Of a stretch of DNA of 64,000 nucleotides, positions 1-64,000 are shown in pieces. Source of the stretch: Desulfurococcales archaeon (GTDB lineage Archaea > Thermoproteota > Thermoprotei_A > Sulfolobales > Ignisphaeraceae); the NCBI GenBank assembly GCA_028275745.1, contig JAPWUB010000002.1, positions 1 through 64,000 of the forward strand, in the 5' to 3' direction. The position numbers and the translations under genes are program-made. Position 1 is the first letter of the stretch. Each line of letters begins with the position of its first letter. The notes below the pieces were generated by a model. It did not search any database. It saw only the letters and a program-made list of their open reading frames with translations, and had not been told where the DNA came from.

Positions 1-602
1 TCAACAACATCATTAATAATGCCGCGCTCATCATACTTTTTGAGCCACTCCTTAACCGTACCAAGCTTGATATATTGCTTTATTAGTTCTACTTGTTGAA
101 TTTTGTGTATAACCTTAAGCTGATTGGAGTAAAGCTTCTCGAAGTAATTGTATAGCTGTGTTCCTCTGAATCTGTCTAGCACTTCCTCCTTAGAAATAGG
201 TCTGTCCAATACACCGAAGTTTGGAATTATTTGCCCTGATAAAATCTTCATGGCCGTAGTTTTTCCAGCTCCATTAGGCCCTAATACACCTACAATTCTA
301 TCCTTTACAGGTGTTGGAAGACCATACAACTTAAATGCATTTAAACCAAATCTATGAACAAGCTTCTCCTCAATTTCAGCAGGTAAATTAACTATGCGAA
401 TTGCTCCATAAGGGCACTTCTTTACACAGATGCCGCAAGCAATACACTTATCCTCATAAATAATTGGCTTACCCTGCTTCTCTTTACTCAACTCTATTGC
501 TTTATATGGCTTGGTCTTATTTACTGGGCAAAAACGTATACAGGGAATACCACATTTATCTGGATTGCAAAGCTCATAATCTATTACAGCAACCCTTGAC
601 AT
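1..602 (-). CDS. ABCE1/Rli1 ribosome-recycling ATPase, N-terminal part (continues past left edge)
   Basis: Minus-strand translation from ATG at 602: MSRVAVIDYELCNPDKCGIPCIRFCPVNKTKPYKAIE...CIACGICVKKCPYGAIRIVNLP...GLPTPVKDRIVGVLGPNGAGKTTAMKILSGQIIPNFG; two 4Fe-4S motifs followed by a Walker A. No stop before the edge, so it is absent from the ORF track. Confidence 0.95.
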   Translation of the reverse strand, partial: MSRVAVIDYELCNPDKCGIPCIRFCPVNKTKPYKAIELSKEKQGKPIIYEDKCIACGICVKKCPYGAIRIVNLPAEIEEKLVHRFGLNAFKLYGLPTPVKDRIVGVLGPNGAGKTTAMKILSGQIIPNFGVLDRPISKEEVLDRFRGTQLYNYFEKLYSNQLKVIHKIQQVELIKQYIKLGTVKEWLKKYDERGIINDVV

Positions 603-717
603 TAAATCACCCTTACAGACAAAAAACATTATTGTATTTATTCCATCTCCAGCCTTTAATTGCTTATACTCAGCACCCTACTATCCTCATAAAAATTTCC
701 TTATTATTCTACTATTT

Positions 718-804
718 TTACCACTCTTCTTCCCATTCCTCCTCTTCTTCCCACCATTCTTCTTCCTCTTCCTCTTCCCACTCCTCCTCGAAGTACATAT
801 TCAT
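718..804 (-). CDS. 28-aa Glu/Trp-rich micro-ORF (MNMYFEEEWEEEEEEEWWEEEEEWEEEW)
   Basis: Manual minus-strand translation, ATG at 804 to TAA at 718-720; below the ORF-track cutoff; sits upstream of Rli1 on the same strand. Confidence 0.45.
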   Translation of the reverse strand: MNMYFEEEWEEEEEEEWWEEEEEWEEEW

Positions 805-964
805 CAATCCTCATTCCTGCAATCGTACCCTCACATATCTCGGTTAAAGAATAACTATAAAAACTCAACGTATCATTAAAGAAACGAATACCATATACTC
901 CATTTCTTTTACTTTAAACTAATTTAGATAATATCTGAGAAGCAATAAATGAGCTCTGCTAGCC

Positions 965-1480
965 CTACTTAGATAAGAAGATATCGCTTGTGCCGCTAAT
1001 TCCAATAGCTGTAATATCGTCACACTCTACAATTGCGTGATGTATCCTCCTTAGAACTTCACATACATGAACATATTTATTTAATGATTGGAGTTGCATA
1101 AAGTTACATTCATGAGATTTTGCTAAATCTATTAAGTATTCTACGTACTTTTGCAAATCCCTTCCATGCATGTTTCCATGGATTAATATTACTGTGTATC
1201 CCTCAGTACCTGCTTTATCGCAAGCCATCATCAATTCATTTATAATTGTTTTTATCTGTCTTTCACCCAAAAGCCTGACAAGAACCTCATAAGCCTTTAC
1301 CTTTGCTATATTGCGTCCAGTTCTGAAGGCTTCAAACGCTTTAATTCCGCTAATGATAATGCTTTGTAGTGGAAGCCTTATGCAAGGCTTTAGTGTTATA
1401 CACTCACTTTCATATATGAGTGATGTACATATGCTTTCGGGATTCTTTACGTCTCTGCACAACATCATTACTATAACCAT
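965..1480 (-). CDS. KEOPS complex Cgi121-like subunit
   Basis: 'EAFRTGRNIAKVKAYEVLVRLLGERQIKTIINE' resembles the Cgi121 core (A..S..MEILVR.SG.RQI..AI). Confidence 0.65.
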   Translation of the reverse strand: MVIVMMLCRDVKNPESICTSLIYESECITLKPCIRLPLQSIIISGIKAFEAFRTGRNIAKVKAYEVLVRLLGERQIKTIINELMMACDKAGTEGYTVILIHGNMHGRDLQKYVEYLIDLAKSHECNFMQLQSLNKYVHVCEVLRRIHHAIVECDDITAIGISGTSDIFLSK

Positions 1481-1504
1481 TGCTTCAACGCCGCAATTAA
1501 TACT

Positions 1505-1786
1505 CTAACCGCCGTGCGATATGGGCACAAATGTTATTTCATCCTTGTTTTCCACAATGACATTATTATATGGATCCTCGTACACGTTTACATCAATTCC
1601 ATTGATTAGTAATAGCACTTCGGCTAAAACATGCCCATCACTATCTATTATCCTGCTTAATGCTGGATAAATCTTGGTGATGTGAATTAGAAACATTTTT
1701 AGTTGTAGTGGTGAAGATATCTCTACCTCAACCATCGAAGTTCCAATCAGGTTCTTTAGATGACCCAAAAATATAAGCTTAACCAT
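1505..1786 (-). CDS. MoaD/ThiS/SAMP-type ubiquitin-like sulfur carrier
   Basis: 93 aa beta-grasp-like protein ending in ...FVPISHGG (C-terminal Gly-Gly). Confidence 0.85.
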   Translation of the reverse strand: MVKLIFLGHLKNLIGTSMVEVEISSPLQLKMFLIHITKIYPALSRIIDSDGHVLAEVLLLINGIDVNVYEDPYNNVIVENKDEITFVPISHGG

Positions 1787-1885
1787 AGCGTCCGCGCCAC
1801 ATACTAATTGGAAACATGTAATTCACTTTATAGCTTTTGAAATTTAAATAAAATGAAGAATTCTCAAAACTGTACTTAAAGTTGC

Positions 1886-2110
1886 CTAGGACTGTTGCGT
1901 CTGCTGAGCAACTTCTTTTTGCTTCTTCTCCAGCTTTATTAAGTGAGTAATATAGCCTGCAATTTGATTTCTTAATTTCTTTGAAGGAGTCATTAAGTAC
2001 TTCTTTAGAACCTCCTTATTATGATAGAAGTCTTCTGTAAATTCATTTGGGTATAGCTGTAAAAGCTTCCTTGCAGTTCTTTTAACAAGGCTTGGCCTAA
2101 CCTTTCCCAT
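1886..2110 (-). CDS. rps17e: 30S ribosomal protein S17e
   Basis: MGKVRPSLVKRTARKLLQLYPNEFTEDFYHNKEVL is typical S17e. Confidence 0.95.
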   Translation of the reverse strand: MGKVRPSLVKRTARKLLQLYPNEFTEDFYHNKEVLKKYLMTPSKKLRNQIAGYITHLIKLEKKQKEVAQQTQQS

Positions 2111-2202
2111 CGAGTTAACACCATTGTTACATTACTTGCTTCTTACACGACATGTAGAGGACAGCATATTTCATTTCTTGTATAAGGCATTATAAGTCTT
2201 GC

Positions 2203-2218
2203 TAAAACTTTAGTTTTA
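2203..2218. promoter_or_regulatory. Perfect inverted repeat TAAAACT-TT-AGTTTTA upstream of the thermosome gene
   Basis: Direct reading of taaaactttagtttta; about 45-60 bp upstream of an AT-rich TATA-like element (attaaagcttatata). Confidence 0.5.
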
Positions 2219-2303
2219 CACTATTGTGAAGCGGATCTTAAGGTTTTTGCATTAAAGCTTATATAGAACCGGTTTTATATACTAGCTCAGAGGTGTAATA
2301 CCT

Positions 2304-3965
2304 ATGGCTACACCTGCGGTCTATGAACCTACTGGTATACCTGTAATAATACTGAAGGAAGGAACCTCAAGAACTGCTGGCAAGGATGCGCTGAGAGCTA
2401 ACATCATGGCAGCTCTAACAATAGCAGAAATGTTAAAGACTACCTATGGACCAAGAGGAATGGATAAGATGCTTGTTGACGCATTGGGTGACATAACAAT
2501 AACCAATGATGGCGCTACAATACTAGATAAAATGGATGTACAACACCCTGCAGCAAAGATGCTTGTACAAATAGCAAAGGGGCAAGATGAGGAAGCAGGC
2601 GATGGCACGAAGACTGCAGTAATATTCGCAGGAGAGTTACTCAAGAGAGCAGAGGAATTACTTGATAAAGGACTACACCCAACTGTAATCGTTTCAGGAT
2701 ATAAGCGTGCACTTGAATACGCTATTCAGGTTGCGCATGAGATAGCTGAAACTGTAAATGTAGAGTCTCCAGAAGCTGATGAGATACTGAAGAAAGTGGC
2801 TTTATCAGCCTTAACGAGCAAGGCTGTACATGGAGCACGAGAATACCTTGCTGAGCTGGTTGTTAAGGCTATTAGGCAGGTTGCTGAGAAGAGAGGAAGT
2901 GAATGGGTTGTGGATTTAGATAACATACAGATTGTCAAGAAGAAGGGAGGAGGGCTTATAGACAGCATGCTTGTGTACGGCGTTGTTCTTGATAAGGAGG
3001 TTGTGCATCCAGCAATGCCTAGAAGGGTTGAGAACGCGAGAATAGCATTACTCGATGCTCCACTAGAAATAGAGAAACCCGAAATTGATGCTGAGATAAG
3101 GATTAATGACCCACTTCAAATGAGGAAATTCCTTGAAGAGAAAGAGAATATACTTAGGGATATGGTTGAGAAGATAGCGTCTGTTGGTGCAAATGTTGTC
3201 ATATGCCAGAAGGGAATCGATGACGTAGCACAACACTACCTAGCAAAGAAAGGAATAATGGCAGTAAGAAGAGTGAAGAGAAGCGACATGGAGAAACTAG
3301 AAAAAGCAACAGGAGGAAGAATAGTGAGCAATATTGAAGATTTGACTGAGAAGGATCTAGGATACTGCGGCCTTGTTGAAGAGAGGAAAGTTGGCGAAGA
3401 TAAGATGGTGTTCGTAGAGAACTGCAAGAATCCAAGGTCAGTTTCAATAGTACTAAGAGCAGGTCTAGAGAGACTAGTAGACGAGGCTGAGAGAAGCCTA
3501 AGAGATGCCTTAGGTGCAGTAGCAGATGTATTTAGATTACCGAAGATAGTGTATGGAGCTGGAGCATTTGAAATGGAGTTGGCCAAGTACATCAGAGAGT
3601 ACGCCAATAAAGTAGGAGGGAAAGAAGGGCTTGCAGTTGAAGCATTTGCAAAAGCATTGGAAGGAATTGTTGAAACATTAGTAGTTAACGCTGGTCTAGA
3701 CCCTGTAGATATAATAATGAAACTTAGAGCAAAGCACATGGAGCCTGAAGGTAAGTGGGCAGGAATAGATGTGTTTACGGGCAACATTATGAATTCAAAG
3801 AAGCTTGGTGTCATTGAGCCTTTGCTTGTAAAAATCTCTGCCCTTAAGGCTGGTACTGAAGCTGCAACGTTAATTCTAAGAATAGACGATGTAATTGCAG
3901 CTGCGAGAAGGAAGGAAGAGAAAGAAGAAAAGAAAGAGGAGAAGAAAGAAGAGGAAGAGAAGTAA
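2304..3965 (+). CDS. Thermosome (group II chaperonin) subunit
   Basis: 553 aa; [28 protein letters not shown] motifs; Glu/Lys-rich tail. Confidence 0.98.
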
Positions 3966-3966
3966 T

Positions 3967-5541
3967 TCAAAACACCCCAATTTTTAATAAAACTGGTTCA
4001 GGTAATTCTGGTATTGACAACAGTGCTTCGCCTGGCTTTAGGGATGAAATAATCTTTTTGTACTCTTTTCTAAGGACGAGTAAGCCCAACATTGTCTTGA
4101 CATCCACGCTAGATTTCAATGCGTGAACAATTCGCGTATTAGTGTTTTTTAGCACAGTCTGTGCTAGCGCAGAGGGAGATTGCGTAACAATTATAAACCC
4201 TACACCCCATTTCCTCACTTCAGCAATTAAGTTAGATACAGGATTGTCTTTTGTAAATATGTTGTGCGCTTCATCAACAATTATTATGAATGGTTTATCA
4301 ATTCTATTATATTGAGCCTTCAATGCGGCAGTTTTAATAGATATAGAGGCTAGTACGCGTTTAACTCTTGTATTTGGAATCTGTGACAAATCAAAAATTG
4401 TGGCATAGCCTTTTCTAATCGGCACTTCCTTAAGATCACGCCACTTTATCTTAAGGTAGTCACTTGAAAGCACCTTTAGTTTTCTGATTAGAGCTTCCCT
4501 TGATTCTGCAACCCACCTAGCAGACAATGATGTATTTTGAATTACATCGATTAGAATGTCTATGTCGTAAAAACCTATTGACCTTCTTGTTGCTAACTCC
4601 CTTATTGCTTCCTCTAAGATATGTGCTTGTGCTGGTGTCAATTCAAGAGCACTCTCAAGAATTTCTATAAAGGCTAGGGGCTCGAACGACATGAGATCCT
4701 TTAAATTTAGAAACTCTGGAATTGTACCCTCAACCGGGTTTGTGTAATCAACCACTTCAACACCTTTTAGAAGTTCCTTATATTCACCATGCCAATCAAT
4801 TATGAATACTGATGCACCTTCTCGTAACAGTTCACGTGCAATAATTGAAGCCGTGGTTGATTTTCCGCTACCTGTAGATCCAACGATTAGTATATGCCTT
4901 AGTATATGCTCTACTTTAAGTTTTGCAATAATTTTTGTAGTGGCGACCATCCCTATTCTTATCCTTCCTTCACTGAATACTGATCCTAATAGATTGTATT
5001 TCTCTACTTTAACTAATGGATATCCCAATTCAAAAGATAGCGGAGGAAAGAGAATAAAGTTCTCTGCTTCAAGACCAATCTTTCTTATCATTAATGATCT
5101 CAGCCAAGTAAAAGGGTTTACGACGTCATAGCCTATAAAGCATCGTTTAATTGCGTTAATTATGGTTTTAGATTTTTCGATTTTGCATAAGACAGCCCCT
5201 TTCGTTGCACTTGTGATTAATGAACACATTATTTCCGCTTCCTTAAATGCTGATTCTCTGTCCTCAGCGACTATAATAATGTATGTATAGAGCGTCCTTG
5301 CATCAATGCAGCTTTGGATTATATACCTATAATCCGTTTCAGAAGCTCTTGTTACTATTGCGTTTAATACCTTTGCATTATCATCGTTTTCTTCTTTATC
5401 TTCACCCCTACTTATCTTCTTTACAGAGAGCACAACAGCGTAAACTTCTTGAGGTACCCTGCCTGCATGGAGGAAAATTTTTATCCCATCCTCTAGTTCT
5501 TCAATAGATATTGAAAGCCCTCTGAAATTAGTAGCATACAC
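3967..5541 (-). CDS. HerA-like / DUF87 P-loop ATPase
   Basis: HILIVGSTGSGKSTTASIIARELLREGASVFIIDWHGEY; IIIVDEAHN; VIVTQSPSALAQTVLKNTNTRIVHAL. Confidence 0.85.
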   Translation of the reverse strand: MYATNFRGLSISIEELEDGIKIFLHAGRVPQEVYAVVLSVKKISRGEDKEENDDNAKVLNAIVTRASETDYRYIIQSCIDARTLYTYIIIVAEDRESAFKEAEIMCSLITSATKGAVLCKIEKSKTIINAIKRCFIGYDVVNPFTWLRSLMIRKIGLEAENFILFPPLSFELGYPLVKVEKYNLLGSVFSEGRIRIGMVATTKIIAKLKVEHILRHILIVGSTGSGKSTTASIIARELLREGASVFIIDWHGEYKELLKGVEVVDYTNPVEGTIPEFLNLKDLMSFEPLAFIEILESALELTPAQAHILEEAIRELATRRSIGFYDIDILIDVIQNTSLSARWVAESREALIRKLKVLSSDYLKIKWRDLKEVPIRKGYATIFDLSQIPNTRVKRVLASISIKTAALKAQYNRIDKPFIIIVDEAHNIFTKDNPVSNLIAEVRKWGVGFIIVTQSPSALAQTVLKNTNTRIVHALKSSVDVKTMLGLLVLRKEYKKIISSLKPGEALLSIPELPEPVLLKIGVF

Positions 5542-5637
5542 CAGTGCTACACCTTCCAGTGATAGAAAGAGCCTTATATAATGTTGCCAACTCAGTTACA
5601 GTTCAGTAAGAAGCCCCACAAACAAAACATATTGCTT

Positions 5638-7245
5638 TCAGTAAAAGTTTATTTCAACATTTTCACATATATCAGAAACAATATATACATTTCCTTCTAA
5701 CATACTATTTTTAGCTATCTGAATAAGCCTATTTATTAACATCGTGTTCCACTGTATGTTTGTACACCAAAGCACAACAACTTTCTTAGATTTTCCAGTC
5801 AGTAAAATCAGCTCAAGTATCAGATACGCAAGATCATTGATAATTTCTTCTGTGACCTTCAACCCTACCTCAAACTGAGAAAATGGATACACATTCATCA
5901 GCCTTAAAGGAACCAAACCCAAAACAGGCAGATATAGGTACACAATAATGGAAGAGGCCTCAATTCCGCTACGACTTATTAAATCATTCACAATATTTTG
6001 CATGCGTATTGAATCTTTAGAAATGAAAGGCACTAAAACAATTATTTTTCTATTTTCAGATTGCGTACGCGCAATTGATAATACCTTTCTTCTAGGAATT
6101 AAAACCCTTGGATTATATAGAGAATCGTTAGATAAAATGAACACCGCTCTTGAATTTGGGCTTGAGTAAGGAGTATGTCTATAAAGAAACTCAAGGTATT
6201 GAAGAAGTCTATTAAATGCCCTTCTAGCTGCTGGATGAACTTGAGCCTTTGCTTCTAAATATTCCCAGAATCTATTCTCTTTTATTGCCTGCTTAATCTC
6301 CTTTAACTCTTCTATAAGTACATAGAGGTTATGTAGTGCAAGAAGTCTAGTACGTTCATGTTCAGCCATTTCACGTAGCTCACGTGGCGAATATTTGCTG
6401 CATACTGGGCATGAACATGGGAAATACTCCAACTCTTCAAATCTATATGTTCCTCTCCTAGTGATATACCTACCATCTTTAGCATAAAGTATGTAACTTG
6501 CAGAATCAAATAAATCTACACCTAGAGCTACTGCAAACGGCAGTATTAATGGGTGTCCTGCACCAAACAGATGTAGAGGTGCTGCAAATGGAATTGAGGA
6601 TCGGACAGCAAAAATCATGTCAATTACTTTATCAAACATGTATTGCTCTAACAGTGTTGTAGGACTCCCAACAGCAAAAATGCTAAATCCATTATAAAAT
6701 ACTTCAACAGACTTCTTGGCGAATTCACGCAGAATTTCTGTATAGACACCCCCTTGTATAGGTAGAACCCAAAGAATGTCTTTGCAGTGTTGGGAGGTAA
6801 TGATTCTTGTGGCCTCCTCTGCCCTCTGAAGCGTTATAAAGGCGCTATTGTAGGCATCCTCATACGATGCTTCATACGTTGTTGGAATATCGAGTATTAC
6901 GCCTATGTCGCTTCTTATAGTGCATTGATATTCTAGGATCTCATTGTTTGTAACGTCGATGTGACCGTACTTAAGTATTTGATAAGCCCCGGAATCTGTC
7001 ATTATAACTCCTTCAAACCCCAAATACTTGTGTACATCATAGTTTATACCAACATGTTTCTTTAGTAGGTAAGCATTAGTTATAATGCCAGTAAAGCCTA
7101 GGTCCAGCATCTCATTAAGTTTTACGTATTGCTCCTTAAGTGCTGGATCTATGACAGGAAAAAGATAGGGTGTCTCAATTACCCCAGACTTTGTCTTTAA
7201 CTTTCCTATTCTACCAGCTAAGTCAACATCCCTTATTTCAAACAT
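5638..7245 (-). CDS. tgtA: Archaeosine tRNA-guanine transglycosylase (catalytic plus ArcS-like C-terminal region, no PUA)
   Basis: MTDSGAYQILKYG, VLPIQGG, HLFGAGHP, C-x-C-x2-C zinc site (CSCPVC); C-terminal GLVPLRLMNVYPFSQFE. Confidence 0.93.
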   Translation of the reverse strand: MFEIRDVDLAGRIGKLKTKSGVIETPYLFPVIDPALKEQYVKLNEMLDLGFTGIITNAYLLKKHVGINYDVHKYLGFEGVIMTDSGAYQILKYGHIDVTNNEILEYQCTIRSDIGVILDIPTTYEASYEDAYNSAFITLQRAEEATRIITSQHCKDILWVLPIQGGVYTEILREFAKKSVEVFYNGFSIFAVGSPTTLLEQYMFDKVIDMIFAVRSSIPFAAPLHLFGAGHPLILPFAVALGVDLFDSASYILYAKDGRYITRRGTYRFEELEYFPCSCPVCSKYSPRELREMAEHERTRLLALHNLYVLIEELKEIKQAIKENRFWEYLEAKAQVHPAARRAFNRLLQYLEFLYRHTPYSSPNSRAVFILSNDSLYNPRVLIPRRKVLSIARTQSENRKIIVLVPFISKDSIRMQNIVNDLISRSGIEASSIIVYLYLPVLGLVPLRLMNVYPFSQFEVGLKVTEEIINDLAYLILELILLTGKSKKVVVLWCTNIQWNTMLINRLIQIAKNSMLEGNVYIVSDICENVEINFY

Positions 7246-7247
7246 TT

Positions 7248-7685
7248 TTATCGTCCTTTCTTCTTGCTCTCCATATACTCAACATATAATTCATAAATTT
7301 TCTGAGCAAGACTTCCTGAACCCTCAACACCTGCTTCGCTAACCTTTATTCTATCGTAAATCACTAATGCATTAACATCGTAAAGAACTTTAATTACATC
7401 AGATCTAAGCCCAAGTTTTGCCTGAAGAAGTTGAGCAAATTCCTCTGCATTAAATACTGGTTGCTCCTGAATAATTATCTCTGATACTCGAGAACCATGA
7501 ATTATAACTCTGTAGTACTTAGCTCCATCACTACTCTCTACATCCCCTAAAACAAGGTGCAACATATTCTGATCAAATGAGAGAAGCCTTCCTACATATG
7601 TTTTACCATCAGCTAGTCTTACTGTAACCTTTTTGTCGAGCGCTTTAGAGAGCTCACCTGCAAGACTTCTGACACCGATGCTCAT
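7248..7685 (-). CDS. Lsm/Sm-like archaeal protein with C-terminal extension (SmAP3-like)
   Basis: Sm1-like LDKKVTVRLADGKTYVGRLLSFDQNMLHLVLGD; Sm2-like YYRVIIHGSRVSEI. Confidence 0.85.
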   Translation of the reverse strand: MSIGVRSLAGELSKALDKKVTVRLADGKTYVGRLLSFDQNMLHLVLGDVESSDGAKYYRVIIHGSRVSEIIIQEQPVFNAEEFAQLLQAKLGLRSDVIKVLYDVNALVIYDRIKVSEAGVEGSGSLAQKIYELYVEYMESKKKGR

Positions 7686-7863
7686 CTTTTAGCACCCAAC
7701 ATCCTCTATAGTAATTGCCAGTATGATTAAAAGCTTTAAATATACCATAACCTAATCCTAATTTAGATGAAGATTAGAAATTTAGCTAATATTCTCAAGA
7801 TTCTCTAAGAAGTCATTTCCAAGCAAATTCTCTCACAAGCTTTTATTTAGCAGAGGTTTAAAT

Positions 7864-8271
7864 GTGATACATGCTGTTAGCTCAATGCTAAGCGGGGTTA
7901 TGACTATGAGTTTTGAAACAACATGCAAAATAGAAAATATGCAAAGCTCGTACTTGCCAGATGTAAGTATAATGGAGCTTAGCTGTAATGATGGTATTAA
8001 GATAAGAATGGATATTCATAGAAAGGTGAATATATTTAAGGTAGGGGAAAAAGTTATCGTGACTATATCAAAATCGTTGCCTCAGTATGTTGAAGGAAGG
8101 GATTTTGTAGCACATGGATATATTATCTCTAAGAGAATGGAAAACTCAAATTACGTTATTTACATAAGTTTATGGGGATTCATTTTAATTTTATCGACTC
8201 AGAAACCTGAGACCTTCTCAGAATTCAAAGTAATGGATAAGGTATATGTCAAAATAGTACCACAATCATAA
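7864..8271 (+). CDS. rpo8: RNA polymerase subunit Rpo8 (RpoG)
   Basis: NIFKVGEKVIVTISKSLPQYVEGRDFVAHGYIISK...YISLWGFILIL...MDKVYVKIV matches the Sulfolobus Rpo8 pattern as I recall it. True start may be internal. Confidence 0.85.
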   Translation: MIHAVSSMLSGVMTMSFETTCKIENMQSSYLPDVSIMELSCNDGIKIRMDIHRKVNIFKVGEKVIVTISKSLPQYVEGRDFVAHGYIISKRMENSNYVIYISLWGFILILSTQKPETFSEFKVMDKVYVKIVPQS

Positions 8272-8301
8272 CTAAAACAAAACTGCTTTCACTAATCCTA
8301 T

Positions 8302-9045
8302 TTATGTATGCATAATACTTTCCTTTCTCTCAGTGCTTGCCAATATTTCTTGTATATTCTTCTCCATCTCTTCTATCCTTTCAGCGTAATTCATTAGTTC
8401 ACTTACATCGATCTCAATCTTTAATAGAGAACTGAGCACCCTAATTGCTATAGCAGTTGCTTTAGGATCTATGCTTTCAGGTTCTGTATATGGGAACACA
8501 GCTATAGCTGGAATGCCGCTTCTCTCAAGCGACAATAGTAAGGCAGCAAGCGGACCGACTATATATGCACCCTTGATAAAGTATGGAGCTTCTATGCGTA
8601 CCGAAGCCGACGATGTTTTGAGCCATCTAAATTCTTCGTTTCCCTCACGAAATCTTACATCAAGGCCTCCCACTAGGTAAACTTCATTTATGTGAAGTTC
8701 CTTAATGACCTCCATAACCGTCTCAACGAAATTCGATAATCGTTTCCTTTCAGGGTTTACCCTATTTAACAAGACAAAAATATTGGTATCGTTAAGTGTG
8801 GTAAGGAATATCTCATGCGGATAACTGAAACCGTAATCCTCAACGGATGTAAAGTCAGGTATTTCAAAAGGTTCTATACATCCTATGAGCCTCATATTTA
8901 GTTTTGTTACTATATATTTAGTCGTGAGATAGCCAACCCCACCAAATCCTTGAAATCCTGTTATAAATACATTCTTTTGCGATCTATTAGTAAGCTCCTT
9001 GACACTACCATCTATTATTCTTAGCTTATATCCCTTTCTTTTCAT
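8302..9045 (-). CDS. PAC2-family (proteasome assembly chaperone-like) protein
   Basis: VFITGFQGFGGVGYLTTKYIV; EVYLVGGLDVRF; GIPAIAVFPYTEPESIDPKA. Confidence 0.85.
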   Translation of the reverse strand: MKRKGYKLRIIDGSVKELTNRSQKNVFITGFQGFGGVGYLTTKYIVTKLNMRLIGCIEPFEIPDFTSVEDYGFSYPHEIFLTTLNDTNIFVLLNRVNPERKRLSNFVETVMEVIKELHINEVYLVGGLDVRFREGNEEFRWLKTSSASVRIEAPYFIKGAYIVGPLAALLLSLERSGIPAIAVFPYTEPESIDPKATAIAIRVLSSLLKIEIDVSELMNYAERIEEMEKNIQEILASTERKESIMHT

Positions 9046-9568
9046 CTTTCCTTACCTTCTCCCTAATCTGAACCGCTGGACCCATAAAAGCTGTAATCAT
9101 TGCCTCAAAACCGATTAATGCTCTTCCAACACCTATTAGCTTATCTTCTTCATTAACTATAAGAACCTCGTCACCAGGTCTTATTGTGGGGTCTCCTCCT
9201 ATAACATGCTTTGAAAATACTGTATGCCCCTCTAAAATATCATCAACGATTTCATTGACTACAACAACACGAGATTTGGGATAAGGAAGAACCTTCTGTA
9301 ATATTATTGCCATACTTAGCCTTGGTATAAGCCTAAAGTCTGAAGGTCTTATAAATGCAAGCTCTTCAGATCCTTGCACTATGCTCCTTAATCTTCCCGT
9401 GGATCTGGAGTAACAGAATTTCACATTACCCAGGTCCAGGTAGTTTATTGCTTGTTGCGCATGTATACCATAAAAATATACTAGAAGACTTAGCAGTGTT
9501 TCTATGTCTTCTTTCTCTACAGCCCTACAATTCAATGCACTTTCTGCTACGCTATGGCTGTGCTGCAC
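9026..9568 (-). CDS. Stand-alone PUA-domain protein (TGT C-terminal-like)
   Basis: SKHVIGGDPTIRPGDEVLIVNEEDKLIGVGRALIGFEAM is a PUA signature. Confidence 0.8.
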   Translation of the reverse strand: MQHSHSVAESALNCRAVEKEDIETLLSLLVYFYGIHAQQAINYLDLGNVKFCYSRSTGRLRSIVQGSEELAFIRPSDFRLIPRLSMAIILQKVLPYPKSRVVVVNEIVDDILEGHTVFSKHVIGGDPTIRPGDEVLIVNEEDKLIGVGRALIGFEAMITAFMGPAVQIREKVRKDEKKGI

Positions 9569-9585
9569 TTATATCATCACCATAA

Positions 9586-10845
9586 CTATACATGATACTG
9601 ATCATTGGGAGCCATACCTTGGTTTGGCGCAAATCCATAATTTGCGTAGGGTCTAAATCTATTCTTCAAAACTTTATCAATAGCATACATAAAGTCCTTC
9701 ATCTCAACAATGTATCTACCATTTTTGATAGAGTGTATCACTGCTTCCGTACATATGATCTTTATGTCGGCTCCTGTAGCACCTTTGGTGATTTTTGCTA
9801 GTTCGTACAGGTCAACATCCTTTGCTAAAGGCATTTTCCTAGTGTGTATCTTAAAGATTTCGTATCTCCCTCTAAGATCTGGTAATGGTATTTCAATTAT
9901 TTTATCAAAACGACCAGGACGTAGAAGTGCAGGATCCAACACATCTATTCTGTTTGTGGTTGCAATAACCTTTACGTTATCTAAAGGATCAAACCCATCT
10001 AGTTCTGCTAGCAACTGAGTTAATGTTCTATGAATTTCTCTTTCTCCGCTTGTTCCTACATCTAAACGCCTAGCAGCGATGGCGTCTATCTCATCTATTA
10101 GTATTATTGCTGGTGCTTTTTTCCTTGCTAAGCTAAAAATTTCTTTAACAAGTCTAGCTCCCTCACCTATATACTTTTGAGCAAGCTCTGAGGCAACTAG
10201 CCTTATAAATGTTGCATTACTTTCATGTGCTACTGCTTTGGCTAATAAAGTCTTTCCACATCCAGGTGGACCGTATAGTAGAACCCCTTTCGGAGGTTCA
10301 ACACCCATCAATCTAAATATATGTGGATACTTTAAGGGAAGTTCAATAACTTCTCTCAACTCCTCTATTTGTTCTTCCAACCCACCAATATCATCGTAAG
10401 TTACATTAGGTTTTTCAACAATTTCGAACACTCTAACTTGCGGATCTTCAATTTGTGGCAAGACCTCAACTATCGCAGATCCTCTCTGATTCAAAGCTAC
10501 TGAAACCCCAGGCTTTAGTTTTGATCTATCAACAGTATCTAGCACATGCACTACTAGCACAGGTCCTGATGAACTCTTTACAAGGGCTCTACCATCAGGT
10601 AGAAGATCTATTAATGTGGCTTCAACTAGTGGCGGAGCTAGGAGTTTCTCAACCTGTGACTTATAATACTCAAGCTCCTCCTTATATTTAAGTATGAGCT
10701 CCCTTAATGTGGTTGCATCGGCTGATAATATGTCGACGTAGCTCAGCTCTGCGTCTCTGCTCCCATTGGCATTGCTCTCGTACTCCATCTTATTATACCC
10801 AAAAGAAAAAGTAGCAATACGAGAAACTATAAACATTTTTCCCAA
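9586..10845 (-). CDS. pan: Proteasome-activating nucleotidase (PAN), AAA+ ATPase
   Basis: [56 protein letters not shown]; ends ...NDQYHV. Confidence 0.95.
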
Positions 10846-10892
10846 ACTGCTAACATATTATACTGGAAAGACATGTCAAATAGGGATCGCCA

Positions 10893-11483
10893 GTGTCTAA
10901 AAAAGGAACTGAATTAACATGTGAAATTTGCGGAGCAATTATACCCCCTGGTAAGGGACATAGAGTACTAGTTGACAATACTATACTTCTAGTATGCGAC
11001 AGCTGTTACAGCAAAATTATGTCACGTAAAAAAGTGCAACAATCTGCAACCCCTCTGACGCCACATACACAACAGTCAATCAGTAGAGGGCTTGCAAGTT
11101 CGGTTTCTGTGCAATTAGAGACGCCAGCAACTAGAAGAAGTAGTACTGTATACCAACAAAACAAGGGTGTGCGACAATCACAAAGCCTATATGAAAAGTA
11201 TGAGCTTGTAGAGGACTATGCTGAAAGAATTAGAAGAGCTAGGGAAGCCCTAGGCTGGAGCCAAGCGGTGCTAGCAACTAAGGTTAAAGTTAGTGAGAAC
11301 ATAATTAAAAGAATTGAATCGGGGAAGCTTAGACCCTCGCATGATCTTGCAAAAAGACTTGAAGAGGTTCTAAACATCAAGCTTTTAGTGCCGGCCATTG
11401 AAGATATGTATGGCGAGAAAAAGGAATCCTTAAAAGAGGTTACACTAGGTGAAATAGTAAGGATAAGGGAAGGTAATGAGTGA
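10893..11483 (+). CDS. MBF1-like zinc-ribbon/HTH transcriptional coactivator
   Basis: N-terminal CEICGA...CDSC ribbon; RIRRAREALGWSQAVLATKVKVSENIIKRIESGKLRPS HTH_3; GTG start. Confidence 0.92.
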   Translation: MSKKGTELTCEICGAIIPPGKGHRVLVDNTILLVCDSCYSKIMSRKKVQQSATPLTPHTQQSISRGLASSVSVQLETPATRRSSTVYQQNKGVRQSQSLYEKYELVEDYAERIRRAREALGWSQAVLATKVKVSENIIKRIESGKLRPSHDLAKRLEEVLNIKLLVPAIEDMYGEKKESLKEVTLGEIVRIREGNE

Positions 11484-12622
11484 GCAATAGACATAGAGAA
11501 GAAGTTATCCTAGTCATTAGAAAAAATGATAGAGAAAACCTAGATGAGATTTTAGCAGTTACGCGAGAAGCAGGCTTTGAACCAAAGCATGTTATTGAAG
11601 TTTCAAATGTTGATTCCACATGTTATCTCACATACGGGAAATTAACAAGGGTAAAGTACATAATAAGGAATAATCAAATAAACAAGCTTTGCATATATGA
11701 CCAGTTGAAGCCTCGACAATTTTCCTGCCTTATGAAGGAGCTAGGCGTAGAGGTAATAGATAAGGTAATTCTCATTCTTAGGGTATTTCAAATGCATGCT
11801 GGCTCACGTGAAGCAATGCTTCAAATAGAGCTTGCAAGATTGATACATGAGCTTCCAATAATTCGTGAATGGATTAGAAGAAGCAAATTAGGTGAACTTC
11901 CAGGATTTCTTAGTAGTGGTAGGTATGCTATTGATTATCAGTACGCACACATGAGGAGAAGGATTGCTAGGATAAGGGAAGAACTTGAAGAACTTAGAGT
12001 AAAGCGGGAAAGAGAGCGTGAGAGAAGGAAAGATTCAGGCTGGATACACATAGCCATTATTGGCTATACTAATGCTGGTAAGACCACGTTATTTAATGCA
12101 CTAACAAAACTAAATAAACCCACAGGTACAGAAATGTTTACAACATTGTCGCCTAAAACATATGCAATCAATGTGTGTAAAGATATTGGCAATGATAAGG
12201 TTGTGCTTGTCGACACCATTGGTTTCATTAAGGACTTGCCTCTAGAAATTGTAGAAGCTTTTAAGGCTGTACTTGAAGAAATTAAATACTCTGACATTCT
12301 CTTACTCGTAATCGATATAAGCAAGAGAAAAGAATTGATTATTAATGAAATTGAATCTGTTCTCAACATCTTGCATAATGTGGGGATTGAAGGAAAGCCT
12401 ACTATAGTTGCGTTAAACAAGATAGACTTAATCAATAAAGAAAATGGTGTAGTGCAACAGATAATCGACGAAGTTCGTGAATACCTTCTTAAAAGAAACA
12501 TTAATTTACATTCAATTATTGCTATATCTGCATACTATGGACTAAATATTGATGTCCTCAAGGAATCCCTATGTCAAGCTGTACAACAGTTGAAGAACTC
12601 GGAAACGAAGTATACGTTTTAA
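11480..12622 (+). CDS. hflX: HflX-family GTPase
   Basis: IAIIGYTNAGKTTLFNALT, DTIGFIKDLPLEIVEAFKAVLEE, ALNKIDL. Confidence 0.95.
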   Translation: MSNRHREEVILVIRKNDRENLDEILAVTREAGFEPKHVIEVSNVDSTCYLTYGKLTRVKYIIRNNQINKLCIYDQLKPRQFSCLMKELGVEVIDKVILILRVFQMHAGSREAMLQIELARLIHELPIIREWIRRSKLGELPGFLSSGRYAIDYQYAHMRRRIARIREELEELRVKRERERERRKDSGWIHIAIIGYTNAGKTTLFNALTKLNKPTGTEMFTTLSPKTYAINVCKDIGNDKVVLVDTIGFIKDLPLEIVEAFKAVLEEIKYSDILLLVIDISKRKELIINEIESVLNILHNVGIEGKPTIVALNKIDLINKENGVVQQIIDEVREYLLKRNINLHSIIAISAYYGLNIDVLKESLCQAVQQLKNSETKYTF

Positions 12623-13143
12623 GGCTTGGTCACAGACCCCAAAGAGACAAGAGGATAACCACTCATGTAGCACTTGTTGCACGTGCCTTCGGTGCACGAG
12701 GAATCTACATAGCAGAAGTTCGTGATGATAGCATCAAGCAAAGCATTAAGAAAGTAATTAGTAAGTGGGGTGGAAGCTATTTCGAGATAAGTGATGGAGT
12801 CGATCCGTTGACTATTATCAATAAGATTAAAAGTGAAAGTGGCTGCATAGTTCATTTAACCATGTATGGTTTACCCATAGATAATGTAATTAATGAAATA
12901 AGAGAGAAATGTAAAAAGATTCTTGTAATTGTGGGTGCAGAAAAAGTTGAGAGATTATATTATGAAATTGCAGACTATAATGTTGCCATAGGTAATCAGC
13001 CTCATTCAGAGGTCTCCGCATTGGCAATATTCTTAGACAGACTTTGGCGAGGACGTGAGATTAACATATGTTTCCCAGACGCAGAGTATTATATTGTACC
13101 AAGTAGGCGTAACAAGGTGGTGAAGCGTGTTGACAGAAAATGA
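12571..13143 (+). CDS. trm56: tRNA (cytidine-56-2'-O)-methyltransferase
   Basis: VLRLGHRPQRDKRITTHVALVARAFGARGIYIAE; IGNQPHSEVSALAIFLDRLWRG. Confidence 0.93.
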   Translation: MSSCTTVEELGNEVYVLRLGHRPQRDKRITTHVALVARAFGARGIYIAEVRDDSIKQSIKKVISKWGGSYFEISDGVDPLTIINKIKSESGCIVHLTMYGLPIDNVINEIREKCKKILVIVGAEKVERLYYEIADYNVAIGNQPHSEVSALAIFLDRLWRGREINICFPDAEYYIVPSRRNKVVKRVDRK

Positions 13144-13648
13144 ACTCTTGAGCTTTGTGGAAAAAATGTATGGAGCTAGTGGTAGAAAAATTATTGAGGT
13201 ATTGATGAAGAGCAAAACCGGTATGGAAATAGATGAAATAGCACACGAAACGGGTCTAAGAACAAACGATATAAGAAGGCTTCTCTATGAAATGGCGCAA
13301 GAGGGGTTCGTTATAACATTACGCAGTCAAAGAGGTGAAAGTATGTGGTACACTTATAGATGGTATACAGACATTGGAATAATCAAGAGGGCATTAGTAC
13401 AGAGATTTAGAGCAACGCTAAATATATTGAATGAGAGATTAGAGTACGAACAGTCAACTACTTTCTATATCTGCCCAAACGATTACACTATTTACTCGTT
13501 TGAAGAAGCTTTTGAAAATGGATTCCGATGCATACACTGTCAATCTGAACTAATAGCATTTGACAATAAAAGCATTATTACATTTCTAAAGAGCCTTATT
13601 GAAGAGCTTGAAAAAATACTGAAGGCGTTATCGACTAATGAGGCCTAG
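13127..13648 (+). CDS. tfe: Transcription factor E alpha subunit
   Basis: N-terminal winged helix (GMEIDEIAHETGLRTNDIRRLLYEM) and zinc ribbon CPNDYTIYSFEEAFENGFRCIHC. Confidence 0.93.
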   Translation: MLTENELLSFVEKMYGASGRKIIEVLMKSKTGMEIDEIAHETGLRTNDIRRLLYEMAQEGFVITLRSQRGESMWYTYRWYTDIGIIKRALVQRFRATLNILNERLEYEQSTTFYICPNDYTIYSFEEAFENGFRCIHCQSELIAFDNKSIITFLKSLIEELEKILKALSTNEA

Positions 13649-14591
13649 GGTAATAGACCTCTTCTGTGGAGCTGGAGGATTTTCAAGAGGTTTTAAAGAA
13701 GCTGGTTTTGAGATAATATTTGGTTTAGATAATGATACCGCTTGTAGCAAATCGTTTAAGTCTAACTTTCCCACAGCAGTAGTACTTGCAGAAGATATAC
13801 AGGATATAAGTGGCGACGACATAGCCTATTTAGTAAGCAAAAGATTTGATATAGTTATAGGCAGCCCTCCGTGTGAACCCTTTACTGGTGCAAACCCTTA
13901 CAGAGAAGTTAATCCACTCGATAGACTATATAAGGATCCTATGGGCAAATTAACACTTGAATTTATACGAATAGTAGGAGAGCTTAAGCCAAAAATATTT
14001 GTCATGGAAAATGTCCCAGCAATAATGGAGAAAGAGATAAGGACCAGCCTTATAAAAGAATTCAAATATGTTGGATACGACAGAATATACTTTAATTTAC
14101 TGAACGCTGAAGAATATGGAACGCCAAGCAAGAGACGAAGAGTATTTGTATCTAATGCGCCAATAAATCCGAAACCGATTGGCAAAATTATTACTGTCAA
14201 GGAGGCGCTAGCAAATCTACCACCACCAGAAACATCGAATATCCCTAACCATGAATATGTCCCTATATCAGACAAAAAGCTGAGGAGAATAGCAAAAGTA
14301 AAACCAGGACAAGCTGTTTACAGATTTCAAGGTGCGTCAAAGGCTATTCCTACACTGATTAGATTAAATCCTGATGAAATTGCTCCAACAGTTCTAGGCA
14401 ACTCAAGATTTATACATCCATTTGAAGATAGGTTGTTAACAGTTCGTGAACAAGCAAGACTCATGGGATATCCAGACGATCATGTCTTCTTTGGAGGCAA
14501 AGACCAGCAATTCAATCAAGTTGGTGAATCAGTTCCACCACCATTATCATATGCCATAGCAAGATTTATAATCGAGAACTATTTCACATAA
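13638..14591 (+). CDS. DNA (cytosine-5)-methyltransferase family protein (orphan)
   Basis: DLFCGAGGFSRGFKEAGF, GSPPCEPF, VMENVPAI, SKRRRVFV, EQARLMGYPDDHVFFG, VGESVPPPLSYAIA. Confidence 0.93.
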   Translation: MRPRVIDLFCGAGGFSRGFKEAGFEIIFGLDNDTACSKSFKSNFPTAVVLAEDIQDISGDDIAYLVSKRFDIVIGSPPCEPFTGANPYREVNPLDRLYKDPMGKLTLEFIRIVGELKPKIFVMENVPAIMEKEIRTSLIKEFKYVGYDRIYFNLLNAEEYGTPSKRRRVFVSNAPINPKPIGKIITVKEALANLPPPETSNIPNHEYVPISDKKLRRIAKVKPGQAVYRFQGASKAIPTLIRLNPDEIAPTVLGNSRFIHPFEDRLLTVREQARLMGYPDDHVFFGGKDQQFNQVGESVPPPLSYAIARFIIENYFT

Positions 14592-14627
14592 ATTAAAACC
14601 AAATGTAACGCATCTTGAGGTAAAATT

Positions 14628-15113
14628 ATGAAAGCGAAAGTTTATCTAGTTGCTTATGCCCCTTCAAGCCCACACAGAGTTATAGACTTAGCAAAAACCG
14701 CATACTCCTTTAACTTTATAGAAGGATTCATAGTCGTCAAACCCACTGGTTTAGCTGCACAAACCGGAGTTCCTGAAGCATTTAAGCTGGCATATAGACA
14801 AAACAAACCTTTCTTCGTATTACCAAGCTTGAAAGACCTAAAAGAAGTCCTTGGAATCGAACTGCTAATCTTTATTTTGCAGAGTAAGAAAGAAGGTCCA
14901 GATTTAACAGATGTGCTAAAGAATGTTACTGCTAATAGCATTGCCATCATAGTGCAAGCAGGTGAAACGCCTATACCAAAAGAAGAGATGGCTCTAGGAA
15001 CACCTGCGAAAATAAATGAAATGAACTCTAACCTCTCTCCAAATCCAATAGCAGAAGCTGCAACTGCTTTACTAAAACTTGCTTCTTTCTTAGACCAGCA
15101 AAAATCACATTGA
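14628..15113 (+). CDS. Conserved archaeal protein, SPOUT-like fold / 'RecB family' annotation class
   Basis: 161 aa; resembles small crenarchaeal proteins of this annotation class; assigned by overall look only. Confidence 0.4.
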   Translation: MKAKVYLVAYAPSSPHRVIDLAKTAYSFNFIEGFIVVKPTGLAAQTGVPEAFKLAYRQNKPFFVLPSLKDLKEVLGIELLIFILQSKKEGPDLTDVLKNVTANSIAIIVQAGETPIPKEEMALGTPAKINEMNSNLSPNPIAEAATALLKLASFLDQQKSH

Positions 15114-15132
15114 TCTGAGGCTAAGAACGGAA

Positions 15133-16755
15133 ATGGAAAAAGTGCTAGTTGTTGACGCTAATGCTCGTGGTAATGGAAAAAGGTTTTCTACGCTTGATGT
15201 TATAGGTGTTGGACCACGACTTATAACATCTTTATTTAGATACTATAACCTAGACGCTAAGCTTGTAGCTTATGAAAGTGTTGCCGAGGACGAGCAAATC
15301 CTTGAGCACTACGATGCTTTGGCAATATCATTTATGATTAGCGATGTGGGTGCTGCAAGAAGACTTATAAATGCATGGACGAGACACAATGACGGCCCTA
15401 TAATTCTTGGTGGTGGAGGAGCTTTAAGCAATAAGATTCTATCATCTCTGGATTTTTCACTGGCTTTTAAGGGCGACGCTGAAATGACTTTATGGCAATT
15501 GTTTAAAGAATTTAGAAGTTTAAAAGAGGTCTATGAAACTTTATCCAAAGAGCACCGCACAATAAAGGGTCTTGCTATAAAGACTGATGAGGGAAACATA
15601 ATTGATGGTGGTCTCGGTATTTGGACCCCTAAGAGTATGCTTAATGTAATACCTGTTGTTGAAGATTTAAAGACTTTTCCTTTTTACTGGGCATCAAGAA
15701 TCTATGTAGAAGTAGTTAGAGGCTGTAGCAACTTTAAACGAGCAAAATTTGCCTCTGGCGGAATTAAGTGCATTGATTGTGAGCTTTGCTATACAGGACC
15801 TTTAAACAATAGGCTTACATGTCCTCTTGGTATACCTCCAGGTTGCGGCTACTGCAGCGTGCCATCAGTTCACGGACCTGCTAGAAGCCGCAATATTTAC
15901 ATTATAGCAGAAGAAGTCGAAAAGCTGGCCAAGCTTGGTGTTAGCAGAATAGTTTTGAGTGCCCCGGACTTCCTCGATTTTGGTAGGGATGAGCTTGTCG
16001 ATGGTTACCTAACCGATCCATGTAATCCACCGCCAAACATAGAAGCAATAGAGAAATTGCTAAGAGAGCTTTCGAAAATACCGGAGGTATCATCTGAAAA
16101 GACTGTTATTATGATAGAAAATCTAAAGCCGTGTCTAGTCAATGAAGATGTTGCAGAAATTCTGGGAAGATATTTGAGGGATACAGCTGTATACATAGGG
16201 GTTGAAAGCTGTAGCGATGATTTGCTAATTAAAATAGGTAGACCTGCCACCTCAGAGTCGATACTAAAAGCATTGGAACTTCTGAGAAAGTATGGACTTA
16301 GACCATACATATACCTTATGCATGGAATTCCTGGAGAAACAGCAGAGGATATAAAGAAGACCATTGATTGCATAGATCATTTAAAGCGTATTGGCGTAGA
16401 GAAGATTACACTATATAGGTTCACTCCGTTACCGTATACTGCATTCGAAGGGTTTCCAAGGCCATCACCAGCTGTAAAGGACGAGGTAAGAAAGATTCTA
16501 TACGAAAGAGTGATAGCCTTCAATACCGAACAAAAGAGAAATCTGGTAGGGAAGCTAATTAAGGCTATTGTTGCTGGTAGGCATCCACATAAAAAAGGAT
16601 TTCTGATAGCCTATCCACAGAAACATGGTCCCGTAATACTACTACAAGGATCATCAAAGCTAGTGGGCCATAAAGTCGTAGCAAGGGTAGAGAAAGTTGT
16701 CAGCGATCGTGTTGTTATAGGTTCAGTAATTTATGTGCATGAAAGATACTTATGA
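15133..16755 (+). CDS. B12-binding-like / radical SAM protein with TRAM-like C-terminus
   Basis: RGC...GCGYCSVPSVHGPARSRN; YIGVESCSDDLLIKIGRP; LMHGIPGETAEDI; C-terminal KLVGHKVVARVEKV. Confidence 0.88.
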   Translation: MEKVLVVDANARGNGKRFSTLDVIGVGPRLITSLFRYYNLDAKLVAYESVAEDEQILEHYDALAISFMISDVGAARRLINAWTRHNDGPIILGGGGALSNKILSSLDFSLAFKGDAEMTLWQLFKEFRSLKEVYETLSKEHRTIKGLAIKTDEGNIIDGGLGIWTPKSMLNVIPVVEDLKTFPFYWASRIYVEVVRGCSNFKRAKFASGGIKCIDCELCYTGPLNNRLTCPLGIPPGCGYCSVPSVHGPARSRNIYIIAEEVEKLAKLGVSRIVLSAPDFLDFGRDELVDGYLTDPCNPPPNIEAIEKLLRELSKIPEVSSEKTVIMIENLKPCLVNEDVAEILGRYLRDTAVYIGVESCSDDLLIKIGRPATSESILKALELLRKYGLRPYIYLMHGIPGETAEDIKKTIDCIDHLKRIGVEKITLYRFTPLPYTAFEGFPRPSPAVKDEVRKILYERVIAFNTEQKRNLVGKLIKAIVAGRHPHKKGFLIAYPQKHGPVILLQGSSKLVGHKVVARVEKVVSDRVVIGSVIYVHERYL

Positions 16756-16869
16756 CATATTATCACCATAGTATGTAGAGTGTAACAGTACAACGCAACG
16801 ACCTAAATATGTTTTAATAGCAGGCACTGCAAAAATAGCGTTAAAGGCGAAATACAGGGTGAAGGAATT

Positions 16870-17190
16870 GTGAAAGTGTCAACAGTGGAACTTGAAAGTT
16901 TCGAAGATATGATACTAATGCTTCATTCACGAATGACTCCTGTGAGTATGGTCTCCGCACTTATGTGCACAACAAAAGTGTGCTTTACCATAATAAGTGC
17001 TGGAGATGAGCAAATATTCGTATTCTCATCGCCTCCGCCACAATCAAAATGCAGGTTTGCATATGTTGACGAGAACGGAAGAGTTAAATGTAGTGAGAGC
17101 CCACCTCCAGGCAAACCAGTTGTGTTCATCATCACAGTGAAAAACGTCTATGAAACTGATAGCCTCACAAAAGCACTTCAGATAGGATAG
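16870..17190 (+). CDS. Hypothetical protein (106 aa)
   Basis: Intact ORF with GTG start, intergenic on both sides; no family recognised. Confidence 0.6.
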   Translation: MKVSTVELESFEDMILMLHSRMTPVSMVSALMCTTKVCFTIISAGDEQIFVFSSPPPQSKCRFAYVDENGRVKCSESPPPGKPVVFIITVKNVYETDSLTKALQIG

Positions 17191-17273
17191 CACGTTGCAA
17201 CATACATAGCATAACATAAACACTTTTTAACGCCTAAACATAAGAATAAATTTTTGAAATAAGGATTTGTGGT

Positions 17274-17361
17274 GCGGGGGTGCCCGAGCCAGGTCAAAGG
17301 GGTCGGGCTGAGGACCCGATGGCGTAGGCCTGCGTGGGTTCAAATCCCACCCCCCGCACCA
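17274..17361 (+). tRNA. tRNA-Leu(GAG)
   Basis: GCGGGGG...CTGAGGA loop...variable arm...GGGTTCAAATCCC...CCCCCGC-A-CCA; CCA encoded. Confidence 0.95.
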
Positions 17362-17380
17362 AAACTTAAAATAACCATGT

Positions 17381-17695
17381 TTGGCGATAATCGTGAGCTA
17401 TAGTTGGGAACCTCAGTGGATTAGAAAAAAGTTCAAAATTTCTGAGGGGTTAGAGATAGAAACATGCTATGATTCTTCAACAGGTCTTTTGCTCTGCCCT
17501 CTTTGTGTAGACATCTCAAAAATATGTCCTAGTTATACTGAACCAACATCAATAATACCTGAGAATGCGCCTTACTTCTTTTCTATTGAAGATGTGATTT
17601 ATCATATGAAGACACATAGCAGGGTTGAATCAAAGAAACTATATGTAGAGATAGAAGAGGAAGAAGAAACAGAAGAAGAGGAAACAGAAGAATAA
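17381..17695 (+). CDS. Hypothetical zinc-finger-like protein with acidic Glu/Thr tail
   Basis: C-x9-C-x2-C-x6-C plus HMKTHS, tail EIEEEEETEEEETEE; start TTG 17381 or a nearby GTG. Confidence 0.6.
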   Translation: MAIIVSYSWEPQWIRKKFKISEGLEIETCYDSSTGLLLCPLCVDISKICPSYTEPTSIIPENAPYFFSIEDVIYHMKTHSRVESKKLYVEIEEEEETEEEETEE

Positions 17696-17708
17696 CAACA
17701 ATCTATTG

Positions 17709-20156
17709 CTACTGTGTTGCACTACAGATCTGCTTATGTACCTCTTCGCTAAGCTTAAGCAAAGCAATTAAAACCACTCTATAAGCTTTATCTCCTTGCT
17801 GAGACAGTGGAGCTCTTTGTGAAATCCCAACAAAAGCTAGGTTATACAATGATTGATTAACTTGTGTTGCTGTTGCATAAAGTCCGTACCTTTCAAATGT
17901 GCCGTCAAAGAGGTTTGTTGATATAACCAGTGTCATTCCTTGCGATGTTAATTCGTAGTCAAGGATCCATGGAACAATCTTTATTTGGTAACCAGGATAA
18001 AGTTTGGAAAGCACATTAATCACAGCGTAGGCGTAAAGACGTGGCATTGTGGCGTTTAGAACTTTTGAAGAGTTCCAGTTTAAGCCAACATTAATTGGAT
18101 AGGTATTGCCGCCTATGTTTATGCTCTTCGTCACTACCCAATCATTTGCGCTGAGATCGTAGTAGTAGCCATAGTAGTTCGGTACCGGAATACTCGCAAT
18201 GGTTGTTGTAGGCAAACTAAGTGGATTTTTGCCTGTACCAAGATATGTTATCGCACTTATAAATTTAGCCATATCGCCAAAGCTGAGACCACCAGGGGCG
18301 GTGAACGCAACATATACGCTTTTTGCCTCATCGTTTACATATACATCGACATGTGCAAATATAAGTATGTAAACCTCGTCCACCATGCATGCCCCAAGCT
18401 TTGGTAGAATGTAAATAGCCTTATTAAATGATGTGGCATTGCCGTTGTAGAAGCTTGTAAAGAACTCTGCTAACAGCTGTATTTTCCTGCTATCAATTGT
18501 TGCACCATCTGCTACTGTTGATCTGTTACCAATTGTTGAGATCCAGTAGCCATAGTCCCACCATGAAATGATTAGCGATCTAGTAGATGTGTTCTCCTTA
18601 ATGAACCTTAGGGTTTCAAGCCACACAGTTGTCGGGTACCAGAACCCTTCAGCTCTAGAAATCATCGTATATGAAGAGAAGTATGCATCTTTTTCAGCAT
18701 AAGCAATATAAGTTGATGCAAACGCTATAGCCATAACGAGTACAATTGTAACTATTTGCAGGAATGAAACCTTGAACCTTACAAATCTACCAAACTTCAC
18801 CATCCTTGGAGAAACAAACGTGAGGAGAGCTCCTAACGTCATACCAACAGTGACTGCTGTAACGATCCTCATATAGTCTACGAAATAGCTTAGATTATAC
18901 GTAGCGTACCAGGCTAACAATATCCATAGCGTAATTGTGGCCAGCAACAAATCTTTACGCCTTATAGCATTATATATTGCTATCGGTATTAGGAATAGTA
19001 CTGCAACAACAATTGTTAGAACCATATGTGGTATTAGTCCGATTTCATGTAGGGGCTGGTATTCTGCAACAGTTTCTGGAAGCCCTGGAACTTTTATACC
19101 TAGTGCAAGTAGCATCTTCCCTGCTAGAGGTACAACCTTTAGTATTGCTTCAAGCACTCCTGGAACTATGTTGGATAAGATGATGAGTATTATCCCTAAT
19201 GCTGTAAGTCCGGCAAGAGACCAGGTATATATCTTTAGCGCCTTCTTTTCTACAAATCTTTTAAGTACATAGAATGCTATTGGAAACAGTAACGCAATGT
19301 AGAACGCTAATGGAATTATTACCCTGCTCCCCCTGTAAACAGGCATCAATAGTATTACAGTGGAGGCAATTAAAGCCTCAATAAAGAAACCTATTATACC
19401 CTTTCTCAACTCTCCTTCAGGCTTTGCATAACTAAATAGAGGCCAAATAACAAGTGATAGGTAGATGGGTGTAAATGAAAGTGCTGCTCCAGTCCAAACA
19501 CTTGCAGCATAAGCTGTCGCTATTCCTGCTAGAACAAAATCTGTGTATCTATTGTACTTTAACGCCCTTATATGGAGCCAGATAACAAGAGGCGCTGTAA
19601 ATAATCCAAAGGTATACTTTACAGTGAAACCAGCAACTTCTCTGCTAACAAACATTAGTGCATAGATAAGCGCTGAAACTATGGAAGCCACCTTACTGTT
19701 TGTTACTTCATTTACTAGTAATGCTATGAAAATCGTTGCTAGTGCTCCAAATATTGGGGGGAGCAATGCCATTAAATCATAGAGAGATACACCAAATGGT
19801 TTGAATGCCTCGTAAAGCAGATATATTGTTATGATGTGCCCTTGCAATTCTGTTGCAAAGATGTTTCTACACGATGGAAACCAGAAGATGCATGTAGCTG
19901 GATTATTATTAGTCAATGTTGGTAAAGATAGAAGACCGTGCTTATCTAAGTAACTAACAACCCAATAGTTAAAGAATGTGTCTAGCTCGTCAAGCTTAGC
20001 TTCAGGATATACAGATGCAATGCCTGAACCAACAACATTTAAGTATTGTTGCACCCTAAGCCAAAACGCTAGAACCGCCACCAACACAATTATAACAGCT
20101 GAGATTATCCTTGAATGCTTGCTCCAAAAATTCATTAGAGAGTACATCCACGCCAT
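17709..20156 (-). CDS. aglB: Oligosaccharyltransferase AglB/STT3
   Basis: 815 aa multi-TM; WWDYGYWI catalytic motif; ISRAEGFWYPTTVWLETLRFIKENT. Confidence 0.95.
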   Translation of the reverse strand: MAWMYSLMNFWSKHSRIISAVIIVLVAVLAFWLRVQQYLNVVGSGIASVYPEAKLDELDTFFNYWVVSYLDKHGLLSLPTLTNNNPATCIFWFPSCRNIFATELQGHIITIYLLYEAFKPFGVSLYDLMALLPPIFGALATIFIALLVNEVTNSKVASIVSALIYALMFVSREVAGFTVKYTFGLFTAPLVIWLHIRALKYNRYTDFVLAGIATAYAASVWTGAALSFTPIYLSLVIWPLFSYAKPEGELRKGIIGFFIEALIASTVILLMPVYRGSRVIIPLAFYIALLFPIAFYVLKRFVEKKALKIYTWSLAGLTALGIILIILSNIVPGVLEAILKVVPLAGKMLLALGIKVPGLPETVAEYQPLHEIGLIPHMVLTIVVAVLFLIPIAIYNAIRRKDLLLATITLWILLAWYATYNLSYFVDYMRIVTAVTVGMTLGALLTFVSPRMVKFGRFVRFKVSFLQIVTIVLVMAIAFASTYIAYAEKDAYFSSYTMISRAEGFWYPTTVWLETLRFIKENTSTRSLIISWWDYGYWISTIGNRSTVADGATIDSRKIQLLAEFFTSFYNGNATSFNKAIYILPKLGACMVDEVYILIFAHVDVYVNDEAKSVYVAFTAPGGLSFGDMAKFISAITYLGTGKNPLSLPTTTIASIPVPNYYGYYYDLSANDWVVTKSINIGGNTYPINVGLNWNSSKVLNATMPRLYAYAVINVLSKLYPGYQIKIVPWILDYELTSQGMTLVISTNLFDGTFERYGLYATATQVNQSLYNLAFVGISQRAPLSQQGDKAYRVVLIALLKLSEEVHKQICSATQ

Positions 20157-20254
20157 TTTCTAACCCTTTACATATATCTCTAAAGGCTTCAAAACTAAAG
20201 CAATATTAGCTACCACGAATTGAAATAAAAGCTTTAATTGAGTTACAGCATCTC

Positions 20255-20818
20255 ATGCTTACTTGGAAGCGAGTCATGAATGACCAGATACCTATAGAGA
20301 CCTATCAGCTGGGAACAACCAAGTGCCCCGTATGTGGATTCAATATTAGCGTTTATCTTCATGTATATAGAGCCCCATATGGAGAGAGAGTAGCTTTTAT
20401 TACTTCGAAATGCGATAACTGTGGATTCAAGTATAGCACCGTACTAACATTAACTACAGATTTGAGGTATAATTGCCTAAGGCTTATTGTTGAAAAACCT
20501 GAGGACTTAAACACCATACTTTATATAGGTGAAGATGCTGAAGTGCATATTCCAGCCCTTAACATAAAATTATCATCAGAACAGCTTGCCATAGGCAGTA
20601 TTGTCACGGTTGATGCTATACTCTTTTATATAATTGAACATGTAAAGAACATTTGTACAGAGGGAACTACAGACACAAAGAATTGTGATTACGTCGAAGA
20701 GCTTGAAAGCATCCTACAAAAAGGTGAGGTTAAACACAGACTTGAAATTATTGTGAAAAGCGAGAATGGAGTGGGAATCATAAGGAGCTATAGGGAAAAA
20801 AACTATGAAGTTTGTTGA
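20255..20818 (+). CDS. ZPR1-type zinc finger protein
   Basis: CPVCGFNISVYLHVYRAPYGERVAFITSKCDNCGFKYSTV. Confidence 0.82.
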   Translation: MLTWKRVMNDQIPIETYQLGTTKCPVCGFNISVYLHVYRAPYGERVAFITSKCDNCGFKYSTVLTLTTDLRYNCLRLIVEKPEDLNTILYIGEDAEVHIPALNIKLSSEQLAIGSIVTVDAILFYIIEHVKNICTEGTTDTKNCDYVEELESILQKGEVKHRLEIIVKSENGVGIIRSYREKNYEVC

Positions 20819-20833
20819 AATCTTTCCAGTTTC

Positions 20834-21388
20834 TTAGCCCTTTTCAATCTTTATAATTTTACCTTTCTTGCTCTCTTTCTTCTTCGGTAATGTAATCTCA
20901 AGAACACCATTCTTGTACACAGCCTTAGCAGCATCTACATCAACTTCCGCTGGTAATTCTATTTCCTTTCTATACTTCCTATTGTGATTAGAGCCCTCAA
21001 CAACTATATGTCTTTCATCTACAGCTTCAACCTTTATCTTATTTTCATCAACACCCGGCATCTCCAAAACAACCCTTACCTTATCCTCATCTTCATATAT
21101 ATCCATAAGAGGCTCTAACGCATCGCTTACAACAATTCTTGGTCTTCCTTTGCCACTACGCTTAACATTACCGAATTCATATATTTTGGGTACTCCGTCA
21201 GGACCTATTTCAATTCTAAAACCATATACAATAGGTTTTCCAACTATTTCAACTCTTTCTTCGGGACCCAAACCCCAGCTAAACATATGTTCAAACTCTT
21301 GTAGCTCCTCTTCAAGTTCCTCAAATAGTTCATCAAATAAATCAAATATGCTTCTTCTCTTTCTCCTCTCTCTTCTCTCTTCAGACAT
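20834..21388 (-). CDS. Hsp20 / small heat shock protein
   Basis: Alpha-crystallin domain DEDKVRVVLEMPGVDENKIKVEA...IELPAEVDVDAAKAVYKNGVLEITLPKK. Confidence 0.95.
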   Translation of the reverse strand: MSEERRERRKRRSIFDLFDELFEELEEELQEFEHMFSWGLGPEERVEIVGKPIVYGFRIEIGPDGVPKIYEFGNVKRSGKGRPRIVVSDALEPLMDIYEDEDKVRVVLEMPGVDENKIKVEAVDERHIVVEGSNHNRKYRKEIELPAEVDVDAAKAVYKNGVLEITLPKKKESKKGKIIKIEKG

Positions 21389-21478
21389 GCTCTACCACTT
21401 CCTTCCAATTACTCGCATTCTTTATACATTTAGTTAATTTATAAACTTTAAGCGTTAATAATTCATTGCATACTACCT

Positions 21479-21751
21479 TTATTCGTCAGTCCATGTAATA
21501 ATCACAGCGTAACAGACATCTCTTTTACAATTACTGTTCTTAATTAAGTCAAGTAAATCAACATCAAGTTGAGCCAATGTTTTAAGGAAGTCCTCAGATA
21601 ATGGTACAGCCTTCACCTTACCTGACACATTAGTCTCTGCAATCATGCTTACAATCTTCTTTGCCTCCTGTTCGCTGTAAATACCTAAACAAGCCTTCAT
21701 ATATTCCTTCACAACTGTACCTAGAGGACTTTTTCGATATACGAACCACAT
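21479..21751 (-). CDS. Hypothetical protein (90 aa)
   Basis: Intact ORF with coding-like composition, no family recognised. Confidence 0.55.
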   Translation of the reverse strand: MWFVYRKSPLGTVVKEYMKACLGIYSEQEAKKIVSMIAETNVSGKVKAVPLSEDFLKTLAQLDVDLLDLIKNSNCKRDVCYAVIITWTDE

Positions 21752-21833
21752 TAAAAAGCACCTCCAAGCCTTTTGAGTTAATGTATGTGCCTCACTCCTT
21801 ATTTATTCATTGCTATAGGTACAAGTAAAACTA

Positions 21834-22223
21834 GTGAGTTATGCATTGCTGAAAGGGGCTAACTGCATGTTAGAAAAACCTATTGAGATAACAGTACTGA
21901 TTGGGTTAGATACAGAGAGTGCTACAGCACTTAGTAATGTTATGAAGGCGTGTGAGGTGCTGATGAAAAACTATAAAATTAAGGCATTTGTAAATCCAGT
22001 TAATCTTTGGCTAGATCCTGTTAAAGCATCAATAAGGAATTTACCAGTAATAATAATAGATAATAAGAAGATACTCTCTGGGTATGCCCCCACAATAAAT
22101 GAACTTGTAAATGCTGTACTTGAGTCCGTAAAGATGAGGAAACGCAGTAATAATGAGCAGCGCTTATATGGCTATACCCCTGAGGAAAACTCCCTCCTAA
22201 ATGTTGCTGTTGTTGATTGGTAG
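21834..22223 (+). CDS. Thioredoxin-fold-like protein lacking CXXC
   Basis: ITVLIGLDTESATALSNVMKACEVL...LPVIIIDNKKILSGYAPTINELVNAVLES pattern. Confidence 0.5.
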   Translation: MSYALLKGANCMLEKPIEITVLIGLDTESATALSNVMKACEVLMKNYKIKAFVNPVNLWLDPVKASIRNLPVIIIDNKKILSGYAPTINELVNAVLESVKMRKRSNNEQRLYGYTPEENSLLNVAVVDW

Positions 22224-22372
22224 AAACAAACTTAGCTACCCTCATAATTTCAAATCCAATGAGCCTGTCTAAAACGTTTATAGTTTGCTTAAAGTATAGT
22301 ATGCACTTCTGGCTTGAGCAGAATTGCAGTTGACGAGATTTCATCCTTTAGCATAGAGTTTTAGGTGACGAG

Positions 22373-23440
22373 ATGAAGGTGAAAGGTGTAATAATAGGTA
22401 GTGGATTATCAGGACTGAAATCCTATGCTCTTCTTTCTAAACAATTAGATAGTCCTCCGCTAATTATAGACTTTACGTTTGGAGGAAGCTTAGTGATGCC
22501 CGTCGACATTACAAAATTGAGTCGTGTTGTTCCAAAGGTACCAATATTCATTAGTACTGAACTTGTCTCTTTCTTTCCACACTGTAGCATTAAATGCCTT
22601 CCACTAGAGGTCATAGTACTTAAAGAAGGAGATTTGATAGATAAAGTCAAGGGTTATACAACAATTAATGTGCAAAGGCTTTGGATTTACGAAATCTTAA
22701 AAAAGAATGAAGTATGCTTCCTTATCGAGCCTAATGATTGCATATTCAAATCCCTAAACATTGCTAGTGTCACATCTCTAAATAGAGTGCGGGACAACAT
22801 AAGGAAAATCGATGCGGAACGAAAAAATATAGTTACTTCACAAGGTCTTATAATTGAATACGATTTTATTGTTTATACATGGCCTATTCATAGCCTAAGG
22901 AATATCCTAACCAATATTAGTGACATTTCTGTAAACAAAATGCTTACAACAGTCGATTCAGCTCTTAACTATGTCTCAATATATTCACAGCTATACTTGA
23001 TTAACGAAAAGATTAGTGAACAAAAAGTCAGTGTTTTTGTTCATGGCACAAAAACGTATAGAATGCATACCGCTGTAAAAGTTCCTATAAGTGATAACCT
23101 CTACACCATTTATGTGTTAACAAGCTATTCGAAAAACTATCCTTTGCATGCAGGTATAGGCGAGAAACTATATTCTGAAGCAAAGAGGCTTAGATTAATA
23201 AATCCTGCGACCATAATTGACTATGCCGATGTTAACATAACATACGGATTTCTTGGCGCTGAAAATCTTGATATTGTTGATGAGCTTAGACGTGGGCTAG
23301 GCAATTACAATATACATCTTTTTGGTCGTATTGCTGAGTGGAGAGAATATGATGTGGCAACATTACTTTTAAAGGCGGTTCCAACAATTCCAGAGCTGAG
23401 GTGGGTAATTTTTGAAGATGGAGACCATCAAGAAATGTGA
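22373..23440 (+). CDS. FAD/NAD(P)-binding oxidoreductase-like protein
   Basis: N-terminal dinucleotide-binding VIIGSGLSGLKSYALL; C-terminal IHLFGRIAEWREYDVATLL. Confidence 0.65.
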   Translation: MKVKGVIIGSGLSGLKSYALLSKQLDSPPLIIDFTFGGSLVMPVDITKLSRVVPKVPIFISTELVSFFPHCSIKCLPLEVIVLKEGDLIDKVKGYTTINVQRLWIYEILKKNEVCFLIEPNDCIFKSLNIASVTSLNRVRDNIRKIDAERKNIVTSQGLIIEYDFIVYTWPIHSLRNILTNISDISVNKMLTTVDSALNYVSIYSQLYLINEKISEQKVSVFVHGTKTYRMHTAVKVPISDNLYTIYVLTSYSKNYPLHAGIGEKLYSEAKRLRLINPATIIDYADVNITYGFLGAENLDIVDELRRGLGNYNIHLFGRIAEWREYDVATLLLKAVPTIPELRWVIFEDGDHQEM

Positions 23441-23567
23441 TGAAATCTGTGATAGCATAGTCGTTTGCGATAATTGTGAAGATGAGACATGTGAGGAGAT
23501 CTGCGAAGAAGTCCAAAGCCAGTGCTTATCTATTTGTACTGAATACCTTGAGAAGTCAAATAGCTAG
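23418..23567 (+). CDS. 49-aa Cys-rich miniprotein (METIKKCDEICDSIVVCDNCEDETCEEICEEVQSQCLSICTEYLEKSNS)
   Basis: ATG 23418 to TAG 23565-23567; 8 Cys with three CX3C and one CX2C; overlaps the 3' end of the FAD-like gene by 23 nt; below the ORF-track cutoff. Confidence 0.65.
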   Translation: METIKKCDEICDSIVVCDNCEDETCEEICEEVQSQCLSICTEYLEKSNS

Positions 23568-24207
23568 ACTCTGCCGAGATGTTGTCCACAATCATTTCTG
23601 AATGCTCTATTCTTTCAGCAATAAGCTGTGCCAATTGAATCAACTCTTTAACAACATTAATTTCCACAAACAGCGAATCCTCATATTCTTCCGCTCGCTT
23701 AAGTATCTTCACAAACTTTGGCAAAACATTGAAAGAGAATTGCTCAAAAAGTTTGATGTCTGTTTTAGATAATTTGTCCTTCACACTCATATTCTTTAAC
23801 TTTGATAACCAATATTTAGGTCTTAGGCTACGTAACTGAACCTTTAGTAAGATAACGTCAGGGTCGTCAACGTCCTCACCTGTTGATGCTATATCGTTAA
23901 TAACTGCTTCGAGCTGTGCTATATCGTACTTAAATCTATACCATCGTTGTGTGCTACTCTTATATGAGGTCTCCAGAAGGTTATACTCTCGCTCAAGAGC
24001 TCTCAATAATAGTGATGGATTGTACTGAAACCCCGTAGAGAGAAGCCTCTCAACAAGCGTTTTATAGTCAAAGTCTCCTAATGTGGTCTGCCCCCGCAGT
24101 CTATTTTCTTTAGCTATAGCTATAGCTGCCTTTATTACGAGCAGAAACTTCTGCCCATATCTCTGATATGCATCAAGAACAACGCTACGCAATGCTGCTA
24201 CTTCCAT
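23530..24207 (-). CDS. Conserved hypothetical helical protein (225 aa)
   Basis: Intact ORF, helical/coiled-coil composition. Confidence 0.65.
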   Translation of the reverse strand: MEVAALRSVVLDAYQRYGQKFLLVIKAAIAIAKENRLRGQTTLGDFDYKTLVERLLSTGFQYNPSLLLRALEREYNLLETSYKSSTQRWYRFKYDIAQLEAVINDIASTGEDVDDPDVILLKVQLRSLRPKYWLSKLKNMSVKDKLSKTDIKLFEQFSFNVLPKFVKILKRAEEYEDSLFVEINVVKELIQLAQLIAERIEHSEMIVDNISAESSYLTSQGIQYK

Positions 24208-24326
24208 ATCAGTACCTATAGAAGTTAGTGTAGCTACACAAATATGTGAACTCTGTGCAACACTTTACAATATCAGAACATGACTTCATGTATTTTTCTA
24301 GTAATACCTATGATATCATGATACTC

Positions 24327-24386
24327 AAGTTCAGACGGGTAAGTTTATATCATCTTTGCTCAATTCGGGAGTAATTCATCATCCTA
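24327..24386 (-). ncRNA. Candidate C/D-box sRNA (2'-O-methylation guide)
   Basis: Minus strand: ATGATGA (C) - 12 nt ATTACTCCCGAA - TTGA (D') - 6 nt - ATGATAT (C') - 12 nt AAACTTACCCGT - CTGA (D). Intergenic. Confidence 0.68.
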
Positions 24387-24457
24387 GTTTTCCAAATCTG
24401 AGCACAGCTCTTATGTAGATTAATAAATCTACACTGACCTATTACTACATATGGGAA

Positions 24458-24721
24458 ATGATCGTGCCTACAGTAAAAATTGTTATGGATGTTGTAAAGC
24501 CATTAAAGGAACCGAATATATTTACGCTTGCCTATAATCTGCTTGAAATAAATGGCGTGAAAAGCGTGAACATAAAGGTTCAAGATGTTGGCGCTGATGC
24601 TATTGCATTACTCATAGAGATTGTAGGCTCCAATATAGAATTCGAAAAGGTTAAGCTAGTTCTTGAAGAGGTTGGCGCCACAGTTAATAGTATAAACGAG
24701 GTCTTGCTAAGCAAAGACTAG
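24458..24721 (+). CDS. DUF211 protein
   Basis: VKIVMDVVKPLKEPNIFTLAYNLLEINGVKSVNIKVQDVGADAIALLIEIVG. Confidence 0.9.
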   Translation: MIVPTVKIVMDVVKPLKEPNIFTLAYNLLEINGVKSVNIKVQDVGADAIALLIEIVGSNIEFEKVKLVLEEVGATVNSINEVLLSKD

Positions 24722-24723
24722 TA

Positions 24724-25707
24724 TTGGGAGGCTACGCATTGACTAAATGCGATAGATGTAAAGTTCGAGAGGCAATAGTATTCCAGCATCATACTGGGTT
24801 GAGGCTATGTAAAGAATGTTTTATGGATGATCTAAGACAGAGGGTGTTACAGCAAGTTAGGAAGTATCGTATGATCTTACCTGGAGATCGAGTGCTTGTA
24901 GGTGTTTCAGGGGGTAAAGATAGTTACGTGCTTTTGAAGATTTTGTCCGAGATTCACGATAGTTCAAAGATTATTGGTGTCATGATAGAGGAAGGCATTA
25001 GAGGCTATAACAGGTCAGAGGTATTCAACTATATGAAGCGCATATGCAATGCATTGAATATTGACTGTATACTTACTAGCATAAAGGAGGAGCTAGGATA
25101 CAGCGTAGATGATTTCATGGAGCTTCAACTGAAAAAATTTGGAAGGATAGAAATTAGTGCTTGCACTTACTGTGGTATTGCAAGACGAAGAATACTGAAC
25201 ATCTATGCCAGGAGATATGGTGCAGATAAAGTTGCAACAGGTCATAACCTAGATGATGAGGTGCAGACCTATATTATAAACATACTTAGAGGGGATATAA
25301 TGCGGCTCCTTCAGCTACACCCGCTAAGTAATGTCCATAGCAAGCTGCTGGTAAAACGCATCAAGCCATTGAGAGCAGTGTATGAGTATGAAACAGCCTT
25401 TGCTGCTTATTTAGATAACTTTAGGTTTCAGGAAAGTGAGTGCCCATATATAGTGCAAAGACCTACACTGAGAGCACGCCTTCGTGAAGTACTAAATGAA
25501 TTAGAGAGAGTTAAACCAGGTACTCAGCTAAGGTTTCTTCAAGAAATAGACATGCTGTTGGAACCATTTGTGGAGACACAAAATAGAAATAACTTAACGT
25601 TACCACTATGCACTAGATGTGGTGAGCCAACAGCTCCGGGAAGGAAACTGTGCAAATTCTGTGAGCTAATAGATACTGTTATAGGTATGACAAATATAGA
25701 GGCTTAA
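24724..25707 (+). CDS. tRNA 2-thiolation enzyme, Ncs6/TtuA family
   Basis: CDRCKVREAIVFQ, VLVGVSGGKDSYVLLKIL PP-loop, C-x2-C central pair (CTYC), C-terminal CTRCGEPT...CKFCE; TTG start. Confidence 0.92.
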   Translation: MGGYALTKCDRCKVREAIVFQHHTGLRLCKECFMDDLRQRVLQQVRKYRMILPGDRVLVGVSGGKDSYVLLKILSEIHDSSKIIGVMIEEGIRGYNRSEVFNYMKRICNALNIDCILTSIKEELGYSVDDFMELQLKKFGRIEISACTYCGIARRRILNIYARRYGADKVATGHNLDDEVQTYIINILRGDIMRLLQLHPLSNVHSKLLVKRIKPLRAVYEYETAFAAYLDNFRFQESECPYIVQRPTLRARLREVLNELERVKPGTQLRFLQEIDMLLEPFVETQNRNNLTLPLCTRCGEPTAPGRKLCKFCELIDTVIGMTNIEA

Positions 25708-25760
25708 CGTAAAGTATTAATAAGGGGTTGCAGAATAAGTAAATAACTAGTGTTGATAGT

Positions 25761-26768
25761 ATGAAGATAAGAGTAAGTGAGGAGTACAACGAAGCCATAA
25801 ATGCAATAAACAATTTACTTGAGGATCGTACTTTACACGAACAAGAAACAACAATATCGTCTAGATTAGATCTAGGAAATTACCGATTGCTTAAAGGCTA
25901 TCTCGTTATTGGTGTAACAAGCAACGAAAGAATTGAGAACGTAACTAAATGGAAGATAACTCTTAATGAAGTAACATTAACCAGAGAATTTAAGCCGCAT
26001 GTGGAGGCCAGAATAAATGAAAGAATTCACCAAAGCTTATTTGTATATGATGTGACAAAAATTCTAAGCTCAATGCAGCAAGAGGCTATTCTCAAAATTA
26101 AATATGAGGGAAAGAGACCAATAACTGTGAACAGTGCCACACTAATATCATTTCACCACTACCTCGAAGCATCTTCAAAAAGTGATTGCATATTTGAAAT
26201 TGCAAGCTTGAATAGCTACATGATCAATCTAACATCATGCAACAACCATGCAGAAAGATTCAATGAAAGGGTGCTGTACCTGGGTATTGTAACGGATCAA
26301 AAAGATGATATACAAATCATGAACGAACAAAATGAGACATTGTACACGCAACGCCTTGTAAATGGATTTAACTTAATAGAGCTAAACCTTCAAGACATAA
26401 ATGCGAATGAACTAATCATAAAAAGCGTCGCTGCAACAACAAGACTTATCTTCCACTGCATCACATGCACATCAATTAACTATCCAAGAATTGAGGTAAA
26501 GGACTTGTCCATACTAAAAGATGTTAACGCAATTGAACTTAAATTATTAAATGGAGGTGCAGATGCTGATAACTGTGAGGTAATTCTATTGAAAGCAGGT
26601 AATCTTGTACAGAGATTTGATATAGGGGTATTCAAATCTGGTGAAGAAAAATTTATCAGAATCCCCCTAACTCAAGGCATTGGAAAAACGTCAGGTAAAC
26701 TAATATTGCGCATAATTTGGCAAAAAGCATTAAGATTGTTTTCACGTGAATATGTAATCGATATTTAA
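25761..26768 (+). CDS. Hypothetical protein (335 aa), probable beta-rich
   Basis: Intact ORF with coding-like composition; no family recognised. Confidence 0.65.
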   Translation: MKIRVSEEYNEAINAINNLLEDRTLHEQETTISSRLDLGNYRLLKGYLVIGVTSNERIENVTKWKITLNEVTLTREFKPHVEARINERIHQSLFVYDVTKILSSMQQEAILKIKYEGKRPITVNSATLISFHHYLEASSKSDCIFEIASLNSYMINLTSCNNHAERFNERVLYLGIVTDQKDDIQIMNEQNETLYTQRLVNGFNLIELNLQDINANELIIKSVAATTRLIFHCITCTSINYPRIEVKDLSILKDVNAIELKLLNGGADADNCEVILLKAGNLVQRFDIGVFKSGEEKFIRIPLTQGIGKTSGKLILRIIWQKALRLFSREYVIDI

Positions 26769-26796
26769 GTAATATTGACTATATTGAAGCCAACCT

Positions 26797-27102
26797 TTAA
26801 GCTCTTGTAACAGCTATTTTTGCAGGTTTTGTTTTTTTAGCTTCAATAAGTTCCTTCACCATTTCGATAAACTTTTTAAGGCTTTCAACATTTTCGTTGT
26901 GAACGCTCCTTCTACGAGGATCTATAGGTATGTTAAGATATTTAGCAAGCTTAAGATTTAGTCCTGCTGCTTTAATCTCGCCAATGCTATACCCTCTTCC
27001 AACTCTAAATCCTCTCTCTATACCTTTATACCTTACTGGTACAGGTCTTTTTACCTTTGGTTGTGGAACTTCTATAACTATGCAACACCTTTCGCTGCTC
27101 AT
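26797..27102 (-). CDS. rpl13e: 50S ribosomal protein L13e
   Basis: RYKGIERGFRVGRGYSIGEIKAAGLNLKLAKYLNIPIDPRRRSVHNENVESL. Confidence 0.92.
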   Translation of the reverse strand: MSSERCCIVIEVPQPKVKRPVPVRYKGIERGFRVGRGYSIGEIKAAGLNLKLAKYLNIPIDPRRRSVHNENVESLKKFIEMVKELIEAKKTKPAKIAVTRA

Positions 27103-27165
27103 CTTATATCACATATAAGTGCCGCACTTATCCAAACTATAGGAGCATGTAAAAAGCTGGCTAAT

Positions 27166-27636
27166 TTAAGTTTGAATGAACTTATCAAGACCTAGATTTA
27201 TTTTCTTTGAAAGATATGAGAATAGCTCCTCTGCATTCTCTATCACTTCTTTCTCTAATTTGACTTTTTCAGGTAATGCATCTTGACTAGGCAAAATTTT
27301 ACTGACTTCAAGAACTTTCCACGATTTTAAACTATCTATCTTTATTGCAATTAACGCTTCACCACCAGCTCTTCTAGCAAATTCAAGTACTTTTTGAAGC
27401 TGCCTGGAATCTATGTAGATGGATTTTAGCTCCTTCCTCTTCTTAACCTCAAAAACAAACACTTTACAGTTTTTTATTGCCACAATATCAGGGTATATGG
27501 CGTGTCTTATTTTTGCACCACTTGCTGGTCCCCTAATAACTGCAAAACCCATCTTCCACAACTTTTTGACCAACTCTCTCTCTGCTTCTGTACCTTTACG
27601 TTTTATGGAATTACTGTTCTTCTTCACGTGACGCAA
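27166..27636 (-). CDS. hjc: Holliday junction resolvase Hjc
   Basis: KRKGTEAERELVKKLWKMGFAVIRGPASGAKIRHAIYPDIVAIKNCKVFVFEVKKRK. Confidence 0.92.
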   Translation of the reverse strand: MRHVKKNSNSIKRKGTEAERELVKKLWKMGFAVIRGPASGAKIRHAIYPDIVAIKNCKVFVFEVKKRKELKSIYIDSRQLQKVLEFARRAGGEALIAIKIDSLKSWKVLEVSKILPSQDALPEKVKLEKEVIENAEELFSYLSKKINLGLDKFIQT

Positions 27637-27656
27637 CCACCATTAACGAGCCTCCA

Positions 27657-29210
27657 TTACATTATTCTAAGGTCAATATCGTATCCTAACTTGTTCAACT
27701 TCTTCCTTATTCTCCTTAGAAGCTTAAGAGTATTCGAATTGTACGCAGAACGTGCGATTGATACTGTCACAACATTGCCAGATACCTCAACATCAGCATA
27801 TGGAAGTAGCTTCCTTACCAAGTTCACAATTCTTTCTGAAGCCTCCCTTGACTTAATATTCTTAACAGGGACAACCACAGTTTGCTCTCCAAACACATAG
27901 ATTTCGTATTCTAGCTCACCTGTAAGGAAATCTCTAACCTCAACAACAGGTCTAGCCAGATCTGCTTCCCTTAAGCCTGTTGGCAATCTCACAGTTAAAT
28001 CAAGCTCATATACTTTACTTACCTTTCCTCTATCAATGAATATCACCGTATCAATAATACTCGGCAACATGCCTACATCTACACGACCAATAAACCTCTG
28101 TATCGCATCTATCGGTGAAGAAGCGTGAACAACTCCGATCATTCCTATACCTGCTAACCTTAGATCAACATATATAGCAAAATCATCATCATCTCTCATT
28201 TCATCAAATACAGTATAATCAGGTCTGCTAAGAAGTAGTATATCATGCAAATCTCTTGATGAAGCATACGACTTTGAGTACTGCGATGCCATTGGAGGTA
28301 GTCTCATATCTCTTGGCGACTCAATAGTTTTAACAATCTTGCCTAACCTAACATAGTATTCGGCAAGAGCTTGTGCAAATGTAGTTTTACCCATTCCAGG
28401 TGCTCCTGCAATTAGAATGCCTTCGGCTTTTTCATTCAATCTTTTAATAAGTTTCTCAGGGAGGTTATAATCCTCTAACTTCAGTCTCGTAATAGGCTTA
28501 GTTATAGTCATTTCATATCCTAATGATACTGGTGGAGTCACAACAACAATTCTATAGTCCCTTAGCTGAGCAAGCATTATGCCGGGTCGTTGAGATTCAA
28601 TCACTCCCTCACCACTTCTCAATCTTCTGAGTATCTCTTCCAAGAGCAATTCAATATGCTCTCTATTAACAACTCTTTCATCTACAATTACAAGCTTCCA
28701 ATCGCCAGGTCTGCCCTTCTTGGCTATTAAAGGTGCTCCTTCCTTAATGTGAAGACTCATGGTTTCATTATCAAAGTACTTCTCAAACCAAAGACCAACT
28801 TCATCGCTTTCTTTTAGAACTAGAACGTCTATTCCCAGCACTTTACATATAAGTTGATGTAGGGGATCCCTAGTAATTACCCTAGCTCCATATCTTTTAG
28901 CTAGATCCCTTATAATATTATTTACATCATCTTCTGTGAGCTCCCCCAAGCTCTTCAATCCGCTATCGATGACCTCTATCTCAACACCAATTTCCTCCGG
29001 AATATTTTCCCGTAATTTAGCAAGCTCCTCTAGCCCTACAAGACCCGTAGCTATACCTTTTTTTGCTGCAGATTCAAAATATGTTATAATTTCCTTTGGG
29101 ATTAATATTTTACCACGTACTTTACCTTCTCTAACTATCCTTGTCAGAATACCCGCAACTATCACTGAGATATCGGGAATATATACTTCCTCAAAAGCGA
29201 GCTTATTCAT
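27657..29210 (-). CDS. PIN-domain/PilT-type ATPase
   Basis: N-terminal PIN (YIPDISVIVAGILTRIV), GAPGMGKTTFAQALAEYY, C-terminal KH-like region. Confidence 0.93.
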   Translation of the reverse strand: MNKLAFEEVYIPDISVIVAGILTRIVREGKVRGKILIPKEIITYFESAAKKGIATGLVGLEELAKLRENIPEEIGVEIEVIDSGLKSLGELTEDDVNNIIRDLAKRYGARVITRDPLHQLICKVLGIDVLVLKESDEVGLWFEKYFDNETMSLHIKEGAPLIAKKGRPGDWKLVIVDERVVNREHIELLLEEILRRLRSGEGVIESQRPGIMLAQLRDYRIVVVTPPVSLGYEMTITKPITRLKLEDYNLPEKLIKRLNEKAEGILIAGAPGMGKTTFAQALAEYYVRLGKIVKTIESPRDMRLPPMASQYSKSYASSRDLHDILLLSRPDYTVFDEMRDDDDFAIYVDLRLAGIGMIGVVHASSPIDAIQRFIGRVDVGMLPSIIDTVIFIDRGKVSKVYELDLTVRLPTGLREADLARPVVEVRDFLTGELEYEIYVFGEQTVVVPVKNIKSREASERIVNLVRKLLPYADVEVSGNVVTVSIARSAYNSNTLKLLRRIRKKLNKLGYDIDLRIM

Positions 29211-29380
29211 GATTTGAAGACCGCCAACCCAATATTATATGCTTGCCACTCATAATCTTTCTCTACTCCTTAAAAGTTTTAAAAAGCTCATAGTCACTTC
29301 TACAGAAGTTGCATAACCAAAGAAAACGTTAATCAATAGTTTATAACTTAGTGCAACATTAATAGAATACAACTAAAAAC

Positions 29381-29779
29381 CTAGACCTCGACTTCGTAGT
29401 TTCTGTTGAATACCTTTACCTCTACCTTACCAGCCTCAAGAGCCTTAACAATGTATTCAAATGCCTTCTCCGGTTGCGTATGCGCACCACAACTATACAC
29501 ATCTACTGTGGCAAAGCGATGCTCAGGCCATGTATGTATTGTTATGTGGCTTTCAAGCACTATTCCGACAATGCTTACACCTTCGCCTATTTTCCAAGAC
29601 TTTATATCCAACAGAGTCATGTTACCCATTTTTGCTGCTGTTCTTACAACCTCTACCAAGTAACCTACATCACTCAGTTTCTTGGCATTGCATTCATAGA
29701 GATTCCCTGCGACATGCTTGCCATATACAATAGTTCTTACTCTTGTAGCGTACATTGTGGCTCGTGAGAGGTTATGCAA
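29381..29779 (-). CDS. speH: Pyruvoyl AdoMet/arginine decarboxylase (SpeH family)
   Basis: [36 protein letters not shown]. Confidence 0.92.
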
Positions 29780-30022
29780 ATATTATTTATAAGCTTTTCT
29801 ATAATTAAATAATTGATACAGTTTAAAAAGGTCTTTTAAACCGGTTAAGAAACTACGTAAATCTGAAGAGACCCCCTATAAAAATATTTTCAATGTTCCA
29901 AAACTAGCAAACAGATTCACAGAAGCGATACAGAGAAATAATAGCATCACAGCATAAATCTTAACACCAGTAGTAGTAATACACATAATTAGGGACTTTA
30001 AGTCCGTGAACGTGGTGAGGAT

Positions 30023-30331
30023 ATGGTGAGCATGAAGAGCAAGCTTGTGGAATCATTAATGTCATTTATTAATGATGATAACATTAAGAGGAAATTGCAA
30101 GAGCTCTCACCAGAAGAACTAAAGGTAATGGAGTATTTCATACAAAATGTTTCTGTGGGTGCTATACTAGCTGTTAGGGAGCTGAAGATGCTATATAGAG
30201 TAGAAGATCCGAAGTCAATTATTAGAAGACTTATTGATAAAGGTCTTCTAGAACAAGGCTATGGATGCTTCTCGCTATCTAGACCCTTAAGAGAGGCACT
30301 CTTTCTAGTTAGGAATGCTGGTAAGGTTTAG
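30023..30331 (+). CDS. Small winged-helix-like DNA-binding protein
   Basis: LSPEELKVMEYFIQNVSVGAILAVRELKMLYRVEDPKSIIRRLIDKGLLEQGYGCFSLS. Confidence 0.55.
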   Translation: MVSMKSKLVESLMSFINDDNIKRKLQELSPEELKVMEYFIQNVSVGAILAVRELKMLYRVEDPKSIIRRLIDKGLLEQGYGCFSLSRPLREALFLVRNAGKV

Positions 30332-30954
30332 CTCTTCCTCCTGCTCTTACTCTTCTCTTTCTTGCTCTTGCTACGTTTTCTAGTAGATTTGGTGCTCTTT
30401 GCTATGCCTTCTGATTGTTGCTCAAGTCTCTTAACGCTACTGAGATGCACTATGTCTGCACCTCTATCAGTAACTATTAGTAATGAGTAGAAGTCTTTCA
30501 GGATTTTAATTGGATTGAAAAATACGTAGTAATCTAAGCTTGACACATCATAGCTTGCTATTATAGCGTTATCTTTTATAGGTTCTCCGCTCTCAAACGT
30601 ATCCCCTAAAACAATAACCTTATTCAACTTCGCAATGTATGGTATGGGCAAGTAAAGATAGCCAGAGAATTGTTTTCTCTCCTTAAATGTCTTTAATGTA
30701 TAAACACTTCCATTTAGATTTATTTGCGCCTCTATAACTACAGCAATGTCATTTTTGTTCATGTATAAACTTGTTAACCAAGAATCAAACAACTCCTCAT
30801 TTTGAATGAACTTTAATGCTAGCTCTTTCTCAGTATATTGAAGTTCGTCAACCTCCTTTCTAAGTACTTGTAGTACAAAGTTTTCCGTCTCCCAAGGAAT
30901 AAAGGAATACTTCTTTACATATATTCCTACTTTTCCATTATCTTGAACGCTCAT
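30328..30954 (-). CDS. Hypothetical protein with strongly basic Lys/Arg/Ser tail
   Basis: 208 aa; ends [24 protein letters not shown]. Confidence 0.6.
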
Positions 30955-31445
30955 TTCTTGTAACCTATCTTTCTCAGAAATTCATATCTCTCACGTTTAT
31001 CTGCTTCAGTTTCAACACCTAAAGGTATGTATCCGTCAACAACTCCTATTATTCCTCTTCCCTGATCAGTTTCAGCTACTATTACCTGCAGGGGATTGCC
31101 TGTAGCAGCATAGATCCTTACAATCTCTTGTACATGTTTCAAAGAGTTCAACACATTAATTGGCCACGCATTCCTTATATAGAGAACAAATACGTGACCT
31201 GCACCAATCCTTTGCGCCACATTAATAGCATAGTTTGTTAGTTCCTCATCATTTCCCTCATATCTTATAAGCCTCTTCCCACTCGCTTCATTAAATGCAA
31301 AGCCAAACTTTATCCCTGGCACGCTTGTAACGAGAGCTTCGTAAACGTCCTCAACTGTTTTTATGAAGTGGCTTTGTCCTATAATTACATTTGCACCATG
31401 AGGTATTGGAATATCTATGACTTCTATCTTCTTTAACTCACCCAT
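30951..31445 (-). CDS. Adenosine-specific kinase (COG1839/DUF355-like)
   Basis: [63 protein letters not shown]. Confidence 0.93.
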
Positions 31446-31569
31446 AATAAACCAACCCTACGCTCCTATCTTTGTATTGTTCACTGATAGATTTAACTAC
31501 AAAAGGAAAGATAAGTCTTTATTATGGAGAGCCTGTCTTGTAATATGCATAGACTGTCGGCATACTTTA

Positions 31570-31827
31570 ATGGTGGATAAGATGCACAACAATAAATATG
31601 TTAGGCTGTGCCTCGACCTAAAAAGTTACTCTGCACAGGTAGAGATTTATGATGAGAAGGGGAAGGTACAGGCAACAAACAGTTATATAGGTGTGAAGTT
31701 CGTTGAAACCAGAGGTAGAGTTAGGATTGATATAGAGTCTCTTAAGCTAAACCCAGAGGTTATGTGTGTATTCATCGAAGGAGCGATTACTGCAAGTTTC
31801 AAGGATGGTGTTCTAAAAATTGAGTAG
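31570..31827 (+). CDS. Hypothetical protein (85 aa, start reassigned)
   Basis: ORF track begins at 31417, but the first 51 codons overlap the divergent gene and promoter region; ATG at 31570 more likely. Confidence 0.55.
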   Translation: MVDKMHNNKYVRLCLDLKSYSAQVEIYDEKGKVQATNSYIGVKFVETRGRVRIDIESLKLNPEVMCVFIEGAITASFKDGVLKIE

Positions 31828-32218
31828 CAAAATAGAGGTAAGAATTGAGAACACTGAAAGCAGGACAAAAAAGCATAGAAAAATTTCTGCGGCCTTTGTC
31901 ATAGAAAACAATAGTGTTAATAAAGTGTTAACACTACTAAATTCTCAACAATGCAAAGGTACATACGTTAAGGGAAGGTGTCTCCACGGCTATATATCTA
32001 TAGAGAGAAATCAGTATGTAGTCCTTATCGAATTAACAATGAATTGGCGCAAACATGTAAAGGGTTACATAAGGGTATTAGATCATAATGGTGTACCAGT
32101 ACTCATTATGAAGTATGTAAATAGCAAGATTAGATATGTAAAAGGAGAAAAGAGCCTCATAGGTTTAATTAAATTACCTATAGACATAACATTAGGCGAG
32201 CTATATGGAAAAAAATAG
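31820..32218 (+). CDS. Hypothetical protein (132 aa)
   Basis: Overlaps neighbours on both sides in tandem (31827/31820 and 32218/32205). Confidence 0.6.
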   Translation: MSSKIEVRIENTESRTKKHRKISAAFVIENNSVNKVLTLLNSQQCKGTYVKGRCLHGYISIERNQYVVLIELTMNWRKHVKGYIRVLDHNGVPVLIMKYVNSKIRYVKGEKSLIGLIKLPIDITLGELYGKK

Positions 32219-32516
32219 AGCGTTAAAGATGCTTGAACAAGCATTAGTTCAGTACGGTTTCATAATGGCTCCATCAGAAATTGCAAATAGCATTGTAGAG
32301 GTCCTCCGTGAAAACAACTTAATTCACTACTTCCGTATATCTAAGGTTAATGAGTACTTGATACTAGAACTAAATACTACTCCATGTGAACACGAGTGTA
32401 ATGCTCACTGTTATAGATACGATGGTTACAAAGACGAATATTGCCACTTGAAATGTGTTTATGAATGTAAAGAAGAGAAAATGAATCTAATACTAACAAA
32501 AATAAGGGTGTATTGA
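32205..32516 (+). CDS. Cys-patterned hypothetical protein (CX3CX3C-X10-CX3CX3C)
   Basis: PCEHECNAHCYRYDGYKDEYCHLKCVYECKEEK. Confidence 0.65.
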   Translation: MEKNRALKMLEQALVQYGFIMAPSEIANSIVEVLRENNLIHYFRISKVNEYLILELNTTPCEHECNAHCYRYDGYKDEYCHLKCVYECKEEKMNLILTKIRVY

Positions 32517-32518
32517 GG

Positions 32519-33484
32519 TTATCCAAGTATTGATGCTAGCACCGCCTTTGCAGAATGTAATCTATTCTCTGCTTGTATCCAAACAGCTGAGTTTCTAGAT
32601 TCTATAACCTCATCTGTAACTTCTTCACCTCTTTTAGCTGGTAAGCAATGCATGAATATGTAATCCTTCTTAGCGTAGGAAACAATCTCTGAGTTCACTT
32701 GATACCTACTTAAATCTCTTATCCTCTTTTCTCTTTCACTCTCTTGACCCATGCTTACCCACACATCAGTATATATAACATCGGCATCTTTAGCAGCTTC
32801 AATAGGATCCCTAACAATAAATATCTGACCTCCACTCTCGCTTGCATATTCCTTGGCTTTCTTAAATATTTCAGGGTTAGGGTCATAACCAGGAGCAGTA
32901 GCTATGTAGAGAGCCCCTCCTAGCATTGCTACGGCAAGCATCAAACTATGAAGAACGTTGTCGGCACCATCACCAAAGAAAGCTATCTTCAGCTTTCTTA
33001 TATCCTTCTTAAGCTCTATAATAGTCATTACATCGGCTATTGCTTGTAATGGATGCTCAACATCGCTTAAGGCATTGATTACAGGTATCTGAGCATGCTC
33101 TGCTAACTCAACTAGTGATTTATGCTTATATACCCTAGCAGCTATACCATCAACATACCTCTCAAGAACTCTAGCTGTATCCTTTATCGGCTCTCCTCGT
33201 GCCAGTTGCAACTCCTGCGATGATAGGTATAGTGAGGTTCCCCCTAACTGATGAATGGCAACTTGAAGGCTTACACGTGTTCTTGTACTATGTTTTTCAA
33301 ATATTAACGCTAAAACCTTGCCATTGAGAATATTTAAGTTTCTGAATCCCTTATAGTACAGCTCCTTCATTTTAAGACTTAGATCAATTAAAGCGGTCAA
33401 TTCATTTCTATTCAGATCAGCTATGGATAGCAAATCTCTACCACGTAAGCTCTCTACACCAACCATATGGTTTAACCCGTACAA
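32519..33484 (-). CDS. argF: Ornithine carbamoyltransferase
   Basis: FEKHSTRTRVSLQVAIHQLGG, HPLQAIADVMTI, FMHCLPAKRGEEV. Confidence 0.96.
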   Translation of the reverse strand: MYGLNHMVGVESLRGRDLLSIADLNRNELTALIDLSLKMKELYYKGFRNLNILNGKVLALIFEKHSTRTRVSLQVAIHQLGGTSLYLSSQELQLARGEPIKDTARVLERYVDGIAARVYKHKSLVELAEHAQIPVINALSDVEHPLQAIADVMTIIELKKDIRKLKIAFFGDGADNVLHSLMLAVAMLGGALYIATAPGYDPNPEIFKKAKEYASESGGQIFIVRDPIEAAKDADVIYTDVWVSMGQESEREKRIRDLSRYQVNSEIVSYAKKDYIFMHCLPAKRGEEVTDEVIESRNSAVWIQAENRLHSAKAVLASILG

Positions 33485-33487
33485 CGC

Positions 33488-34543
33488 CTATTTCTTGAAC
33501 CACATATCTAGACTTGCCATGCTTCCTCTTATAAATTCTTTATATGCCTTCTCTAATCGTTTGATAGCGTTCTCTACTCTGTCCATAGAGAAGTCGTGCT
33601 CCTTAACAAGTATCTCCACAATCTTTTGCTTGTCAGGCTCCCTCCACTCAAGTTTGCTAACATCAACAACTACTGGATTTAGAAAATATGACTTTATCTT
33701 CAGAGGGTCCTCAGGGAATTTAGCTTGAGGCAAATACTTTAATGCCTTGTCTAAGGAACCATAAGTCTTTATCAGCTGCAAAGCTGTTTTTGGTCCTACG
33801 CCTTCAACACCATCAGGATTGTAATCCGTGCCTATAAGGATTGCTACATCTATTAGCTGCTCATACGTTATTCCTAGCGCCTTCAACAGCTTATCAAGCT
33901 CTATTAGTTCTGGCTTTATCTCAACATAAACTTCTCTGCCTGGTAATTTTCTCTTACCCGAAATTGTAAGATTCCTGACAAGCCTTGGCGAACCAAAAAG
34001 TAGAGAATCGTAGTCCTGGCTTGCTGTAGCCCAGCTCACCCCCTTCTTTGTTAAATAAGCCGCCTGAGCCTCTCCTTCCTCAGGAGCTTGAACGTGAGGA
34101 ATGCCCATAGCGTCTAAAAGCTCCTTCGCATCTTTAACCATGTAGCTCTCAAGCCTTATGGCTTGAACAGCGTATTTTGCTGCTTCCTCTACACGGCCCT
34201 CTTCATAAGCCTTCTCAGCAAGTACCTTTGCCTTTTCCCTTCGCATCATTCTTTTCTCTATTTCAGCTTTCTTAATTTCGGGTGGCTTACCATCAAATAC
34301 ATACACAGGTTTTATGCCATTCTCTACAAGGTTTATGGTTCTGTAAAAAAGACCACTCAAATGGCTTGTAATCCTACCTTTAGAATCCATCAAAGGAGTT
34401 CCATCTGGTTGCCTTATAGCTGCAAGAAATTGATAGAGAGCGTTATATGCATCGAGAGCTACCACCCTCCTAGCTAGTACTCTCAAGTCGCTAATCTCAA
34501 TTTTGCATTCGTTTGGAATAATATCTCTTAAATTAACACCCAT
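33488..34543 (-). CDS. fen: Flap endonuclease FEN1 (start reassigned to MGVNLRDIIP)
   Basis: VALDAYNALYQFLAAIRQPDGTPLMDSKGRITSHLSGLFYRT; GEGEAQAAYL-like EEGEAQAAYLTKKG; IGTDYNPDGVEGVGPKTAL; C-terminal SLDMWFKK PIP-like. Confidence 0.96.
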   Translation of the reverse strand: MGVNLRDIIPNECKIEISDLRVLARRVVALDAYNALYQFLAAIRQPDGTPLMDSKGRITSHLSGLFYRTINLVENGIKPVYVFDGKPPEIKKAEIEKRMMRREKAKVLAEKAYEEGRVEEAAKYAVQAIRLESYMVKDAKELLDAMGIPHVQAPEEGEAQAAYLTKKGVSWATASQDYDSLLFGSPRLVRNLTISGKRKLPGREVYVEIKPELIELDKLLKALGITYEQLIDVAILIGTDYNPDGVEGVGPKTALQLIKTYGSLDKALKYLPQAKFPEDPLKIKSYFLNPVVVDVSKLEWREPDKQKIVEILVKEHDFSMDRVENAIKRLEKAYKEFIRGSMASLDMWFKK

Positions 34544-34597
34544 TTTATCCTCCATAAACATTTTTGAGTTAATCAAGTTTTAAAACTTAATTCAGTT

Positions 34598-34837
34598 TCA
34601 TTGTTTCTTTTGCTCAGCCTTCTGTATAATAAAAGAGGATTCTTTAACAGGTCTCACTCTAATGAACCCCTCAATTTCAAGACTCATTAGTATGTTTAGT
34701 AATTCGTTGTAGGAAACATTATACTCTTTACTTAAAACTTCTAAAAGTTCTTTGTCCATAACTTCCCCTTTCTTCTCTAGGTATTCTAAGACCTTCCCTT
34801 GAATCTTTCTCCTAATAAACATATAGTGTTCACACAT
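34598..34837 (-). CDS. Small winged-helix-like protein
   Basis: 79 aa, helical wHTH-like pattern (VLEYLEKKGEVMDKELLEVLSKEYNVSYNELLNILMSLEIEGFIRV). Confidence 0.55.
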   Translation of the reverse strand: MCEHYMFIRRKIQGKVLEYLEKKGEVMDKELLEVLSKEYNVSYNELLNILMSLEIEGFIRVRPVKESSFIIQKAEQKKQ

Positions 34838-35018
34838 TTGTAACCGGTATTGAATCTAAGGCATCTCGATAATTGTATGGAAGTCTTTCTTTTTAGGCAT
34901 ATAAAGATCTCTGTTACACGAGATAATACTGTAGTGGTGTAGTGACTTAAAAACTGTGTTAATTTTCTTTTAAATTATGAGCACAAATGATGCCATAGCC
35001 TCGAGCTTTTCTATTGCT

Positions 35019-35300
35019 TTACGCTCCAATTCTTGTTATATAGATTGCTTCTGCGTTATCGATCTCTTCAACGCCCTTAATTAGCTCCTCTAGCTGTTCT
35101 GTTCCTCCCTCTATATCTTCGGGCATTAGGAAGTAGAGGTCCAGAGCCTTATAACCAAATGCTATATCTGTTGCTTCCCACCTCATTAATGTGTACGGAG
35201 TATTGGAAAGACGTTCATTTATTTTTTGAATTATTGGTGTAAAGTCTTCAACAACGTCTTTGGGGTATGCACGAATTACTGCTATTACTCTACCAGGCAT
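35019..35300 (-). CDS. ef1b: Elongation factor 1-beta (aEF1B)
   Basis: VIAVIRAYPKDVVEDFTPIIQKI...TDIAFGYKALDLYFLMPEDIEGGTEQLEELIKGVEEIDNAEA. Confidence 0.95.
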   Translation of the reverse strand: MPGRVIAVIRAYPKDVVEDFTPIIQKINERLSNTPYTLMRWEATDIAFGYKALDLYFLMPEDIEGGTEQLEELIKGVEEIDNAEAIYITRIGA

Positions 35301-35321
35301 AAGTATGCACCTTACTCTTGT

Positions 35322-35501
35322 TTATGGTCCTTCAAAACCACAGTTAGGGCATTTATAACTTACACCCATTACTCTACATTTGTAGCAACGCCATATGGTT
35401 ACCATACCGCATCTCGGGCATTTAAAGCTTACAGCTTTTTCGTCAGGTGGTATGAGCTTTTTACAGCTAGAGCATATCCTTATCGGTGCAGACTCAAACA
35501 T
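35322..35501 (-). CDS. Small Zn-ribbon protein (59 aa), EF1B-linked
   Basis: Manual translation: MFESAPIRICSSCKKLIPPDEKAVSFKCPRCGMVTIWRCYKCRVMGVSYKCPNCGFEGP; below the ORF-track cutoff. Confidence 0.85.
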   Translation of the reverse strand: MFESAPIRICSSCKKLIPPDEKAVSFKCPRCGMVTIWRCYKCRVMGVSYKCPNCGFEGP

Positions 35502-35706
35502 TACAATATTTACCTTTGTTGCTAGCGCTGTAGCCAGTTTTATTCACCTATATGTTTGTCGATAGCATTACAGTCAGAATTATATAGTGTGCTGGGTCAG
35601 ATTAAAAGCGTTCTCTGAGCAAAACCCTATAGACATTATATGCATATGCAAGAATACACAATAGCTGACAAACCCCTCAGTAGTTAAAAAATGATGGTGC
35701 ACTACA

Positions 35707-36072
35707 ATGGTTGATGAAGTGAAGATGGTTATTGCCGTTAGAACAGACATAAAGATGAGTAAAGGTAAGTTAGCGGTTCAAGTAGCTCACGCAGCTGTTG
35801 AGTGCGTATTTCTGTGCATGGAGGATCCTAAGTGTAAAGAACTACTTTATTTGTGGCGTAAACAGGGACAGAAAAAGATTGTTGTGAAAGTAAATAGTCT
35901 TGATGAGCTACTAGCACTAAAGAGTCAAGCCGAGAAAATAAACATTACTACAGCACTTATAGCTGATGCAGGGTTAACAGAGCTCCCTCCCGGCACTATA
36001 ACAGCTTTGGGGCTAGGCCCTGCTCCTTCAAGCATGCTCGATAAAATAACAGGACACCTAAAACTACTATAA
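35707..36072 (+). CDS. pth2: Peptidyl-tRNA hydrolase Pth2
   Basis: MVIAVRTDIKMSKGKLAVQVAHAAV; DAGLTELPPGTITALGLGPAP. Confidence 0.96.
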   Translation: MVDEVKMVIAVRTDIKMSKGKLAVQVAHAAVECVFLCMEDPKCKELLYLWRKQGQKKIVVKVNSLDELLALKSQAEKINITTALIADAGLTELPPGTITALGLGPAPSSMLDKITGHLKLL

Positions 36073-36120
36073 ATCTAGCCAAAGAACATTTTGTAGTAGC
36101 CCTTTTTAGGTGTTTAAATA

Positions 36121-37332
36121 GTGAATATAGTAACAAACCATCTACTCGACCTTTTACTTGGGCTATACACTTATACATATCCACATGAACAGTCTATCGA
36201 ATGCACAGAAAAAGTTATTGAAGTTCCACGCCCGCAGGGTTTCAGAGTCTCAGAGATTGTCAATGGTATAGCAATAGACGAGCTATATCCATCGATTCTC
36301 GCTGGTTTGAACAATAATCGTAAATATTGGGATGAAGCACAGGTGTGTGTCTTTATAGCTAGAAAAGTAAACCTCGATAGTCTGACCCTTGGTTACCTAC
36401 TTCAAAAGAGACTACATTGTAAGAACTTCGCAATTCTTGGATTGAAAGAAGCCAAAGCCGAAGCCCACCAAATTGTTATCCTCACTAACTGCAGAAGAAT
36501 AGAGAAGCACATACACCTTCATAGGGGAAGGCTAGACGTTGATGTAGTTCTATGGTTTTGCGCTAATAACATGCCTATATTGATTCACAACTTCAATAAG
36601 TTTCACATAACCTTTAATGTGAAGAGACCTGGGTGTATCCAATACATACTCTCTAGGGTTCATACCCTCATGAATAACAATAGTTATGTGCTCAACTTCT
36701 TTGGGTATCAACGATTTGGCACAAGAAACCCTATCACACACATATTAGGTAAGAAAATTCTTGAAGGGGACGAACACGGTTTTCTCGAACTATTATGCAA
36801 CAAAGTTTTCAAACCCTCTGCACAAGCCTTAGAGAAAATTCTGTGTAGCCTAGATCCAGGCAAACTCCAAAAAACGCTTTCAAAACTTGCTTGCATTAAT
36901 TATTACAGAAGTTTATTAGAGCTATTTGTCCAAGCTTACCAAGCATACTTATTCAATAAACTACTGTCAATGCTATGGCTAAATCTTTTAGAGAAATACA
37001 TAGTAAGGGATGCATTGAAAAAATTAAAGCGTGACTACGCACATCTGCCTGTGCCTGGATATAAAACAAGAATTGATGAGAGAATAGCAAAAATCTATGA
37101 TGAGCTGCTTGCAGAAGAAAATGTTAAACCTGAAATGTTCTGTGTAGAGATTCTTAGAAATAAGTGTTTCTATGGTGACTACAGAGAGAGTGTAGTTGCA
37201 ATAGAGAAGTTTTACTTTAGAGTAGAAGGAGACAATGCATTGGAATTAAAGTTTTTGTTGCCTCCAGGATCCTACGCCACTATACTCCTTAGAGAAATAT
37301 TACCAGTTGTTAATCCACTCATATACACATGA
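36121..37332 (+). CDS. truD: tRNA pseudouridine synthase TruD
   Basis: NFFGYQRFGTRNPITHILGKKILEGD; overall size and order; GTG start. Confidence 0.9.
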   Translation: MNIVTNHLLDLLLGLYTYTYPHEQSIECTEKVIEVPRPQGFRVSEIVNGIAIDELYPSILAGLNNNRKYWDEAQVCVFIARKVNLDSLTLGYLLQKRLHCKNFAILGLKEAKAEAHQIVILTNCRRIEKHIHLHRGRLDVDVVLWFCANNMPILIHNFNKFHITFNVKRPGCIQYILSRVHTLMNNNSYVLNFFGYQRFGTRNPITHILGKKILEGDEHGFLELLCNKVFKPSAQALEKILCSLDPGKLQKTLSKLACINYYRSLLELFVQAYQAYLFNKLLSMLWLNLLEKYIVRDALKKLKRDYAHLPVPGYKTRIDERIAKIYDELLAEENVKPEMFCVEILRNKCFYGDYRESVVAIEKFYFRVEGDNALELKFLLPPGSYATILLREILPVVNPLIYT

Positions 37333-37418
37333 GCCTTACTATTACGGAATCTTGGTCAATGAGTAAGGAATAGCTTATGAATCTATATCTATAAAAAGCT
37401 TAGCTTAAATTGATGTCT

Positions 37419-38744
37419 CTATGGTACAAGCCTCTTCTTATCCCTAGGAAATAGTGTTACCTCCTTTACACTGCTTCTACCGGTCAACATTAGCAGTAGC
37501 CTAGAGTATCCCATGCCCCACCCAGCATGCGGAGGCATTCCATAGTCAAACCACTTAATGAAGAAACTGAAGCTTTCAACATTAAGACCTCTTTCTGTTA
37601 ACGCCTTAATTAGCTGCTCCTTTATATGTATTCTGGAGCTGCCTGAAGCTAGTTCTAAATGCTTCCACACTAAATCAAAGCTTTCACTGAATAATGGATC
37701 ATCATCCTTAGGCTTTGTATAGAATGCCCTTATTTTTGTTGGGAACTCTGTGATGAAGTAAAGTGGAGTGTTAAGCACTTCATTTAGTACCCTTAGATGA
37801 GGTGTTGAAAGATCTTCACCAACATTTATTTCGACGCCTTTAGACCTCAACATGTTTACAGCATCGACATACCTTACTCTAGGTATGGGTAGACTAACCT
37901 CAGGTGGTGTATAGTTCAGTATCTTTAGATCTTCTTCATTCTCTTGCTTTACAGCCTTCACAACCTCGTATATAACTTCCTCAAGAATCTTCATAACATC
38001 TTCATAATCCATAAATGCAGCCTCTATGTCAATGCTTATGAATTCCGCTAGGTGATAGGGGGTGTCACTCTCCTCCGCTCTCCAGGCTGGAGCTATTTCA
38101 AATACCCTTTCTAGCGATGCTGCTAGCAACTCTTTATAAAGCTGAGGACTTTGAGCTAAAAATGCTTCTCTGCCAAAATATATGACTGGAAATAGATTTG
38201 CACCACCTTCTGTTGCTGTCGCAATGATCTTTGGTGTGAAAACCTCTACAAATCCTTTAGATCTTAAAACCTCCCTAATAACACGCAACGCTGTGTCGCC
38301 AATTCTTACAATAGCCCTCATTTCTAGTCTTCTAATATCGAGCACTCTCTCCCTCAACCTTGTATCTAGATCTGCAGGAACCTTACCAGAAACGTCGAGA
38401 GGCAATGGCTTTTTGGCTAAGTTGAGAATCCTTATCTCTGTAGGCACTATTTCTACTCCCCTAGGAGCCCTAGAATCTGCCTTAACAACACCCTTCACTT
38501 GAATAACTGACTCTAAAGTTAACTGTTCAACAATATCAATAAGCTCTTTTTGTGCTGAATCTTTCGATACTGTAACCTGCACAAGTCCACTTCCATCCCT
38601 TACTATAATGAACTTTTTGCCGCCCAAATCCCTTATTTGATGAACCCATCCAGCTATTGTAACACTTTGCCCACTCATACTAGGTTCTATATCTTTGCAC
38701 ATTACACTCTTGTACTTAGTCTGCATTAGGATCACTACACCCAA
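37419..38744 (-). CDS. aspS: Aspartyl-tRNA synthetase (archaeal type)
   Basis: [71 protein letters not shown]. Confidence 0.97.
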
Positions 38745-38832
38745 GCCAATCTTGATCAGAACTAACAGATTAAAAACTTAAAACCGTAAACGCAAACACA
38801 TCTCACTACTGGACTATAAAACCTTTAGCCTA

Positions 38833-38885
38833 ATGATGAACAACGCAGGCCTATAAGAGCCAGATGATTGAACCCCTTTGTCTGA
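38833..38885 (+). ncRNA. Weak candidate C/D-box sRNA
   Basis: ATGATGA ... ATGATTG - 11 nt - CTGA between aspS and tRNA-Ala; D' box poor. Confidence 0.3.
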
Positions 38886-38954
38886 TTTCCTTATAATTGA
38901 ATTAAGAGCGGCAAACGCTTTTTAACCGGGCATAAAGATAATAGGATTTCGTGC

Positions 38955-39031
<77 letters not shown>

Positions 39032-39168
39032 AAACTTATTCATTCCTTATTCACTGCGTAGTTAGATACTGAGATCCTCATACTTCAAAGTATCGTATTA
39101 CTTTTGCTGGACTCCGTGCATATAATATTTGTAGATGCTAATAACATTCGTATGGGAATGATGCATTT

Positions 39169-39678
39169 ATGGTATCAGCGAGTAAAAGAAAAATTTCGTC
39201 AATAATAGCGAGGATGATAATCGATTTAGGGCTCATTGATGAGTGTAAGAAAGATTATATGAACCTCAAGGTTATTGCTCAAAAGCTTGGTTACTTGATT
39301 CAAAAAGTTGGTGGTCTTAATATGGGGTTAAAGTTTGTGTGGTTAACTAGAGGCCCATATTCAAGAGGTTTACAGAATTACTATTATAAGATTCAGGAAC
39401 TGGTTTCAAAAGCAAGCGTAGATGACTCTTTTAATGAGCAGGAGCTAATGGCTATAGCAAGGGTGGAGGAGATGCTAAATAACGTGAGAGAAATTGTGGG
39501 AGGGTTAAACACAGAAGTGCTTGAAGCTGTTGCAAGCTTAATCATGCTTTGCACAGATGTATACCCACCTCCAGAAGATCCAGTGAATGAGCTTGTTATT
39601 AGAAAGAAGATGCCAAGGGACATCATTGCTAAAATACTTGAAGTTGTAAAATCCTATGGCTTCTGTTTACAGCATTAA
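39169..39678 (+). CDS. Panacea/DUF4065-like protein (possible)
   Basis: KVIAQKLGYLIQKVGGLNMGLKFVWLTRGPYSRGLQNYYY resembles the 'QKLVYLLQ...G..F.W...GPYS..L' pattern. Confidence 0.45.
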   Translation: MVSASKRKISSIIARMIIDLGLIDECKKDYMNLKVIAQKLGYLIQKVGGLNMGLKFVWLTRGPYSRGLQNYYYKIQELVSKASVDDSFNEQELMAIARVEEMLNNVREIVGGLNTEVLEAVASLIMLCTDVYPPPEDPVNELVIRKKMPRDIIAKILEVVKSYGFCLQH

Positions 39679-39771
39679 TACCTTAACAAGATTTACTTAG
39701 CCTAAGACATATATACGCTTTGAGAGAATATAGCAAAAGAATAATAGTATAGTAAACTAAAGTGATGTTTC

Positions 39772-41064
39772 TTGAATCAAAAGATAAAAAATAGAGCAAA
39801 CATGGCAGATACGAATGTTACGAAAAGAATCTATGACGAGGTGCACGGATACATAGGTTTGACTGATGTAGAGCTAGAGGTTATAAATAGTGAGGTGTTT
39901 CAACGGCTAAGATTTATAAAGCAATTAGCGGCTGCATGGTATGTTTACCCAGGAGCGACGCACACCAGATTTAACCATAGCCTAGGCGCAATGTACTTAA
40001 TGGGGTTAATAGCACAAAAACTTTTTGAATTAGGTTATGTGCACTCAGCTGAAGATATCCAGCTATTGCGTTTAGCAGCATTACTTCATGATGTAGGGCA
40101 TACACCCTTCAGTCACGCTATTGAGAGTTACTACAAGAATGCCCTAGGTTTGGATCACGAGGAACTTACTAAGATAGTTATACTAGGTAGCAGTATAAGG
40201 GATGTCCTTGACTATTATGGTTATGATCCAAAAACCATTGTAGCCATTATTAGTGGGCATTATAGAGAACCTCTATATAATCAGCTTTTATCTAGCGAAG
40301 TGGATGTAGATAGAATGGATTATCTCATAAGGGATGCTTTACACACCGGTGTGACCTATGGTATCATAGACATGCAGAGGCTCATATCAGTTATTGTTGT
40401 TGATGGTGACGGAAATCTATCGGTCCTTGACAAAGGTCTTGACGCATTAGAGAATTTTTACTTAGCCAGGCTTCACATGTACAGGGCAGTGTACTATCAT
40501 AAAACTGTCGTTGGATATGAACACTTGCTGGCAAAGATTTATGAACTCCTCTGTCAGTACTTTGAAGATTCGTTACTTCCTAAATCTCTAAATGACATAA
40601 AGAGACTTGTATCTGATGGTGACATAGCTATGTGGCATGATGACTGGCTTACAGGATACATAATTCAGAAATATAGAGATCGGTCAACGCCAGAACTATT
40701 GAGAGAATTGATAAGGGCATTTCTCTTTAGGAAAGGTTATAAGGTACTAATAGACTTATCAAAGTTTAGTGATAAACCATTAAGTGAAGATGATGGTGAC
40801 ATCAAGCTATTAAGATCTGTAGAGGTTAATCTCAAAAGTTTGCTAAACGATAGTGATGTTTCACTCTTCGTTGACGACATAAAGATTGTCGATGAGGATC
40901 CTCATACAATGCCAAGAATAATTGTAGGTGGCAAACAATCTATGCCTCTTACAAGCATTGAGAACACTATAATTTCTCGATTGCCTAAGAGATATCATGT
41001 GAAAAGACTTTATGTTTTGTCACGAAGCTTTGATAAGGCTCGTAGCCTTATCCAAGTTTCGTGA
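39772..41064 (+). CDS. HD-superfamily phosphohydrolase (dNTPase/SAMHD1-like)
   Basis: YPGATHTRFNHSLGAMYLMGLIAQKL; LAALLHDVGHTPFSHAIE; SSEVDVDRMDYLIRDALHTGVTYG. Confidence 0.93.
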   Translation: MNQKIKNRANMADTNVTKRIYDEVHGYIGLTDVELEVINSEVFQRLRFIKQLAAAWYVYPGATHTRFNHSLGAMYLMGLIAQKLFELGYVHSAEDIQLLRLAALLHDVGHTPFSHAIESYYKNALGLDHEELTKIVILGSSIRDVLDYYGYDPKTIVAIISGHYREPLYNQLLSSEVDVDRMDYLIRDALHTGVTYGIIDMQRLISVIVVDGDGNLSVLDKGLDALENFYLARLHMYRAVYYHKTVVGYEHLLAKIYELLCQYFEDSLLPKSLNDIKRLVSDGDIAMWHDDWLTGYIIQKYRDRSTPELLRELIRAFLFRKGYKVLIDLSKFSDKPLSEDDGDIKLLRSVEVNLKSLLNDSDVSLFVDDIKIVDEDPHTMPRIIVGGKQSMPLTSIENTIISRLPKRYHVKRLYVLSRSFDKARSLIQVS

Positions 41065-41070
41065 AAAGCT

Positions 41071-41976
41071 ATGCTTAAACTGTTAGGCTTAGGTCTTTCA
41101 GCTGATACTGTAACTGTAGGTGTCTTGAAGAAGATTGTTGCCGAATGTGATGTTATTTTTGTAGATAGCTACACGAGTGTGTGGTTTCCAAATATTAGCA
41201 TAATGCTATCAATGCTTAGTGTAACAGGAAAGACCATTATTGTTGCGAGCCGAAGGCACTTAGAAGGAGAAGGTATAAGGGATGTAATCAGATTAGCTCA
41301 GGAAAAGAATGTGTGCATTACTGTGGTGGGAGATCCTCTTATCGCAACAACGCATAGTTCAATAATTGTTGAAGCAATTTCACAAAATATTGATGTTGAG
41401 GTTGTGCCATCAGTATCAGTACTCAATGCAACTATATCGTTTTCATGCCTACAATCATATAGATTTGGCAAAATGGCTACCGTTGTAAGCCCAAAAGACG
41501 GAATTACATATGAATACCCCTATGATGTTGTGAAAATGAATCGTTCATTGAACCTACATACACTGCTCCTGCTTGAGATAGATGTAGAGAAAAACTATTT
41601 CATGAAACCCTATGAAGCGTTGAGCATCTTGCTCGATATTCAAAGCAGAAGATCTGAAACAACTCTCTCAGGCGATGATATAGTGATTGTAATGGCTGAC
41701 TTAACAAGTTGCTCTCATAATGTATGGGTATCAACTATAAACGAGGTTTTGAATAATAAGCATGAATTCGGTTCTAATACACTGTACACCATAATTATAC
41801 CAGCAAAACGTTTACACCCTATCGAAGAAGAATGCTTGAAGTATATTAGAAGAAAGAAACTTGCATACAGGTGTAGCATCAATGACAAAAAAGATTTAGA
41901 AACACTACTCCAAGCACTTCTCCATAGAAGCTCATTAGAGTTAATAAATCGAGACCTGACAAAGCCTAAAACTTAA
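41071..41976 (+). CDS. dphB: Diphthine synthase
   Basis: LLGLGLSADTVTVGVLKKIVAECDVIFVDSYTS; VVGDPLIATTHSSIIVEA. Confidence 0.94.
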   Translation: MLKLLGLGLSADTVTVGVLKKIVAECDVIFVDSYTSVWFPNISIMLSMLSVTGKTIIVASRRHLEGEGIRDVIRLAQEKNVCITVVGDPLIATTHSSIIVEAISQNIDVEVVPSVSVLNATISFSCLQSYRFGKMATVVSPKDGITYEYPYDVVKMNRSLNLHTLLLLEIDVEKNYFMKPYEALSILLDIQSRRSETTLSGDDIVIVMADLTSCSHNVWVSTINEVLNNKHEFGSNTLYTIIIPAKRLHPIEEECLKYIRRKKLAYRCSINDKKDLETLLQALLHRSSLELINRDLTKPKT

Positions 41977-42013
41977 AAACACGTCAAATAAATGTATCAA
42001 AACTGTGGTTATA

Positions 42014-42090
<77 letters not shown>

Positions 42091-42300
42091 GAAATTCAAT
42101 TTTATTGCATATCTCATCCCTACTTTATCTTCCTCATACATACTAGTAATACTACACTTTAAATGAGAATAATATGCAGTTATGCAAAGGCGTTGGCATT
42201 AAAAATTGGTTTTAGCAGCAGTAATTTTGCAATAGGCATAATCATTGAAAGATTCACTTTAATTAACCATAGTATCCCTTTTACTATGATTACAAAACCA

Positions 42301-42870
42301 TTACAGTTTTAGTCCTGCACTTCTAAGTCTATCGTATATTGCCTGCGCCTCCTCACCAAAGATCTCAATAGCTTTCGTAATCTTATTCTTGTCCAGTTTC
42401 ACATTATTTCTTTCAATAAGCTCGAGGACAAATCTTATTTCACTTAGATCTTGCATTGCACCTCTCTTTGCTTTTAAAACAAGCCAACACTCCTTTGATA
42501 TACATCTAATCTTTGTGTCATTGATATCATATTCCTGTAGACATAGATCTATTAGTTCTTGCGGTATGTAGAAATCTAGTATGTTTTCATAGAGTTCAAC
42601 TGTGATGTCTGCGTCATCTACTCTTAATGTTATTGAGGGTGTTCCTAGCTCTGTTGTACCAGTGCTCCATCCTTTCTCCTCCGCTACAACAATTATCTTA
42701 TTTGACTCCATTATAGGGCTCATACTTGTAACAAAAAGATCTACATCTCCTTCTAGTTGCTTATTTCCGAGCTCAAGATTTATACATGTATCTCCAATTA
42801 TTATCCCTTCTATCCCTATTTCACTCAACTTTCTAAAAGCCTCTGCTAGTTGTTTGATTGTGTATTGCAT
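42301..42870 (-). CDS. Nucleotidyltransferase-fold protein
   Basis: GIEGIIIGDTCINLELGNKQLEGDVDLFV pattern of the MNT/NTP-transferase fold. Confidence 0.7.
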   Translation of the reverse strand: MQYTIKQLAEAFRKLSEIGIEGIIIGDTCINLELGNKQLEGDVDLFVTSMSPIMESNKIIVVAEEKGWSTGTTELGTPSITLRVDDADITVELYENILDFYIPQELIDLCLQEYDINDTKIRCISKECWLVLKAKRGAMQDLSEIRFVLELIERNNVKLDKNKITKAIEIFGEEAQAIYDRLRSAGLKL

Positions 42871-42894
42871 AATTTTATCACTTTCCTAAAGTTG

Positions 42895-43062
42895 CTACTT
42901 CTTCATCGCTAACTTCTTCTTCTTAGGTCTTAGGTTAGTACTTCTGCATCTCCTGCATCTAGTTGCGGTAGGCGGATTTAGTGCACCGCATCTGCGGCAT
43001 ACTTTCTTATCTAGTATCCTTGCCTCAACAATCTTCGAAAGCTCTGGATCCAGTACTGGCAT
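42895..43062 (-). CDS. rpl40e: 50S ribosomal protein L40e
   Basis: Manual translation [55 protein letters not shown]; below the ORF-track cutoff. Confidence 0.95.
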
Positions 43063-43414
43063 TCATTACACACCTCTAACTATGACTACCTTCTACAGTT
43101 ACTAAGCTATTACAGGCTCTAATATAAGCTATTGTGAATAGCTGAGAGCACTTATGCTAGGCCGCTTTCTAGAATACAAGCCAACCAAACCTACAGAACC
43201 TTGTTCCGCTAAAAACTTAACAGCTGTTTACAACCTTGCGGCTGCGGATGTAATACTGAAAACCAAAAACAATGAGAATGAATATCCAGGAACAAACAGA
43301 AACACGTAGGTTGCAAAAATTTAAACTTATAAACCAAACAAAATTTCCATATACCTACGGTTTGTATGCTAGTATAAGAGGTAGTGCCTCAAACAATAGA
43401 GGCTGAGCATAAAG

Positions 43415-43924
43415 ATGAGGATACCACTTGATGTAATATGTGTCAAGAGTGGTGTGCTGTGTCCACGATGCCGAAGACTTGTTGAGAGCAATACATATAC
43501 GTGGCGCGAAGTAGAGATAATGAAACACCTACTAGAACTTGAAGAAACTGATCCCAACTTCAAATTCCTAAAGGATGCAACATACGTAAAAGCTTATGAG
43601 ACGAACTCAATGATAGTAGTGGTGATTGACGTAGGCACTGATGTACCTCAACAAGCATTAATAAAGCTAGGACGTGTATTGAGCACCAAGCTAAATACAA
43701 GAGTGCGAATAGTAAGAAAAAGCAATCCAAGAAACATGATTCTACAAATAATAGCACCTGCAAGAATTGAGGGAATAAACCGCGTATGGACACCTGATGG
43801 TGACGTGCAGAACATTATAAGGATCCCTAAAACCGATGCAAGACTACTACCATCAGAAGCTTCCGAATTAGAACGCATACTAAGTATAATTCTCGGCGAG
43901 AACTACAGAATAAAGATAGACTAG
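43415..43924 (+). CDS. NusA-like KH-domain transcription/RNA-binding protein
   Basis: CVKSGVLCPRCRRLVESNTYTWREVEIMKHLLELEE; LSTKLNTRVRIVRKSNPRNMILQIIAPARIEGINRVW. Confidence 0.75.
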   Translation: MRIPLDVICVKSGVLCPRCRRLVESNTYTWREVEIMKHLLELEETDPNFKFLKDATYVKAYETNSMIVVVIDVGTDVPQQALIKLGRVLSTKLNTRVRIVRKSNPRNMILQIIAPARIEGINRVWTPDGDVQNIIRIPKTDARLLPSEASELERILSIILGENYRIKID

Positions 43925-44099
43925 CTCAAAGTAGAGAACGAAGAAATAATGATCAATTATTTGTTGTTTTCATTACAAATTCTAACTACTAATTATAGCT
44001 TCAAGACAAAACTTCTCCCTAGCTCCTTATTTGATTCCCCAAATTTGCTGAGCTTCATATGGAAATAACAAAGAAACAGCAAAAATTTGTGAACTTTAG

Positions 44100-44173
44100 T
44101 GGGCCCGCGGGGATTTGAACCCCGGACCTCCGCCTCGTCAGGGCGGCGTCCTACCAGACTAGACGACGGGCCC
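44100..44173 (-). tRNA. tRNA-Val(GAC)
   Basis: RC: GGGCCCG...CCGCC CTGACGA GGCGG...CGGGCCC-A; CCA not encoded. Confidence 0.94.
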
Positions 44174-44301
44174 ACACAATCACTAATATATAATTTAACT
44201 TTAAAATATGCCTTAATAAGCTTTTATTTATCTGTCTTTTACTGCATAACCGTAAATAATCCTACAAATCTCCCAAACGTAATATGTTATCAATATTAGA
44301 A

Positions 44302-44414
44302 TGGAGCCGGGGCCGGGATTCGAACCCGGGAATTATCGGGTCTCCGACGGGCGATATAGCCGGAGTCTAAAACCCACTGCAGCCCGACGCCTTAGACCGC
44401 TCGGCCACCCCGGC
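44302..44414 (-). tRNA. tRNA-Cys(GCA) with 35-nt intron
   Basis: RC: GCCGGGGTGGCCGAG...TCGGG CTGCAG[intron]A CCCGA TAATTC CCGGGTTCGAATCCCGG CCCCGGC-T-CCA. Confidence 0.9.
44342..44376 (-). other. Archaeal tRNA intron in tRNA-Cys (position 37/38)
   Basis: Sequence between G37 and A38; removing it restores a 7-nt anticodon loop. Confidence 0.82.
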
Positions 44415-44531
44415 TCGTATAGTTCCGAGATTATAGTATTTTAAGGTGTTTTGTGGGTAATAAGGTTATCGGCTTAATCTATTGAGCGTTACTAGTTAAT
44501 GCTGGATATCATTGCATAGAAAGAAATTGGA

Positions 44532-44624
44532 TGCCGCCGGGGGGATTTGAACCCCCGACCTCCCGGTATCTGAAACTTTTGAGCTTTCTTCAGCCGGGCG
44601 CTCTCCCAGCTGAGCTACGGCGGC
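44532..44624 (-). tRNA. tRNA-Phe(GAA) with 20-nt intron
   Basis: RC: GCCGCCGTAGCTCAGC...CCCGG CTGAAG[intron]A CCGGG AGGTC GGGGG TTCAAAT CCCCC CGGCGGC-A; CCA not encoded. Confidence 0.93.
44568..44587 (-). other. Archaeal tRNA intron in tRNA-Phe (position 37/38)
   Basis: Sequence between G37 and A38; removing it restores a 7-nt anticodon loop. Confidence 0.85.
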
Positions 44625-44685
44625 GTCTTCAATAGTCTAGTTTCTACTGGTGACTGCTTTAAAAATTTTCTTTAAGAAGGTTTCT

Positions 44686-45858
44686 CTACTCTATGAAGTC
44701 CTGTGTTTGTATTTTTGTTGGGAGGTACGTGTCCATTAAGAAGTATAATCCTTTGCCTGTTAAAGCCTCTATTTCCAGTTTGCTCTGCTTCTGAAGGAAT
44801 ATATTTATCTCCTTTTGCCATTTCTCTGTTTTAAACCATTCGTAGTTTAGGAGCTCTTGCGCTCTTTTAATGTCTGCTTTCTTAGCCTTAATTATGAAGT
44901 TCTTTCTCTCCTCCTCCGTTAGGTAAGGTTTCTTGCCTTTATCGCCAAAGATATCTGTCATGCTGACACCTAGGAACTTTGCCTTTGGTGTTGCAAGTCT
45001 TTCACTCTCATATGATAGCGTTATGGATCCTATCCTAAACACGCTGTAGATGTACCATCCATAGGGGTCTGCATCTGTTAGTATATATACGGGAAGGTTG
45101 AGCTCCTCATTAAGCCTTCTAACAAATCTCCTTGTGGCTCTATCAGGTTGCCCTGCGCTTGTAACTAGAATTGCTTTATACTTTCTCCAAAAGCCTGCAC
45201 GGTGAAGCTGTTGAAATACTGCGTCTTTCTCCACAACTAAGACGAACTCTGCATTTACATCGATGAACTCAATTAGATCGGGTGTGGGCTCAATAGCGTA
45301 AGCCCCGTGACCCATTTTGCTCAAGTCTATAACGTCGTCTCCTGATCTTATTCGCATATCCCCTACCACTTTTCCTTTCTCTTTGCTTAGAATCAGCATC
45401 TCTTCCCTTAGAAGACCTGTGTACACCTCTATATCCCTAAGGACTGCATCACTCTCTTTCTGCTCATCCCATGTATTCTCCTCCTCAGTCCTACCCTTAT
45501 GATCTCTATACCTAATACTGTGCTTGCCTCTGTAATACAGATCTCTTATTGTTGGATACTCATTGTTTATCAAAGCTTCGTAAATTATTTTAGCCATTAG
45601 AGCGGTCTGCATAAACTTTCGAGCTTCTCTAACATCAAGAAAACTTCTCTCAAATGTTGCTGAACCGAGAAGAAGAAGCCCCCTCTCCTTATCGTATATT
45701 GTATTTGATAATGTTCTTTTTGGAATTACAAGCTTAGGTTCTTCACCGTTCAAAATAGCTTCAACAACTTTTTCAAATGCTTTAGCAAGCTTTTCTGCAG
45801 CAAGCTTACGTGCCTTTACATCGACTGAGGACATGAATTTCTTTGATTCAACACTCAT
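44686..45858 (-). CDS. top6A: DNA topoisomerase VI subunit A
   Basis: TIRDLYYRGKHSIRYRD (catalytic Tyr region); PVYILTDADPYGWYIYSVFRIGS Toprim. Confidence 0.97.
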   Translation of the reverse strand: MSVESKKFMSSVDVKARKLAAEKLAKAFEKVVEAILNGEEPKLVIPKRTLSNTIYDKERGLLLLGSATFERSFLDVREARKFMQTALMAKIIYEALINNEYPTIRDLYYRGKHSIRYRDHKGRTEEENTWDEQKESDAVLRDIEVYTGLLREEMLILSKEKGKVVGDMRIRSGDDVIDLSKMGHGAYAIEPTPDLIEFIDVNAEFVLVVEKDAVFQQLHRAGFWRKYKAILVTSAGQPDRATRRFVRRLNEELNLPVYILTDADPYGWYIYSVFRIGSITLSYESERLATPKAKFLGVSMTDIFGDKGKKPYLTEEERKNFIIKAKKADIKRAQELLNYEWFKTEKWQKEINIFLQKQSKLEIEALTGKGLYFLMDTYLPTKIQTQDFIE

Positions 45859-45877
45859 TTAGCTCACCATAGAAACA

Positions 45878-47461
45878 TTACTCTGTATGCATAACTATGT
45901 CCCATGGAGAAGAAATGTTCTTTATAGCATCACCGTACTTCATCTTGACAAGTTCAAATAGCTTCTTCTCCAGAGTTTCTCTATCAACATTGACAGGATT
46001 TGATTTTGCAAATGTTGCTAAAGCCCTCGCAACCTCTGGTATATACTTGATTATTGTGATGGCTTTCCTTATTGCTTCCTCTTCCCTCTGCTTCCTCATC
46101 AGGTAAAGCTTTAATGATCTTGCAACAGCTCTTACTCCCTCCTCAATTTCATGCTCTATTATAGGTACGTCAGCTATGCTCTCTTTACCTAACCCTTTAT
46201 AAGGTATCTTCGTACCACATACATGAACAAGCACTGCTAAAGGTGCTGGGAATTCTATGCCATAGTATTTCCAATCAATATTCTCTGCAACAACTTTCCA
46301 TGCAACATCACTTTTCTCGTCATATAGCAATGGAATTTTGTTTGCAAATCTGAGCAACATAATCTCTTCTTGAGGCTGAATAGCGCCTCCATATGCTATA
46401 CCAACCTCAACTATTATTGCGTGCCCCTCATATACCACAGGCTTTCTGGTAATAGCATCCACAAACTCCGGCTTTAGTATAGCCTCCAATCCAATTTTAA
46501 TGAGCTCTGCACCAATAGGGGATAAATGATCTGCACGCGGTCTTCTAAACTCATTATATTCCCGCAACGCCTTGACAAGCTTCTCCAAGTCCTCTTTACC
46601 TAGTGATTTAGGGTTTACATTGGGGTCAAAACCATATGTTTGCAGAAACCTTTCAGCTATCACTCTTCCAATTCCCTGGAACTCTTCCTCTAAGAACTCT
46701 AACAACGTCTGAGCCTTTGTTTCGCTTATCATAGATTTTAGCATCTCAAGGTCTACACCATGTGGATGAGGATGAGTTTCTTTTGGTGGTGGCGGCATCT
46801 TCTCAGTTACTCTACGATAAACTATTATCTCATTATCTGGAGTCTTCAATACAATGTTCGCGTATGGTGTTACTATTGCCGTCTTCTTAAAATACTCCAA
46901 AATCTTTTGCTTGGCTCTACCCCAATCTCCTTCAATAGCAACCTTCACTATTGTGCCATGCCACCCTGTTTTATTGGGCCACGAAGCCTTTTCGAGGATT
47001 AGAGGCTTATTCTCTTTAATGTCTATCATCAGCCTATACATGTAAACCTTGCTTGAGTTGATTGTGGCAGAAGTTATTTCTGCAGGTTCACCAACTGTCA
47101 TCTGGCCATAGAGTATAACCATTTTTGCCCCAAGACCGAACAGACCTCTAGTCTGTCTAAGCACATACTTTGAGCTGAATAGAACCCTCCCAAACGCGTC
47201 TGGAATGTAGTTCTCTGGAATACCGATGCCATTGTCTTTTACGGTTATTCTATAGACATAGGGTTTCTGAGCATCTCTTTCTATTGTTACCACAATGTCT
47301 GGCAGTATACCATGAGCGTCTGTTGCATCTAGGGCATTCTCTACAAGCTCTCTTACAGATTGATATAAAGCTCTTACAGGGTTTGAAAACCCTGCTATCT
47401 CCTTATTGCGGTAGAAAAACTCAGCAGGACTTATACTCTTAAACCTCTCTACTACTGCCAT
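45878..47461 (-). CDS. top6B: DNA topoisomerase VI subunit B
   Basis: ELVENALDATDAHG, VKDNGIGIP, RGLFGLGAKMVILYGQ GHKL-type ATPase. Confidence 0.98.
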   Translation of the reverse strand: MAVVERFKSISPAEFFYRNKEIAGFSNPVRALYQSVRELVENALDATDAHGILPDIVVTIERDAQKPYVYRITVKDNGIGIPENYIPDAFGRVLFSSKYVLRQTRGLFGLGAKMVILYGQMTVGEPAEITSATINSSKVYMYRLMIDIKENKPLILEKASWPNKTGWHGTIVKVAIEGDWGRAKQKILEYFKKTAIVTPYANIVLKTPDNEIIVYRRVTEKMPPPPKETHPHPHGVDLEMLKSMISETKAQTLLEFLEEEFQGIGRVIAERFLQTYGFDPNVNPKSLGKEDLEKLVKALREYNEFRRPRADHLSPIGAELIKIGLEAILKPEFVDAITRKPVVYEGHAIIVEVGIAYGGAIQPQEEIMLLRFANKIPLLYDEKSDVAWKVVAENIDWKYYGIEFPAPLAVLVHVCGTKIPYKGLGKESIADVPIIEHEIEEGVRAVARSLKLYLMRKQREEEAIRKAITIIKYIPEVARALATFAKSNPVNVDRETLEKKLFELVKMKYGDAIKNISSPWDIVMHTE

Positions 47462-47572
47462 TGCTAGGTAGCGCCCCCTCTGCTCACTCCACTTACATAC
47501 TATTATATAATGTCTATGCTTTTAAGCAGTAATATTAAAGAGTTATTTAGAAACAATTGAAAAGCTCCTTAG

Positions 47573-48511
47573 CTACCTCTGATACAGTGCTGCATATGCA
47601 ATTATTGGGAGAACTAACGTAGCATCTGCATATACAACAACGCTGCGAGCATTCTCCTTTAGTTTACCCCACGTAATAGCTTCCTTAGGTCTAGCTCCAC
47701 TTAATGATCCATCCCATTCGACAGCTGTAGTTATGTAAACTACATAATCTAGTCCTTCATGAAACTGGGCCCACCAAATTGTGTGGTGCTTGCTAATGCC
47801 ACCCCCAATTATTAGTGCGCCCATGCACTTTGCATGAAAGACTATATCTGCTAACTCCTTCTCGTCTTTGAACACATCAATATTCAACTTATTGAACTGA
47901 CTAAATGTGAAGAGAGCTGTGCCAAAGGCTCCATCTAGAAATCCTGGTACATAAATTGGTATATTTTGTTCTGATGCAGCCTTGAGTATGGATCTCTCAT
48001 CAGATATCCTCTTCCCTATCTCATACAGAATTTCTCTAATGCCATACACACGCGATGGATCCTTAGACACTAACTCCTTAAGCGTGTTATGCACAACCTT
48101 CTCTATTAGAGGTCCATAACTTGATACAGGTATATATATGTTACCTAATCTATGAATGCCCTTCCTATGCAACTCAATGTCATCGGCATCGAAATGCCCT
48201 TTGAGGTACTCTCCACCAAAGCTTTTTGCGATATCATGATCTATCGCGCCACAGGTTGTTATAACAACATTGAATATTCTCTCCTTTAGTAGCTGAGCAA
48301 TAATCCCTCTAACACCTGTAGCAACAAGGTTGCCTGTAAATGATAGTACCCTCACATCGCATTTATCTCTAATCTCCTTCACTATCCTTACAGCCTCGTA
48401 GAGGTGAGATGCCATGAAGCCGTGTATATTCCCGTAGAGCTCTATTAACTCATCCACACTCATATTTTTCGAAAGCCAAGCATCTTTAACAGGTTGTGCT
48501 TCAAAGCTCAC
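47573..48511 (-). CDS. dys: Deoxyhypusine synthase
   Basis: VRVLSFTGNLVATGVRGIIAQL; GGGISKHHTIWWAQFHEGLDYVVYITTAVEWDGSLSGA. Confidence 0.97.
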   Translation of the reverse strand: MSFEAQPVKDAWLSKNMSVDELIELYGNIHGFMASHLYEAVRIVKEIRDKCDVRVLSFTGNLVATGVRGIIAQLLKERIFNVVITTCGAIDHDIAKSFGGEYLKGHFDADDIELHRKGIHRLGNIYIPVSSYGPLIEKVVHNTLKELVSKDPSRVYGIREILYEIGKRISDERSILKAASEQNIPIYVPGFLDGAFGTALFTFSQFNKLNIDVFKDEKELADIVFHAKCMGALIIGGGISKHHTIWWAQFHEGLDYVVYITTAVEWDGSLSGARPKEAITWGKLKENARSVVVYADATLVLPIIAYAALYQR

Positions 48512-49805
48512 TCAGAGCCACCTCAACCTTATCTATAGGTACTTCAGACTGTGTCCACTTCTTAAGATTTCTTAAAACAACACTTCCTTTATTCAGCTCC
48601 TTTAACCCTATTATCATAGCATAGTCAAAGCCCATTTTAGATGCGTACTCCAGCCACCTACCAATTTTACTAGGTGTGGTTATCTCAACCTCAACTACAA
48701 ACCCTCTTCCTCTAAGCTTACGTATAGCATCCCTAACGCTACTTGCATACTTTACGCTCTCATCAAGCAACAAAGCTAGTATAGATGGTCTGTGCACCAG
48801 CGTGTTAAGATCTACACCAATGTGTTGAAGTGCTAGCATCGTTCTTTCAACACCTATGGCAAAACCAGTGGAGCTGAGCTCTTCACCTCCGTAAACAACA
48901 CTAAGGTTATCGTATCTTCCTCCACCAGCTATACTAATCACCATTCCTGGCACCTGTACCTCAAAAATTATGCCTGTGTAGTAGGCTATACCCCTAGCAA
49001 ATATGGGATCCCACACAACCTGTGCTCCAAGCTTCTTTACAGAGTCAATATACTTCACCAATGCTTCGATGTCTTTTTCCATCTCTTGATATACTCCAGC
49101 ATCTCTTAAGATAGACTCAAGAATTGAAACATCGCTTCCGTGCTCCTTCAACTCAGCGAGCCTTCTTAGCACCTCAGAATACTTGAAGTAGCCGCGCGAC
49201 TCAAACAATGTTGCGGCTTCTTCCACAAATCCTTTATCGAGGAGGTGTAGTAGCTTCTCAGTTTCCTCAGTAGAAAGATTTGCTAAAGTCGCCATTTTCT
49301 TGAACGTGGCGATATTGTTTACCTTATATATGTGCCTGCTAAGATTAATCCTATCGTAGAACTCTTCAAGGATTTCAATAAGTTCTATGTCATAGTGTAT
49401 GGTGTCTCCTCCAAGTATTTCAACACCTGCCTGAGTAAACTCTCTGTACCTGCCAAACTGGGGCTCGTCATATCTGAACACGTTGGCTATGTAGAAGAGC
49501 CTTAAGGGCTTAGGCAATGCCTTAAGCTCTCTTAGATAAACCCTGATAACGCTTGGTGTAACCTCAGGTCTTAATGCAACTTCTCTCCCTCCTTTATCAA
49601 CAAAAACAAACATTGAGTTGCGTATCTCCTCACCAGATTTAAGGGCAAATAGTTTAAAGCTTTCAACTGTTGGTGTCCTAACCTCTCTATAGCCAAAGGA
49701 TCTCACAACGTCTTTGAATGCGTCGCAAATCCATGTCAACACATCGCTCTCCGGTGGTGTATAGTCCTTAAAGCCTCGTATAGGCTCTAACAAATCCTTG
49801 TTCAA
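48501..49805 (-). CDS. hisS: Histidyl-tRNA synthetase
   Basis: RPEVTPSVIRVYLRE; FRYDEPQFGRYREFTQAGVEILG; ARGIAYYTGIIFEVQ. Confidence 0.97.
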   Translation of the reverse strand: MNKDLLEPIRGFKDYTPPESDVLTWICDAFKDVVRSFGYREVRTPTVESFKLFALKSGEEIRNSMFVFVDKGGREVALRPEVTPSVIRVYLRELKALPKPLRLFYIANVFRYDEPQFGRYREFTQAGVEILGGDTIHYDIELIEILEEFYDRINLSRHIYKVNNIATFKKMATLANLSTEETEKLLHLLDKGFVEEAATLFESRGYFKYSEVLRRLAELKEHGSDVSILESILRDAGVYQEMEKDIEALVKYIDSVKKLGAQVVWDPIFARGIAYYTGIIFEVQVPGMVISIAGGGRYDNLSVVYGGEELSSTGFAIGVERTMLALQHIGVDLNTLVHRPSILALLLDESVKYASSVRDAIRKLRGRGFVVEVEITTPSKIGRWLEYASKMGFDYAMIIGLKELNKGSVVLRNLKKWTQSEVPIDKVEVALSEL

Positions 49806-50314
49806 GCTATGCCACCTCCTCTATTAATTTTTTGAAAACTCATCTTTGTAACTTCATAGTATGTGACATCGCCATGCATATCAATGACTGCTATAAGAAA
49901 TCTGTACCCCTGTTTCAACACGTTATCAACCATACTGTAAAGCTCTCTAGCCTCAATATCCTCATATTCATTAAGAGGCTTTATAATAGCTTTTTCATTA
50001 ACAAGTACTACTTCCTTCTTACTAGGGCTTAGCATAACCTTCTTCCCTTTCTTCAGAAGATCCATAACTACAAGTAGCACGGTGTTATCTATTTCCCGCT
50101 GAAGCTTCTCAATAAACTCTACAAGTCCCAGCTCTCTACCACTTTCATCTTCAACAATAACTGCGTTAGCTAGTACAAGTCTTAATGCCGTTAATGGGTC
50201 TATGTTGGCACCCTCCTTTACAACTCCCTGTAAATCCTTAGGCACGTTTACGACTGGTCCAACAACTATCCTACCATCGCTAAGTATCCTAAGCCTTGTC
50301 TTTACCTTACTCAT
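49802..50314 (-). CDS. Possible tRNA-splicing endonuclease-like (non-catalytic) subunit
   Basis: C-terminal YRFLIAVIDMHGDVTYYEVTKM resembles the EndA C-terminus. Confidence 0.45.
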   Translation of the reverse strand: MSKVKTRLRILSDGRIVVGPVVNVPKDLQGVVKEGANIDPLTALRLVLANAVIVEDESGRELGLVEFIEKLQREIDNTVLLVVMDLLKKGKKVMLSPSKKEVVLVNEKAIIKPLNEYEDIEARELYSMVDNVLKQGYRFLIAVIDMHGDVTYYEVTKMSFQKINRGGGIA

Positions 50315-50453
50315 ATCTGCTCTCCAAACTATCTAAATCTACCTATAGATCAGGATACCTTGAATACTACAACAGCAGAAAGACAATAAGCTTAAAAAAA
50401 CTCTCTGAAGCCTCTAAAAACCAAACCGAAATATTTAATGAGGTGTCTATGGC

Positions 50454-51512
50454 GTGGCTTCCTATCCCCTAGTTATTAAAGCTGTTGAGTGGGTTAATGG
50501 AAAGGTTAGATGGCTTGATACTTCGCTTCTTCCACACGAAGAGGTTTATAGAGAGAGCAGTAGCTATGAGGATGTTGCTAGAGCTATAGAGAATATGGAA
50601 ATTAGAGGCGCTCCTGCAATAGGTGTTGCCGCTGCTTTAGCTGTGGCTGCAACGGTGTATAATGCTCCTACTTCAGACCTTAATGAGTTGCGTACACTGG
50701 CACTCAGGGCTATAGAGCGATTGAGTAGAACTAGACCTACAGCATACAACTTGTTCTGGGCTTTAGACAGAATGAAGAGGGTTGTAATGGCAAGTCATAG
50801 CGATGGAGAGGGCTTGAGGAAAGCAATAGTTGAAGAGGCTTTGAGAATCTATCAAGAAGATATAGAGACAAACATTAAGATAGGTGAGATAGGTGAAAAG
50901 CTTATTGAGGATGGTGATACCATACTTACACACTGTAATGCTGGTGCGTTAGCCACAAGTGCATTTGGAACAGCTCTTGCTGTCATTAGGGTTGCTTGGT
51001 ATAAGGGAAAGAAGATAAGGGTTATAGCAACAGAGACTAGACCTGTGCTTCAAGGTGCTAGGTTAACCGTATGGGAGTTAAAGAAAGAGGGAATACCTGT
51101 AACATTGATAACAGATAACATGGTTGGATATGTAATGTACAAAGGGCTCGTGAATAAGGTCATTGTTGGTGCGGATAGAATCCTCATGGATGGTCACGTA
51201 ATAAATAAGATAGGAACTTACACTATAGCAATAGCGGCGAAGAGGCATAACATACCATTCTATGTTGCAGCACCAACCTCAACATTTGATCCTAAGTCTA
51301 AAATAAACGAAGTTGTAATTGAGGAAAGGAATCCTGACGAAGTTAGAAAAGTTTTGGGCAAGGTCCTAATAACTGTTGCAGATATTCCAGTACTTAACCC
51401 AGCATTTGATATAACACCGCCAGACCTTGTCTCAGCAATAATAACAGAGAAAGGGGTTGTTACCCCACCTTATACAGAGAACATTAGAAAGATTCTGGGA
51501 ACAGGCATCTAA
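50454..51512 (+). CDS. MtnA-like methylthioribose-1-phosphate isomerase family
   Basis: IEIRGAPAIGVAAAL-type MEIRGAPAIGVAAALAVAA; HCNAGALATSAFGTALAVI; ETRPVLQGARLT; VGADRILMDGHVINKIGTY. Confidence 0.95.
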   Translation: MASYPLVIKAVEWVNGKVRWLDTSLLPHEEVYRESSSYEDVARAIENMEIRGAPAIGVAAALAVAATVYNAPTSDLNELRTLALRAIERLSRTRPTAYNLFWALDRMKRVVMASHSDGEGLRKAIVEEALRIYQEDIETNIKIGEIGEKLIEDGDTILTHCNAGALATSAFGTALAVIRVAWYKGKKIRVIATETRPVLQGARLTVWELKKEGIPVTLITDNMVGYVMYKGLVNKVIVGADRILMDGHVINKIGTYTIAIAAKRHNIPFYVAAPTSTFDPKSKINEVVIEERNPDEVRKVLGKVLITVADIPVLNPAFDITPPDLVSAIITEKGVVTPPYTENIRKILGTGI

Positions 51513-51519
51513 CAATCTA

Positions 51520-52272
51520 TTACCTCTTTTTAATCGCTTCAATTATCTTTACGGCTGTATCAAGCCTTTCTTCAACAATAGTCCCTGTAACCACAATATC
51601 TGCACCAGCATTCACAATCTCAACAGCTTTTTCAGGTGTTCTTATACCCCCACCTACTATAAGGATTGTATCCTCTATTACCTTCTTAACTGTGCTCACA
51701 ACATTTTGAGGTACAGGTTGTGGTGCTCCAGAACCTGCCTCTAGGTAAACAAACTTCATTCCCAGATACTTAGCTGCTAAGGCATAGGCGGCTATTATGT
51801 TTGGCTTCTCAAATGGTAGAGGTTTGGCGTCGCCCATTATACTCACAGAGGTTGGCCAGTTGCCAACTATTATGTAACCTGTTGGCAAGACTTCTAGACC
51901 TATTCTCCTTATGATTGGCGCTGCAGAAACATGCGCCTTGATTATGTAGTAGGGGTTCTCAGAGTTTAGTAAAGATATGAAAAGAATTGCATCCGCATTT
52001 CTAGCCAAGCCCGCAAGACTGCCTGGAAAGAGTATCGATGGCCTGTTAAACTCTTCAACAACTGAGACCGCTTTCTCAACATCATCGATAAATACTTGTA
52101 GACTGCCCCCAATCAATATAGCATCTGTACCTGCATCAACAACAGCTTTCAACACTTTTTCTAACTGATCTATTCCTTGAACTTTTTCGGGGTCTATAAG
52201 CGTAAAGTGTAGCTTTGAGCCCGACTCAATTTCTTTCAATATGTATCTATAGACATTGCCTCTGAACTTCAC
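51520..52272 (-). CDS. Geranylgeranylglyceryl phosphate synthase
   Basis: LHFTLIDPEK; DAILIGGS; FVYLEAGSGAPQPVP; LIVGGGIRTPEKA. Confidence 0.96.
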   Translation of the reverse strand: MKFRGNVYRYILKEIESGSKLHFTLIDPEKVQGIDQLEKVLKAVVDAGTDAILIGGSLQVFIDDVEKAVSVVEEFNRPSILFPGSLAGLARNADAILFISLLNSENPYYIIKAHVSAAPIIRRIGLEVLPTGYIIVGNWPTSVSIMGDAKPLPFEKPNIIAAYALAAKYLGMKFVYLEAGSGAPQPVPQNVVSTVKKVIEDTILIVGGGIRTPEKAVEIVNAGADIVVTGTIVEERLDTAVKIIEAIKKR

Positions 52273-52301
52273 CTACCACACCTTACTCTACAACACCAGG
52301 C

Positions 52302-52616
52302 TCAAGTTGTCTGCTTTGATAGTGCCTTCCTTAAAAGTTTTGAAAAACCTTGAAAAAGCACTTCAAGCACGATCTCCTTCACCTCCTCATGACCTAGCTC
52401 TAGCTTAACATATTTTTGCTCATTTAACGCTATGTAAAAACCCACAACATGGTAGCAGGGATACGCTCTCTTACCCCAAACAAAATGTATTAAGAAATCG
52501 CTACAGGTGCACATTCTGCATGGAGAAACCAGGTAATCTCTTTCAATACCCCGAAACACATACAGCTCAAACCCCGTATCAATATCCTTAACCACTACAA
52601 ACCTTTTATTCCTCAA
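52302..52616 (-). CDS. SWIM-type zinc finger protein
   Basis: CTCSDFLIHFVWGKRAYPCYHVVGFYIAL (CxC...CxH). Confidence 0.8.
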   Translation of the reverse strand: MRNKRFVVVKDIDTGFELYVFRGIERDYLVSPCRMCTCSDFLIHFVWGKRAYPCYHVVGFYIALNEQKYVKLELGHEEVKEIVLEVLFQGFSKLLRKALSKQTT

Positions 52617-52816
52617 AGCCTCAACAAGCTTTGGATAATCCTTAAACCTACTTACAATCTCCTCTGAACATAGATCGATAGAGCTTCACCTGCACATCAT
52701 AAGGCGTAGCTAGATGAGTCTCTTAGCTAAGTTTAAAGAATGAAAGGTTATATTTTTGAGGTAGAAATTCTAGAATCTGCGGCAAAAATCAAAATGATCA
52801 TAGGTGATGCTAATCT

Positions 52817-52990
52817 ATGTCATCTAGAAGAAGATCAAGAGTAGGAGTCTCATCTTATGTAGGGCTTATAAGGTTCTATGAGGAAGTAGAGGAGACTATT
52901 AAAATAAATCCATATTTATTGTTATTCCTAGCTATAGTAACACCGATACTGACGATAATTCTCATGAAAATATTCCGTCCACCTATCTAA
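52817..52990 (+). CDS. Sec61-beta/SecG preprotein translocase subunit
   Basis: Manual translation MSSRRRSRVGVSSYVGLIRFYEEVEETIKINPYLLLFLAIVTPILTIILMKIFRPPI; below the ORF-track cutoff. Confidence 0.9.
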   Translation: MSSRRRSRVGVSSYVGLIRFYEEVEETIKINPYLLLFLAIVTPILTIILMKIFRPPI

Positions 52991-53031
52991 ACCAAGCTAA
53001 ACATATAAAACAACTTAACAAAGAGACTTAT

Positions 53032-53356
53032 GGGCTCCGGCCCGCAGGCTATTATGGGTTTAAACCCGAGGAAACACCATCCCCCGCGTAGCACCAGAGC
53101 CCCGCAAGGGGCTAGGGTAACACCCTAGGCTCTGGCACAGAAACGACACGGCTGCAAGCCGATGAGGATGAAGTGGCAAGGCTCCCTAGGCAACTAGGGG
53201 GCAGCAAATCCGCAGACAAGGCTTGCAGATGCGGTGAAACGGCCAACCTCTGGGGGGTAAGGCTGCCTCCCGATGAAGGCTACGTGATTGGGAGGTGAAG
53301 CCGCTTAGCCAAATATAGCCTAAGTACAGAAGATGGGTTATTGCGGGCCGGGGCCC
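53032..53356 (+). ncRNA. rnpB: RNase P RNA (archaeal type A-like)
   Basis: P1 GGGCTCCGGCCCGC / GCGGGCCGGGGCCC; conserved GAGGAAACACC and TACAGAAGATGGGTTAT segments. Confidence 0.92.
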
Positions 53357-53742
53357 CGCACCTTACTTGCTAGATAGCAACAAGCTCAATACCTGTATCC
53401 TTATACCTGTGTGCTCTTTTCCACAGGAACTAAGGGGGTCAGTAATACCACGTAGGGTTTTGATCTATGATTGCTTAGAGCCGTTTAATTGTAGAGACAG
53501 ACCCCATTTCTACATGTGTGACTATATCTCGCATTAGCTAATGCTACAAGATGTTGTCATAATGTTTTGTACAATGTTTATAATCAATTCTATAATTTTG
53601 TTTGTATAAAGAATAAAATAAAATTGTTATTTTCTTCACAAGTGCTACGTACTAACAATCATAGCTAAAGTGAAAGACACTTACACACACATAGTGCATA
53701 TGAACTGGTGGGGTCCGTCTGATTGTGGGAAATAAGTGGGCT

Positions 53743-55143
53743 CTACAGGAACTCAAGGGGTTCAATAATTTGAGTTGCGCTGGCTACAGGTATTGGCGTG
53801 AACATCCATAAATAGTGCTCTCTCCCATATCTTTCGACAGGCTTAACTAAGTGTTTCTGTGCATGTGGGGGAGGTAGATAGAGGGCGTGACTAAGGGTGT
53901 GAATCTCAGTTATGCAATCAAGTACGGGATTAAGTATAGTTATATTGCAGTGCTCGCACTCATAACCCTTACCAATACCTTTTCTCTTCATTCTCCTACC
54001 ACAGTGTGGACATGGCGGTGCTTTACAATGTACCTTTCTGCTAATGCTCAGTAAAGCAATTTTCTCACCATGAAGCACTTGTACGCCGTTCCACAATTTA
54101 ACGTGTCCCTGCACCTCAATAAGATCACCAATATCAAGATTGGATGCTACCTCAGTTAATTTGCTGGGCTTAAAAAATGCTACTAAGATCTCACCGGTAG
54201 AGTCAAATACCTTTACCAATACAGCACCACCTTGAAGTATCTTAGGTGTTGAAACCACAACACCTCTTATCTTTCCAGTTCTGAAGGGTCTCAAAGAATC
54301 TATGGTTCTAGCGACTGCATGGCTATCTGTTCCTTGATTGGTTCTAAAGATGGTCCACGCAGCTATAGGTTCACAAACCCTTATTACATGTAGCCCAATC
54401 TTCAGTGTCTCAGGATCTTCGCCTCTTATTCCATAGAGAATAGGGTCTGGGCCGTGAGGCGCTATTAAAACTCTATCCTCATTATAGTCATAATTATTGA
54501 AGGTACTTCCCCTAGTTAATTCATCGAAAAGCTTCACACTATTCTCATCAATACACCTATCCCTAGAATACATCTTTCTAGACCTATACGTTAGTAGTTC
54601 GTATGTGTAGTCAGACTCTTCATCAAGTATCCAAGTAATAGCTGCTAAGGCCCCTACAAGACCCCGCTTGTTGAATCTTTTAGAAAAAACAATACCTCTC
54701 CTACTAAGCTTTAAATATAGATCCTGATCAATAAAAGCAATGTCTGATACAGCTTTCCGATAAATCCACACAAGACCATTTAATGCAGTGTGACGTGCTA
54801 CAACAAGTCCCGGTTCAATACCTGTGCTTTCCGGTTCAATACTCATCTTCTTCATGTAGTCATCAATGAGCTCCTCAAGCATCTCCACAACGCTTTCAAG
54901 GTTCTCTGTAATTTCACAAGGAAGTAGAATTCTCAGTGCTACAGCTCCATTTCCACGCGTCTTCCATGGTATGGAAGGGTTAAGCCTTACAAGGTTCGGG
55001 TAATCGAATAGCATAGTACTCTTTATTTTGCTGGCCAAAGAGTTGAGAAGATATGTTGCAAGATGTGTTGTACAACCACCTGTATGTGAATCGAAATCGT
55101 CTAGACCTACATCGATAGCACAAAAATCGGTGTTGTTTTCCAT
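53743..55143 (-). CDS. tiaS: tRNA(Ile2) 2-agmatinylcytidine synthetase TiaS
   Basis: IDVGLDDFDSHTGGCTTHLA; PWKTRGNGAVALR; OB-fold and C-terminal C-x2-C...C-x2-C zinc ribbon. Confidence 0.95.
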   Translation of the reverse strand: MENNTDFCAIDVGLDDFDSHTGGCTTHLATYLLNSLASKIKSTMLFDYPNLVRLNPSIPWKTRGNGAVALRILLPCEITENLESVVEMLEELIDDYMKKMSIEPESTGIEPGLVVARHTALNGLVWIYRKAVSDIAFIDQDLYLKLSRRGIVFSKRFNKRGLVGALAAITWILDEESDYTYELLTYRSRKMYSRDRCIDENSVKLFDELTRGSTFNNYDYNEDRVLIAPHGPDPILYGIRGEDPETLKIGLHVIRVCEPIAAWTIFRTNQGTDSHAVARTIDSLRPFRTGKIRGVVVSTPKILQGGAVLVKVFDSTGEILVAFFKPSKLTEVASNLDIGDLIEVQGHVKLWNGVQVLHGEKIALLSISRKVHCKAPPCPHCGRRMKRKGIGKGYECEHCNITILNPVLDCITEIHTLSHALYLPPPHAQKHLVKPVERYGREHYLWMFTPIPVASATQIIEPLEFL

Positions 55144-55169
55144 GGTTGTACAGATCTATGCATAGTACA

Positions 55170-55415
55170 TTACTTTTTGGTGAGCGATTCTACAACTATT
55201 AGAGTTATTGTGGACCTAACCTTTGGGATTTTCCTAAGAGTTTCTGAAATTGCCTTTCTTAACTTCTCAACAGAATCGGCTTCAACTTCCGCTACTATAT
55301 CATAGATTCCATAGACCATGTAGGCGTCTTTCACATTCTCAATGTTCTTCACTTCATTTAATACCTCCTCTTCTGCACCAACTTCTGTATTGATTAACAC
55401 TATTGCTTTGGGCAT
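55170..55415 (-). CDS. Lrp/AsnC-type effector (RAM) domain protein, no HTH
   Basis: VLINTEVGAEEEVLNEVKNIENVKDAYMVYGIYDIVAEVEADSVEKLRKAI. Confidence 0.88.
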   Translation of the reverse strand: MPKAIVLINTEVGAEEEVLNEVKNIENVKDAYMVYGIYDIVAEVEADSVEKLRKAISETLRKIPKVRSTITLIVVESLTKK

Positions 55416-55509
55416 CTAGGCTCACACAATTATTAGTGCTAATGTTAGAGGCATAAAAGCCTCTATGTCAGATCCGCATCATCTGCTTAAGTAAAATGTT
55501 AATTAGTGT

Positions 55510-56085
55510 CTAAGATTTATCATCGTTTTCAAGCAATTTGTGTAGCTCTGTCAAGATCTTTATATCCTCTCTGAGTTCAGGGAAGAATAATTCACGTTGA
55601 ATTCTCTCGACATCTTCATCTGTTTTAGCCTCTGAATAAAGCTTTAATGGGATGCTATTCAACTGAATAAATGTGGACCCCCATTTAAATAGAGAGGCAA
55701 TCTTGTTTGCCTCCTCATCAAAGCCCATGATTATCAGCGCTGCTATCACAGCCTCAGCAGTACTTAACCTAAACGGTTTTCCATAGTTCACGTTATTAGC
55801 TGCTAGTAGAATCGGTAAAACTCTTTGTTGTCCCCTACGTAGCCTCTTCAAGGTTTTTACACCTCTTTTCCACGATACATCAATGGCTACAAGACCACAC
55901 TGTTCAGCATAGTACCGATCAGCGCGCTTTAGGTATGAAGCGGCAAAGGGGTTGAGAACCACCGAGCATGTTGGGATCTCCTTAAAGCTGTATACCCTCT
56001 CTGCAACACCATGCCTAAGCATCTTCTCAGCTGTGCAAGCATCTGGTGAATCCTCATAAGCTGTGTAGACTAGGATTTTAACCAC
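55510..56085 (-). CDS. tsr3: Tsr3 rRNA aminocarboxypropyltransferase family (DUF367)
   Basis: VVLNPFAASYLKRADRYYAEQCGLVAIDVSWKRG; RVLPILLAANNVNYGKPFRLSTAEAVIAALIIMG. Confidence 0.95.
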   Translation of the reverse strand: MVKILVYTAYEDSPDACTAEKMLRHGVAERVYSFKEIPTCSVVLNPFAASYLKRADRYYAEQCGLVAIDVSWKRGVKTLKRLRRGQQRVLPILLAANNVNYGKPFRLSTAEAVIAALIIMGFDEEANKIASLFKWGSTFIQLNSIPLKLYSEAKTDEDVERIQRELFFPELREDIKILTELHKLLENDDKS

Positions 56086-56211
56086 TCTTTCTGCACCTTG
56101 TTACTTTGGGAGATGCTAAGCAGAGTAATATACCCAAATAGGTATAGGTAATTTAGATAAACACTTAATATGCTGAGTCAACGAGAGTAAAACAGAGATA
56201 AGACTATAATA

Positions 56212-56285
56212 GGGCCCGTAGTCTAGTCTGGTAGGACGCCGCCCTCACAAGGCGGAGGTCCGGGGTTCAAATCCCCGCGGGCCCA
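56212..56285 (+). tRNA. tRNA-Val(CAC)
   Basis: GGGCCCG...CTCACAA loop...CGGGCCC-A; CCA not encoded. Confidence 0.95.
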
Positions 56286-56429
56286 CCTTCAATAATTATT
56301 GTTGACATTTTGAATAGACTGAGTACTTTATTATTTGTAGTTTGTAAATGTCTTATTCTGGAAAGTGTAAGGGTTTTAGGTAAATAATGTGTAACGCTAA
56401 GTATGCGTTTAAGGTATAGGTGATGGTAG

Positions 56430-57122
56430 TTGATCGATGTTTGTGAAAGGTTGTGGAGGTATATAGCAAACTTTAATGAAAGTCTGAAAAGCTTGAAGAT
56501 TCTAGATTCTTCTGCACGTCACATAGTTGATCTGGCAATGGCTTACTTTAGTGACTCGCGTTACTATTATGAGAAGGGAGACTGTGTAACAGGCATTGCA
56601 ACAATTTCTTATGCTGAGGGTTTACTGGACGCTCTTCGCAGTCTTGGATTGATAGAGTGGAGCTGGGTTAAAGCAAAGGAGGTGAGAGTCTTCGCTGCAG
56701 GCTCATTCGATGTTCTTCATCCAGGTCACATAGAGTTTCTTAAATGGGCTTCAATGCAAGGTAGCAAGCTATTCGTTGTTGTTTCAAAGGATTCTAACTA
56801 CACTAGGATTAAGGGTGTGGAACCTATTTTTAAAGATTTTGAGAGAGCAATTATTGTAGGGGCGTTGCGGTACGTATATAAAGCTTTTGTTGGGTATGAC
56901 GATTTTTTGAAATCTGTTGAGGAGGTGAAGCCAGACATCATTGCCTTAGGACCTGATCAGATTGATGTTAATGAGCTTGCAAGGGATTTGAGGAATAGAG
57001 GTATCGAGGCGCATGTCGTAAAAATGCCTGAGAGGGTGCTAGGGTACTCATCGTCTAGTGTAAAGGAGAAGGTTTGTAGTGTATGGTGTAGGAGCGGAGC
57101 TCAAAATAGAAGTAGTATTTAG
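56430..57122 (+). CDS. DUF357-cytidylyltransferase fusion protein
   Basis: N-terminal helical DUF357-like domain then VFAAGSFDVLHPGHIEFLKWA. Confidence 0.88.
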   Translation: MIDVCERLWRYIANFNESLKSLKILDSSARHIVDLAMAYFSDSRYYYEKGDCVTGIATISYAEGLLDALRSLGLIEWSWVKAKEVRVFAAGSFDVLHPGHIEFLKWASMQGSKLFVVVSKDSNYTRIKGVEPIFKDFERAIIVGALRYVYKAFVGYDDFLKSVEEVKPDIIALGPDQIDVNELARDLRNRGIEAHVVKMPERVLGYSSSSVKEKVCSVWCRSGAQNRSSI

Positions 57123-59054
57123 TTACATGTTGTATGCTAAGGTGTAGGAGTCTAGAATATTTGGTACAAGCACTACAGCCTCTTCTATTCCTAAGCTTTT
57201 CCCTCTCTTCTCTATCTCTCGCGCTAATGAAGTGATAGCCTTCTTTTCTCCATGAACCAGAATAATCTTTGAAGGCTTCGGCTGTATATGCTTTATATAG
57301 TCAAGAAGCTGTGTCCTATCTGAGTGTCCTGAGAAGCCCTCTATTGCGTAAACTTCCATCTTTACCTTTACTATCTCAACCTTTCCTTGCTCATTTACAA
57401 AGGCTATTTCCCTAGCTCCATCTCTTATTCTCCTACCTAAAGTCCCCTCTACTTGATAGTTTACAAAGATCATAGAGTTGTTTGGGTTTGGAGCCATAAG
57501 CTTAAAGTATTCAACAGCAGGTCCTCCTGTTAACATGCCTGAAGTAGCTATGATTATGGCTGGTTCAGAGCTTTCAACTATCTCTGTTCTAGGTTCTCTA
57601 CCTTCAAGTCTTACAAATGTTTCAAAATCGAATGGATTCTCATTGCTTCTTATCCTCTTCTCAAGATCCTTCGAAAGTAGCTCGGGGTACATGGTGTGTA
57701 TTGCTGTAACCTCATGTATCATACCCTCTATGTATACAGGCATCTTTGGTATCTTGCCCATCCTCATAGCATCTGCCAGTATTACCAGAATTTCTTGTGC
57801 TCTTCCAACTGCAAGTGTGGGTATCAGAACCTTTCCTCCTCTTTCATAGGTTTTACGAATAATTTGAAGTAGCTGTTCTTCAGCTTCTTCCCTCTTGGGC
57901 TGGTCTGTTGCGCCGTATGTGCTCTCCATTATTAGCGTATCCACACGTGGAAACTCGTAATCTGCTCTATCTAGAAGTCTAGTTCTGCCAAACTTCATAT
58001 CACCTGTGTACACAATATTGTGGAAGCCATTCCCTATGTGGAGGTGCACTATTGCTGAGCCAAGGATGTGCCCAGCATTGTATAGTGTGAGCCTAATGTC
58101 TGGAGCAATGTCTGTAACAACATTATACTTCAGCGTTATTGTATGTAGCAGCATTTTCTCCACATCTGCTAATGTGAATGGAGGTTCTTTGCCCTCCCTC
58201 TCGGTGATCTCGAGGAAATCCTTCAACAACAGCACTACGAGATCTCTTGTAGCTTCAGTCATGTATACAGCTCCTTTGAAGCCGTACTTGAATAGGTATG
58301 GTACAAGCCCTACATGATCTAGATGTGCGTGTGTGACTATAATGGCGTCTATGTCTTCCGGGTCTATTCCTAGGAGATCCGCTCTTGGAAATGCATTTGG
58401 CGAAAGCCCTCTGCCAGGGTTAAGACCAAAGTCTAGTAATAGCTTTGTCTCTGCAGTTTCAACTAGTATTGCTGATCTTCCAACTTCTTGAGTGGCACCA
58501 AGGAATGTTACCCTAACAAAGTTATTTCCATTCTTTGCTAGTAGAACCTCTCTATAGATGTTCTCTCCAACCTCTCGTAGGAATCTTAACCTGTAGTCGC
58601 TGCGCATTAAGTAGCTTTTGGTGATTTCCTCAAGGATTCTTGATCTAAGTAGCGGTGCCCTAACTATTCTAGGTCTCCACCCTGTGTAGACAATGATCTC
58701 TCTGCTTTTGCTTTCAACAAGGTCTGGGTTCTTAGCTATTATAACAACCTCTCCGAGCACATGATCAAACTCTATATCCTCTACACCAGCCTCAGGAGGA
58801 ATAATACTTCTTAGGTACTCTCGAACCTCTTTCTCAGGCTTACGTATTGATGGATCAGTTCTAACAACAATTCTCTTCTTAATAAGCTTAGCTATCTGCG
58901 CTACGACATTTCCTTGTTCAAGCAGGAACTGCGGGTTCTTAACATATATAGCTATCTCAGATCCTTCAAATTCTAGCCTTGTTAGCTGTGCTGATGGAGG
59001 TATCGACTTTAGTATCACTGACCTTATGTATGTAAGGTCTATGTTGAAGCTCAT
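57123..59054 (-). CDS. aCPSF1 beta-CASP ribonuclease with KH domains
   Basis: VTHAHLDHVGLVPYL; GDMKFGRTRLLDRADYEFPRVDTLIMESTYG; ATSGMLTGGPAVEYFK; GFSGHSDRTQLLDYI. Confidence 0.97.
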   Translation of the reverse strand: MSFNIDLTYIRSVILKSIPPSAQLTRLEFEGSEIAIYVKNPQFLLEQGNVVAQIAKLIKKRIVVRTDPSIRKPEKEVREYLRSIIPPEAGVEDIEFDHVLGEVVIIAKNPDLVESKSREIIVYTGWRPRIVRAPLLRSRILEEITKSYLMRSDYRLRFLREVGENIYREVLLAKNGNNFVRVTFLGATQEVGRSAILVETAETKLLLDFGLNPGRGLSPNAFPRADLLGIDPEDIDAIIVTHAHLDHVGLVPYLFKYGFKGAVYMTEATRDLVVLLLKDFLEITEREGKEPPFTLADVEKMLLHTITLKYNVVTDIAPDIRLTLYNAGHILGSAIVHLHIGNGFHNIVYTGDMKFGRTRLLDRADYEFPRVDTLIMESTYGATDQPKREEAEEQLLQIIRKTYERGGKVLIPTLAVGRAQEILVILADAMRMGKIPKMPVYIEGMIHEVTAIHTMYPELLSKDLEKRIRSNENPFDFETFVRLEGREPRTEIVESSEPAIIIATSGMLTGGPAVEYFKLMAPNPNNSMIFVNYQVEGTLGRRIRDGAREIAFVNEQGKVEIVKVKMEVYAIEGFSGHSDRTQLLDYIKHIQPKPSKIILVHGEKKAITSLAREIEKRGKSLGIEEAVVLVPNILDSYTLAYNM

Positions 59055-59743
59055 GCTGTTATCCTTCCAAGAATCTTCTTTATCTCATCAACTGTGAATG
59101 TGTATTCCCTGTAGAGATCCTTTCCTATAACAACAGCATCTATACCTATACCACCGCTAAAGACGTCTCTTGCAATTGCTGAGGCAACAGCTTTTACAGC
59201 TAGTTTCACTGATTCCTCTACACCTAGATCAGGCCTGTAATCAGCCTCTATAACACCTATAGCTATCGGTGATCCAGACCCCGTAGCAGTAATCTTCTCC
59301 TCTGTTACATCACCGTAGGGCTCTATGTTGAAGAGTTTTGGTCCTTCGTAGTAGTCGTAGCCTCCTAGGATTAGCTGGACTATGAATGGGAAGTACTTGC
59401 TCTCATTGAGTATTAGCCCCAGTATTGAGGCCATGCTTCTAAGAGGCATAGGCCTTCCATTAAGTAACTGGTAGTACCACGCCTCAGCCCTAATATAGTC
59501 TGCCAGAACTTGGGCATCGGCAACCAGTCCTGCTATGGTTATTGCAGCTCTGTCATCTATCTTTATTATCTTCTTCACAATTTTGTGGGCTACATAGATA
59601 CCTGCTGTAGCCTTTTTATCTGCAGCTAGCACTACATGATCTCTGAATACCATACCAACTGTTGTCGTTCCTTTCAATGCTTTGTCTATTAGCTCTTTTA
59701 CTCGCTCTGAATTCTTTCTTAGAATCAGATCTAACGTTTCCAT
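59051..59743 (-). CDS. psmB: Proteasome beta subunit (with N-terminal pro-segment)
   Basis: KGTTTVGMVFRDHVVLAADKKATAG; ATGSGSPIAIGVIEADYRPDLGVEESVKLAVKAVASAIARD. Confidence 0.96.
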   Translation of the reverse strand: METLDLILRKNSERVKELIDKALKGTTTVGMVFRDHVVLAADKKATAGIYVAHKIVKKIIKIDDRAAITIAGLVADAQVLADYIRAEAWYYQLLNGRPMPLRSMASILGLILNESKYFPFIVQLILGGYDYYEGPKLFNIEPYGDVTEEKITATGSGSPIAIGVIEADYRPDLGVEESVKLAVKAVASAIARDVFSGGIGIDAVVIGKDLYREYTFTVDEIKKILGRITA

Positions 59744-59860
59744 GGTTATAGACCTTAAACTACTCTTCTAGAAACGTGGTCACCGATTCTGCGCATTTTT
59801 CTTTTCCTGTGTAAGCTTAATAAGTTTGAATAACGAAAACGAGAAGGAGGTGCACGTTAA

Positions 59861-60928
59861 TTGCTGAACGTTCACGAGATTTATCTACCTATAAAAGTTG
59901 TTGTTGGTGTTAATGTACTTAAGGATGTTGGGCAATACGTGAAATCCATCTCAATAACGGCTTCAGCAACAAGAGCGCTTATTGTTTCAGGAGCTGGTGA
60001 AACAAGGTCATTTGCTAGGATTGTTTTGGAGAGTCTTCAGCAACAACATATAGACTCTTGGAGTGTTACCGTATCGTCTGCTACTATGGATGATGTTGAG
60101 AAGGTGAAGAGCGTTGCTAAAGAGGTTGATGCTGACGTTATTATTGGTGTTGGAGGCGGCAAAGCCATTGATGTTGCTAAATACGCTGCGCACATACTGG
60201 GTAAATCGTTTGTCAGTGCACCTACAACGCCTTCTCACGATGGTATTGCATCTCCTTTTGCTTCTATAAAGGGTAGTGGTAGGGTAACATCTGTGAAGGC
60301 GGCAACACCTGTGCTCATTGTGGCAGATGTTGAGGCTATGTCTAGGGCTCCTAGGCGCAACATTATAGCTGGGTGCGGCGATTTGCTCGGAAAATTTTCG
60401 GCTGTATTGGACTGGAGGCTAGCCCACAAACTTAGAGGTGAGTACTACGGCGAGTATGCAGCGTCTCTAGCACTGTTATCAGCAAAGCATATAGTTAGGT
60501 ATAGCAATATGTTTAAGGCTAAGCAAATTCCTCTAGAGGCTATCAGGATCCTTGTAGAGGCGCTGATCAGCAGCGGGATTGCCATGGCTATAGCAGGCTC
60601 GACGAGGCCTGCTAGCGGTTCTGAGCATCTAATAGCTCACGCAATAGATGCTGTCGCAAACTATCCAGCACTACACGGTGAAGAGGTTGGTATAGGAACT
60701 GTGATAGCGCTGTACCTGCATGGAAGGAACTGGCGCAGAATTAGAGACATATTGAGTGAGATAGGTGCTCCTACAAAGATAAGCCAGATCAATGTTTCTA
60801 GGGAGCAGATGGTTAAGGCACTTACAATAGCTCACACAATTAGGCCTGAAAGGTATACGATACTGGGTGAGAAAGGGTTTAGTGAGGAAGCAGCTGAGAA
60901 AATAATCGATGTGCTAGAGCTTGACTAG
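59861..60928 (+). CDS. egsA: sn-Glycerol-1-phosphate dehydrogenase
   Basis: IGVGGGKAIDVAKYAA; FVSAPTTPSHDGIASPFAS; SGSEHLIAHAID; TTG start preceded by GGAGGTG. Confidence 0.96.
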   Translation: MLNVHEIYLPIKVVVGVNVLKDVGQYVKSISITASATRALIVSGAGETRSFARIVLESLQQQHIDSWSVTVSSATMDDVEKVKSVAKEVDADVIIGVGGGKAIDVAKYAAHILGKSFVSAPTTPSHDGIASPFASIKGSGRVTSVKAATPVLIVADVEAMSRAPRRNIIAGCGDLLGKFSAVLDWRLAHKLRGEYYGEYAASLALLSAKHIVRYSNMFKAKQIPLEAIRILVEALISSGIAMAIAGSTRPASGSEHLIAHAIDAVANYPALHGEEVGIGTVIALYLHGRNWRRIRDILSEIGAPTKISQINVSREQMVKALTIAHTIRPERYTILGEKGFSEEAAEKIIDVLELD

Positions 60929-60975
60929 GTCAGCTCAGGCCAGGCAACATCACTACTCAGTTTGGAGAGAATTCA

Positions 60976-61680
60976 TCACGTTTTAGAGGCTTTCTCAAAC
61001 TTGTCTATATATATCACAGTGTCGTACTTGCCTATATACTTGTAGATCTCTTCAGCTACAATAGCTTTTACCAGTTGTAGGTCTCTATCGAGCAGAATCT
61101 CTTTGGGAATCTCAATAGTTACAGCCTTAGTGCTGTGGTCAATGGTCACATTAAATCTCTCTATAGGTATCCTTCTATACCTCCTATGCAACAAATGCTT
61201 TACCTTCTCAACATCATCCTCTATAACCTTAACAACTTTGTACCTGCATATAAGTGTCTTTCCAGCGAGGGGATGGTTAAAGTCTATGAGTACTCTGCCG
61301 CCCGTAATAGCCTTTACAATGCCTACCTGTCCATCTATCTCCACAGACTTCCCAACCTCAGGAATTATGCCTCTCTTAAGAAGCTCCCTAATATTTAACA
61401 CTCTAACCTTTGACGAGTCTCTAACACCATACGCTTTCTCTGGTGGTATTTCAACTTCAAACTCTTTACCGACCTCCCCATAGCTCTCTATATGCTCTTC
61501 AAGACCCTGAATAATCCTGTTCTCACCAACAATAACTAGGAGGGGCTCATAAACTCTGTCTGCCTCCCACTTATTCTCCTTCTTAGCCACATCCTCTATA
61601 GTAGTGTCTATCAGCTCTCCCGTATCTTTAGACCTAATTATGTAGTCTATTAAAACAAAGCTGTTTTTCTGTATAGCCAT
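60976..61680 (-). CDS. FKBP-type (SlyD-like) peptidyl-prolyl isomerase (start reassigned)
   Basis: MAIQKNSFVLIDYIIRSKDTGELIDTT; IPPEKAYGVRD; VLIDFNHPLAGKTLICRYKVVKV. Confidence 0.93.
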   Translation of the reverse strand: MAIQKNSFVLIDYIIRSKDTGELIDTTIEDVAKKENKWEADRVYEPLLVIVGENRIIQGLEEHIESYGEVGKEFEVEIPPEKAYGVRDSSKVRVLNIRELLKRGIIPEVGKSVEIDGQVGIVKAITGGRVLIDFNHPLAGKTLICRYKVVKVIEDDVEKVKHLLHRRYRRIPIERFNVTIDHSTKAVTIEIPKEILLDRDLQLVKAIVAEEIYKYIGKYDTVIYIDKFEKASKT

Positions 61681-61756
61681 CTCAACCAGCCCATAACACT
61701 CAAAGAAGCTTCTATGCAGTAAGTTAAAAAGCTGATACATTTCATACAATCCTGGG

Positions 61757-62344
61757 TTGGACTACATGACTATTGAAATTGAGGTCAAGGTCAGGATTAG
61801 GGATCCAGATGAAGTTGAGAGAAGATTACAAGGGCTTGGAGCAAAGCTTATTGATATTGTCGAAGAGGTTGATAGCTATGTTGATCTAGCTCCCTGCATA
61901 GATATGAGGAAGCAGGATATGGCTTTGAGGATTAGGAAAAGGAGAAGCCTAGTAACAGGAGAGAGCATCAATGAGCTAACCTTTAAGGGTAGAAGAATGC
62001 CAGGTGCTGTGAAAGCGAGGAAGGAGATAACAGTCATAATCAGCGATGGTGAGAAGCTTTTAGAGATTCTCCGAGAACTTGGCTTCAGCAACATATACAC
62101 AGTTTCCAAGACCAGAAAGATCTTTGCTTTGGAGGATCTAAAAATTTTCATAGACAATGTTAAGGAGTTGGGAACATTTCTAGAGATAGAGGCTCCAAGC
62201 ACCATGAACATCGAGAAATTTAGGCAGGTCATCAAGGATTTATTCAATGTTCTTGGAGTTGATGAAAGCTGTATTGAGAGTAAAACGTATTTAGAGCTGT
62301 TGCTTGAGGGTAGAGAAGGTATAGAGGGTGAAAAAGGTTCTTAA
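61757..62344 (+). CDS. CYTH-domain (CyaB class IV-like) protein
   Basis: IEIEVKVRIRDPDEVERRLQGLGAK; ALRIRKRR; ELTFKGRRMPGAVKARKEI; LGTFLEIEAP. Confidence 0.93.
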   Translation: MDYMTIEIEVKVRIRDPDEVERRLQGLGAKLIDIVEEVDSYVDLAPCIDMRKQDMALRIRKRRSLVTGESINELTFKGRRMPGAVKARKEITVIISDGEKLLEILRELGFSNIYTVSKTRKIFALEDLKIFIDNVKELGTFLEIEAPSTMNIEKFRQVIKDLFNVLGVDESCIESKTYLELLLEGREGIEGEKGS

Positions 62345-62388
62345 GTTAAAAATATTTTGTTTAAAAATGTTTAAAATTATTGAATTGT

Positions 62389-64000
62389 TTAGCTAGCTAG
62401 CTTCCTTCCTAGCTGTATCGCTGCGTAAATTGATCCTACAGCAGCTATCAATGCTAGTATCAATGCAATTATTACGTAGGTCTGTAGCGTTGATGTGGCA
62501 CTATCAATCTTACTGCTTATTGCACTAGCTGCAGTGTCAACCTTACTTGTTACACCATCAACCTTACCACTTACAGTATCAATCTTGCTACTTAATGTGC
62601 TTGTAGCGCTGTCTACCTTTGATGATAAGTCACTCACTTTCCCTGCAAGAGCGTTGACATCATCTTTTGTTGCAACCTTACCACTTAGGTCACTTATCTT
62701 GTTAGCTACGTCAGATACTGATGAAGCTATGCTGTCAAGCTTTGATGATAGTGCACCAACATTGCTATTAATTGTGTTTGCTGCGTTACTAATTGTTGTT
62801 ACTGCACTCTTCAAATCAGATATTGCACTGCTTAAGCTGCTCAGCGTGTTCTTCACATCGTTTACTGCACTGTTTACTGCATCAACCTTGGTAGCTACAT
62901 TATCGACTTTACTGCTTACGCCATTCACTGCATTGCTTATACTGTCGATCTTGCTAGATAGTGTATCGATCTTGCTTGACACAGCACTTACGCTACTTGC
63001 AACACTGTTGAGTGTGCTACTAATACTCTTTAGTGTGTCGCTTATGCCACTAAGTTGCGATGTTACTGCTTGCTGTAGTGAAGCTATGCTGTTCTTAATA
63101 TCGTTTGTAGCTGTATCTATCTTGCCGGCTAGTACTGCTATAGCATTGCTTAGGTCATCCTTTGTTGTTAGGATGCTCACGTTGTTTACTACGAACACGT
63201 AGCCAGACATTGTCTGCCCTACTTGTGCTGCTGTTCCAGGCTTTGCATACGCTAGGCTAATTGCATATGCTCCAGGCTCTAGAGCAGGTATGAATAGCCC
63301 TAGCTTCGGTGTGAATGGACTTACTAGCACACCGTTGCTATCAGCAGTCCACTTCTGCACCTGCATGTTGAGTGTGTACGCAGCGTCAGTATCGTTTATC
63401 AGCATAGATAGTATTGTTGTGCCTGGTGTAAAGCCTGTTCCAATAACCCTTACAAACCCTGGACCCACTAGCACTGGTGCTACGTCCTTCTCAAGGTCTA
63501 GTAGCATTATCTTTGGATAGACGTATGGTACCGTGTTTGGCACTATCGTTGTGTAGTTGTAGAAGTCTGTAACTATTATCGTTCCGCTAACACTACCCAC
63601 AACAGTTATGTTGTAGTTGCCTTCTGGTACTGTTGGCACTACAAACTCTATTGTCACTGTTGAGGTGTTGGCTGTAACTGTCTTAACCTGTATTGTTCCG
63701 AAGTATACTGTTAGCATTTCACCTGGTGATACACCTGTTACTACAATCCTTACTATGTCGCCTAGATAGTCGCACATACCGCCATAGGTTACTACCTTAG
63801 CGCAGTAGCTCACACCCTTTACTCCTAGGCTTGTATCGCATGGGCATACAACTATTCTCTGGTTGTTGTAGCCTGCACTAACCTTTGGCTCTACCTTTGC
63901 TGGTGGTTTGAATGGTGGTGGATATACCATGGTCCAGTAAGCCTTAGCTCCAACAATTATAGCTTCGCTGTATTCATAGCCCCACTTATCAATGCCCCAT
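62389..64000 (-). CDS. Stalk-type S-layer protein (SlaB/tetrabrachion-like), C-terminal part; continues past right edge
   Basis: Open reading frame continues upstream of the ORF-track Met (WGIDKWGYEYSEAIIVGAKAYWTMVYPPPF...); Ig/TIG-like region, long heptad coiled coil, C-terminal TM helix. Confidence 0.85.
   Translation of the reverse strand, partial: WGIDKWGYEYSEAIIVGAKAYWTMVYPPPFKPPAKVEPKVSAGYNNQRIVVCPCDTSLGVKGVSYCAKVVTYGGMCDYLGDIVRIVVTGVSPGEMLTVYFGTIQVKTVTANTSTVTIEFVVPTVPEGNYNITVVGSVSGTIIVTDFYNYTTIVPNTVPYVYPKIMLLDLEKDVAPVLVGPGFVRVIGTGFTPGTTILSMLINDTDAAYTLNMQVQKWTADSNGVLVSPFTPKLGLFIPALEPGAYAISLAYAKPGTAAQVGQTMSGYVFVVNNVSILTTKDDLSNAIAVLAGKIDTATNDIKNSIASLQQAVTSQLSGISDTLKSISSTLNSVASSVSAVSSKIDTLSSKIDSISNAVNGVSSKVDNVATKVDAVNSAVNDVKNTLSSLSSAISDLKSAVTTISNAANTINSNVGALSSKLDSIASSVSDVANKISDLSGKVATKDDVNALAGKVSDLSSKVDSATSTLSSKIDTVSGKVDGVTSKVDTAASAISSKIDSATSTLQTYVIIALILALIAAVGSIYAAIQLGRKLAS

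Follow-up and report, generated by a model that had tools for sequence, protein, structure and literature searches.

A family-restricted archaeal miniprotein with eight invariant cysteines, predicted to fold as a helical hairpin and possibly metal-binding

Does a 49-codon open reading frame, overlapped at both ends by larger genes, encode a genuine protein, and what might eight cysteines accomplish in so short a chain? These questions are raised by positions 23418-23567 (+) of the window, i.e. the whole 64,000-nucleotide stretch analysed here, which corresponds to contig 103 of a 1.37-Mb genome (75.5% complete). Translation of this frame, the stop codon being included in the coordinates, yields METIKKCDEICDSIVVCDNCEDETCEEICEEVQSQCLSICTEYLEKSNS, a 5.6-kDa protein with a net charge of -11 and a pI of 4.05, harbouring CX3C pairs at residues 7/11, 25/29 and 36/40 and a CX2C pair at 17/20. 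The original prediction, which had described a very short and acidic peptide with cysteines at positions 7, 11, 17, 20, 25, 29, 36 and 40 (three CX3C and one CX2C) and a 3' end running into an antisense gene, agrees exactly with this translation, and the overlap is real, the antisense ORF (23530-24207, -) sharing 38 nt with the gene. A second overlap, absent from that prediction, joins the 5' end of the gene to the same-strand flavoprotein ORF (22373-23440) over 23 nt. Even when three mismatches were tolerated, the window contained a single instance of the eight-cysteine DNA pattern, and 100 shuffled versions contained none; neither a signal peptide nor a membrane segment was seen by inspection of the protein.

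The simplest alternative is that the frame is spurious, open by chance between the flavoprotein and antisense genes, as its length of only 49 residues and the overlaps at both ends would allow. The first search for homologues covered 60 relatives and was then repeated across the order (214 genomes) with a profile built from 13 members. Of the family's 18 genomes, 13 gave strong matches (E 1e-17 to 1e-21), namely the window genome (G000), G001-G008, G010, G012, G015 and G017; these carriers, heat-loving Ignisphaera-type archaea, comprise 10 of the 11 genomes of the window's genus and three from other genera. The original prediction was to be abandoned if close relatives had lost the frame or the cysteines; instead, all 13 homologues keep the frame and the eight cysteines with all seven spacings identical (C-x3-C-x5-C-x2-C-x4-C-x3-C-x6-C-x3-C), and there are no indels across the 34-residue cysteine core, in proteins of 45-55 residues. 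The eight cysteines are the only invariant columns of the alignment, all 104 cysteine positions being kept, while their codons alternate between TGT and TGC. Nucleotide differences among the 13 homologues amount to 992, 616 and 1829 at codon positions 1, 2 and 3, respectively, and dN/dS for the closer pairs ranges from 0.025 to 0.27 (closest pairs: G004/G005, 0.025; G010/G003, 0.081; G006/G005, 0.088; G004/G006, 0.123), distant pairs having been left out owing to near-saturation of synonymous sites. Values so far below 1 point to a protein-coding gene under purifying selection. Furthermore, the miniprotein recurs at unrelated loci in G001, G002, G008 and G012, so its conservation is no by-product of overlapping neighbours.

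Two further observations speak for a chance frame: the gene is missing from one complete genome of the same genus (G009), and in the G002 homologue (L013, G002:C1 about 34255) none of the codons ATG, GTG and TTG occurs in the stretch from the preceding in-frame stop to the first cysteine, which may mean that translation begins at ATA or that the sequence contains an error. Against them stand the same eight-cysteine spacing in 13 species, loci lacking both flanking genes included, and the close-pair dN/dS values below 0.3 together with the third-position bias. Conservation at the unrelated loci refutes the spurious-frame reading, which we regard as extremely improbable; judged by sequence comparison, the frame is a real gene that codes for a protein, is present in one copy, is confined to the family and evolves under purifying selection.

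The restriction to the family was evident at several scales. Profile matches elsewhere in the 214 genomes of the order were weak fragments, and a set of 398 genomes spread across the phylum gave no further convincing member, the weak matches lacking the cysteine pattern. Candidates in G020, G233, G256, G224, G009 (at 740417) and others were rejected because they had no eight-cysteine pattern, contained stops or appeared to read through another feature. No relatives were found in viral contigs by alignment scan, nor in plasmids and phages by tblastn; the bare eight-TGY DNA pattern gave at least 120 matching stretches on viral contigs and was dismissed as too permissive to be meaningful. The G009 genome (1,875,953 bases) holds neither a copy of the miniprotein nor a relic of one. 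At G009:C1:79480-79650 the flanking genes are syntenic and the miniprotein is missing between them; the thioredoxin-like, flavoprotein and 225-aa genes are all kept, the flavoprotein and 225-aa genes being only about 83 nt apart, and the miniprotein is thus dispensable in at least one species.

AlphaFold2, supplied with seven family sequences, modelled the window protein as a helical hairpin with a mean pLDDT of 92.5 and helices at residues 2-14 and 23-47 (DSSP). Placing a member from another genus first gave the same pLDDT (92.5) and helices at 3-14 and 23-44, the two predictions sharing one alignment and hence not being fully independent. In the window model, helix 1 (residues 2-14; 23421-23459, +) bears the first CX3C, C7 and C11; the turn (residues 15-22; 23460-23483, +) holds the invariant C17-x2-C20; and helix 2 (residues 23-47; 23484-23558, +) carries C25/C29 and C36/C40, all four no more than 60 degrees away from one face on a helical wheel. 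The six helical cysteines fall within +/-40 degrees of one direction on their respective helices and belong to an amphipathic repeat, C-x2-h-C-x2-h, that occurs three times (C7-I10-C11-I14, C25-I28-C29-V32 and C36-I39-C40-Y43). Positions 10, 14, 15, 28 and 32, which flank the cysteine face, are hydrophobic in all 13 members, and the opposite faces are acidic. C7/C11 and C25/C29 constitute a twin CX3C (CX3C-x13-CX3C) in antiparallel register, and they are expected to face each other because both cysteine pairings sum to 36 (7+29 and 11+25), as the helix boundaries imply. In an idealised hairpin built with i+j=36, the CB atoms of C7-C29 and C11-C25 lie approximately 3.6-4.4 A apart and the four residues form a compact cluster, whereas C36 and C40 (i/i+4) are 6.4 A apart and reach no other helix cysteine of the same chain; register and orientation were imposed on this model, which serves as a consistency check only. 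The predicted arrangement, C7/C11 opposite C25/C29, C17/C20 at the turn and C36/C40 distal on helix 2 of an antiparallel two-helix hairpin, is of high confidence, and it bears out the previously suggested likeness to helical-hairpin twin-CX3C proteins.

How far does this likeness extend to characterised proteins? The miniprotein gave no significant match to Pfam, NCBIfam, PHROG, PDB sequences or Foldseek (PDB, BFVD), and no published description of it was found in literature whose coverage mostly excludes subscription journals. The closest architectural parallel is offered by the mitochondrial small Tims (Tim8/9/10/12/13), helix-turn-helix proteins with a CX3C on each helix facing each other, which can take up Zn in the reduced state or form two disulfides (PMC3759932). 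The defining arrangement, CX3C-x(n)-CX3C on two antiparallel helices, is present in the miniprotein as C7-x3-C11-x13-C25-x3-C29 on the AlphaFold2 helices. Unlike the small Tims, however, which have four cysteines, the miniprotein is archaeal, cytosolic, approximately 49 residues long and very acidic, with eight cysteines that include an extra CX2C in the turn and a third CX3C on helix 2. Sequence homology to Tim8/9/10/13 was absent from Pfam and PDB sequences (profile A2), and Foldseek against the PDB returned nothing below E=5.6 and no Tim among the 12 matches listed. Since neither homology nor fold match was obtained, membership of the small Tims is not claimed; the likeness is one of architecture only, kinship being unsupported by sequence or fold match.

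Other families of cysteine-rich proteins resemble the miniprotein more remotely. Helix-borne CXXXC pairs facing a helical core are shared with Csp copper storage (DUF326) proteins (PMC5171941), but these are four-helix bundles with 13-19 cysteines, in contrast to a two-helix hairpin with eight, and DUF326 was matched by one of the 13 members at E=0.49, which does not place the miniprotein in that family. A TIGR04453 (Lepto_8Cys) similarity also concerns a small eight-cysteine protein and is the only NCBIfam model touched by several members (best E=0.026). The window protein scored 13 bits against a curated cut-off of 34 bits, none of the 18 genomes exceeded the cut-off, and the model was rejected. 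Hits of the same weakness came from the E. coli and B. subtilis control genomes and, in G003, from a reading frame lying antisense to a longer ORF, and the similarity is therefore one of composition. Retroviral-type CCHC zinc knuckles follow the pattern CX2CX4HX4C, and the segment C17-x2-C20-x4-C25-x3-C29 comes near to this spacing but has C for H, x3 for x4 and its second half in a long helix; no zinc-knuckle model in Pfam matched the miniprotein. The 2[4Fe-4S] ferredoxins are characterised by CX2CX2CX3C(P) repeats, from which the miniprotein differs in spacing, and Fer4_3 gave a best E of 1.2, so that it does not fall within this group.

The genomic neighbourhood provides a possible functional context. 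The flavoprotein gene (22373-23440, +), resembling UDP-galactopyranose mutases and amine oxidases (E=1.7e-9 for family profile A5 with UDP-galactopyranose mutase in the PDB), is recognised by no Pfam model. By synteny, it adjoins the miniprotein gene in eight of the 13 carriers, belonging to two genera (G000, G003, G004, G005, G006, G010, G015 and G017), with a gap of about 870 bp in G006 and convergent orientation in G017. In the remaining five (G001, G002, G008, G012 and G007) it is not adjoining; the G007 miniprotein gene, next to the 225-aa gene, is located where its contig ends, and the missing flavoprotein may be an edge effect. A flavoprotein is present in 12 of 13 carriers vs one of five non-carriers (Fisher one-sided 0.008, uncorrected for phylogeny and genome incompleteness). 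The partnership is not obligatory, given the five carriers without an adjoining flavoprotein and the G009 genome, which keeps the upstream pair without the miniprotein. That pair comprises the flavoprotein gene and, preceding it, a gene for a thioredoxin-fold-like protein without conserved CXXC (21834-22223, +; TIGR00412 E=4.5e-4, below cut-off; alignment A4), in which GLDxxS stands in place of CXXC; the pair is seen again in a large part of the genus and, it appears, in G019 of another family. The candidacy of this neighbour as reductant of the miniprotein cysteines is weakened by the lack of a conserved CXXC. A TATA-like element, CTTTTAAA (23365-23372, +), lies within the 3' end of the flavoprotein gene, approximately 45 nt before the miniprotein ATG, and such elements occur 57-70 nt before the first cysteine codon in seven of 12 upstream regions (shuffle mean 2.1). 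It is possibly the miniprotein's own promoter, a weak indication because in several genomes the element also encodes flavoprotein residues.

On the opposite strand, the convergent 225-aa gene (23530-24207, -) is order-wide, with counterparts in 54 of the 60 relatives; its product has no Pfam or NCBIfam match and, from this distribution, appears as a conserved crenarchaeal protein of unknown function. Its convergent overlap with the miniprotein gene is itself conserved, at 38 nt in G000, G003 and G010, 32 nt in G004-G006 and 16 nt in G007. Elsewhere in the window, the ORF at 17381-17695 (+) encodes 104 residues, cysteine-rich in the middle and acidic in the tail, and a similar ORF occurs in a different family of the order (L041, G151).

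Eight invariant thiols, six on one face of the predicted hairpin and two in the turn, with acidic outer faces, imply either metal-thiolate sites or disulfides. Of the readings considered, the most likely is that the miniprotein is a cytosolic, acidic, metal-binding thiolate hairpin, an account we favour only tentatively, with a disulfide-stapled hairpin as its close rival. The interior of the hairpin, lined by the eight obligatory cysteines, would hold Zn2+, Fe or Fe-S, or Cu+ as the soft metal in sites of four thiolates each. One of these would be intramolecular and formed by C7/C11/C25/C29 or, in zinc-knuckle-like manner, by C17/C20/C25/C29. A second site would be completed by dimerisation, since C36/C40 lie too far along helix 2 for the remaining cysteines of the same chain. 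Precedents exist for both geometries: reduced twin-CX3C hairpins bind Zn 1:1 via all four cysteines (PMC3759932), and CXXXC pairs on helices form the Cu(I) sites of Csp3 (PMC5171941). Two points favour a metal: the i/i+4 pair C36/C40 is too widely spaced for a disulfide yet well suited to bidentate chelation, and none of the 104 cysteines has been lost. In the weaker part of this account, the miniprotein might serve the UDP-galactopyranose-mutase-like flavoprotein as a small metal-carrying or adaptor partner. A bolder version, which we consider rather unlikely, has an independently evolved archaeal cytosolic twin-CX3C family, with added loop CX2C and third helical CX3C, forming dimers in which tetrathiolate clusters hold several metals (Zn, Fe-S or Cu) and acting as the dedicated metal or electron partner of the flavoenzyme.

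The same cysteines could instead be oxidised, since the crenarchaeal cytosol is rich in disulfides (PMC3177088) and the protein disulfide oxidoreductase PDO is encoded in 16 of the 18 family genomes. In that case PDO would form C7-C29 and C11-C25, a C1-C4/C2-C3-like pairing as in oxidised small Tims, without any metal, C17/C20 and C36/C40 would provide a further, perhaps redox-active or intersubunit, pair, and the product would be a small heat-stable adaptor or chaperone-like protein; this is a strong rival, somewhat less probable than the metal-thiolate reading. The exact antiparallel register of the twin CX3C and the even number of cysteines in every member agree with it. It is opposed by C36 and C40, which, on a continuous helix, cannot pair mutually and have no intrachain partner, so that an intersubunit bond would be needed. 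In thermophile proteins, moreover, disulfides that add stability are often not shared by all homologues; here every cysteine position is retained. An unlikely third reading is a store of thiols akin to metallothionein or Csp, buffering Cu+ or another soft metal independently of the flavoprotein, with the neighbourhood reflecting ancestry only. The TATA-like element in seven of 12 upstream regions, the five carriers without an adjoining flavoprotein and the CXXXC-lined helices reminiscent of Csp3 would suit such a role; the mere eight cysteines in rigid spacing do not, as cysteine numbers vary in Csp storage proteins (13, 18 and 19; PMC5171941), and neither does the DUF326 search, with its one insignificant match.

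Overall, the analysis describes a real, previously unmodelled, family-restricted, cysteine-rich protein that is predicted to be a helical hairpin and for which a cofactor and role are proposed here. A sub-threshold ORF has thereby become a defined family, at least 13 members strong and marked by an exact motif; its proteins are short and confidently modelled and hence easy to test, and the case demonstrates that gene callers can miss short archaeal genes overlapped at both ends by their neighbours. Were the disulfide-stapled form to apply, the family would supply a prokaryotic cytosolic twin-CX3C protein outside mitochondria; if the miniprotein is metal-binding, as favoured here, it would represent a minimal natural cysteine-lined hairpin, close to de novo metalloprotein designs.
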